A program made the translations under genes and the position numbers. Positions 1-42,027 of a stretch of DNA of 42,027 bases are shown here, piece after piece (the first letter of the stretch is position 1; each line of letters starts with the position of its first letter). Origin of the DNA: Planctomycetota bacterium (lineage in GTDB: Bacteria; Planctomycetota; Planctomycetia; Planctomycetales; Planctomycetaceae); contig JAQCEJ010000043.1 in NCBI GenBank assembly GCA_027618475.1, forward strand, positions 1 through 42,027, in the 5' to 3' direction. Below the pieces are notes generated by a model. The model was given only the letters and a program-made list of their open reading frames with translations, made no database searches and had not been told where the DNA came from.

Positions 1-3000
1 CGCCTCGAATCGGCGGAGGGGCTGCAATCTCGTCCGGCACTGCGCGTTGCCTGGTCGGCCGTGGGCGTCATGTTGATCGCGGCCGTTCTTGTTGCACTCG
101 ATCAATTCTCGGCGGCGTTGGCACTCGAGCGGCTGGTCCGTCCGTTTGCTGTATTGTCATGGCCCAAACAAGTCGGTCTCGTATTCTACGATGAGAACTG
201 GCAGACGTGGGAAACCCGTATGGCCCCCATGCGTGCCGTTGAGGGCGAAACCGTACAGATTTTTATCGAAAACCGCCTCGGTGAACTCCCTGAAAACATC
301 GCATTCTGGATTCGCTCGGCAGAGGGGAGCGAAACGATTGAACCGGTCCGTCGCATTACGATTCCTGATACCGAGGGTCATTCGCGCGACGTCGCTGTTG
401 CAACGATCAATGTGCAACCGGGAACCTGGTTACTGCGTGCATCGGGGGGAGACGATGACGATATGCCCTGGCATCGTCTCGAAGTCGTCTTACCACCATT
501 GATCACAGAGTTACACGTGACATTGACCCCGCCACCATATTCTGCAACTGCACCGTTGACTTTGCCTCAGGGAATTGGCCATATCGAAGGTTTGATCGGT
601 ACGCAAGTTGACATTCAGGCGACGACAAATCGACCGATGGATTTTGCCGCCCTGCGGATTAAAGATCGCAGCGGTCTAGAACTCAAACTCACTCACGAGG
701 GAACGAACTTTTCCGCTCAGTTTCGCATCGAGGAACCTGGAAAATATGCCTACTGGTTCGACCTGAAAGATCGCGAAGGATTTCGGAATCCGAACGCGCG
801 CCGTTATGAGATCGAAGGCCGCGCCGATACGGTCCCCGAAGTCACGCTCAGAGTCCCTCGCGATGATATGACCGTGACGGCCGACGCCATCATTCCACTC
901 GAAATCGAAGTTCGCGATGATCAGGGACTCGACCAACTCTTTCTTGAGTTAAGCCTGGTCGATTCGTCGTCCAGCGCTCCGGTCCGACAGTTACTCACCA
1001 CCGCGATTGAGCATATTTCAGATCCTCGCATAAAGAGCTCTTCAAAAGAATCCGATGCAGGAACCCGTTCAGATGTCCGTCTGACGGATCCTCCCTCCGT
1101 TAAAGAACTTCATTGGAAAGACGATTGGCCGCTGACGACATTATCGTTGAACGAGGGGACACGGTTGAACTTCGTGGCCGCGGCGTCCGATCTCTACGAT
1201 TTAACCCCCGATCACATCGGGCGCAGCCGGTCGCGCACGTTAACGATCGTATCTGTTGCTCAGAAAACAGCAGAACTCGCTGCCCGTCAGGAGCAGATGC
1301 TCAAGGCTTTAGTCGATGTGCATCGTGCCCAACGCCTGGCCCGCGATGCGATACGCGACCTCAATCTCGAACAGAAAAAGTCCGGGAATTTGTCAAATGA
1401 AGACTTTGAACTCTTTCAACGCATCGAACGCGAACAACAACAGATCGCCAGACAACTTTCCGGCCCGGTTACGAGTATTCGACAACACGCTCGCAATTGG
1501 CTCACGGACTTTAGAAATAATGGTCTTCATGGGGACGAAATGCGCGACCGCGTAGCCGACCTCGCGCATGAACTTGACTGGCTCGAACATGAGATTTATC
1601 CGACACTCGAAGCCGAGCTTATGCATACTGGTAAACGATTGTGGAATCGGAAAGAAGATCGCCCCTCAACTCTGCCACGGTCAGACGAATCCACCGATAC
1701 TCATTCTGATGAAACAAACACATCGGTGCGAGACAGTTCCGCGTCTACCGATCCGACGTCGCCGTACATCCCCGGCGACTATCAACACACCGAATCGTCA
1801 AACGAACCCGGTAAACAGTCACTAGATGCGGAATCGTTTCCTCGCACCGTGCCGCGGGAAAAGTTCAACAGCCGTGCCCCTCGGTATTCGCTCGCAAGAA
1901 TTGAAGACCTTCAATCCACCGCTGTCGATACGCTCGACGAACTGGTGGACTCGATTTCCGACTGGAAAGACCTGCGAACCGTGGCACACGAATGGCAGGA
2001 ACTGATGGACTTGCAAGCCGAGGCAACCGGACAGACAACCGACGTGAGCCGCGATACACTTTCGAAAAATTTAAATGAACTCACCCTGGAACAACAGACC
2101 GCACTGTCAAAGGCCGCAACAAAACAACAGGATGTCGCCGACCGTTTGCAACGATTCCGCGAACGGATTGGCAAAATGAACGATGAAGACGATCAGGCTT
2201 CCGAAGATCAGCGGGATGTTCTGAACGATCTGAGCGAAAGCCTGGCAGAAAGCTCGGTCACCGGCCAGATGCAGGAGGCGGCGGCGGCCATTCGCAGAAA
2301 CGATCTGGGCCAAGCCGGTATTTCGCAGCAAAACATCGAACGTGAGCTTGCCGAACTCCGTGACCTCCTGCAGCATAAACGAGAAAGCGATACCGAGACT
2401 CTGATCAAAAAGCTCAAACAGTTCGAAGCGAGTGCCGATGAGTTGATCACCGAACAGCACGAAATCGATCTTCAGTCAGAGGAACTCGCGAAGGATACAG
2501 CGGACAACATCGCCGAACGTCTGGAACTGGTAAAAAGCCAGCAAAAGAACATTGAACATTCACGCCGTCTGGCCCATAAATTACGTCGGGAAGGACTGGA
2601 AGATATCCGCCTCCCGTTCGAACGGGCAGGCGAGGAAATGCAGAAGGCAAGTGACCACTTGCTTGCGAACGAACCCGACCAGCTTCGTAAACGTCACGAC
2701 GACATCGAACAAAACCTCGATCAAGGTCGTCGCGAGCTGGCCAAGAGCCGTCGGATTATGGAACAGCAGTTGGCCCGCGAAATCATTGCGCGACTCGAAC
2801 AGGAAGTGCAAGGTCTGCTTGAACGCCAGACAGCGATGTCCGAAGAAATAACGCGTTTACAGATCGAGTACCTCGCAAACCAGCGCTGGACGCGAGGTCA
2901 ACTCAAGACGCTGCGCGACACAGGTGCCGGACAAGCACAAATCGCAACCGATGTTTCGCAGATCGCCGAACGTTTGCAGGAGGCTCCCGTATTCGCCTAT

Positions 3001-4194
3001 TCGCTGAAACACGTCGCCGACCTAATGACTCTTGCTGCCAACCGGCTTAACGAACGCCAGGCCGATGAACTAACGGTCGAATACGCAACGACTGCTGTCC
3101 GGAAACTGTCCGACTTAATGGCCGTGCTCGTGAAGTCCGAGGATACCCATGACCGGCAGGAACCAGAAGCACAACCGGGTGATCAGCATGCGGTCGACGG
3201 TCCGCCGTCGCCGGATCTCCCTCAGACGGCACAAGTGAAACTGCTGAAGGAATTGCAGACAGCACTCCGGCAGAAAACTGTCGAATGGCATGAGAAACAC
3301 CAATCCGTAACCGAACTTTCTGCGGAAGCCACGGCCCAACGTCAGATGCTTGCTGACGAACAACAATCGTTATTCGAATTGGCAGAAACGCTGCTGCAAT
3401 CGCTTTCCGGTCGCGACCCGATGGAATCGGACGTTCCGCCGACATCTGACGGCGACAAGCCAGCCGAAGCAAATGAGGCACCTGATGATGCCCCAGACGT
3501 TCCCGAGAATTCCAACGAATCATCGGCGAGACCTTCGTATGGAGTCCGTTCGATGGTCGTCAGTTTCCGTCAGTTCTCCGACGGCGAATCTTCGACCGTA
3601 GAAGAATCGCCTCCCCCCAAGTCTCCCGACAAACCAATCCCATCGATGGTCGAAACCGCAGGACAGCTTCGCATTTCGGCACAACGGATCATCGAAGCCA
3701 TGCAAGCGGCCCAACGGCAACTCAGCCAAGGCGATGCGGGCTCGCCAACTCAGAATCAACAGCAAAATGCTGAACAGGCGATTGACGAACTGCTCGAGCA
3801 ACTCGAACAGTTTTCGTCGCAATCTCCCCCTTCCGATGAGAATTCGACACAATCGCATGACGAAAAACAAAAACGCCAAGGAACGAAACTTCAGCAAGAG
3901 AACGCCGAACAGGGTGACGAAACGGGAGCGACTCCCAACGGAAAACGTCGGCAGGACAACCAGCCACAGGATTCAACCGACAGCACATTCTCTGGCGATA
4001 CTGGCGAAGAGAACCTTACTGTACCGAAGAAGTTGGCTAAGGATGTCTGGGGACACTTGCCCGATTCCGTCCGAGAACAGATGCTCAATCTGTTCTCGGA
4101 AAAATACCTTCCTCGATACGAAGACCTCATTCGGCGCTATTATGAGGCACTCGCCGATGAAGAAATGAAAGCCGATCGGCGTGTCGATAATTGA
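1..4194 (+). CDS. Giant coiled-coil membrane protein (DUF4175-like), 5' end missing
   Basis: The reading frame is open to the first base of the window, so the true start lies upstream; a GTG at 61 is only an internal possibility. About 1,397 residues are visible. A hydrophobic stretch (VMLIAAVLVAL) near the visible N-terminus is a membrane segment. It is followed by roughly 400 residues of beta-rich extracytoplasmic sequence and then a very long Glu/Gln/Arg-rich region with heptad-like helices, broken by low-complexity acidic linkers. The last 40 residues (LPDSVREQMLNLF and onward) form a conserved-looking helical end. The layout resembles the large DUF4175-like proteins that planctomycetes often encode beside MoxR/DUF58 genes; those genes, if present, would lie before the window. 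The role is probably structural or envelope-related, but no catalytic motif is visible. The stop is TGA. Confidence 0.75.
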   Translation, partial: RLESAEGLQSRPALRVAWSAVGVMLIAAVLVALDQFSAALALERLVRPFAVLSWPKQVGLVFYDENWQTWETRMAPMRAVEGETVQIFIENRLGELPENIAFWIRSAEGSETIEPVRRITIPDTEGHSRDVAVATINVQPGTWLLRASGGDDDDMPWHRLEVVLPPLITELHVTLTPPPYSATAPLTLPQGIGHIEGLIGTQVDIQATTNRPMDFAALRIKDRSGLELKLTHEGTNFSAQFRIEEPGKYAYWFDLKDREGFRNPNARRYEIEGRADTVPEVTLRVPRDDMTVTADAIIPLEIEVRDDQGLDQLFLELSLVDSSSSAPVRQLLTTAIEHISDPRIKSSSKESDAGTRSDVRLTDPPSVKELHWKDDWPLTTLSLNEGTRLNFVAAASDLYDLTPDHIGRSRSRTLTIVSVAQKTAELAARQEQMLKALVDVHRAQRLARDAIRDLNLEQKKSGNLSNEDFELFQRIEREQQQIARQLSGPVTSIRQHARNWLTDFRNNGLHGDEMRDRVADLAHELDWLEHEIYPTLEAELMHTGKRLWNRKEDRPSTLPRSDESTDTHSDETNTSVRDSSASTDPTSPYIPGDYQHTESSNEPGKQSLDAESFPRTVPREKFNSRAPRYSLARIEDLQSTAVDTLDELVDSISDWKDLRTVAHEWQELMDLQAEATGQTTDVSRDTLSKNLNELTLEQQTALSKAATKQQDVADRLQRFRERIGKMNDEDDQASEDQRDVLNDLSESLAESSVTGQMQEAAAAIRRNDLGQAGISQQNIERELAELRDLLQHKRESDTETLIKKLKQFEASADELITEQHEIDLQSEELAKDTADNIAERLELVKSQQKNIEHSRRLAHKLRREGLEDIRLPFERAGEEMQKASDHLLANEPDQLRKRHDDIEQNLDQGRRELAKSRRIMEQQLAREIIARLEQEVQGLLERQTAMSEEITRLQIEYLANQRWTRGQLKTLRDTGAGQAQIATDVSQIAERLQEAPVFAYSLKHVADLMTLAANRLNERQADELTVEYATTAVRKLSDLMAVLVKSEDTHDRQEPEAQPGDQHAVDGPPSPDLPQTAQVKLLKELQTALRQKTVEWHEKHQSVTELSAEATAQRQMLADEQQSLFELAETLLQSLSGRDPMESDVPPTSDGDKPAEANEAPDDAPDVPENSNESSARPSYGVRSMVVSFRQFSDGESSTVEESPPPKSPDKPIPSMVETAGQLRISAQRIIEAMQAAQRQLSQGDAGSPTQNQQQNAEQAIDELLEQLEQFSSQSPPSDENSTQSHDEKQKRQGTKLQQENAEQGDETGATPNGKRRQDNQPQDSTDSTFSGDTGEENLTVPKKLAKDVWGHLPDSVREQMLNLFSEKYLPRYEDLIRRYYEALADEEMKADRRVDN

Positions 4195-4320
4195 GGGCGT
4201 GAGTGAATCCGTCGTTGAGTGGTTGTTTCCCCCTTCGCGTGTTACAGTGTCGCGTCGGTTGAAAGGAGCAGGTCGTACCACGTTACGGTACGCTTCCCTG
4301 ACCAAAGCAAGAATACATCA

Positions 4321-5361
4321 ATGCCAGTAGATATTATGAATCCTCGTCCCCATCATCAACAAAAACCCGAAGCTCATACGCAGAATGACCAACCTAAACG
4401 CGTCCGATTGCAAAAACTCCTCGCCTCCGCAGGGTTAGGATCGCGTCGAAATTGTGAAGAGTACATCACAGCCGGTCGTGTGACGGTCGACGGTGTCGTC
4501 GTCACCGAACTGGGAACGTCGGTCGATCCACAAAAACAGAAGATCACCTGCGACAGTGAACCAGTCAAGCCGCGATCGAAGCGCTATTTTGTCTTCAATA
4601 AGCCCAAAGGCGTGTTGTGCACCAACCGCGATCCTCAGGGACGACCGCGCGTCATTGATTTTGTCGGCGGACATGAATCGGGACTCTTCCCCGTCGGCCG
4701 TCTGGATGAAAACAGCGAAGGATTGCTTGTCGTGACAAACGACGGGGAACTGGCGCAAAAGCTGGCGCATCCGCGATTTCGCGTTCCTCGTACATATCAG
4801 GTACAAGTGGCCGGATTTCCCTCTCCCGAAGCGCTCTCGCAACTGAAAAAAGGTCTCTATTTCCACGAGGGAAAGTTTCGCGTGCAAGATGTTTCTCGCG
4901 TGAAAACACAGGGAGACAGTACAATTCTCGATGTCATTCTTAACGAAGGACAAAACCGAGAAATACGCCGGTTGTTTGCCCGCATGGGACACAAAGTATT
5001 GCATCTGGTTCGCACCTCTTTCGGCCCGCTACGTCTCGGAAAACTCTCGTCCGGCGATTTGCGAATGCTGACGACTGCGGAAGTCCGCTCTCTCCGCGAG
5101 TATAAGCCGCCGAGGCAACAGAAGCCTCCCGCAACCGAACGGGCATTGAAAGGGGATCGGGAACGGACGCCAATAACCCCAACTCCGTCTCGAAAAAAGT
5201 CGACGGAACATTTGGGGGATGATTCCGTTCCTATCGAACGAAAACCGCGAACAGATCGGTCGGCAACTGAAAAGCGATCGGCCACGACTGGTAAACGTAA
5301 GACATTTAAGCCCGGCCCATTCGGCGGACGATCGTCGTCGAAAAAACCACCTCGCCGGTAA
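4321..5361 (+). CDS. rluB: 23S rRNA pseudouridine synthase, RluB/RsuA family
   Basis: This 346-residue protein isomerises a uridine in rRNA to pseudouridine. An S4 RNA-binding domain occupies about residues 27-75 (RLQKLLASAGLGSRR). The catalytic domain follows, with Asp129 in the family motif GRLDENSEGLL, and the RluB/RsuA signature NEGQNREIRRLF lies near residue 208. After about residue 262 comes an 85-residue Lys/Arg/Pro/Ser-rich tail that is probably disordered and RNA-binding; such tails are common in RluB. I chose ATG 4321 over upstream in-frame codons because the S4 domain begins shortly after it. No good Shine-Dalgarno is visible, and ATG 4336 is a possible alternative. pyrK starts 45 bases downstream, so the two may be co-transcribed. 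RluB is favoured over RluE or RsuA by the S4 domain plus basic tail, but the exact target uridine is inferred. Confidence 0.9.
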   Translation: MPVDIMNPRPHHQQKPEAHTQNDQPKRVRLQKLLASAGLGSRRNCEEYITAGRVTVDGVVVTELGTSVDPQKQKITCDSEPVKPRSKRYFVFNKPKGVLCTNRDPQGRPRVIDFVGGHESGLFPVGRLDENSEGLLVVTNDGELAQKLAHPRFRVPRTYQVQVAGFPSPEALSQLKKGLYFHEGKFRVQDVSRVKTQGDSTILDVILNEGQNREIRRLFARMGHKVLHLVRTSFGPLRLGKLSSGDLRMLTTAEVRSLREYKPPRQQKPPATERALKGDRERTPITPTPSRKKSTEHLGDDSVPIERKPRTDRSATEKRSATTGKRKTFKPGPFGGRSSSKKPPRR

Positions 5362-5406
5362 TTGAAATCCATCCGTTTCGAATTTCAACAGCCAACACAC
5401 CTGCCA

Positions 5407-6321
5407 ATGTCAGATCCGCAGTCCACAACATCGTATGATCAAAACCCATGTGGCATTCATCCCTATGGTGGCATGAATCAGCGGGCAGTTCACAAGTCAG
5501 CCGTTGTCGTTTCCCATGAACCGATGGCGCTCAATACATTTCGCTTGCGGATGACTTGTCCAGAACTGGCAAGGCAAATCGTCCCAGGGCAGTTTTTCAT
5601 GGTACGTCTGCCGGGGCTATCCGACCCGTTGCTCGGTCGACCGTTTGCGTTGTTCAATGTGTTTTATGATGCCAACGGGGAACCGACCGATGTCGATTTC
5701 GGATACGTGGTCATCGGCAAGATGACGCATCTGCTATCGCAATGTCAGCCGGGAGACGAGCTCGAAATCTGGGGACCGCTGGGAAATGGCTTTCCGCTTC
5801 CCGATGGCCGGCCATTGGTGCTCGTCGCAGGAGGAATCGGCCAAACACCTTTCCTAGCCGTCGCCCGAGAAGCACTCAGGTTACAGAAGTACGGCGATCC
5901 TGTTCGTAATATAGAAGCAACACCGTCAAGTGTGACTCTCTGCTACGGAGTCCGGTCTTCCGGATATCTTGCCGGGCTCGATGATTTTACTTTAAGCGGT
6001 CTCGACATGCAGATCGCGACCGACGACGGATCGCGCGGCCACAAAGGTTTTGTCACTCAACTGTTGGCGAAAATACTTGATGAACAATCGGATAAACCAG
6101 TGGTCTACTGCTGTGGTCCCGAACCGATGATGCAGGCTGTTGCAGAGCTGACGGCGTCTCGCGAGACCCCCTGCTGGTTATCGCTCGAAACACCGATGGC
6201 ATGTGGATTCGGAGCCTGTTTCAGCTGCGTCATTCGCGTTAAAATGAATGACCGCGACTGGGATTATCGCCGCGTCTGCGTCGAAGGGCCTGTCTTTCCC
6301 GCCGAGCGACTTGCCTGGTAG
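5407..6321 (+). CDS. pyrK: Dihydroorotate dehydrogenase electron-transfer subunit (PyrK)
   Basis: This 304-residue flavoprotein has the ferredoxin-NADP reductase fold and passes electrons between NAD(H) and the PyrD catalytic subunit in pyrimidine synthesis. The FAD motif RPFALFN is at residues 78-84. The nucleotide-binding loop AGGIGQTPF is at 141-149. The C-terminal 2Fe-2S site has the PyrK spacing with Cys266, Cys271, Cys274 and Cys291 (ACGFGACFSC, then VCVEGPVF). ATG 5407 is preferred; the frame also contains a TTG directly after the rluB stop at 5362, but ATG fits the family length better. No pyrD is in the window, so the partner must be encoded elsewhere. Placement behind rluB with a 45-base gap suggests shared transcription. 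Other reductases of this fold lack the distinctive C-terminal Fe-S arrangement, so the call is firm. Confidence 0.92.
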   Translation: MSDPQSTTSYDQNPCGIHPYGGMNQRAVHKSAVVVSHEPMALNTFRLRMTCPELARQIVPGQFFMVRLPGLSDPLLGRPFALFNVFYDANGEPTDVDFGYVVIGKMTHLLSQCQPGDELEIWGPLGNGFPLPDGRPLVLVAGGIGQTPFLAVAREALRLQKYGDPVRNIEATPSSVTLCYGVRSSGYLAGLDDFTLSGLDMQIATDDGSRGHKGFVTQLLAKILDEQSDKPVVYCCGPEPMMQAVAELTASRETPCWLSLETPMACGFGACFSCVIRVKMNDRDWDYRRVCVEGPVFPAERLAW

Positions 6322-6382
6322 TCCCACCTGCGATTTCCCCGGAGGGTTCGAATTTCCTACCCTACTACCTTATACTTAACGC

Positions 6383-6451
6383 TCGAAAATTGAAAAAACT
6401 TCATTTGAAAGTCGGATCGATCGGCTTGACCGACCGACGATCGAAAATTGA
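6383..6451 (+). repeat. 11-base direct repeat TCGAAAATTGA, two copies
   Basis: The string TCGAAAATTGA occurs at 6383-6393 and again at 6441-6451, 58 bases apart, in the 146-base gap before the heme-binding protein gene. The second copy ends 16 bases before the start codon and just ahead of the CAGGAG ribosome site. The repeat could be a pair of regulator half-sites or chance in an AT-rich leader. No other regulatory signal is clear in this gap. Confidence 0.35.
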
Positions 6452-6467
6452 TTACAGGAGCCGATAG

Positions 6468-9400
6468 ATGTCGTTTAACGCCAATATCATAAATTCAAAG
6501 CAGCCCATTGCCATCGCAATTGGGATCGGCATGTCGTTTGGAATGTTCATTCTGACGACGTTGGCGACACATGCCTACGATGAGAATGACCTCGATGAAG
6601 AATTGCCGCGCATTCCTGCTGTCGAAGTCCAGGACGCCTTGTCGACGTTCAAATTGCAAAAAGGGTTTTCCCTGGAACTCGTGGCGGCCGAACCGCTCGT
6701 GGCCGACGCTGTCGATGCCTGCTTCGATGAAAATGGATTGATGTATGTCGCCGAAATGCGGGGATATCCCTATCTTCCGGAAACACGACCGGCATTCGCT
6801 CCAGGACCGATTCGCGAAAAACCAGGCGTCATTCGCGTGTTGGAAGACACCGATGGCGACGGAATGATGGACAAAAGCGATATTTTTGCAAAAGGGTTCG
6901 CCTGGCCGACATCGGTCTGCTGTTACGACGGCGGGGTATTCGTCTTCGCGCCGCCGAATGTGTATTACTTTAAGGACACCGACGGCGACCGTCGCGCCGA
7001 TGTCAAGAAACTCATCTGGACCGGACTGTCGATCGGCAATGTACAAGGCCTCGCAAACAATATGAAATGGGGGCTCGACAATCGCATCTACGCCGCTGGA
7101 GGAACAAGTGGCGGCGTGTTAATGCAGGGAGAAAAAGCGATCGCAACGTTCAACGGTTATGATTTTAAATTCAATCCCAAAACCGAAGCAGTTGAACTCA
7201 TTTCGGGCGGAACGCAATTCGGCCATTCGTTTGACGACTGGGGAAACCGTTTCCGTTCGAGTAACAGCAATCACATCATGCAGGTCGTTTACGATCAAAA
7301 ATATCTGTCGCGCAATCCTTTCTGGGGAGCGCCGGGAACTCTGCGGACTATCGCCGCCGAAGGAGCAGCCGCGCCGGTCTATCGTCTCAGCGGTGCCGAA
7401 CCGTGGCGCATCGTTCGGACCCGTCGCCGCGTCGCCGACCCGGCATTTAAGGGTCTTCCCGAAACCGAACGGCATGCGACCGGCTTTTTCACATCGGCGA
7501 CCAGCGTGACAATCTACCGCGGAGGAGCTTATCCTGAAGAATTCTACAACAATGCCTTTATCGGCGACGTCGGCGGAAATCTCGTGCACCGCAAGTCGTT
7601 AGCTTGGAACGGTGCTGCGTACCTCGCCACTCGTACCGAAGAAGAATGCGAGTTTCTTGCATCGACCGACAATTGGTTCCGACCGACGAACTTCGTGAAT
7701 GCGCCGGACGGCACGTTGTACGTCCTCGACATGTATCGGGAAACGATCGAACATCCGCTGTCGATTCCCGATGATATTAAGATGCATCTCGACCTCGAAT
7801 CAGGACATGATCGTGGGCGAATTTACCGAATGATTTCACCCGATATCACTCGTTTTCCCACACTCAAATTAGGCAAGGCATCGACAGAAGAACTCGTGAT
7901 GCAGCTGGAATCTCCGAATTGCTGGAATCGCGAGACGGCCCAACGTCTGATCTGGGAGCGTCAGGATAAGAAGGCTGTTCCGTCACTCATCCAGTTGGCC
8001 CGTTCTTCCGAGTGGCCGCTCGCAAGACTGCATGCCCTTTACACCTTATCGGGACTCGATGCATTAACCGACGATCTATTGATCGCAGCGACCGACGATC
8101 CCACACCCGGCGTACGCGAACATACCTTACGCCTCTCCGAAATCCCCGCGGCGAATAACGATGAACTTGCACAAAAGATGTTGTCGCTCGTCCGTGACGA
8201 CGACTACCGCGTTCGCTGGCAGGCCGCATTTTCGGTGGGCAACTTGCCACTCGATTTTGCTGTCAAAGGGTTGCTCGACCTTATCACTCAGGGAGAACTT
8301 GACAGTGACATGCGAGTCGCTGTTCTCTCATCTCCCCCTGCAGTAGCAGCCGCTCTTCCGGGTGAATTGTTGAAAAACGAAGATTTGCTGAAACGTGCCG
8401 ATGTCACCGTACTCCTTGTCGAATTTGCCCGCGTCGTCGGTTCTCAGCCCGACGTCAATCAGACACAGCTGTTTTTAGAAAGTGTAATGCTCGACGAATC
8501 GGTCGCGACCTCTCTGCAACGCCGATTGTTGCAAGCGTTGGGTGAAGGGTTGGCTCGTCGCGGTTCTCGATTGAGCCATCTTCTTGCCGATGAAAACACT
8601 TCCGATCCCATTCGAAATGCCGTCGGTCATCTTTTTACAGAATCGGCAGAAATCGCATCCAACGAAGAAGGGGACGTCGATCAACGCCGCGCCGCAGCCT
8701 CGTTCTTATCGCTCGCCGACTGGGAGACGGCACGCGAGACACTGGAGCCGCTTCTTTCCCCTGCCTCCCCTCCCCCGCTTCAATCGGCGGTCGTGAATTC
8801 TCTCTCGCAGCAGGAAAACGCCGAAGTCGCTGAATTACTTCTCGAAAACTGGCGCAGCTATAGTCCCACTGTTCGCAAAGAAGTCGTTGAAGCATTACTG
8901 CGTTCGACGCCGCGAGCCAAGGCGTTACTTACCGCGCTGTCTAACGAGGACATCAAGTCGAGCGAAATCGAGCGAGACAAAAAAGAAATTCTGCTCAATC
9001 ATCCCGACTCGTCATTAAAAGATCTCGCGAAGGAATTGCTCGGCTCTGAGGTCTCGAAAGACCGAGTTCAAGTTGTTGCCGCGTACGAGAAGTCACTTGA
9101 ACTCAAGGCAGATCAAGCTCGAGGCAAAGAAGTCTTCCTCAAAAAATGCTCGGTCTGTCACAAAGTGGATGACAAAGGACATCAGGTCGGCCCCGATTTG
9201 ACGTCGGTTGCCAACAAGTCGCCTCGCGACCTCTTAATTAGCATCCTCGACCCCAGCCGCGAAGCGCAGCCCATTTATACAACTTACACCGTGGTCACGA
9301 TTCAAGGGCAAATCATCACCGGTATCATAGCGGCTGAATCAGGCGGTAGCCTGACGCTTCGTCGTGCGGAAGGCAAGGAAGACGTCGTACTCCGTTCGAC

Positions 9401-9530
9401 AATCGACGAACTCTCAAGTAACGGTGTGTCATTGATGCCGGTCGGCCTCGAAAAAGAAATCGATCCGCAACAACTCGCAGATGTCATCGAGTTCATTCGC
9501 ACACTGAAACCACCGGCGAAAAGCGAATAG
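6468..9530 (+). CDS. PVC-type heme-binding CxxCH protein with propeller and HEAT repeats
   Basis: This 1,020-residue protein is exported: a hydrophobic signal or anchor lies at about residues 14-34. Residues 45-450 match the membrane-bound dehydrogenase-type beta-propeller seen in planctomycetes (KGFSLELVAAEPLV near the start, EDTDGDGMMD repeats). Residues 460-870 are alpha-helical HEAT-like repeats. The C-terminal 130 residues form a putative heme-binding domain with CSVCH at 894-898, a GPDLT motif after it, and Met990 in SLMPVG as a likely axial ligand. ATG 6468 has a good upstream CAGGAG site. The DUF1080 gene starts 48 bases downstream and is probably co-transcribed. The substrate is unknown. 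Paralogues of this family are numerous in planctomycetes and are thought to be periplasmic redox proteins; an oxidoreductase role is inferred from the fold and the heme motif. A second member lies at 30541-33570. Confidence 0.88.
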   Translation: MSFNANIINSKQPIAIAIGIGMSFGMFILTTLATHAYDENDLDEELPRIPAVEVQDALSTFKLQKGFSLELVAAEPLVADAVDACFDENGLMYVAEMRGYPYLPETRPAFAPGPIREKPGVIRVLEDTDGDGMMDKSDIFAKGFAWPTSVCCYDGGVFVFAPPNVYYFKDTDGDRRADVKKLIWTGLSIGNVQGLANNMKWGLDNRIYAAGGTSGGVLMQGEKAIATFNGYDFKFNPKTEAVELISGGTQFGHSFDDWGNRFRSSNSNHIMQVVYDQKYLSRNPFWGAPGTLRTIAAEGAAAPVYRLSGAEPWRIVRTRRRVADPAFKGLPETERHATGFFTSATSVTIYRGGAYPEEFYNNAFIGDVGGNLVHRKSLAWNGAAYLATRTEEECEFLASTDNWFRPTNFVNAPDGTLYVLDMYRETIEHPLSIPDDIKMHLDLESGHDRGRIYRMISPDITRFPTLKLGKASTEELVMQLESPNCWNRETAQRLIWERQDKKAVPSLIQLARSSEWPLARLHALYTLSGLDALTDDLLIAATDDPTPGVREHTLRLSEIPAANNDELAQKMLSLVRDDDYRVRWQAAFSVGNLPLDFAVKGLLDLITQGELDSDMRVAVLSSPPAVAAALPGELLKNEDLLKRADVTVLLVEFARVVGSQPDVNQTQLFLESVMLDESVATSLQRRLLQALGEGLARRGSRLSHLLADENTSDPIRNAVGHLFTESAEIASNEEGDVDQRRAAASFLSLADWETARETLEPLLSPASPPPLQSAVVNSLSQQENAEVAELLLENWRSYSPTVRKEVVEALLRSTPRAKALLTALSNEDIKSSEIERDKKEILLNHPDSSLKDLAKELLGSEVSKDRVQVVAAYEKSLELKADQARGKEVFLKKCSVCHKVDDKGHQVGPDLTSVANKSPRDLLISILDPSREAQPIYTTYTVVTIQGQIITGIIAAESGGSLTLRRAEGKEDVVLRSTIDELSSNGVSLMPVGLEKEIDPQQLADVIEFIRTLKPPAKSE

Positions 9531-9578
9531 AATGTCGTTCATTGATCTCAAACGTTTAGTATGAAGGAGAAACAGCTC

Positions 9579-10325
9579 ATGAAGAATTTAGGAATCTGGC
9601 TGCTGATCGCGATCTGTGTGCTGACGATCGATTCTGTACAAGCAGGCCGGCGTCGCGGTCGTCATCGCTGCGATTCATGTAATACGTGCAACAACTGTGG
9701 ATTAGGGGCATCGTCAGAAAACGCAGAAGTGGGTGAAGCCGCACCAGAGCCTGCACCGGTTCCCTATGAGGATACCGAAACGGCCGACGCCGACGATGGA
9801 TGGATCACGTTGTTTAACGGTGAAGACCTCACCGGATGGAAAATCAGCGAAAATGGGCAGTTCAAAGTCGAAGACGGAAAGATCGTAGTCAGCGGACCAC
9901 GAGCGCACCTCTTCACCGAAGAGGAGTTCACGAACTTTGAATTTACCGCAGACGTCATGACGACTCCCGGCAGCAATTCGGGGCTGTACTTCCACACGAA
10001 ATTTCAGGAAACCGGTTGGCCCGAAATCGGCCACGAGGCTCAGGTGAACGTCACTCACACAGATCCGGTGAAAACCGGCAGCCTGTACAATGTGGTCAAA
10101 TTACTCGAGACGCCCGCGAAAGATAATGAATGGTGGACACAGAAAATCATCGTCGATGGAAAGCACATTCAGATTTTCGTCAATGACGAACAGGTCGTCG
10201 ACTACGTCGAACCTGACGATGTCGAAGGAAGCCGCAAACTGAGTAGCGGCAGTTTCGCGATCCAGGCCCACGACCCCGACAGTGTGGTGTATTTCAAAAA
10301 TATTAAGGTGAAGGTGTTGGAGTAG
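9579..10325 (+). CDS. Secreted DUF1080 (3-keto-disaccharide hydrolase-type) protein
   Basis: This 248-residue protein has a Sec signal peptide (LGIWLLIAICVLTIDSVQA, cleavage expected near residue 22) and one DUF1080 domain from about residue 68 to the end, starting at WITLFNGEDLTGW. DUF1080 is a concanavalin-like beta-sandwich; some members hydrolyse 3-keto-disaccharides. The start is set at ATG 9579 rather than ATG 9561 because AAGGAG at 9564-9569 sits nine bases before 9579 and would otherwise lie inside the coding region. Right after the signal peptide is an unusual basic and Cys-rich patch, with Cys31, Cys34, Cys37 and Cys40 in perfect CxxCxxCxxC spacing. A Glu/Pro-rich linker then leads to the fold. 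It follows the heme-binding protein by 48 bases, which suggests an operon. Confidence 0.88.
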   Translation: MKNLGIWLLIAICVLTIDSVQAGRRRGRHRCDSCNTCNNCGLGASSENAEVGEAAPEPAPVPYEDTETADADDGWITLFNGEDLTGWKISENGQFKVEDGKIVVSGPRAHLFTEEEFTNFEFTADVMTTPGSNSGLYFHTKFQETGWPEIGHEAQVNVTHTDPVKTGSLYNVVKLLETPAKDNEWWTQKIIVDGKHIQIFVNDEQVVDYVEPDDVEGSRKLSSGSFAIQAHDPDSVVYFKNIKVKVLE

Positions 10326-10439
10326 ACGCACTCTTACCTCGGATAGGTCGATGCGACTCTGTCACTTCGACCTGTCGCCATTTTCCCAGCGATTCACGCC
10401 ACTGGTGCATAGTGATTATCCCTTCGGGGATGAAGATCC

Positions 10440-11783
10440 ATGAAAGCCCGCCCGATGTCGTCTGATACTCATGTCGTTCTGTTATCGATACCTGCTCTTC
10501 GCGATGGCGATCTCGTGCATATGCCGCGACTGAATTCGCTCGCTGACGTCGGAGGAAAACGGCCTCTCATACCGAGTTTTCCGGCGGTCACGTGTCCTGT
10601 TCAAGCGACGCTGACGACCGGGGTCGGCCCCGAACAACATGGCGTTGTTGCCAATGGTTTCTACTGGCGCGATAAGGGCCAAGTCGAAATGTGGACGGCA
10701 TGGAATAAAGAGATCCAGGCACCGCAGATCTGGGAGAAATTATCGCAGCACGACAAGACACTGACATCTGCCGTGTGGTTCCCACTCCTCTCCAAAGGTG
10801 CTAAGGCCGATTACATATGCACGCCGGCACCAATTCATAATCCCGACGGTAGCGAGTCGTTGTGGTGTTACACTGTTCCCACGGAAATGTATGGCGAACT
10901 GCGTGACGCGCTGGGACACTTCCCGCTGATGAATTTCTGGGGCCCCCTCTCGAATATCAAATCGACGACGTGGATTGTCGATTCGGCAATCTGGGCTGCC
11001 GAGAAACACAATCCTCGTTTCTCTTATATCTACTTACCGCATCTTGACTACGCGGCACAGAAATTCGGTCCCGACAGCGATCAGGCGGTCGCAGCACTCG
11101 GTGAACTTGATGCAACGATCGGCAAACTTATCGATGGTTACGCTACTGCTGGGTTGGACAATGTCACCTGGGTCGCCGCGAGCGAATATGCGATCACACC
11201 GGTTTCGCAGGTTGGCTATCCCAACCGTACTTTGCGCGAGGCAGGAATGCTCGCACTTCGTGACGACACTGGAACCGAACAGCTTATTCCTGGGGAATGT
11301 ACTGCGTTTGCAATGGTCGACCATCAACTGGCCCATGTGTTCGTGAACGATGTCACAAAAATCGACGATGTCGCGAAACTATTCACGAACGACCCGGCGG
11401 TTGAACGGGTTCTTGTCGGGAAGGATCGCCATACTGTCGGCCTTGACCATCCACAATCAGGTGAAGTCGTACTGATCGCAAAGCCCGAAGCGTGGTTTGC
11501 CTACTATTGGTGGCTGGATGATGCGAAAGCTCCTGCGTTTGCCCGAACAGTCGACATCCATCGAAAGCCAGGATACGATCCCGTCGAGATGTTCATCAAC
11601 ATGCCTGCGCGGTCGACGCCGCTTGATGCGACGCTGGTGAAAGGCTCGCATGGTTATCCCGCCGATGATGCCTCGCGAGAGACGGTCTTGGTAAGCTCAA
11701 ATGCCGATGCACTGAAGGAATTCGACGTCTGTCGCGATGTCGACATCGCGGGTATGATTCTCAACATGTTTGGTGTCACCTAA
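10440..11783 (+). CDS. Alkaline-phosphatase-superfamily phosphodiesterase homologue, atypical metal site
   Basis: This 447-residue protein has the type I phosphodiesterase/nucleotide pyrophosphatase fold. The nucleophile motif is visible as [16 protein letters not shown], with Thr51 in the nucleophile position. Asp203 ([11 protein letters not shown]) and His404 (KGSHGY) match two metal ligands. Other ligands differ from the canonical family: the first Asp motif is replaced by LLSIPALRD, the DxxxH histidine aligns with Gln207, and SDHGM aligns with SEYAI (Glu249, Tyr250). It resembles the stand-alone phosphodiesterase-like proteins related to EboF of the ebo cluster, but no other ebo gene is nearby. 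There is no signal peptide, so it is probably cytoplasmic. ATG 10440 is used; ATG 10455 is possible. It ends 11 bases from the convergent thioredoxin-like gene. The substrate is unknown. Confidence 0.8.
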
Positions 11784-11794
11784 CATTCTGGGAA

Positions 11795-12439
11795 TCACGA
11801 TTTCTTTCGTTCACGGACAAAACGAATGCGGCAGCCGATCGGGATCGTCTCCGTCGTCTCAGGTTTTTTCCCCTCGCGGGCCGCATCGACAGCCAGCTCG
11901 ACATAATTGACTTGCGCTTTCTCGGCGTCGGTATCGTCGTCCATGGCCCCCATATAAACGATTTTGCGATCGCGATCGATAACAAAGAACTCAGGCGTAT
12001 TTCCCGCACCGAAATCTTTAGCAACCTTTTGCGACTCGTCGAAGAGATACGGAAACGTAAACCCCTTCTCGTCGGCTTTCACTTTCATCAGCGGCAACAG
12101 ATCTTCGTCAATCTTGTTGACATTGATCGCGATCAGTGCCACGTCGGAATCGCTCGTCGCATATTTTTTCGAGAAAGAAACAATACGGTCTTCGTAATCG
12201 ACCGCGTACGGGCAACTGTTGCACGTAAAGACGACGACCACAATGCTCTTATCTTTGAGATCGGCGAGCGAATGTTTTTCGCCATCGGTCCCAGGAAGAT
12301 CGCTCCACATGGGGGCTTCATCGCCAATGCTCAGCACCTGGTTATACTCCCCGGCTTGTACAGTCAGAATATTTTGATGTGAGGGAGCGAACATAACGAT
12401 GGCACATATCATGAATGTGCAGGCGGAAATAGTTTTCAT
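11795..12439 (-). CDS. Secreted thioredoxin-fold (AhpC/TSA-type) protein
   Basis: This 214-residue protein has an N-terminal signal peptide (about residues 1-29, ending in TVQA) and a redoxin domain from about residue 36. The active-site motif is CNSC (Cys73 and Cys76) followed by PYA. The cis-proline loop is in GNTPEFFVID. A last conserved cysteine is in IGCRIRF near the C-terminus. These features indicate a periplasmic thiol-disulfide or peroxide-handling protein of the kind planctomycetes carry in many copies. The start is ATG 12439: GAGAGGT lies five bases upstream on the minus strand. The frame remains open 26 codons further upstream, but that stretch has no comparable ribosome site. The gene faces the phosphodiesterase homologue tail to tail. 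The reducing partner and substrate are not indicated. Confidence 0.88.
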   Translation of the reverse strand: MKTISACTFMICAIVMFAPSHQNILTVQAGEYNQVLSIGDEAPMWSDLPGTDGEKHSLADLKDKSIVVVVFTCNSCPYAVDYEDRIVSFSKKYATSDSDVALIAINVNKIDEDLLPLMKVKADEKGFTFPYLFDESQKVAKDFGAGNTPEFFVIDRDRKIVYMGAMDDDTDAEKAQVNYVELAVDAAREGKKPETTETIPIGCRIRFVRERKKS

Positions 12440-12879
12440 CAGCGACCTCTCAGAGATTCTGCGGTGAATTTCGTCGGTAACATGCGTCGCAAAACGCCAT
12501 TTTCCTGAATGCAGCACAACGATTCCATTCTAATCGTCACCTCGGAGATGGCAACCTCGATTGGGAAGTGACACATTGCCAAATTCAATACCGACTCACG
12601 AAAACAAAGCGATTTCGACCGTTGTGACGGCGGTGATTTTCGGAGGCGGTATCGAAAACACCGCCTGTGGCGGTTTGCGGCACATTAGAATCACGGTACA
12701 CTGAAGGAGAAATAAGCGGCGATAGAAGGAAAGCATCTCTGTCAAGGCGTCGCTGGTTCTCCTCAATGACAGCGATGTCGCGCCGACATGTCGTCCCGTG
12801 TTCAGCCTGAGTTTAAGTCGAATTATTGTGACATTAATAATATGAATTCCTCCCGGTGAGGAATTGGGAGACTAATCTT
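12440..12879. promoter_or_regulatory. Divergent intergenic region, no gene seen
   Basis: These 440 bases separate two divergent genes and should hold both promoters. I find no convincing protein frame. One small structure stands out: GGCGGT at 12645-12650, ACCGCC at 12660-12665 and GGCGGT at 12669-12674. The middle element can pair with either neighbour but not both, giving two mutually exclusive six-base stems. No run of T follows, so it is not a standard terminator or attenuator. The sulfatase ribosome site GGGAG at 12866-12870 lies nine bases before ATG 12880. Confidence 0.4.
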
Positions 12880-14766
12880 ATGACCGGAAAGCCGGTCGAC
12901 GAGTGCCTTTTAATGGCGATGCAATCTGTGGCTCCACTGAGTCGAAACCGGTGTATGCGCAGCTGCGCATTTTCTTCAGTACATTCGTGCAAATCTCATC
13001 AAGGGACGATTTGCTTACGGCGAGTGGCAGTCATCCTCTCTGTGATGGCTGCGATTTTTTTCCTTTCGGACGACCGACAAGACGTCGCCGCTCAGGACCA
13101 GGATTCGGTGGAAACCGTTCCTGCCCAAGATCAGAATCAACCCCCGCCCCCTTCACGGAAACCGAACCTGATTTTTATTCTCGCAGATGATCTTGGTTAT
13201 GGTGATTTAGGATGCTACGGCCAAAAGACCATTCTCACTCCGAATCTCGACAAGATGGCGGAATCGGGAATGCGGTTTACCGATCATTACGCCGGGTGTA
13301 CCGTCTGTGCCCCCTCGCGATGTACATTGCTTACCGGAATGCACACCGGCCACACGCTCGTTCGCGGGAATTCGGGAGCGCTGCTTGATCCGCAGGACAT
13401 CACTCTCGGCAAGGTGATGAAAGCGGCGGGCTATCGAACGGCGGTATTCGGCAAGTGGGGCGCGGGTGACAATCCTCCGCCGGGTCATCCGGAGTTATGC
13501 GGTTTTGAAGATTTTTATGGATATCTCGACAATGGTCACGCTCATAATCATTTTCCCGACTTTCTCTGGAAGAATTCGACTCAGTCTCCCATTCGTGGAA
13601 ACGTCGTCAAATCCATTGGTCGTGGCGGTGTCGCGATCAAGAAGACGCAATATTCACACGATTTGTTGACCGCAGAGGCGTTGAGTTACATCGAAAAAAA
13701 TCAATCTACTCCCTTCTTTCTATATCTTTCTTACATCATTCCACACGCAAATAACGAAGCGGGAATTGAAGGAATGGAAGTCCCCGACGACATGCCCTAC
13801 TCCGATAAACCCTGGCCGCAACCACAAAAAAACCACGCGGCGATGATTACCCGCCTGGATCGTAGCATCGGCGAAATACTGGCCGTGCTGAAAAAACTGG
13901 AACTTGACGACGATACGCTGGTCCTGTTTTCCAGCGATAACGGTCCGCATAAGGAAGGGGGTGCTGATCCCGCCTTCTTTCAGAGTTCCGGTCATTTTCG
14001 TGGATATAAACGCGACATGTATGAAGGTGGTATCCGGGTTCCGTTGATCGCACAGTGGACCGGGAAAGTCGCCGAGAACACGACAACCAACCACGTTTGT
14101 GCTTTGTGGGATCTGGTCCCGACTGCCTGTTCGCTGGCAGGAGTGGCCCCACCGGAAGGAATCGACGGTATCTCATACATGCCGACACTGCTGGGACAAC
14201 ACGAACAGCAGAAAGAGCACGAATATCTCTACTGGGAATTTCACGAAGGAGGGTCGCAGCAAGCGATTCGTTCGGGGAAGTGGAAGCTGATTCGTACCAT
14301 CGGTGGACCGGTCGAGTTATACGATCTCGAAGCCGATCCATCCGAACAAACAGACCTGTCGCAGCAGAAGCCCGACGTGGTCGAAAAACTGCTGGGGTCA
14401 GTCAACGCCGCACGGAGCGAATCAACGATTTATCCGCTTAAACCAAAGGTGCCGAAACCGAACGACCGTGTCGAAGAATCGCAGCGGGAAATCAGACGTC
14501 GAAATCGGTTACGTATTCGCCGCACGGGAAAGATTCGTCGGATGGATTCGTCGAATATCTGCCGTGGAGGACACGATCGCACCTACGTGATGAGAAATCT
14601 GAATCTCTCGACGGATTTCAGACGTTCAGAATCGAATTTCTGTCGTGATTTTTCAGAGATGATGGACGATAGGGGGCCAATGGATCGTTCATTGAATTCC
14701 ACAGGCGACGTAACATTCGATTGTTCGATCCGATATCGCACTCTCTGTTGCGTTGCGGCCCGATAG
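12880..14766 (+). CDS. Formylglycine-dependent sulfatase with anomalous C-terminal tail
   Basis: This 628-residue protein belongs to the type I sulfatases. The modification motif CAPSR has its Cys at residue 143, which would become formylglycine. Metal-binding residues are seen in ILADDLGYGDLGCYG and in FSSDNGPH. The N-terminus has about 48 polar and basic residues before a hydrophobic segment (VAVILSVMAAIFFL), so it is a long-leader signal peptide or signal anchor. ATG 12880 is chosen because GGGAG lies nine bases upstream; GTG 12856 is less likely. The family fold appears to end near LKPKVPK, about residue 535. The remaining 90 or so residues are Arg-, Ser- and Cys-rich and look unlike a folded domain. 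A second sulfatase starts 55 bases later. The substrate is unknown, and no formylglycine-generating enzyme is in the window. Confidence 0.9.
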   Translation: MTGKPVDECLLMAMQSVAPLSRNRCMRSCAFSSVHSCKSHQGTICLRRVAVILSVMAAIFFLSDDRQDVAAQDQDSVETVPAQDQNQPPPPSRKPNLIFILADDLGYGDLGCYGQKTILTPNLDKMAESGMRFTDHYAGCTVCAPSRCTLLTGMHTGHTLVRGNSGALLDPQDITLGKVMKAAGYRTAVFGKWGAGDNPPPGHPELCGFEDFYGYLDNGHAHNHFPDFLWKNSTQSPIRGNVVKSIGRGGVAIKKTQYSHDLLTAEALSYIEKNQSTPFFLYLSYIIPHANNEAGIEGMEVPDDMPYSDKPWPQPQKNHAAMITRLDRSIGEILAVLKKLELDDDTLVLFSSDNGPHKEGGADPAFFQSSGHFRGYKRDMYEGGIRVPLIAQWTGKVAENTTTNHVCALWDLVPTACSLAGVAPPEGIDGISYMPTLLGQHEQQKEHEYLYWEFHEGGSQQAIRSGKWKLIRTIGGPVELYDLEADPSEQTDLSQQKPDVVEKLLGSVNAARSESTIYPLKPKVPKPNDRVEESQREIRRRNRLRIRRTGKIRRMDSSNICRGGHDRTYVMRNLNLSTDFRRSESNFCRDFSEMMDDRGPMDRSLNSTGDVTFDCSIRYRTLCCVAAR

Positions 14767-14821
14767 TCGTCCGCTTTGCGCAGGCGTTACCGCTTGCTCC
14801 CCTATAGGCGGAAATCCAACA

Positions 14822-16252
14822 ATGAAGCCCTGTTCTAGTCGTGGAAGAGTGCATCGCATCCATTGCAATGTCCGCATTATATTGTTCGTAGCGTTGATGT
14901 TCGTCTGGTGCGTCGTTGCGAACAAACCGGTATGTGCCGACGAAATCAGCAATCGTCCGAATATCGTCATCATACTCTGCGATGATTTGGGATACGGCGA
15001 TCTGGGTTGCTACGGAAATCCCGAAATCAAGACACCACATCTCGATGATCTGGCAAAACAAGGGTTACTGTGCACCTCGTTTTATGCCGCGTCTCCCGTC
15101 TGCTCGCCATCGCGCGCCGGTTTGTTGACGGGAAAGACACCGAACCGGTTGGGCATTGTCGACTGGATACCCGAGGGTAGCCCGATGCATCTCCACAAAG
15201 GAGAAAGAACGGTCGGTTCAATGCTCTCATCGGTCGACTACGATACGTGTCACGTCGGAAAATGGCATTGCAACGGGCATTTTAATTCTCCCGAGCAACC
15301 ACAGCCCGACGAACACGGATTCAAGCATTGGTTTTCCACGCAAAACAATTCTTTGCCGACACATCTCAATCCGCTGAACTTCGTCCGTAATGGCACAGCT
15401 GTCGGACCGCGTGAAGGCTACTCGAGCACGATTATCGTCGACGAGGCCATTGACTGGTTGAAGGGACGCCGGGCGCGAACATCGGCGACGTCAACAACAC
15501 CGTTTTTGCTGTGCGTCTGGTTTCACTCGCCGCACGAAGTGATTGCGACCTCCCCCGAATTCACAAAACGATACGCGAAAGTTATGCCCGAAAAGAAGGC
15601 CGAATACTATGGCAATGTTACGCAGATGGATCACGAAGTCGGCCGGTTGTTACAGGAACTCGATATCCAACAGTTGCGAGACTCGTCGTTTGTGTTGTTT
15701 ACGAGCGATAACGGTCCCGAAACACTCAATCGTTATGGCCCCAACTCCAGCCGATCGTATGGAACGGCAAAGCCATTGCGAGGAATGAAACTCCATATGT
15801 ACGAGGGGGGCATTCGTGTCCCAGGTATTTTTCGTTGGCCTGGAAAGATCAACGCGGGGACTGAAACCGACGTTCCACTGTGCACGCTCGATTTACTCGC
15901 GAGCTGTTGCCATCTCGCGGGGATCGATGCGAGTGCCGTTCCTGTTAACGACGGTACCGACATCGTAGCGGCCCTGTTAGAAGACGAAACGTTTCACCGA
16001 GAACAACCTCTGTATTGGCAATACGACCGAGCGATCGGCACCCCCAAAGTCGCTGTCCGCGAAGGAGCGTGGAAGCTATTGGCCGATGCAGAACTCAATC
16101 AATTTGAATTATACAATCTCGTCGAGGATCCCTCTGAGGCCAACGACGTCAGCGTTGACGAACCAGATTGTGTTCTACGACTGGCGAATTTCCTGCGAGA
16201 ACGCCATGCTGCTGTTCTGAAAGACCTGAATGCCGTCAACGAACAGCCGTGA
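14822..16252 (+). CDS. Formylglycine-dependent sulfatase
   Basis: This 476-residue secreted sulfatase has a signal peptide with the hydrophobic core IILFVALMFVWCVVA and cleavage near VCADE. Metal ligands are in IILCDDLGYGDLGCYG, the formylglycine motif CSPSR has its Cys at residue 94, and FTSDNGPE supplies the later metal-binding Asp/Asn. The C-terminal subdomain ends normally (VAVREGAWKLLADAELNQ, then FELYNLVEDPSE), giving a typical family length. ATG 14822 is preferred to TTG 14753, which would overlap the previous gene. The neighbouring sulfatase is clearly a different subfamily rather than a recent tandem copy: sequence between the motifs has little in common. An esterase-like gene follows after 219 bases, suggesting a small carbohydrate-processing cluster. 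The natural substrate cannot be read from the sequence. Confidence 0.92.
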   Translation: MKPCSSRGRVHRIHCNVRIILFVALMFVWCVVANKPVCADEISNRPNIVIILCDDLGYGDLGCYGNPEIKTPHLDDLAKQGLLCTSFYAASPVCSPSRAGLLTGKTPNRLGIVDWIPEGSPMHLHKGERTVGSMLSSVDYDTCHVGKWHCNGHFNSPEQPQPDEHGFKHWFSTQNNSLPTHLNPLNFVRNGTAVGPREGYSSTIIVDEAIDWLKGRRARTSATSTTPFLLCVWFHSPHEVIATSPEFTKRYAKVMPEKKAEYYGNVTQMDHEVGRLLQELDIQQLRDSSFVLFTSDNGPETLNRYGPNSSRSYGTAKPLRGMKLHMYEGGIRVPGIFRWPGKINAGTETDVPLCTLDLLASCCHLAGIDASAVPVNDGTDIVAALLEDETFHREQPLYWQYDRAIGTPKVAVREGAWKLLADAELNQFELYNLVEDPSEANDVSVDEPDCVLRLANFLRERHAAVLKDLNAVNEQP

Positions 16253-16471
16253 CGACGGATATCTGTTGTGTTTGCTCCAATTGTCAATCGGGGAAACTGA
16301 ATTCGAAACAAAAACCATTTGTCATCGGTCGATGTCCCGCAGTAGGATGTAATGAGACGACATTGAAAGCTAAGCATCGTACAAACTTGCGATTCGCCCC
16401 TTAAAGTACCAGAACGAGATCGTTCGCCAATTCATCGACTTGAAACACACGAACCGAAAAAAGGCCCGGTT

Positions 16472-17350
16472 ATGCATCAGATGTTGTTGCGACAAAGTCG
16501 CCAGTGGATATCGGGTCTCGCTATCGCGCTGCTCATGACCTGGAACAATCCGTCGTTGGCTCGTGAGGATTATTTCACCCCCGATGAGCTTCCCCCAAAG
16601 GAAAATTTGCATCTTTATCTGCTGATGGGCCAGGAAAACATGGTCGGCCGCGGAGTGATCTCCAAGGATGATCGAGAGCCACATCCGCGAGTTATTATGA
16701 TGAACGACAAACTCCAATGGATTCCAGCGGTCGATCCCCTGCATCGACGAAATCCAATGCGTGACGGCGTCGGCCCTGGCTTCTCCTTTGCAAAATACCT
16801 CGCCGAACAAGATGAAACTGTGACGATCGGCCTGATTCCCTGTGCCGTTGAGGGTTCTTCGCTGAAACACTGGGAAAAAGGAAACGATTTATATGTTGAG
16901 GCCTTGCTCCGTGCGAAGGAGGCCACCAAAGTCGGAACGATTAAGGGAGTGATCTGGCACCAAGGGGAATGGGATGCCAGACAGCGTGCCAAGGCGGCGA
17001 CTTATGGAATCCGTCTGGGGAATACCATTCGTGATTTCAGACGAGATCTCGGTGAAGCAAAACTACCGTTTATCGTCGGAGAGTTGGGAACGTTTGTACG
17101 ACCGAATCGTCTTCCCTTTGCAAAACTCATAAACGAGGCACTTCAAGATATCCCCCATGAGATCCCATATACCGAGTGCGTCGAGACCAAGAACCTTCAT
17201 CGACGGGATCTCGATACGTTTAATGCTGAAGGTGCGCGCGAACTCGGTGTGCGATACGCTAAGGCGATGCTCGACGCACAATCGAAGGTTCGCCAGTCGA
17301 TCGAGGATTCAGACTCGATCCAAATCAATCGCGATTTTATCGGTCGATAG
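16472..17350 (+). CDS. SASA/DUF303-type esterase homologue lacking catalytic residues
   Basis: This 292-residue protein has a signal peptide (about residues 1-30, ending SLA) and a domain of the sialate O-acetylesterase-like SGNH group. The family block usually written GQSNMxGRG is present as LMGQENMVGRG, so the nucleophile Ser is Glu55 (codon GAA). The block WHQGESD appears as WHQGEWD at 162-168. The final catalytic block DxxHF appears as DLDTF at 246-250, so the catalytic His is Thr249. The frame is otherwise intact and of normal length, with no stop or frameshift, which suggests a retained non-hydrolytic protein, perhaps a glycan-binding one. A five-base hairpin (AACCG 16452-16456, CGGTT 16467-16471) loops out the AAGG ribosome site. 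It lies downstream of two sulfatases on the same strand. Confidence 0.85.
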   Translation: MHQMLLRQSRQWISGLAIALLMTWNNPSLAREDYFTPDELPPKENLHLYLLMGQENMVGRGVISKDDREPHPRVIMMNDKLQWIPAVDPLHRRNPMRDGVGPGFSFAKYLAEQDETVTIGLIPCAVEGSSLKHWEKGNDLYVEALLRAKEATKVGTIKGVIWHQGEWDARQRAKAATYGIRLGNTIRDFRRDLGEAKLPFIVGELGTFVRPNRLPFAKLINEALQDIPHEIPYTECVETKNLHRRDLDTFNAEGARELGVRYAKAMLDAQSKVRQSIEDSDSIQINRDFIGR

Positions 17351-17736
17351 AATCCTGATGGGACACGACGAACGCGATGCCGCTTCTCGTCCTCTGCCAC
17401 CCTCTGTCTAAAACTGTCGTATCTACAAGCTCGCTATTTCATAAAATCGAAAAAAACGTGACGAGAGAAAAAACCGGCTGACATTCGAAAATTTATTCGA
17501 AATTTTGCAACTTTTTTTCAACTTTCGTTGGCGTTACATGCTTTGGGTGTGGGAAGACACGGCCGAATTCCGATGTATAATCAGGAATGGACTCATCGAG
17601 CGCGCCCGCACGTGCCAGCCGCGGCAGGAAGCCCGGTTCATATCCTCCTGGGGGGATTCATTTTCCCTATCCCAAAGGATAGCTGGAGTTACGGCTGCGC
17701 CGCGCTACGGTCGCAATCGCACAGGGAGGAAGACGA
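17351..17736 (+). promoter_or_regulatory. Intergenic leader: weak terminator-like hairpin, TATAAT box, small hairpin
   Basis: No gene is seen in these 386 bases. AAAATTT 17488-17494 and AAATTTT 17500-17506 form an AT-only stem, followed by seven T at 17512-17518, a possible weak terminator for the upstream esterase-like gene. TATAAT at 17576-17581 is a perfect -10 hexamer, but no good -35 lies at standard distance. CTATCC 17667-17672 and GGATAG 17677-17682 form a six-base stem with loop CAAA in the region between that box and the next gene. GGGAGG just before ATG 17737 is a strong ribosome site. If the box is used, the leader is about 150 bases. I could not match it to a known riboswitch class. 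Confidence 0.35.
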
Positions 17737-19557
17737 ATGGACAGTCGGCACAAATCGCTGTTTCGTTGGCATAAGAGTCGATGGTGGCCTCGCGTCGTGT
17801 TGAGTATCACCCTGGTGTCCGCAGGTGTCGAACACCGTGTCGCCCTGGGACAAGATTTCCCCGATTTTGGCATCGATACTTCGATCGATTCGGCTTCCGA
17901 TCTCTTAGACGAACCCTCCGAATTTCCCGAAGTCGACCTTCCGGAGGTTGAATCCCTCCCCAGCCCAACGCCCAACACGCCGGTCCGTTCTAAGAAGTCG
18001 ACATCAGGATCAAAACGCATTCTTCAGGGGGGCAGCCTCAATCAGATTGAACGGAAATATCAGGAATTCGAACTCAGGAATTCCGGTTCGATCGAAGGCG
18101 AACGTCTCCGTCGCGCTGCCGAGAATCCGGTCAATCGACCCGCAATTCAAGGGGCTGTTGCCGATTTTACGAACAAATCAGATTCTACTGCGTTTGTTCA
18201 GCGGGATCTAAACTCAAATGAAAAACGAAAAATTGCAGCCGCTTTACGGCAGGCTGACCAGTTAATGGCCGCGAGCGAAAGTGCTTTTCGCGAGGGACAA
18301 ACCTCTTTAAGTGCGTATTCAAAGTTTCTCGATTTGTCGGTGAAGATGAAGGCGGTCTCATCAGAAATCCTGGACAGACCCGACATCGTCTCGCATGTCC
18401 TTGACGTACAAAATGCACTGTATCGAACTGCCGGCCGTCAGTTGGCTTTGCTGGATCAGCCTGGTGCAGAACGTTGGGGAGCTGAGGTACTGCTGGCAGA
18501 AGTGCTGGCGGCCGATACGGAGGTCAAGCTCGCTGTACTTCAAAAAGACAATTCACAACTCAAGCAGGCAGAAGCTCAACGTGCCCAAGCGGCGCGCCAG
18601 TTGTTCGTACAACGCATGCGTGATTACGGCGTCGGATTGGCGACTTTGCAGGAGGTAACTCAAGCGATGCGTTATCTGTTGCCTACCTCGTCAGCTAAAA
18701 TGGCCCCACAGGAACGGGAAGCTCTGGAAAACGCCCTGTCGACATACGGACAACTCTTGCAAAGCTCAGAGGAAACAACGAATGGGTGGTTCGCAAGCAA
18801 AGCGAATATGGGAACGAACGAACTGGTATCTATTTTTATGAACGACGGACGACTGCACGATCTCGCGGGGCTCGGTCCTGATGGGACAGGTTTGGGGCCT
18901 GACGATACTTTCGCTGAGCTGAAAGATTTTGACGAACTGCAATCGCGATCTGCCTCACGGTCGACCCCCCTTGCATATGGCGAGGTCGTTTCCAATCCGT
19001 TCGACACCGCGGGGATAACAGCCGGTGTGGGACGGGTGGACCATCTCCAGGAGATCCAGGCCGAAGTGTTGATGCTGACCGCTCAAGTCGCTCAATTGCA
19101 AGGAAATAGCGACCTTGCACAAAATGCCTACGCCCAGAGCTTCGCTGCCAACGGAGAGTTGTACAAATCCAGACTGGAGTTTTATCAAAACAGTACGGCA
19201 TCGTTAGGTGACGTACTACAGGCATGGATGGCCGGTCAGAATGTACGACAACAATGGGAACAGTCGGGATTCAAACCACAGGATGAATGGACGACCAGTC
19301 AGCGTGAGTCGCTGATGCAGCTGGCCGATGATACCGCAGACCGTCACGATCCACGTGGTGCCGGCGGCGCTGAATTTCAACTGATGTCCAGTCTAGAGAC
19401 TTTTGAACAATTAAAAGATTTTCAATCCACTCTACAGCGCGAGGCTGCGCAAGCGGCAGCGAAAAGTGCTGCTCCCGTGCAGTCGGCAAACCAGCCCTTT
19501 CAACGCGTACAGACATTTGTTCCCACGGAAAACGGAGACAATAATTCTCCGAATTAA
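17737..19557 (+). CDS. Secreted helical protein of unknown function
   Basis: I do not recognise this 606-residue protein. A basic N-terminus (MDSRHKSLFRWHKSRWW) leads into a hydrophobic core (PRVVLSITLVSAG) with likely cleavage near VALGQ, so it should be exported. Residues 40-90 are acidic and Pro/Ser-rich and probably disordered. From about residue 100 to the end the sequence is Ala/Gln/Leu-rich and predicted helical. It includes a QQ/AQ-rich section around 280-300 (QLKQAEAQRAQAARQLF) reminiscent of TolC-type or TPR-like helical hairpins, but no family signature is clear. GPDGTGLGPDD near residue 385 is a short Gly/Asp duplication. The start is well supported by GGGAGG upstream. The gene stands apart from its neighbours, with its own long leader and a 184-base gap after it. 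Confidence 0.75.
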   Translation: MDSRHKSLFRWHKSRWWPRVVLSITLVSAGVEHRVALGQDFPDFGIDTSIDSASDLLDEPSEFPEVDLPEVESLPSPTPNTPVRSKKSTSGSKRILQGGSLNQIERKYQEFELRNSGSIEGERLRRAAENPVNRPAIQGAVADFTNKSDSTAFVQRDLNSNEKRKIAAALRQADQLMAASESAFREGQTSLSAYSKFLDLSVKMKAVSSEILDRPDIVSHVLDVQNALYRTAGRQLALLDQPGAERWGAEVLLAEVLAADTEVKLAVLQKDNSQLKQAEAQRAQAARQLFVQRMRDYGVGLATLQEVTQAMRYLLPTSSAKMAPQEREALENALSTYGQLLQSSEETTNGWFASKANMGTNELVSIFMNDGRLHDLAGLGPDGTGLGPDDTFAELKDFDELQSRSASRSTPLAYGEVVSNPFDTAGITAGVGRVDHLQEIQAEVLMLTAQVAQLQGNSDLAQNAYAQSFAANGELYKSRLEFYQNSTASLGDVLQAWMAGQNVRQQWEQSGFKPQDEWTTSQRESLMQLADDTADRHDPRGAGGAEFQLMSSLETFEQLKDFQSTLQREAAQAAAKSAAPVQSANQPFQRVQTFVPTENGDNNSPN

Positions 19558-19741
19558 TCGACACCTCGGCCTGTGACGAATTCGGCGAGAAAACCCTCGA
19601 AAGCCCAGCCTACGCCGTTCTTAATCCCTTTTCCGAAAATATTTTAAGATTATTTTTGGGAATGCGGCGATTTATGACGTAGAATTACCTGGATGTGGGC
19701 CGTTTCAAATCCAAATCGTCATTTGCTGATGAAAGGCTGTT

Positions 19742-20500
19742 GTGCGAGGGGAACGCGACCGAGTAACGCGCGCTCTCGATTTATTGGCACAGGGAATTGC
19801 GCCATATATCGAGCGAGAATTCAAGAAGATCTTTGGTGAAAACTGGGCTGCTTCGGCCCGTGAGAGTTTTCGCGAAGATCGCGGTCAATTCGTTCATACC
19901 GAAGAATTCATTCGCCGTGACGCCCATTCTCTACTGACCATCATGTGGGACCAGTGGAACCGCGTATTTCGACATCAACTCAATCAGCCGGAACGAAGTC
20001 TGGTGAGCGAACTTCGCGATTTTCGTAATCGCTGGGCACACCAGGAAATGTTCAATTTCGATGATACGTACCGCATTCTTGACAGCGTACAGCGATTGCT
20101 TGTTGCCGTCGGATCGGATGTTGCGGCGATCGTCGGCGAAGAAAAACGTGAACTGTTACGCGAAGAATTCTCGATGGAAGCCGAGGCTGCCGCACGCCGG
20201 GCAGAAGACACTCAGAAGAAATGGCGAGATGTAGCCATCTACGTGCTCTGCTGCGGCGCGACGATTTTCGCGATCTTGAACTCCGATTTCGGCAGCACCG
20301 GATGGATACTTTCGCTGTTCGTCGTGATGGCGTTTCTCTACGTCTCATATCAGCGAGTTTCCACGCCGACACGAGCTTACTTTGGTGCCCACGAATGTAC
20401 GCGCTGCGGTAAGATCATCTACAATCTGACCTGTCCCTACTGCGCGCCGTCAGCTGCCCAACCGGTCGTTCACGAACTGGAACCGATTGCCGACAGCTGA
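19742..20500 (+). CDS. Swt1-like HEPN domain protein with two membrane segments and zinc ribbon
   Basis: This 252-residue protein has three parts. Residues 1-125 resemble the Swt1-like HEPN domain (MWDQWNRVFRHQL, then SLVSELRDFRNRWAHQ). The HEPN ribonuclease motif Rx4H is intact as Arg95-NRWA-His100. Residues 130-160 are a charged helix. Two hydrophobic segments follow at about 164-181 (VAIYVLCCGATIFAILN) and 185-203 (GWILSLFVVMAFLYVSY). The C-terminus carries a zinc ribbon with Cys219, Cys222, Cys231 and Cys234. The protein is therefore probably membrane-bound with both end domains on the cytoplasmic side. The start is GTG 19742 with AAAGG five bases before it; the nearby ATG 19729 is out of frame. 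HEPN domains often act as RNases in toxin and defence contexts; whether this one cleaves RNA is inference. It ends seven bases from the convergent LamG gene. Confidence 0.82.
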   Translation: MRGERDRVTRALDLLAQGIAPYIEREFKKIFGENWAASARESFREDRGQFVHTEEFIRRDAHSLLTIMWDQWNRVFRHQLNQPERSLVSELRDFRNRWAHQEMFNFDDTYRILDSVQRLLVAVGSDVAAIVGEEKRELLREEFSMEAEAAARRAEDTQKKWRDVAIYVLCCGATIFAILNSDFGSTGWILSLFVVMAFLYVSYQRVSTPTRAYFGAHECTRCGKIIYNLTCPYCAPSAAQPVVHELEPIADS

Positions 20501-20507
20501 GTGACCT

Positions 20508-22163
20508 TTATTTGGCCAGTTCCGAAACGTCGTCATCCGAAAGTATGCCTCGGTAAAGACGCACGTCGGCTAATTTTCCTTTGAAAAAATCGTGCGGACC
20601 ACATCCGATTTTCAGCGGCACATCGGGATTAAGTTCGAAGTCGTCGGTCGAAAACTCAGACGACTCTGAAACACAGGCTCCATCGACGTACAGTTTCAAA
20701 GAATTGTTTTCCTTTACTGCCGCGACGTGATGCCAACCAGAGGGAAACTCGCGATCTGCTGAAGCGACGCGGCCGGCCTCAATGGACCAGACCCGGCCGG
20801 ATGGCAATGTTCCCGCAAACAAGCGCCCCTGATAGGTGGCCATTGTCCAGGTCCGCCGATACATGACATCGGGGGTCATGTCAATTCGACCGGTTAATGT
20901 CCACTCACCCGGCTTGTCGAAGCGGTAAACCTGAGCGAGCGGTAACGTACCGGCATACATTTTTCCGTTGTAGACCGCCATCCCCATCACTTCGAGTTCT
21001 TCGTCCAGTTGACCGACGTCGACCCAATTATTATCGCCGTCGTAGCGATAGACGTCGCCTCCCCGCCAACAACCGCAATACAGCTCCCCCTGATAGACGA
21101 CAAACGCATACGTCTGAGTGCTTTCTCCCAGAACACCGGTGTTGATCCACCGTTCTCCGTCGTAACGAAAGACGGCCCCTTGATCGTAACACGAGGCAAA
21201 GATTTCGCCATTCCAGACGGTGAGAGCCTCGACCCGTTTTTCTTCGGGTGTGCCGACCGAAGTCCATTCCGTTCCCCCTTCATAGCGAAACAGTCCGGGG
21301 GGCTTATATAACGACGATGCGTAAAGTTTACCCTTGTAGACAACCAGCCCTGCAAATGCCTCGACATCGGGGAGCTTCCCAACGATCTCCCAGTCGTTAT
21401 CGGCAACGTATTTATAGACTGTTCCACCGAGGTTCTCGTTTTCCGATTCCGATAACGCCGAACCTTTCAATCGGTATTTGGATGCAGCGGCGTAGATTTC
21501 CCCATTGTAGGTAGCGAGACACGAGATGGAATTACTCGGATCGGGACTGCCGATGTCTGTCCATTGATCCCCCCCTTCAAAGCGGAATACATGCCCGCGA
21601 CCAGACGCTTCGGCTTCGCAAGTGCTTGCATATAAAACTCCGTCGTGAACGAGCATCGAATAGACGAGAACCGCGTCTCCGAGCCTTCCGTGATCGGTCC
21701 ATTCGTCATCGAGATGACCGTCGTCGATGCCGAACTGAAGTTGTCGGTAATTGGCCTGTCCGGTCGTCTGGCCGACATTGTGCATCAGTGTCAGCGAAAA
21801 TCCCTTTCGCGAATCGGCATCGTACCGGCTGATCAAATCGCCAAGAACATCGTCGAGTTCCTCATCGGTATGGACCCACAATGAAACCGAAAACGGATCT
21901 TTACCCAGATTGAGCGTGTCGGACGATTCAATCTCGATAACGTCATCCCGACCATCAAATTGTGCCGATTTCGTCACCTTTTTGGTCGGACCACCGGCAA
22001 CGAACTTTACACCTGTTGGTTTACCGGTCAGACCGCTTCCTGAACTGTCGGCCGCCGAGTCTTGTAGTTTCCATTGACCGATAAGTTTTGGCTCGTCAGC
22101 AAATGATGCCGTGGCCGCCAGTGCGGCGGAAATCAGTGTCATACCGAGAATATGGCGAAACAT
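20508..22163 (-). CDS. Secreted LamG domain protein with seven-repeat propeller inserted
   Basis: This 551-residue protein has a signal peptide (about residues 1-22, FADE). Residues 25-150 are the first half of a LamG/concanavalin-like sandwich (LIGQWKLQDSAADSSGSG, AQFDGRDDVIEI, FSVSLWVHT). Residues 472-551 hold the second half (GWHHVAAVKENNSLKLYVDG, GKLADVRLYRGILSDDDV). Between them lie seven repeats of 35-55 residues with the pattern (V/T)YxGxLYA, xVYRYDGxxxW, V/TG, covering about 160-462 and most simply read as a seven-bladed beta-propeller. The protein is probably a surface or periplasmic carbohydrate-binding protein. It is the last gene of an apparent three-gene minus-strand unit, 122 bases after the DUF1501 gene. 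No strong ribosome site is seen before ATG 22163. Confidence 0.85.
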   Translation of the reverse strand: MFRHILGMTLISAALAATASFADEPKLIGQWKLQDSAADSSGSGLTGKPTGVKFVAGGPTKKVTKSAQFDGRDDVIEIESSDTLNLGKDPFSVSLWVHTDEELDDVLGDLISRYDADSRKGFSLTLMHNVGQTTGQANYRQLQFGIDDGHLDDEWTDHGRLGDAVLVYSMLVHDGVLYASTCEAEASGRGHVFRFEGGDQWTDIGSPDPSNSISCLATYNGEIYAAASKYRLKGSALSESENENLGGTVYKYVADNDWEIVGKLPDVEAFAGLVVYKGKLYASSLYKPPGLFRYEGGTEWTSVGTPEEKRVEALTVWNGEIFASCYDQGAVFRYDGERWINTGVLGESTQTYAFVVYQGELYCGCWRGGDVYRYDGDNNWVDVGQLDEELEVMGMAVYNGKMYAGTLPLAQVYRFDKPGEWTLTGRIDMTPDVMYRRTWTMATYQGRLFAGTLPSGRVWSIEAGRVASADREFPSGWHHVAAVKENNSLKLYVDGACVSESSEFSTDDFELNPDVPLKIGCGPHDFFKGKLADVRLYRGILSDDDVSELAK

Positions 22164-22285
22164 GGTGTTCGTCTTTCGTTAAGTCATTGTTGCCGATTCA
22201 ATGGAAGCACAACGTGATTGTGATCAATCGGAATGAGATATTCAACGGACATCAGCGCTCATCGGTTATCACCTGCGTCGGTCCA

Positions 22286-23791
22286 TCACGTCAGAATCTC
22301 GTGAATGACCTGACCGTGGTCGATATCAAGGCGTTTGCGCCCGGGGACTTCGAGGCGTCGGCCGTCGAGGCCCATCAAGTGCAATACCGTCGCATGTAAA
22401 TCGGTAATATAGTGACCGGGTTCGACGGCGTGATAACCGAGTTCGTCGGTCTCTCCGTGTACGAACCCTCGTTTAATGCCAGCGCCGGCAAACCAGCATG
22501 TGAAACCATGCGGATGATGATCTCGTCCGTCCGTTCCTCCCGATCGTTCTTCGACGGCGGGCGTTCGTCCAAATTCGGTGCAGAACACGACGGTGACGTC
22601 ATCCCATAAGCCTCTTTGCTTAAGGTCCATCAGCAAGGCCGCAACAGACTGATCGACCTCAGCACATCGCGCTGCATGCAGATTTTTGAGATCCCGATGT
22701 GAATCCCATACCCCATAAGGTGAAGGATAGACTTGCACAAATCGCACGCCGCGCTCGACAAGCCGGCGGGCCGCAAGACATCGTTCTCCGGCAACTTTTG
22801 TTTTTGACTGATCGATGCCGTACATCTGCTGCGTTGCCTGAGTCTCTCCGGAAAAATCAACCGCTTCCGGAACAGAAGTCTGCATACGGTAGGCGAGCTC
22901 GTATGAACGAATTCGTGCGAGAATCGACGGATCTTCCGGATACGAAACGTTCGATAACTGATTCAGTTGATTGAGCAGCGCGAATTCGCGGCGTTGTTCC
23001 TCGACAAGTAACTGTTCGTTGCGTCGACCGTATGGCAACGGATTCTTAGGATCGAGATTCAACGGCACCCCCGCAAATTGAGGGCCGAGGTAGTACGCCT
23101 CGATCGATTCTCGAGTATCAGGTCGGGTCGGCCCACCGAGAACGACGAACTGGGGAAGATTTTCGTTGAGCGTACCGAGTCCGTACGACATCCATGCACC
23201 GATGCTCGGCTGACGTTCGTCGAGTTTGTGTCGACCGTGATGAATCTGATTCTCTGCGGCGTGATCGTTGTCCGAAGTCCACATATTGCGAACGAAAGAA
23301 ATCTCGTCGACACATTTTGCGAGATGCGGCCACCAATCGGTCATCTCGATGCCACTCTCACCCCGTTTTTTAAAACCGATCTGCATTGGAAATATTTTTG
23401 AATACCGCTCGCGCGTCATTTCGATCACCGAGCGAGATCGCATTTCGTGCAGAGGAGAATCGAAGGGATTCGGATAAGGCGTGTCGGCAAAGGTTTTGCC
23501 CGCATATTTATTTAATGCCGGCTTGGGATCGAATGTTTCGAGGTGACTGTATCCCCCCGAAAGAAATATCCAGATGATACTCTTGGCTTTGGGGGGATGC
23601 ACTGGTTGTCCATTCGGTGGCGACCAGGCCAATTCGTTGGCATGAGTGACGGCATCCTGGGCCAACATGCTTCCGAGTGCCAATCCGGTGAAACCCATCC
23701 CCATGTCGCTCAGAAACGTGCGGCGTGAGTGTGGAGAACAGTTGCACGCATGCGATTGAGCGAGAATATTCTGGCGATCTTTTTGCGTCAT
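22286..23791 (-). CDS. DUF1501 domain protein, Tat-exported
   Basis: This 501-residue protein belongs to DUF1501, which has an alkaline-phosphatase/sulfatase-like fold and is abundant in planctomycetes. A twin-arginine signal (SRRTFLSDMGMGFTGLALG) starts near residue 22, so folded export by Tat is expected. The conserved FCTEFGRTP and GRDHHPHGFTCWFAGAG blocks near the C-terminus are intact. The start is ATG 23791, preceded by GAGGA about 11 bases upstream; GTG 23821 is possible but has no better site. It begins 62 bases after the DUF1549/DUF1553 gene, the standard partner in this phylum, and is followed by the LamG/propeller gene. The biochemical function of the pair is not established; co-occurrence suggests an exported two-protein unit. 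Confidence 0.92.
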   Translation of the reverse strand: MTQKDRQNILAQSHACNCSPHSRRTFLSDMGMGFTGLALGSMLAQDAVTHANELAWSPPNGQPVHPPKAKSIIWIFLSGGYSHLETFDPKPALNKYAGKTFADTPYPNPFDSPLHEMRSRSVIEMTRERYSKIFPMQIGFKKRGESGIEMTDWWPHLAKCVDEISFVRNMWTSDNDHAAENQIHHGRHKLDERQPSIGAWMSYGLGTLNENLPQFVVLGGPTRPDTRESIEAYYLGPQFAGVPLNLDPKNPLPYGRRNEQLLVEEQRREFALLNQLNQLSNVSYPEDPSILARIRSYELAYRMQTSVPEAVDFSGETQATQQMYGIDQSKTKVAGERCLAARRLVERGVRFVQVYPSPYGVWDSHRDLKNLHAARCAEVDQSVAALLMDLKQRGLWDDVTVVFCTEFGRTPAVEERSGGTDGRDHHPHGFTCWFAGAGIKRGFVHGETDELGYHAVEPGHYITDLHATVLHLMGLDGRRLEVPGRKRLDIDHGQVIHEILT

Positions 23792-23853
23792 CGAGTCACT
23801 GTTCCTCGTTATCGGAGTCACCTATAAAAATGCATTTCGTATGCAAGTTCGTG

Positions 23854-26800
23854 CTAATGTATCGTAATAAACTCATGATGGTTAAACAACGTGCGTATCA
23901 AACTCTCTCTGGCACGCGTCGCAGTATCGGACGACGGCCCCTGCTCTGCATCGGCGGCTGTGAGCCGGCCTTCAGTTTTTGCAAGGGCGACGTCGTTTGC
24001 CTGCTGTGCGAGGAAGTCCATACATAATTCTCGCTCGCGATCATTCGGCGGGCGAGAGAGAATTTGCAGAAACGCTTCCATAATAAAATCGATGTCGTCG
24101 GTTTTTCCCTTTTCAGTCAATGCCGATTGGAGACGCGAGGTTAACCGTCGGCTGCAATGTTGCGTTAGTTCACCATTGATCATGCCTAATGCTTGCTGGG
24201 GTATCAGCGTTTCCGACCGACGGTAACAGTCCTGCGGATCGGGCGGATCGAACAAACTTAAAAATGGCATTGCTCCGCCATCTTCCGGGTGCAGCGTAAA
24301 ATACAACGACCTGCGACGTGAAGCCAAATCCTTTGTATTATCCAGCTCAGGGCCCCCCATTGTCGTGTCGAGCTCTCCGGCGAGATGGAGCAAGCTGTCG
24401 CGGACGACTTCGGCCTCCAGTCGTTTCGTGCCGGCAATCCAGTAGTAGGCATTATCCTTATCGACCGCTTGGTTCCTCTGAATCTCGGCCTTTAGTGCAG
24501 GATCATTACTCGACACCGACGACGACAATCGGTAGGTGCTGCTGGTCACGATCAGGCGATGCAGCCATTTCATGCTCCAGTTGTGATCGGTGAATTCTAC
24601 AGCGAGCCAGTCAATAAGCTCGGGGTGTGTCGGTGCTCGACCACTGGGACCGATGTCATAAACGGGTTCGACGAGCGCGTTACCGAAGTGTCGCATCCAA
24701 ATGTGATTGACGGCGACCCGACTGGTACGCGGATGCGAAGCGTCGGCAATCCACTTCGCTAATGCCGTACGACGTCCAGTCGATGTGTGGGGATATTCCG
24801 GGCTGAACAGAGAATAGCCTTCACTCTCTATTTCCAATTCAGCAACAGCGGAGTTTACGGAAGACTGAGCCGCCTGCACGGCCTTCTCAGCCTTTGTAAC
24901 TGCTTCTTGCATTTTGGGATCGGAAGTGAGTTTGACTTTCTGACTCAGCAGCTCGCTCTGCGCCTGCGCGAGATTGAACTGAGCCGCGGCTAAAACGGCT
25001 CCCTTTTCCTCGCGAAATGCCTGTTTGGAAACATCTGATACGTCACCGGGCACACCCAGAAAACGAACTTCATCTGCTGCCGCACGAGCGGCAATCGACG
25101 CCAATTGAGCTTTGGCATGGACGACCTTTGCTTCCGCTGATGTCAGCTTTGCGACAAGGGCATCACGCGGCAATATCGCTGCGGAAAGCTCTTGTTTCAC
25201 GGCAAGTATTTCGGGGCGCTGATTTGACATCGCGGAGAGAACAGTGATTTCTTCACTCGTCAGGGAGCGATTCCAGAAGCGGACTTCATCCAACAATCCG
25301 ACATGCCGGCCTGTTCCGTCCGAGTTTCCGATCCGAAATGGGGCATCGGTTGCCGGTGTCGCAAGTGCCAGAAAATCGGCATCTTCCGCCTTGCGCTCCT
25401 GCATGCGTGATTGTAACTCACCCGACGTCGACAAATCGCGAACGTAAAGCGTCACCTGCAAATCGCTGAACACCATGCCGATATAATAATCGTGTCCGGT
25501 TGTCAGCAGCAAAGGCTGTTCGCCTCCCGTAACGAACTCGCGCATTTCATCGTTAGTGTTATAATACAACAAACGCAATTCACTCGATTTGTCGTCGAGT
25601 CCGCGATGGAGAAAAACCCAGCTTCCGGGAAGTTCGGCAAGTGTACGGTTCATGTTCGGCGACGAAGCCGCGATATGTAATAACGTCTCGAATGTGAATT
25701 GATTGGCCGAAAAGTCGACATGTGGCTCAGCGGCAACGAAGGAAAAATTCTGATGTTGATGGAAATGTGCCGCCTGTCGATTTGCCGTTTCCGTACCCAC
25801 CCCAACCGGTGACGATGGAAAAAATGTCCCCATCCCATCGTCAATGAATGGCAATTGATACGCAGACACCGGAGGATCAGTACCCGTTACACGGTAAAGT
25901 CCATGATTTCGACCGCTGGCATCGGCGAGAAACAGTTCGTCCTCAGCCCCTTCAAATCGCCAATGGCCGATCAGATTCTTCACGATATCGGCAACTTTCG
26001 CGTTCGATTCTCCTTGAATTGAGAAGGTGGACTCTACTTCGACAAGTTTTGCCGTCGCGATATCGACAGCTTGCTGCAATGCCGGTATGCTCGCATCGTA
26101 TTCGGCCTGAATTGTCGGAAGTTCTGACATGGCGGTTATCAGATATTGTTCCGCCGTGGCGGTTTCTTGTTCACGCACGAACGATTTCAATCCCGGGTAG
26201 AATGACTTCGGTGGAATCGCCACAGATTCGATCGTTCCGAGTTCACCACGAAACACGCTGGGAACTCCCGGTGCGATCGGTGAGGTGTCGTCGACAATGT
26301 CGCGGGCATCACCGCCTTGATACAAGAACGTCTTGGCGTCAAGAGTTTCCTCGTAGATGCGAGCTAAGCCTGCAGGCGTCGGTTTTAACGACGCTCCCGA
26401 ACTGGGGGTATAACGGAGGTATTTCGGTAATGCCTCTCCTCCGGGAACACGGTCGTGTCGGAATTCCAACGGTTCGAAAAACGCGCGAAATGCAAAATGA
26501 TCTTCTTGCGAAATCGGATCGTATTTGTGATCGTGGCACAAACAGCAATTCAGGCGTACTCCCAAAAACGCTTTACCGGTATGCTCGACCAGATCGCGCA
26601 TCCAGGTATCATAATTAAGGGAATACCAGTTTCGCACGATGAAACCGTTCGCAACCACTTCGGCATCGTCGTCCCCGGCGATTTCATCTGCCGCGAGCAT
26701 CATTGTCAACATGTCGGCATAACTGCGGTCGTCGTTCAGCGAATTAATGATCCAGTCGCGCCAGCGCCAAATGTGCGGAGCGCTATTGCGGACGTCGTCG

Positions 26801-27555
26801 ACCGAACGCCGGCCGTACCAATCGCTGTATCGCCAGACGTCCATCCAGTGGCGTCCCCACCGTTCGCCGTATTGAGGACTGTCAAGCAGCCGATCGACAA
26901 GCTGTTCGTAAGCTTCGTCGCCCCGTTGTTCGTAATCCTTCAAAAACAAATGCAATTCTTCGCGTGTCGGCGGGATTCCGATCAAATCGATCGAGACTCG
27001 GCGCATCAATGTCGCCGGGTCGGAAAAGGGTGCAGGCGAGAGCCCCAGACGGTCGTGCCCGGCTGTGATGAAAAAATCGATCGGATTTCTGGCCCACGTC
27101 CTGTTTTTGATCGAAGGCACCGGTGGTCGCTGCGGCGGTTGAAATGACCAGTGTTCGCGTGGATCGGGTTCGGGTTCTTCTTCGGGGGGAGCCTCGGCTC
27201 CGGTATCGATCCAAAGGCGTATGATTTCAATCTGTTCGGCCGTCAGCGGTTTCCCTTCCGGAGGCATCCTTACCGATGCGTCCGGTTCGCTGATACGTTC
27301 GAAAATCAGACTTCCGGCGATGTCACCGGGAACGATCACGCTTCCACTGTCGCCTCCTTGTTGCATCAATCCAACGGTATCCAGCCGAAGATTGGCTTCC
27401 TGTTTGAGGGGTCCGTGACACGAGTAACACCGTTCTCTGAGAACGGGCTTGACGTGTTCAAGATACGCCGATGCATTGTTATCGTCGCCGGCAAGCAATA
27501 AATCGGCACAAAAAACACCGATACTGAAATACAGAATCCTCAGTGTGACGGTCAT
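23854..27555 (-). CDS. Planctomycete cytochrome/DUF1549/DUF1553 protein with inserted LamG domain
   Basis: This 1,233-residue secreted protein begins with a signal peptide (to about residue 22). The cytochrome-like PSCyt1 region has CYSCH at 43-47 and MPPEGKPLTAEQ near 97-108. DUF1549 spans roughly 155-360, with a second CxxCH motif (CCLCHDHKYDP) at 337-341. Residues 465-510 are coil-like. A LamG domain covers about 528-765 (GHWRFEGAEDELFLADASGRN at its start, GLLDEVRFWNRSLTSEEI at its end). A second Ala/Lys/Glu-rich coil spans about 785-910. DUF1553 spans about 915-1170 (RVAVNHIWMRHFG, APTHPELIDWLA, LIVTSSTYRLSS). Its extra LamG and coils make it longer than the copy at 39130. It heads a minus-strand unit with a DUF1501 gene and a LamG/propeller gene. 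Confidence 0.9.
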   Translation of the reverse strand: MTVTLRILYFSIGVFCADLLLAGDDNNASAYLEHVKPVLRERCYSCHGPLKQEANLRLDTVGLMQQGGDSGSVIVPGDIAGSLIFERISEPDASVRMPPEGKPLTAEQIEIIRLWIDTGAEAPPEEEPEPDPREHWSFQPPQRPPVPSIKNRTWARNPIDFFITAGHDRLGLSPAPFSDPATLMRRVSIDLIGIPPTREELHLFLKDYEQRGDEAYEQLVDRLLDSPQYGERWGRHWMDVWRYSDWYGRRSVDDVRNSAPHIWRWRDWIINSLNDDRSYADMLTMMLAADEIAGDDDAEVVANGFIVRNWYSLNYDTWMRDLVEHTGKAFLGVRLNCCLCHDHKYDPISQEDHFAFRAFFEPLEFRHDRVPGGEALPKYLRYTPSSGASLKPTPAGLARIYEETLDAKTFLYQGGDARDIVDDTSPIAPGVPSVFRGELGTIESVAIPPKSFYPGLKSFVREQETATAEQYLITAMSELPTIQAEYDASIPALQQAVDIATAKLVEVESTFSIQGESNAKVADIVKNLIGHWRFEGAEDELFLADASGRNHGLYRVTGTDPPVSAYQLPFIDDGMGTFFPSSPVGVGTETANRQAAHFHQHQNFSFVAAEPHVDFSANQFTFETLLHIAASSPNMNRTLAELPGSWVFLHRGLDDKSSELRLLYYNTNDEMREFVTGGEQPLLLTTGHDYYIGMVFSDLQVTLYVRDLSTSGELQSRMQERKAEDADFLALATPATDAPFRIGNSDGTGRHVGLLDEVRFWNRSLTSEEITVLSAMSNQRPEILAVKQELSAAILPRDALVAKLTSAEAKVVHAKAQLASIAARAAADEVRFLGVPGDVSDVSKQAFREEKGAVLAAAQFNLAQAQSELLSQKVKLTSDPKMQEAVTKAEKAVQAAQSSVNSAVAELEIESEGYSLFSPEYPHTSTGRRTALAKWIADASHPRTSRVAVNHIWMRHFGNALVEPVYDIGPSGRAPTHPELIDWLAVEFTDHNWSMKWLHRLIVTSSTYRLSSSVSSNDPALKAEIQRNQAVDKDNAYYWIAGTKRLEAEVVRDSLLHLAGELDTTMGGPELDNTKDLASRRRSLYFTLHPEDGGAMPFLSLFDPPDPQDCYRRSETLIPQQALGMINGELTQHCSRRLTSRLQSALTEKGKTDDIDFIMEAFLQILSRPPNDRERELCMDFLAQQANDVALAKTEGRLTAADAEQGPSSDTATRARESLIRTLFNHHEFITIH

Positions 27556-27924
27556 GGCAACCTGACTTCAAGGGAGGACAACAGGTGGGATTGTGGGCAG
27601 AAGGTATTGCTACCTCATTTTCGCCTATTGCACCCGTGATTTCAATTTCAATCTCCGAATGTCCTGATTTGAATCGAAATTAATTTCAGCTTGAAAACTA
27701 CAAGTTTCTCTGAACAGCAAGTTCTTAGGAACACTCCAACCGTTGTTCAAGCTGTCGACCGAACGATAAAAATCGTTCTCGTGGAGAGCGTCAGTCGGCT
27801 ACCATTCGATACATTGCAATTGAGCCAGCGGTGGCGATACAATCATCAACGAACATAAATATGTTTTCCAATCGGATAATGGGCTTCGAAAACTCCTCAT
27901 CGAAGTCTGGGAAAGGTGACTTAC
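27556..27924. promoter_or_regulatory. Divergent intergenic region with perfect hairpin
   Basis: These 369 bases lie between divergent genes and should contain both promoters; I see no credible gene. GAACGAT at 27761-27767 and ATCGTTC at 27772-27778 form a perfect seven-base inverted repeat around AAAA, a possible operator or hairpin. No run of T follows. On the plus strand AAAGGTG lies six bases before ATG 27925; on the minus strand CAGG lies just ahead of ATG 27555. Confidence 0.4.
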
Positions 27925-28983
27925 ATGATTCTCCACATCGAACGGTTGTTAGTCTGGGGTACGATGTTTTGTGTATTGAGCACATCCATGGCGGCTGAGC
28001 CGGTAACGCTGGAAAACCTCGTCGCTCCCGAAGCGAATCAAAAAGACGAGCCGGTTGCTGAGTCGTTTTCAATGGAAAAAGCTATACACTTTCTCGATTC
28101 CGCAGCACTCGACTGGCAGAAGCAACGAGGCTGTATGACGTGTCATACCAACTTCGCGTTTATGTATGCACGCCCAACGGTCGATGCAGACGCACCTGCT
28201 CATAAAACCGTTCGAGCGTTTGCTGAAGATCTCGTCAATACCCGCTGGAAAGAAAGCGGACCGCGCTGGCCTGCCGAGGTCGTCGCAGCAGCAGCGGCAC
28301 TGGCGTATAACGATTCGATCACGACAAACAAACTGCACGAGACCACACGGACTGCCCTTGATCGCATGTGGACGATCCAGCGAGAAGATGGCGGATTCGA
28401 TTGGCTGAAGTGCAGATGGCCTCCGATGGAAAATGACGATCATTACGGTGCAACGTTGGCGGCATTGGCTGTCGGTGTCGCTCCAGAGGGCTATCTTCAG
28501 ACAGAACAAGCGCAAAAAGGGATTGAAGGAATTCGCAAATACCTGAAAGCGAATCCTGCCCCGACGCTTCATCACGAATCTATGGTCTTGTGGGCCTCAG
28601 CGTACGTCGACGGTCTGCTGACAGATGATGAGCGTAAAGGGATCGTCAACAAACTATTCACCGCGCAACACGAAGATGGCGGCTGGTCAATTGCCGGAAT
28701 TTACCCGTGGGAGCGGGCCGATAAGACGCCCCAGGACACCGAAACCAGTGACGGATATGGAACGGGTTTCTCTATTTTCATTCTCCGCACCGCAGGTGTT
28801 CCGGCAGATGACGCCCGTCTCGCCAAAGGGATCGTCTGGCTGAAGTCGAACCAGCGGACAAGCGGCCGCTGGTTTACTCGTTCGCTATTCAAAGACAGCA
28901 AACATTTCATCAGCCATTGCGGTACCGCCTTCGCGGTCATGGCAATTCAATCGTGTGAAGCGGAACTGACGGCGGGAAAATAG
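27925..28983 (+). CDS. Secreted prenyltransferase/squalene-cyclase-like repeat protein with CxxCH motif
   Basis: This 352-residue protein has a signal peptide (MILHIERLLVWGTMFCVLSTSMAA). The mature part is an alpha/alpha-toroid of the terpenoid cyclase/prenyltransferase type, with QW-like repeats at QREDGGFDW (about 152), QHEDGGWSIAG (about 248) and KSNQRTSGRWF (about 307). It lacks the DxDD acid motif of squalene-hopene cyclases. A CMTCH motif at residues 70-74, in the sequence QRGCMTCHTNF, could bind heme covalently after export. ATG 27925 is preferred over GTG 27916 because AAAGGTG lies six bases upstream. It is the only gene of its transcript: a strong terminator follows at 29011. Cyclase activity is unlikely given the missing motif and the exported location; a binding or redox role is a guess. 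Confidence 0.82.
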   Translation: MILHIERLLVWGTMFCVLSTSMAAEPVTLENLVAPEANQKDEPVAESFSMEKAIHFLDSAALDWQKQRGCMTCHTNFAFMYARPTVDADAPAHKTVRAFAEDLVNTRWKESGPRWPAEVVAAAAALAYNDSITTNKLHETTRTALDRMWTIQREDGGFDWLKCRWPPMENDDHYGATLAALAVGVAPEGYLQTEQAQKGIEGIRKYLKANPAPTLHHESMVLWASAYVDGLLTDDERKGIVNKLFTAQHEDGGWSIAGIYPWERADKTPQDTETSDGYGTGFSIFILRTAGVPADDARLAKGIVWLKSNQRTSGRWFTRSLFKDSKHFISHCGTAFAVMAIQSCEAELTAGK

Positions 28984-29010
28984 TACTCCGCCTCATGTCG
29001 AATACAATTG

Positions 29011-29040
29011 GCCTCCGGTCGTTGACCGGAGGCTTTTTTT
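29011..29040 (+). terminator. Rho-independent terminator
   Basis: GCCTCCGGTC at 29011-29020 and GACCGGAGGC at 29024-29033 form a perfect ten-base GC-rich stem with a three-base loop GTT, followed directly by seven T at 29034-29040. It lies 28 bases after the stop of the toroid protein and separates it from the MFS gene. Confidence 0.95.
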
Positions 29041-29209
29041 GTGTTGCCTTCTCAACAACTCATCGGAAACCCCAGAATCAGCCTCATTTTGGCGAACTTT
29101 TCAATCCCACCTAAAGTCGATAAGATGATTATTGCTGATTGTCCGACCCGACTTATTTCCAGCGACAGAGACCGATATCGTCGATGGAATTGAATTTTTT
29201 TCCTACCTC

Positions 29210-30475
29210 ATGAACACCCCCGCCGTCGTTCCCAGCACGAGCGAAGGAACGATCTACAATCGAATTTTCTGGCTGGCATACCTCGCGAACCTTTCGCTAG
29301 TGACGGGAAACGCTCTCACCTTTCGCTTTGCCGAACTCGTCGCCTACCTGGGCGGAACAGAACGGATCGCGGGGCAACTTATCAGTGCCGGCGTTGCTGC
29401 GGCGATCGGCATCCGTCTGATCCTCGGTCAGGCCCTCGACCGTTACGGCGTACGCAAACTCTGGATCTTCGGCGGCGTGCAGGTGATTTGCGGCTCATTG
29501 ATTTTCATTTCCTGTCGCGACATTTCATGGCTACTCTATGCAGGACGCCTGATGTTCTCGTCGGGGATTGCCTGCGCGTTTACCTGCTCGATGGTGCACA
29601 TTCAAAATCAGGTACCGATCTATCGCCGCACAGAAGTTATTGCCAGTCTCGGCAGCAGCGGTTTTTTGGGGATGGTCATCGGGTCGCAGATCGGCGACGT
29701 CATCTTTCGCTCGTCGTTACAGCCTGAAGTGCAGTTTTATTATCTATTCGGCGGCACAGCGTGTCTGGCATTTTTATACATTGGTCTTGTCACCGCGATT
29801 ACGCACGGCACGAATCATATTCCCCCGCCGGAAACCCCTTCGTCGTGGAAACTGTTGACGCGTTACTGGCCCGGTTCGGTGATGTACGTTGCACTCATTA
29901 TGGGGATGAATCTCACTGTCCTGACGGTGTTTCTCACGCGGTTCGCGACTCAACACGGCATCAAAGGAATCGGCACATTTTTTGCCGGCTATGCTTCATT
30001 CGCTTTTGTGATGCGAATCGTAACGCGACACATGAGCCGTACATCCGGGCGGCATAAGATGATCTTACTCGGCCTGACGGGACTCTGTACGGGGCAGTTG
30101 ATGTTTCCCTTTGTCACGCAGGAGTGGCATTTTCTGTTTCCCGCCATTGCCAGTGGATTCGGTCATGCGTTGTTGTTTCCGGCAGTCGTATCACTCGGAA
30201 CCGCGAGTTTTCCGCTCGCGTATCGCGGCACGGGGACCACGCTGGTGCTCGGGTTTCTCGACGTCGGTTCAGCGCTATTTGCACCAATTCTTGGCGGTAT
30301 TATCGATTATTTTCATCCTCCAGGGTTCTCGCAAATGTTTCTATTTACCGCCGGTTTCACGTTGGCGGTCATTATCATCTATACGCTGACATCGGCCCGC
30401 ACGCCGGACAACGAACACCAGGACTTCGCCACAGAAAATAAATCTGTCGCTCCCGAATACAAGATATCGGTGTGA
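29210..30475 (+). CDS. Major facilitator superfamily transporter
   Basis: This 421-residue integral membrane protein shows about twelve hydrophobic helices, typical of an MFS carrier. A loop with GQALDRYGVRKLW between the second and third helices matches the family's conserved cytoplasmic loop pattern (G-x3-D-R-x-G-x-R/K). The later half carries a similar motif with MSRTSGRHKM. The ending is polar. The start is set at ATG 29210 (MNTPAVVPSTSEG); the frame is open upstream to a TTG at 29132, but the extra 26 residues look non-helical and have no ribosome site. No clear Shine-Dalgarno is seen at 29210 either. The substrate cannot be predicted. The gene converges on the heme protein gene with 65 bases between stops. 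Confidence 0.88.
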   Translation: MNTPAVVPSTSEGTIYNRIFWLAYLANLSLVTGNALTFRFAELVAYLGGTERIAGQLISAGVAAAIGIRLILGQALDRYGVRKLWIFGGVQVICGSLIFISCRDISWLLYAGRLMFSSGIACAFTCSMVHIQNQVPIYRRTEVIASLGSSGFLGMVIGSQIGDVIFRSSLQPEVQFYYLFGGTACLAFLYIGLVTAITHGTNHIPPPETPSSWKLLTRYWPGSVMYVALIMGMNLTVLTVFLTRFATQHGIKGIGTFFAGYASFAFVMRIVTRHMSRTSGRHKMILLGLTGLCTGQLMFPFVTQEWHFLFPAIASGFGHALLFPAVVSLGTASFPLAYRGTGTTLVLGFLDVGSALFAPILGGIIDYFHPPGFSQMFLFTAGFTLAVIIIYTLTSARTPDNEHQDFATENKSVAPEYKISV

Positions 30476-30540
30476 AGAAATTCCCGAGCCAGAGTGAACA
30501 GGGATGTCAGACTCTTTCAATTCCTCGATTCCGGATTCAT

Positions 30541-33500
30541 CTAGTTTCGATAGACAGGATGATTCTCGTCACCACCCGATTCGAGAAACGCGAGCAGGTT
30601 GTCGATTTCAACTTCCGAGAGCGTGTTGAGTAACCCCTGCGGCATCGGTGACGTAAGAGACGTCGCCTGGAATTCGATGTTCATTTCATCCACAAGCACG
30701 CGAACCTCGGGATGCAGTGGATTCGTGGCAATTTCGAGTTGTGTCCCGGATAGACCGACGACCTTTCCGACAATGATTTTGCCATCGAGAGTGACGATTT
30801 GCCTGTTCTGATATTTGTCGTCGATCACCTTCGAAGGAAGCACAATCGATTCGAGCAGCGCCAGCCGATTAAACCTCCGGCCGACATCCGTCAGATCGGG
30901 ACCGATTTGTGTCCCTTCCGATTTCATCCGATGGCATTTGATGCACAGCGATACCTTAAATAGCTCCTTCCCTTTCTCAAAACTCACGGCTGACTTTTTC
31001 TGCGACAAATTGACACTGAGTTCTTTCATCGTCCAATCTTTGACGAACGGCCGCTGCACGGTCTCTTCTTCGGTGACTTCGTTATCAGGTGCTTCCAGCC
31101 ACGACGCCCATCGTTCCCGTTCTTCTGGAGGCATCAAGGACTTTACGTCCTCGCGAATATAATTGACGTACGAGGTAATCGTCTGACCTCCTTGAAATCC
31201 ATCAGCGTGACGCAGCCAGGTGAGATACACTCGGCGGGTTTTGTCATCCCAACCGATTTTGTGATTCCGCAACAGATACAGCGTCATCAGTTTTTCTTCC
31301 TGCGAGCTATAGTCGTTGAGCGTCATTGTTGCTTTTTCAGCGACGGTGGGTGATTCGAGATGGACGAGCAGTTCGCAGAGCGATCGATGCACCGATGGAA
31401 TCGGTGAAGGAAAGAGTGGTTCGAGTTTTTGCAACACGTGCTCGCGTTCGGTTTCATCCGGATCTCCCATCCGCGAAAAACAAAGCGAGTAAGCACGTAA
31501 GGCGATCAATTGGACTTCCGGTTCCAGCGCCGCGATGTCGAATTCCTTCAAGCGGGAAACGATGGCTGAGCGATCCCTGGAGTTTCCACTACGGCAGAGG
31601 GCGAGCAATGCGGTGAACGCCGCCGTGGGATCGGTTTCTGCAAATGCCTTTGCTCGCCATGAACCGACCGGTTGGCGTTCGATGGCGATTCGCGCGGCAT
31701 GTCGCAACCAGGCATCGTCACTGCCTAGAAAACTCCACGCCCTTTCGATGGCTTCCGGATCGACACGAGCGTGAACCCCTTCCAGTATTCGTCGCGTTTG
31801 TCGAGCATGGGCAGTTGCCGCTTCGATATCCTTGTGCATCGCATGTTCCACGGACGTATGGTCGATGGGGATGCGTCGCATGGCATCAAAGTTGGGGGGA
31901 ATTTTCGACCGATTGTACTGCACGCGATACAAATTCGAATGCGTTCCTCGGCCGCCGGTGACGAAATAGAGATCGCCGTCGGGGCCGAAGTCGAGATCGG
32001 TGACGTTCAGCGGTCTCCCTTCAACGAGAATCTCGGCTCGGCCGTGATAACTGGAGCCGACCGGCGTGAGATGAATCACGAAAATCCGTCCGTAGGCCCA
32101 GTCGAGCGCGTAGAGTGCTTTCTTGTAAAGATCAGGAAACCGGCTGTGCGTGCCAAATCGCACTCCCGTGGGCGAACCTTTGCCAATGTTCAAAATCGCC
32201 GGCAGGCTGTCGGCTTGCCAGCTCGGAAACTTGCCCGTCCCCTGCCGCCAGCCGTAATCGACCCCCGAAACGACGTGATTGATGCGCGTCGGCCGATACC
32301 ACGGCGCTCCGGCGTCCCACTCCATGTCCGAATCGTACGTGAACATCTCGCCGTCGGCGTTAAAGTCCAAGCCGTAGGTGTTTCGGAAGCCCCCCGCGAC
32401 GAGATTCCACGCTTTTCCGTCGGCATCGGTCTGCACGATGTGCCCACCGGGAATGGTTGCTCCGGCGTTGAAGAGGTTTTTGTCCCATTCGCAGTTCATC
32501 AACCGGTCGACTTTGAAATTGAACAACGCCGAGCGGTCGCTGTTGTAATCTTCGGGCAAGAACACATCGTTGCCATGCACGAGATAAATCGCATCATCGG
32601 ACCCGCGCACGACGGCATTGCGTCCGTGCCCGACGTTGCCGCCGGTCTGCCGTAATAACTTCACATCGTCGAACCGATCGTCGCCATCGGTATCGGTGAG
32701 CCGGTAAAATCCTTTTGAGTTGTTGGCGTTGGTGAAGAGTCGCCCGTCGCGCCAGAGCAATCCTCTGCATTCTTCCAGCGTATCGTTAATGACCTTGACC
32801 TGTGCGTGCTCTTGAAAATCATCGTCGGCCGAGGGGGGAAACGTCATCCTCAGAATCCCTTTCCCCTCGCGGCCGATGAGCAAGCGGCCTTTGTCGTCGA
32901 ACTCCAGGCTGATCCACGAACCAAGATCGTCGTGTGACGAATAAAGCCGTTCGAGCGTAAAGTTCGGATGCACCAACGTCGCCCCGGCGTCGGCTTGTTG
33001 AGTGGCGAGTGCCTGCCGCCATTGGTCGTAATCGGCGAAATCTCCCTCCGGTTCCCCCCAAGGCGGAATGCCTTGCAGGCCGAGTGAAAACGCATTGTGC
33101 CATTGAGCGTCGTCAAAAGTGGGTGTCTGCCAGTTGGGCTCTTGTCGCATACTCGCGCGCCAACGATGATCGGTCACGAGCGTTTCGGCGATGCCATCTG
33201 CATATTTGACACGAAGGACGATTTGTATTCCCGCTGCTCCGCCGTGGTCGGTCGACTCGACTGCCAGCAGATGCCCACCGCTGTCAAGCATTTCCGTGAC
33301 GTCGATCCACTCACGGCGGTGGTCGTTCTTCACCTCACCGATCGGTTTGCCGTCGAGGTAGACCGTCATGGCCTCATCGACCAACCCTGACATCTCAGCC
33401 GATTCGATCTGCGGCCCGACGAAAAATTCGCGGCGAAAGTACGCCGTCCCAGGAGCAGCATGTTCCTTAACCCAGATCCATTCCGGCACCGGTCCCGGGG

Positions 33501-33570
33501 CTGCCGTTAAGATGTCCGAATGCATTATCCCGATGATTGAAAGCCAACCGGCAAGCAAGACATTCTTCAT
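30541..33570 (-). CDS. PVC-type heme-binding CxxCH protein with N-terminal beta-sandwich
   Basis: This 1,009-residue protein is exported through a signal peptide (to about residue 24). Residues 28-165 form a galactose-binding-like beta-sandwich (WIWVKEHAAPGTAYFRREFF). Residues 195-560 form a dehydrogenase-type beta-propeller (GSWISLEFDDKGRLLIGREG, YRLTDTDGDDRFDDVKLL). Residues 590-850 are helical HEAT-like repeats. The last 134 residues are the putative heme-binding domain with CIKCH at 876-880, GPDLTDVG after it, and Met976 in SPMPQG as a likely axial ligand. It is a distant paralogue of the protein at 6468-9530 but has the extra N-terminal sandwich, which may bind sugar. tyrA lies 46 bases upstream on the same strand, so read-through transcription is possible although the functions look unrelated. 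Confidence 0.88.
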   Translation of the reverse strand: MKNVLLAGWLSIIGIMHSDILTAAPGPVPEWIWVKEHAAPGTAYFRREFFVGPQIESAEMSGLVDEAMTVYLDGKPIGEVKNDHRREWIDVTEMLDSGGHLLAVESTDHGGAAGIQIVLRVKYADGIAETLVTDHRWRASMRQEPNWQTPTFDDAQWHNAFSLGLQGIPPWGEPEGDFADYDQWRQALATQQADAGATLVHPNFTLERLYSSHDDLGSWISLEFDDKGRLLIGREGKGILRMTFPPSADDDFQEHAQVKVINDTLEECRGLLWRDGRLFTNANNSKGFYRLTDTDGDDRFDDVKLLRQTGGNVGHGRNAVVRGSDDAIYLVHGNDVFLPEDYNSDRSALFNFKVDRLMNCEWDKNLFNAGATIPGGHIVQTDADGKAWNLVAGGFRNTYGLDFNADGEMFTYDSDMEWDAGAPWYRPTRINHVVSGVDYGWRQGTGKFPSWQADSLPAILNIGKGSPTGVRFGTHSRFPDLYKKALYALDWAYGRIFVIHLTPVGSSYHGRAEILVEGRPLNVTDLDFGPDGDLYFVTGGRGTHSNLYRVQYNRSKIPPNFDAMRRIPIDHTSVEHAMHKDIEAATAHARQTRRILEGVHARVDPEAIERAWSFLGSDDAWLRHAARIAIERQPVGSWRAKAFAETDPTAAFTALLALCRSGNSRDRSAIVSRLKEFDIAALEPEVQLIALRAYSLCFSRMGDPDETEREHVLQKLEPLFPSPIPSVHRSLCELLVHLESPTVAEKATMTLNDYSSQEEKLMTLYLLRNHKIGWDDKTRRVYLTWLRHADGFQGGQTITSYVNYIREDVKSLMPPEERERWASWLEAPDNEVTEEETVQRPFVKDWTMKELSVNLSQKKSAVSFEKGKELFKVSLCIKCHRMKSEGTQIGPDLTDVGRRFNRLALLESIVLPSKVIDDKYQNRQIVTLDGKIIVGKVVGLSGTQLEIATNPLHPEVRVLVDEMNIEFQATSLTSPMPQGLLNTLSEVEIDNLLAFLESGGDENHPVYRN

Positions 33571-33616
33571 CGAAAGCTCGATTTCCTGGTAATACTACGG
33601 CTCGGTTTCGACAACG

Positions 33617-34489
33617 TTACATGTCGTTTAATTCATCTCGTTTCAATTTCGCCATGGCCAGCAGGCTGGTGAGATCTTCGACACGGCCTCGTTCAATGGC
33701 GCGGCGAAATTCGCCAAGATGAGATTCGAAGCGTTTCAAACTTTCAAGCAGGCAGTCGGAGTTGTCGAGTAGAATGTCGGTCCAGATCGAAGGGTCGCCA
33801 GAAGCAACGCGCGTAGTATCGCGAAAACCGGTAGCCGCCCAGTCACGGTTCGAGGCGTTCAAACTCATGGCAAGCGTCGACGCAATAAGATGCGGGAGAT
33901 GGCTGATATCGGAGGCGATATGATCGTGCGTTTCGGCGGAAAGCAATTTAACCTTTGCACCGGCGGCTTCCCAGAATGAGGATAATCGTTGAGTCTGTTC
34001 TCCGACGTCGCCGCTGTTTGGATCGGGTGTGATCACGCATAACTTTCCGCGGAACAACTTTGCATTGGCATGTTCAAATCCCTGTTTTTCAGAGCCCGCA
34101 AGCGGATGCGATCCGATAAACGTCACCCCATCGGGGAGCTGACCGGAAACCGCGCGACAGAGCGGCGCTTTGACGCTGCCGACGTCGGTAATCAAAGTCC
34201 CCGGTCGACAATGCTCAGCCGCGTTGAGCACTCCTTTGGCAATTTTTTGCACGGGTGTACAAAAAACGATGATATTTGCTTGCCCCGCAACGGTCGCAAC
34301 GTCGGTTGCGTAATCGTCGATCAGACCTTTGGATTGAGCCACCTGTAAACGTTCAGCTATGCGACCTACACCGATGAGTTTCGCAACCCGCCCCGAACGT
34401 CGCAGTGCCAAAGCAAGCGATCCGCCGAGAAGTCCGACGCCGACGATCACAACATTACCGAACGAAGATGTTAGATCTGATCTGGTCAT
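33617..34489 (-). CDS. tyrA: Prephenate/arogenate dehydrogenase
   Basis: This 290-residue cytoplasmic enzyme oxidatively decarboxylates prephenate (or arogenate) in tyrosine synthesis. The Rossmann NAD(P) loop is GVGLLGGSLALALRRSG at about residues 17-33. DVGSVKAPL follows near 102. The substrate-binding block GSHPLAGSEKQGFEHA (127-142) contains the family histidine His128. DHIASDISHLPHLIAS marks the helical dimerisation domain. There is no chorismate mutase or ACT domain, so it is a stand-alone TyrA of normal length. ATG 34489 is preferred over an in-frame TTG nine bases upstream. Whether NAD or NADP and prephenate or arogenate are used cannot be decided here. It is divergent from the terC-like gene and upstream of a heme protein gene. 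Confidence 0.93.
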   Translation of the reverse strand: MTRSDLTSSFGNVVIVGVGLLGGSLALALRRSGRVAKLIGVGRIAERLQVAQSKGLIDDYATDVATVAGQANIIVFCTPVQKIAKGVLNAAEHCRPGTLITDVGSVKAPLCRAVSGQLPDGVTFIGSHPLAGSEKQGFEHANAKLFRGKLCVITPDPNSGDVGEQTQRLSSFWEAAGAKVKLLSAETHDHIASDISHLPHLIASTLAMSLNASNRDWAATGFRDTTRVASGDPSIWTDILLDNSDCLLESLKRFESHLGEFRRAIERGRVEDLTSLLAMAKLKRDELNDM

Positions 34490-34621
34490 AATCGACAATT
34501 GTAAGCCGTGTGAACATCAATTTCCAGAAGCAATACGGGCATTGGACAGTCTCAAACGCCGTCGCTACACTGAGCGTTTTGACTGAGAGACCAGTTTATA
34601 CCGTAAAAGGGTGTTTTGAAT

Positions 34622-35533
34622 ATGTCGGGAATGCTTGCGATGATCGAATTCATGGGGCAGACGCTCGACACCTCAGATTTCGCTGTAATCGGTTTACTGA
34701 TTCTACTGGAAGGAGTGTTGTCGATCGACAATGCTCTCGTATTGGGACTGTTGGCAAAACGACTGCCAAAACATCAGCAAAAGCGCGCACTGACGTATGG
34801 ACTCGTCGGGGCGTTTGCATTCCGTATTATTGCGATCGGAACGGCGAGTTTTTTATTGCGATGGCGTATCGTCAAATTGATTGGCGGTGGTTACCTCATT
34901 TACGTCGCCGTCAAACATTTCTTCTTCGAATCGCAGGAAGAAGTCGAAGAGGAGATGGTCGCCGATGAAGAAGGGCGTCCCAGCCTGCTGAATCGAGAGA
35001 CGCATCAGCCGCTCACCGCCGAACAAGAAAAAATCGAAATTGAAGAACGTGCACCGTTTGTTGAGGTTGCCGAGAAAGCAATGCCCGAGATCGGCAAGGC
35101 GAAGTTCTGGCCGACCGTGGTTGTTATCGAACTCACCGACATCGCCTTTGCCGTCGATTCTATTCTTGCAGCAATCGCGTTAGTCGGATCGCCGCCACCG
35201 GGGCATCCTGCGGATGCGTTTCATCCAAAGTTGTGGGTCGTGATCACCGGCGGAATTCTTGGCGTAATTTTGATGCGATTTGCCGCCGTCGTGTTTATCC
35301 GGTTGCTGGAGAAATTCCCACGGTTCGAAGTCTCTGCGTATCTGCTGGTCACTGTCATCGGTTTGAAACTCGTTGCCGACTGGGGATTCAACACACCCGA
35401 ACATCCTCACACCGTCGATTTCCACGACTGGAAACACCCGGCATTCTGGACGTTCTGGATTGGGATGATCGTCTGCTTCGGCGTCGGGTTCATCCCGAAA
35501 AAGGGGAAGAAGATCGAACTGATGGAGCACTGA
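34622..35533 (+). CDS. TerC/Alx family membrane protein
   Basis: This 303-residue membrane protein has about seven hydrophobic helices and the paired acidic motifs of the TerC family: EGVLSIDNALVLG (Asp36, Asn37) in the first half and ELTDIAFAVDSI (Asp173, Asp179) in the second. Between them is a 60-residue acidic loop (about 104-160, EEVEEEMVADEEG). TerC/Alx proteins are linked to manganese export and tellurite resistance; metal efflux is the best inference here. The start is ATG 34622 with AAAAGGG ten bases upstream; TTG 34616 is less likely. I looked for a yybP-ykoY manganese riboswitch in the 130-base gap to tyrA and did not find its signature. The C-terminal coding end lies just before the palindromic repeat at 35540. 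Confidence 0.92.
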   Translation: MSGMLAMIEFMGQTLDTSDFAVIGLLILLEGVLSIDNALVLGLLAKRLPKHQQKRALTYGLVGAFAFRIIAIGTASFLLRWRIVKLIGGGYLIYVAVKHFFFESQEEVEEEMVADEEGRPSLLNRETHQPLTAEQEKIEIEERAPFVEVAEKAMPEIGKAKFWPTVVVIELTDIAFAVDSILAAIALVGSPPPGHPADAFHPKLWVVITGGILGVILMRFAAVVFIRLLEKFPRFEVSAYLLVTVIGLKLVADWGFNTPEHPHTVDFHDWKHPAFWTFWIGMIVCFGVGFIPKKGKKIELMEH

Positions 35534-35539
35534 TGAGGT

Positions 35540-35638
35540 GAATGACGAAATCAGAATGTCGAATCAATGACGAAGCACGAATGACCAAATATCGAAATGG
35601 TTATCTCATTACTCGTTGTCATTCGGATTTTGTCATTC
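35540..35638. repeat. Imperfect inverted repeat with internal AATGAC(G/C)AA copies
   Basis: A 21-base arm at 35540-35560 pairs with 35618-35638 with three mismatches (18 of 21). The 57-base centre holds two further copies of AATGAC(G/C)AA at 35566-35574 and 35580-35588, after the first at 35541-35549. The element lies between convergent genes. Its right arm forms the last codons of the ABC gene, so the sequence MTKSE can be read from both strands, each arm supplying one copy. It looks like a short mobile or REP-like intergenic element, not a terminator, because the loop is long and no T run follows. Confidence 0.7.
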
Positions 35639-36632
35639 CTCCTTTCAATGAGCCGTTCCGCTGCTGCGTGAAGACATCCGCAATCACATCTTCCAGCGGG
35701 CGTTCCTGCACCCCGACATCTTCGATTTCGTAACAGCTCAGCAAACTCGATAGAATCGCTGGAATCTGTTGACGCGGAACTTCCAGTTTCACTCGCGGCG
35801 GAACCGCTTCGATCACCCGTCCATATCGCGATAAGTCATTGGGAATGGTCGACTGTGAAAATTGCAGGTGAATCAATTTGTGCTGACTGAACCGATCGAC
35901 AATTTCGGCGAGTGGTCCGTCATGATGAATGATTCCTTCGTTAATGATAACCGCTCTCTTACACAGCGCTTCGACATCCTTCATATAATGACTCGTGAGA
36001 ATGACCGTGACTTGCTGTTCGGCCTGATACTGTTTCAGAAATTCCTGCACAGTACGCTGTGAAACGACGTCGAGTCCGATGGTCGGTTCATCCAGCAGCA
36101 AGATTTCAGGCTGATGAAGCAACGAGGCAATGAGCTCCATCCGCATCCGCTCGCCCAGCGATAGTTCGCGTACCGGCTGATCGATGACATGCCTCACTTC
36201 CAACAGGCTCGTGAGTGCGTCCATCCTCTGTAGGAATTCATCCTCCGGAATGCGGTAAATCTGTTGATGCAACCGGAATGATTCTTGTGCGGGGAGATCC
36301 CACCAGAGCTGGTTTTTTTGCCCCATCACCAGCGAGAACCGACGGCGATACGCGACCTCTCGCTTCCAGGGGACATACCCAAGTACGGTCGCCTCTCCCG
36401 AAGTCGGATGAATGAGTCCCGAAAGAAGTTTAAGCGTCGTCGTTTTCCCCGCACCGTTCGGGCCGAGGAACGCAACCATCTCGCCGGTTTCGATCTCGAA
36501 ACTGACATCGCGTACCGCTTCGACGACGCGATACTCGCGACGAAACAAGCCCCGCCATGAGGCAAGCAGTCCTTCGCGCTTTTTGTAAACTCGGTAGGTT
36601 TTCGTCAGATTCTCAACATGGATCGCTGTCAT
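35619..36632 (-). CDS. ABC transporter ATP-binding protein (ABC-2 exporter type)
   Basis: This 337-residue ATPase has all catalytic motifs: Walker [10 protein letters not shown] at 57-65, Q-loop region [12 protein letters not shown] near 103-114, signature LSLGER at 157-162, Walker B ILLLDEP at 177-183 and H-loop His215. The [10 protein letters not shown] sequence and the 100-residue C-terminal extension are typical of ATPases that drive ABC-2 family exporters of the daunorubicin/viologen type. No permease gene is adjacent: upstream lies a zinc-ribbon membrane protein and downstream a convergent TerC gene, so the partner is elsewhere or lost. The last residues (GGMTKSE) come from the palindromic repeat at 35540-35638, which probably replaced the original C-terminus. 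The start is ATG 36632. Confidence 0.93.
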
Positions 36633-36707
36633 GGCGATATGTTAGACAACCGGTAAGAAACTTGCGAGTATATGCGAAGGGAAGAACTCGCCCTGCCCGC
36701 TATCGAG

Positions 36708-37454
36708 TCATTTCGGCGTCACATTTTGTTCGGTTGGCGGTCGCGGAGTTGAAGAACGGCGAGGAAATCCAGAACGAGGCGAACGGCCGCGTGAAGATTC
36801 GCTTTCACTGCCAGATTCGTCTGTCAATTCCGTTTTCTCTTCAGGATTTGAAGCATTCGGCGGAAGCGGATCGGGACGTTCGGCCGTTTGTGTTGGCCGT
36901 TGATGAGAAAAAAACGACGATTGCTGGATCGGTCGTTGTGGCCCATGGCCGCGTCCTTTGCCGTGCATTCGCCACAACCAGATTTTCTCGTTTTGAAGTC
37001 GAATCATTTCGTCCTTGCTGAGCGTATGCTTGACATTATCGTCCGACAGTTTTGCTTCGATTTCATCGAGTTTTTCAGCCGACGGCAATTTTCCAAATTG
37101 TCGAACGTACTTTTCTTCAATGTCGTCATCGGAAAGATCTCCGGCGAGTTGTTCGATCGCCTGCGTAGCCGCTTCGGACTTGGCTTCTTCCACTTTCAGA
37201 TTATCCATCACTCCGGCCAATTGAGTATTGATCCCGAGCTTTTCTATCTTTTCGAACGCGGCCATACCGATCGAGGCGAGCGCCGTGATAATCGAAACCG
37301 TCGTGACGACTACACCTTTGGCGGCACCGAACAATGTCTGGTTGCTGCTGCACAAGGGACAAACGCGTGCCCGTGCATGAATTTCGGCATAACAGAACTT
37401 ACACGATTTCATCTTGCTGTCATCGGAATAATTGATTTGATATTTCGATCGCAA
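36708..37454 (-). CDS. Zinc-ribbon membrane protein with disordered tail, unknown function
   Basis: I do not recognise a named family. This 248-residue protein has a zinc ribbon with Cys18, Cys21, Cys32 and Cys35 (CKFC, then CPLC), one hydrophobic segment at about 46-66 (AKGVVVTTVSIITALASIG), an acidic helical region (85-150, with repeated LSDD) and a Pro/Ser/Arg/Glu-rich tail from about 165 that is probably disordered. The start is decided by AGGAGG at 37461-37466 (minus strand), six bases before TTG 37454. ATG 37412, 14 codons later, has no such site. The zinc ribbon followed directly by a membrane segment suggests a cytoplasmic N-terminus anchored in the inner membrane. It lies 75 bases upstream of the ABC ATPase on the same strand; a functional link is possible but unproven. 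Confidence 0.7.
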   Translation of the reverse strand: MRSKYQINYSDDSKMKSCKFCYAEIHARARVCPLCSSNQTLFGAAKGVVVTTVSIITALASIGMAAFEKIEKLGINTQLAGVMDNLKVEEAKSEAATQAIEQLAGDLSDDDIEEKYVRQFGKLPSAEKLDEIEAKLSDDNVKHTLSKDEMIRLQNEKIWLWRMHGKGRGHGPQRPIQQSSFFSHQRPTQTAERPDPLPPNASNPEEKTELTDESGSESESSRGRSPRSGFPRRSSTPRPPTEQNVTPK

Positions 37455-37460
37455 CGTTCG

Positions 37461-37466
37461 CCTCCT
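37461..37466 (-). promoter_or_regulatory. Ribosome binding site AGGAGG for a TTG start
   Basis: On the minus strand a full AGGAGG lies six bases before TTG 37454 of the zinc-ribbon protein. It decides the unusual TTG start over the downstream ATG. Confidence 0.8.
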
Positions 37467-37622
37467 GCGTTCTGGCGCCTGTCGAGAGAGACAATTGGGG
37501 CGGAATGATACGACGAATCGGCGATTTGACGAAAGGCCAAAATTCTTGGTGCATTCTCGTTCTGTGGTTCAACTTGGAGATACCGGTTTTCAACGCTTCG
37601 CTGTACCGATCATTCCGGGGAC

Positions 37623-39107
<1,485 letters not shown>

Positions 39108-39129
39108 TTCGTGAATTTCGAGTGCGGCC

Positions 39130-42027
39130 TTAATTTCGCGTCACCGTTTCATCCAAATTCAAAATCAAATTGGCGATCAATGTATATGCCGCGAGTTCGG
39201 TTGGGTCCAAGTCTGCGTTCGGAATCGACTCACCCACCGATACGACTTTCTTCGCAGCGGCGATATCGTTCTTGTAGCGAGCGAGATACTGGTCGAAGGT
39301 TCTTGAAACGATGTCGAGTTCGTCGACTCCCGGTTCGCGCGACAGTGCCGTTATAAATGCAAAGGAGATGCGTTCGGCAGGCGTTGCTCCCCCTTCGGTC
39401 ATGATCCGTTCGGCGAAGGCCCTTGCCGCTTCAAAGTGCTGCGTGTCGTTCATCAGTTGCAGCGCCTGTAGCGGCGTGTTACTGCGCTCGCGGCGCGAAC
39501 AGAACTGCTCGCGGTTCGGGGCGTCGAAGTTACTCATAAATGGCGGCGGGGCCGTCCGTTTGAGGAACGTGTATATGCTGCGGCGATACAAATCGTCGCC
39601 GTGATCTTGCAAGTAATACCGTGTGTTACTGTCGCTGTAGCCGACCGGTTCCCAGATATTCGGCGGCTGGTAACTGTTGACGCCTCGGCCTCCCATTTCG
39701 AGATTGATAAGTCCGCCGACGTACAACGCATTATCGCGAATCTGCTCGGCGTCGAGTCGAAATCGCGGCCCGCGGGCGTACAATCGGTTCTCTGGATCGC
39801 GTTCCAGCAACTCGGGCGTCAATTGCGACTCTTGCCGAAACGCCGCTGAGGTGACGAGCATCCGCACAAAAGCCTTCGTGTCCCAACCGCTTTCGCGATA
39901 ATGCACCGCCAGCCAGTCGAGTAGTTCGGGATGGCTCGGCACATCGCCGCGCGTACCGAAGTCGTCGCTGGTCTTGACGAGCCCGATGCCGAAGAACTGC
40001 TGCCAGTAGCGGTTCACCGTCACGCGAGCCGTCAGCGGATGTTCCGGCGAAAGGAGCCAATGGGCGAGGTCAAGCCGCGTCGCCCGTTTGTCGGGTTCGG
40101 CTTTTTGCAGTGCCGGAAAGATCGCAGGGACCGCCGGTTCGACCTGTTCATCGGGTTTGTCGTACTGGCCGCGAAGCATGACAAAAGCATCGCGAGGTTC
40201 TTCGAGTTCCTTGAAAATAAATGTTCCGGGAATTGATTCCTCAAGCGTCGTTCTCGCAGCACGGGCGGCGATGTAGGCATTTAATCGCCGGCCTAGGTCA
40301 GAATCGTTCGCCGGGCGATAAATCGTTGTGAGATAGAACTGCAACAGTTGCCGGCGCTGCTCGTCGGTCGTGTTCTCGTCGAGTCCCGTCTTAAGCAGCT
40401 CGCTCAATTCTTTGGCGGTGCCGGCCGTGTCTTTGTCCTTACGCGATTGCGTCCACGCGGTGAACGACGTTCGGGGATCGATTTTCGGATCGACCTCCCC
40501 AGTGATCGTCAATGCGTCCCACCACACCTTGCCGCCGAATTGAGCCAGCGTGATACCGGTCACCATCTCCCCTGCTCCGAGTCCGAGTTTGTCAGCGGAG
40601 ATCTCCAGTCGCATCCACTGGCCGGGGATCGGAATGTCGCCGATGCGATCGCCATCGGCGTCGGCAGTCCAGACAAATCGTTTGTTGTTTTTGTCTGTTG
40701 TGATTTCCAGCCGCAACGACAGCGGGACTGAACCGGTATCGACAAAGACCGAGGCCGACACCGTTGCATTTTCGGGGATAATCCAGGGGACAACAGGACT
40801 GTTAAACTTGTCGTGATAATTGTTCGCACTCGCTTGTCGCAGCGATCGTTTTCCCAGCGCCGGTTCGATAACCGTTTCCGGGCTCCAGATCGACTTGTTC
40901 CGCGATGAACAACTCACCGCCGAATCTTGCGGAAAAAGATCATCGAGCCAGACATCGGTGATGGCTATTTTAGCTGCGGACGACTCATCGGTCGCTGTCG
41001 CCGGGTCTTGATAATTCGCCTCGTTCACTCCTTCGTCGAACACCCGCTTCGCTTCGGTCTCCTGTGAAGCGAGTGCGGCAATCGTGGCTTTCTGCTCGGG
41101 GCTCGCCACTTTGAAAAATGGATCGGTGTAATTGATGTTCTTATCCATCGCAGGGTCGGCGGCGGAGTAGAAGAACGAATACATCGAATAGAATTCTTTC
41201 GTCGTCAGCGGATCGAACTTGTGATCGTGACAGACCGCACACCCGCCGGTCAGACCCATCCAGATTTGAATCGCCGTGCTCGTCCGGTCGACGGCGTAGC
41301 GATACAGAAACTCTTTATCGATCGAACCTCCTTCGCTCGTCGTCACATTGCAGCGGTTGAAGCCGGTGGCGACCAGTTGATCGTTCGTCGGCTCGGGCAA
41401 CAAATCGCCGGCCAGTTGCTCGATGGTGAATTCATCAAACGGCAAATTTTCATTGAACGCCTTAATCACCCAGTCGCGATAGGCCCACATCGTTCGTTCG
41501 TTGTCGAGATGCAGACCGTGAGTGTCGGCATAGCGGGCCACGTCGAGCCAATGCCGGGCCATCTCTTCACCGTACCGCGGCGAGGCGAGATAACGGTCGA
41601 CCATATGTTCGTACGCTTCGGGTGAAGTATCCGCCAGATACTCGGCGACCTCACTCGGGGTCGGCGGTAAACCGGTCAAGGCAAATGAGACCCGGCGGAT
41701 CAGCGTCGATCGATCGGCCTGTGGTCGCGGTGCGAGCCCTTCATGGTCCAGCCGCGCAAGCAAGAATCGATCGATCGGATTCTTCGACCACTCGGCGCGA
41801 GCAACGTTTGGTATGTCCGACAGCGTCGGCGTCTCGAATGCCCAATGCTTTTGGTAACCTGCCCCCTGCTCGATCCACTGGCGGATCGTCGCTTTCTCTC
41901 CCTCCGTCAGCGTCTTTTTCGAATCGGGGGGAGGCATCACGATGTCGGCGTCGGTCGAAATGATTCGCTGCCAGACGAGGCTGTTTTCGGGATTGCCGGG
42001 TTTGATTGCAAAACGTCCCTCGCGTTC
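39130..42027 (-). CDS. DUF1549/DUF1553 (PSCyt1-type) protein, 5' end outside window
   Basis: The frame is open to the last base of the window, so the N-terminus, signal peptide and first CxxCH are missing; 965 residues are visible. The visible part begins in the PSCyt1 region ([11 protein letters not shown], then [14 protein letters not shown]). DUF1549 follows ([29 protein letters not shown]), with [11 protein letters not shown] at about visible residues 263-273. Between DUF1549 and DUF1553 lies a beta-sandwich of about 160 residues (visible residues 354-514, with [12 protein letters not shown] near its end), the slot that holds a LamG domain in the paralogue at 23854. DUF1553 runs from about 645 to 870 ([25 protein letters not shown]). 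An internal GTG at 41940 is not the true start. The DUF1501 partner follows 22 bases downstream. Confidence 0.92.

Follow-up and report, generated by a model that had tools for sequence, protein, structure and literature searches.

In SGNH enzymes, the Block I Ser acts as the nucleophile and the Block V His and Asp act as base and acid respectively, while the oxyanion hole is formed by the amides of this Ser and a Block II Gly; in SASA members, a Gln stands beside the Ser and is held by an HQGE block (these roles follow the parts of PMC9487903 that deal with them). The closest described systems to the protein reported here are the SASA (PF03629)/CAZy CE6 proteins At4g34215 (2APJ), CAC0529 (1ZMB), and EcNanS (3PT5), with which it shares the fold, the Gln at the nucleophile, the HQGE block, and the triad Asp. 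Unlike these enzymes, it has Glu, Thr, and Glu in place of the Ser, the His, and the Block II Gly respectively.

Pseudoenzymes are already known in the wider SGNH/GDSL superfamily. According to the relevant part of PMC4757993, Arabidopsis At1g54030 (ERMO3/MVP1/GOLD36) is a GDSL pseudoenzyme with a Ser to Gly change and no reported lipase activity, and dead enzymes make up three of the 116 Arabidopsis GDSL sequences, so pseudoenzymes would be uncommon yet not unheard of in this superfamily. Like the protein described below, At1g54030 belongs to the SGNH superfamily and has lost the nucleophile Ser while keeping overall similarity; it differs in being a plant GDSL rather than a SASA protein, in carrying another substitution, and in its link to ER morphology. 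Besides, CtCE2 of Clostridium thermocellum, an SGNH-type carbohydrate esterase, offers a precedent for sugar binding in an active site, as its own is described in part of PMC2661963 to bind cellulose non-catalytically with the help of inserted aromatic residues. CtCE2 differs in belonging to CE2 rather than CE6, and in retaining its Ser-His and its esterase activity. Searches of the open-licence literature listed no SASA/CE6 pseudoenzyme and no paper that deals with SASA in Planctomycetes.

We analyzed a stretch of 42,027 nucleotides from a Planctomycetota contig (hereafter the window), in which a plus-strand gene had been read in an initial annotation as a secreted SASA-type homologue with altered catalytic residues. 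The gene content of the genome, with DUF1501/DUF1549 and cytochrome-HEAT genes, likewise points to a planctomycete. The features of the gene are as follows.

16472..17350, plus strand: SASA (PF03629) homologue, candidate pseudo-esterase of 292 aa (Pfam match and AlphaFold2 model)
16472..16561, plus strand: putative Sec-type signal peptide, residues 1 to ~30 (by eye: basic start, hydrophobic ISGLAIALLMTW, SLA before RED)
16634..16636, plus strand: Glu55, codon GAA, replacing the nucleophile Ser of Block I (GQSNM); Ser in 134/134 readable relatives
16850..16852, plus strand: Glu127, codon GAG, replacing the first Gly of the Block II GG[ST] motif; Gly in 133/134, Ser in the remaining one
16958..16969, plus strand: retained HQGE, residues 163-166 (alignment; role of the Gln in the oxyanion hole from part of PMC9487903)
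16970..16972, plus strand: Trp167, codon TGG, after HQGE; variable column, Trp in the window protein alone
17207..17209, plus strand: Asp246, codon GAT, retained triad Asp of the DxxH block; Asp in 132/135 relatives
17216..17218, plus strand: Thr249, codon ACG, replacing the catalytic His; His in 134/134 readable relatives

The gene starts with ATG and has an open frame with zero internal stops, and its GC3 of 0.54 lies within the range of seven other genes in the window (0.52-0.58). The protein scores 200.4 bits against the Pfam SASA profile over residues 46-267, above the curated cut-off of 24.8, and it matches the solved SASA proteins 2APJ (E 3.5e-25) and 1ZMB (E 4.9e-23) by sequence. Judging from its N-terminus, it is probably exported, and we propose a periplasmic or surface location. 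Comparison of the window with Rfam, at gathering thresholds, gave no match.

To place these substitutions, we searched 170 genomes of the same family, 392 of the phylum, and 397 of the class; the sets overlap, and the phylum and class sets are samples of larger groups. Up to the best 14 candidates per genome were scored in the family set and up to the best six in the phylum and class sets, and extra copies may thus be missed. The alignment took in all of the phylum and class matches listed, and the family matches of at least 84.9 bits minus three partial pieces (two of genome G039 at contig ends, and G016:C16:14034-14318). It contains 137 loci, of which 136 are distinct including the window protein, leaving 135 relatives. 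One of them, L206, is a stop-broken fragment lacking the motif columns, and is excluded from the counts out of 134 and from the count of private residues. Identity of the relatives to the window protein is at most 48% over most of the length, the exception being a truncated copy in genome G016 (55% over 97 residues).

Both substitutions named in the initial annotation, GQENM for GQSNM and DLDTF with Thr for the catalytic His, are present and real against these relatives and the SASA profile, and the 134/134 conservation of the Ser and His applies to the subfamily of the window protein rather than to all SASA proteins. That annotation counted two changed catalytic blocks, and indeed both are changed, while a third break, Glu127 in Block II, had been overlooked; Gly127 rather than Gly128 is assigned as the Block II amide donor by motif. 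WHQGEWD had been listed as a further departure, and the sequence is there. However, column 167 varies among the relatives (Ser in 74, Gly 32, Ala 14, Lys 5, Asn 4, Thr 3, Arg 2, and Gln 1), so HQGE-W is not a family break by itself, and Trp167 was rejected as a catalytic break.

Read against the roles given in the consulted portions of PMC9487903, the protein lacks the nucleophile Ser (E55), the Block V His (T249), and the Block II Gly (E127) of an active SASA/CE6 esterase, and the absence of such conserved catalytic motifs is what characterizes a pseudoenzyme. On the other hand, Gln54, HQGE (H163-E166), and Asp246 are all kept, and Gln54 and the Block III HQGE would supply the residues of the inverted oxyanion hole of SASA. 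In another SGNH lipase, a Gly-to-Ala change in Block II lowered activity slightly to moderately (PMC10779480, in part), so inactivity is argued here from the Ser and the His. From these residues, the family Ser-His mechanism is very likely lost in the 292-aa protein.

At the most conserved columns, the losses fall on the catalytic positions. Among the 32 columns conserved in at least 95% of sequences, the window protein keeps 29 and loses exactly S55, G127, and H249; the same three are lost when the threshold is set at 98% (17 of 20 kept) or 90% (37 of 40 kept), and at looser columns it loses eight of 56 (80%) and 15 of 80 (70%). By post hoc arithmetic, the chance of hitting exactly those three among 32 columns is 1 in 4,960. 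Relatives lose a mean of 0.62 residues at the 95% columns (median 0). In four of them (L078, L090, L199, and L203), three or four private residues fall on columns of at least 90% conservation, none of these at 55 or 249, so the window protein is not the only one to have lost three highly conserved residues. Within positions 44-270, 11 residues of the window protein are private, compared with 3.3 in the average sequence; none of the 11 is Ser or His, and five fall in the 43 active-site-loop positions (hypergeometric p 0.037, with loop borders set afterwards). Together with the kept columns, this pattern speaks for a preserved fold and an altered pocket.

One of these relatives, L078:250-1101 (genome G060), has another unusual active site: its Block II reads CAESGS instead of CAVGGS, and His and Gln have changed places in WHQGE, giving WQHGE; its Ser and catalytic His are kept.

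The predicted structure agrees with this picture. The AlphaFold2 model (24 aligned sequences; mean pLDDT 86.0, pTM 0.83) superposes on 2apj with Z 32.2 and rmsd 1.8 A over 221 residues, on 1zmb with Z 31.7 and rmsd 1.7 A over 223 residues, and on NanS 3pt5 with Z 25.9, and the top-ranked Foldseek neighbours are likewise 2apj, 1zmb, and 3pt5. The model thus has the SGNH fold of the solved SASA members. In it, E55 would sit in the turn that follows the first strand and T249 directly ahead of the last helix, which correspond to the places of the SGNH Ser and His.

That annotation had also asked whether the Glu and Thr are conserved in a clade. No second sequence with this state was found among the 134 relatives, and the genomes searched include no other member of the genus. 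A degenerate pattern, GQ[DE]NMxGRG, which requires a GRG-like context and an Asp or Glu, hit 11 loci in a contig collection of 84,980 species, in which records of the own or very near genomes may be absent, and none of the 11 gave a phmmer match to the protein. In a plasmid collection, SASA relatives reached at most 39% identity among the matches listed (15 of 20 records). Elsewhere in the own genome, two further SASA loci are only distantly related to it and retain the Block I Ser (GQSYAEG and GQSNM respectively), so the 292-aa protein is not a dead duplicate of a live, near-identical paralogue, and it is the sole copy of its SASA subfamily in the genome.

In the tree, the sister group of the window protein consists of N-terminal SASA domains from proteins of three genera (g7, g14, and g15), with five sequences and a local support of 0.937. 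These are large proteins of the same family (open frames of 961-1204 aa, 45-48% identity), whose SASA domains read GQSNMVGRG and keep the Ser and His, whereas the window protein is stand-alone. In the three large proteins examined (L156:11680-15264, L157:5380-8970, and L159:3886-6766), a GDSL region is present in two and weak BNR/sialidase-like matches, mostly below curated cut-offs, in all three, and they are possible multi-esterase glycan enzymes. By sequence, then, the window protein resembles an inactivated, free-standing relative of a domain otherwise found in multi-domain, probably glycan-active proteins. On L156, a second SASA copy (L156:1936-2349, genome G016) precedes the full-length fused one by some 9 kb; this second copy has GQSNM intact and loses its frame after ~138 codons; it is a decaying duplicate that can serve for contrast.

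Whether the gene itself is decaying was assessed from branch lengths. In a midpoint-rooted tree built without the catalytic columns, the root-to-tip length of the window protein is 1.11 against a mean of 1.28, with 103 of 135 tips longer, and in an earlier tree of 91 sequences (90 relatives) 78 tips were longer while its terminal branch of 0.70 was the seventh longest. Its mean identity to the others is 0.40 versus 0.46 overall, with 26 of 135 sequences lower. These values describe a fairly divergent, isolated protein that does not evolve fast, and a root-to-tip length that is not raised gives no clear sign of decay. We nevertheless consider a gene on its way out, with its use lost in this lineage, its active site drifted, and the rest not yet decayed, an unlikely but serious alternative. 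The altered state occurs in one genome, which is all there is of its genus, on a long terminal branch; the gene context is not common to the sampled relatives; and the gene is dispensable, since 36 of 170 family genomes, some of them incomplete, lack a match at E 0.001. However, every loss at the columns of at least 95% conservation is a catalytic position, where drift would be expected to strike structural glycines and tryptophans too. Two of the three changes also took at least two base substitutions each, the frame is open with a plausible signal sequence, and the root-to-tip length lies under the mean. Slow decay therefore keeps a minor share of the probability.

The initial annotation further suggested that the protein is a partner of two sulfatases upstream, and here the evidence is adjacency. 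Both sulfatase genes lie on the same strand and show a C-x-P-S-R motif by eye, and the nearer one ends 219 bp before the SASA gene. In a simple scan, this gap has no plus-strand terminator-like site and one plus-strand promoter-like site (16319-16348); over 12500-18000, the scan gave five promoter-like sites versus 4.7 in shuffles, and 11 terminator-like sites versus 6.0 (sd 3.0). With 39 sulfatase matches in the genome, 30 scoring over 100 bits, adjacency by chance would be ~1%, a rough estimate that assumes about 5,000 genes. Direct downstream position on the same strand and a gap free of plus-strand terminator-like sites would suit a non-catalytic partner. However, no ORF resembling the two window sulfatases by blastp was found in the neighbourhoods of nine relatives or of six in the sister clade, a sample of 15 out of 134 in which several of the six lie on short contigs and one of the nine at a contig end. 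A conserved neighbourhood with such sulfatases, as expected for a partner protein, is therefore absent from the sample, the idea is left with adjacency only, and we regard it as highly unlikely. In four genomes of genus g10, the gene adjoins DUF1501, DUF1549, and cytochrome-HEAT type genes.

Around the SASA gene, the first sulfatase ORF (window 12856-14766) has an Arg-rich tail of ~110 residues that has no Pfam match and overlaps the start of the next ORF; no continuation of the sulfatase was evident in the other frames of this region. Downstream, window 17737-19557 encodes a 606-aa protein without a Pfam or NCBIfam match, followed by a HEPN_Swt1-domain protein (19742-20500).

Other explanations keep some chemistry in the pocket or deny the substitutions. 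It is rather doubtful that the pocket has been rebuilt around carboxylates (E55, E127, D246, and D248, with T249 and Trp167) as a cation-dependent sugar site or as a glycosidase- or lyase-like acid-base pair on the SGNH scaffold. Still less expected is that the four carboxylates form a metal site or acid/base pair making the protein a new hydrolase or lyase, which we consider quite improbable. Such retooling would fit a pocket that has acquired two carboxylates at conserved positions and kept a third, with the private D248 adjoining and the substrate-positioning Gln54/HQGE still in place; against it, nothing similar appears in the SASA section (section 8) of PMC9487903, and either carboxylate function, if true, is not mentioned there for SASA. 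That the protein is still an esterase with catalytic residues from elsewhere, e.g., S129 or S130 with H243, is very unlikely. H243 does lie three residues before D246, S129 and S130 are in the Block II loop, and the title of one structural neighbour, PDB 9h4u, names an unconventional "diluted triad" (no paper on such a triad was found in the open-licence literature). However, relatives with a normal triad share these residues (Ser or Thr at 129 in 133 of 134, Ser130 in 21, and His243 in 63), and none of the private residues is a Ser or His, which leaves a migrated triad to the shared residues. Finally, a sequencing or assembly artefact is extremely improbable. The assembly is in 218 contigs, but three codons far from one another have changed, two of them by at least two bases, in an open frame of normal GC3; GAA cannot be reached from a Ser codon in fewer than two base changes, nor ACG from a His codon in fewer than three, which makes read errors unlikely.

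We therefore favor, with moderate confidence, a probably exported SASA/CE6-type pseudo-esterase that has lost catalysis and kept the fold and substrate cradle, with the old pocket probably binding. The pseudoenzyme part of the initial annotation is well supported, given the replaced Ser, His, and Block II Gly, the kept fold and conserved columns, and a root-to-tip length that is not raised. In this pseudo-esterase, Ser-His hydrolysis would be abolished because the nucleophile, the general base, and the Block II glycine have all been replaced, while the fold and the cradle would be preserved despite the lost chemistry. The former active site may hold a glycan or an acylated sugar without catalysis, perhaps via a bound cation in an acidic pocket, which is suggested because the pocket has gained two carboxylates and lost one His, and the private Trp167 may offer a sugar-stacking face. 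The protein would then bind or sequester its ligand in the periplasm or at the surface. Two points weigh against a binder: sulfated glycans, which would be the obvious ligand beside sulfatases, should be repelled by an acidic pocket; and in CtCE2, according to the same part of PMC2661963, the Ser-His dyad itself joins in binding, whereas this dyad is gone in the window protein.

SASA/CE6 genes are commonly labelled sialate O-acetylesterase from an overall match, as in the plasmid records. For the window protein, which matches the profile at 200 bits and has neither nucleophile nor base, this label is probably wrong. If its pocket is still used, the protein would show in compact, natural form how an esterase becomes a binder, having shed the chemistry and retained its descent, its fold, and its substrate network.
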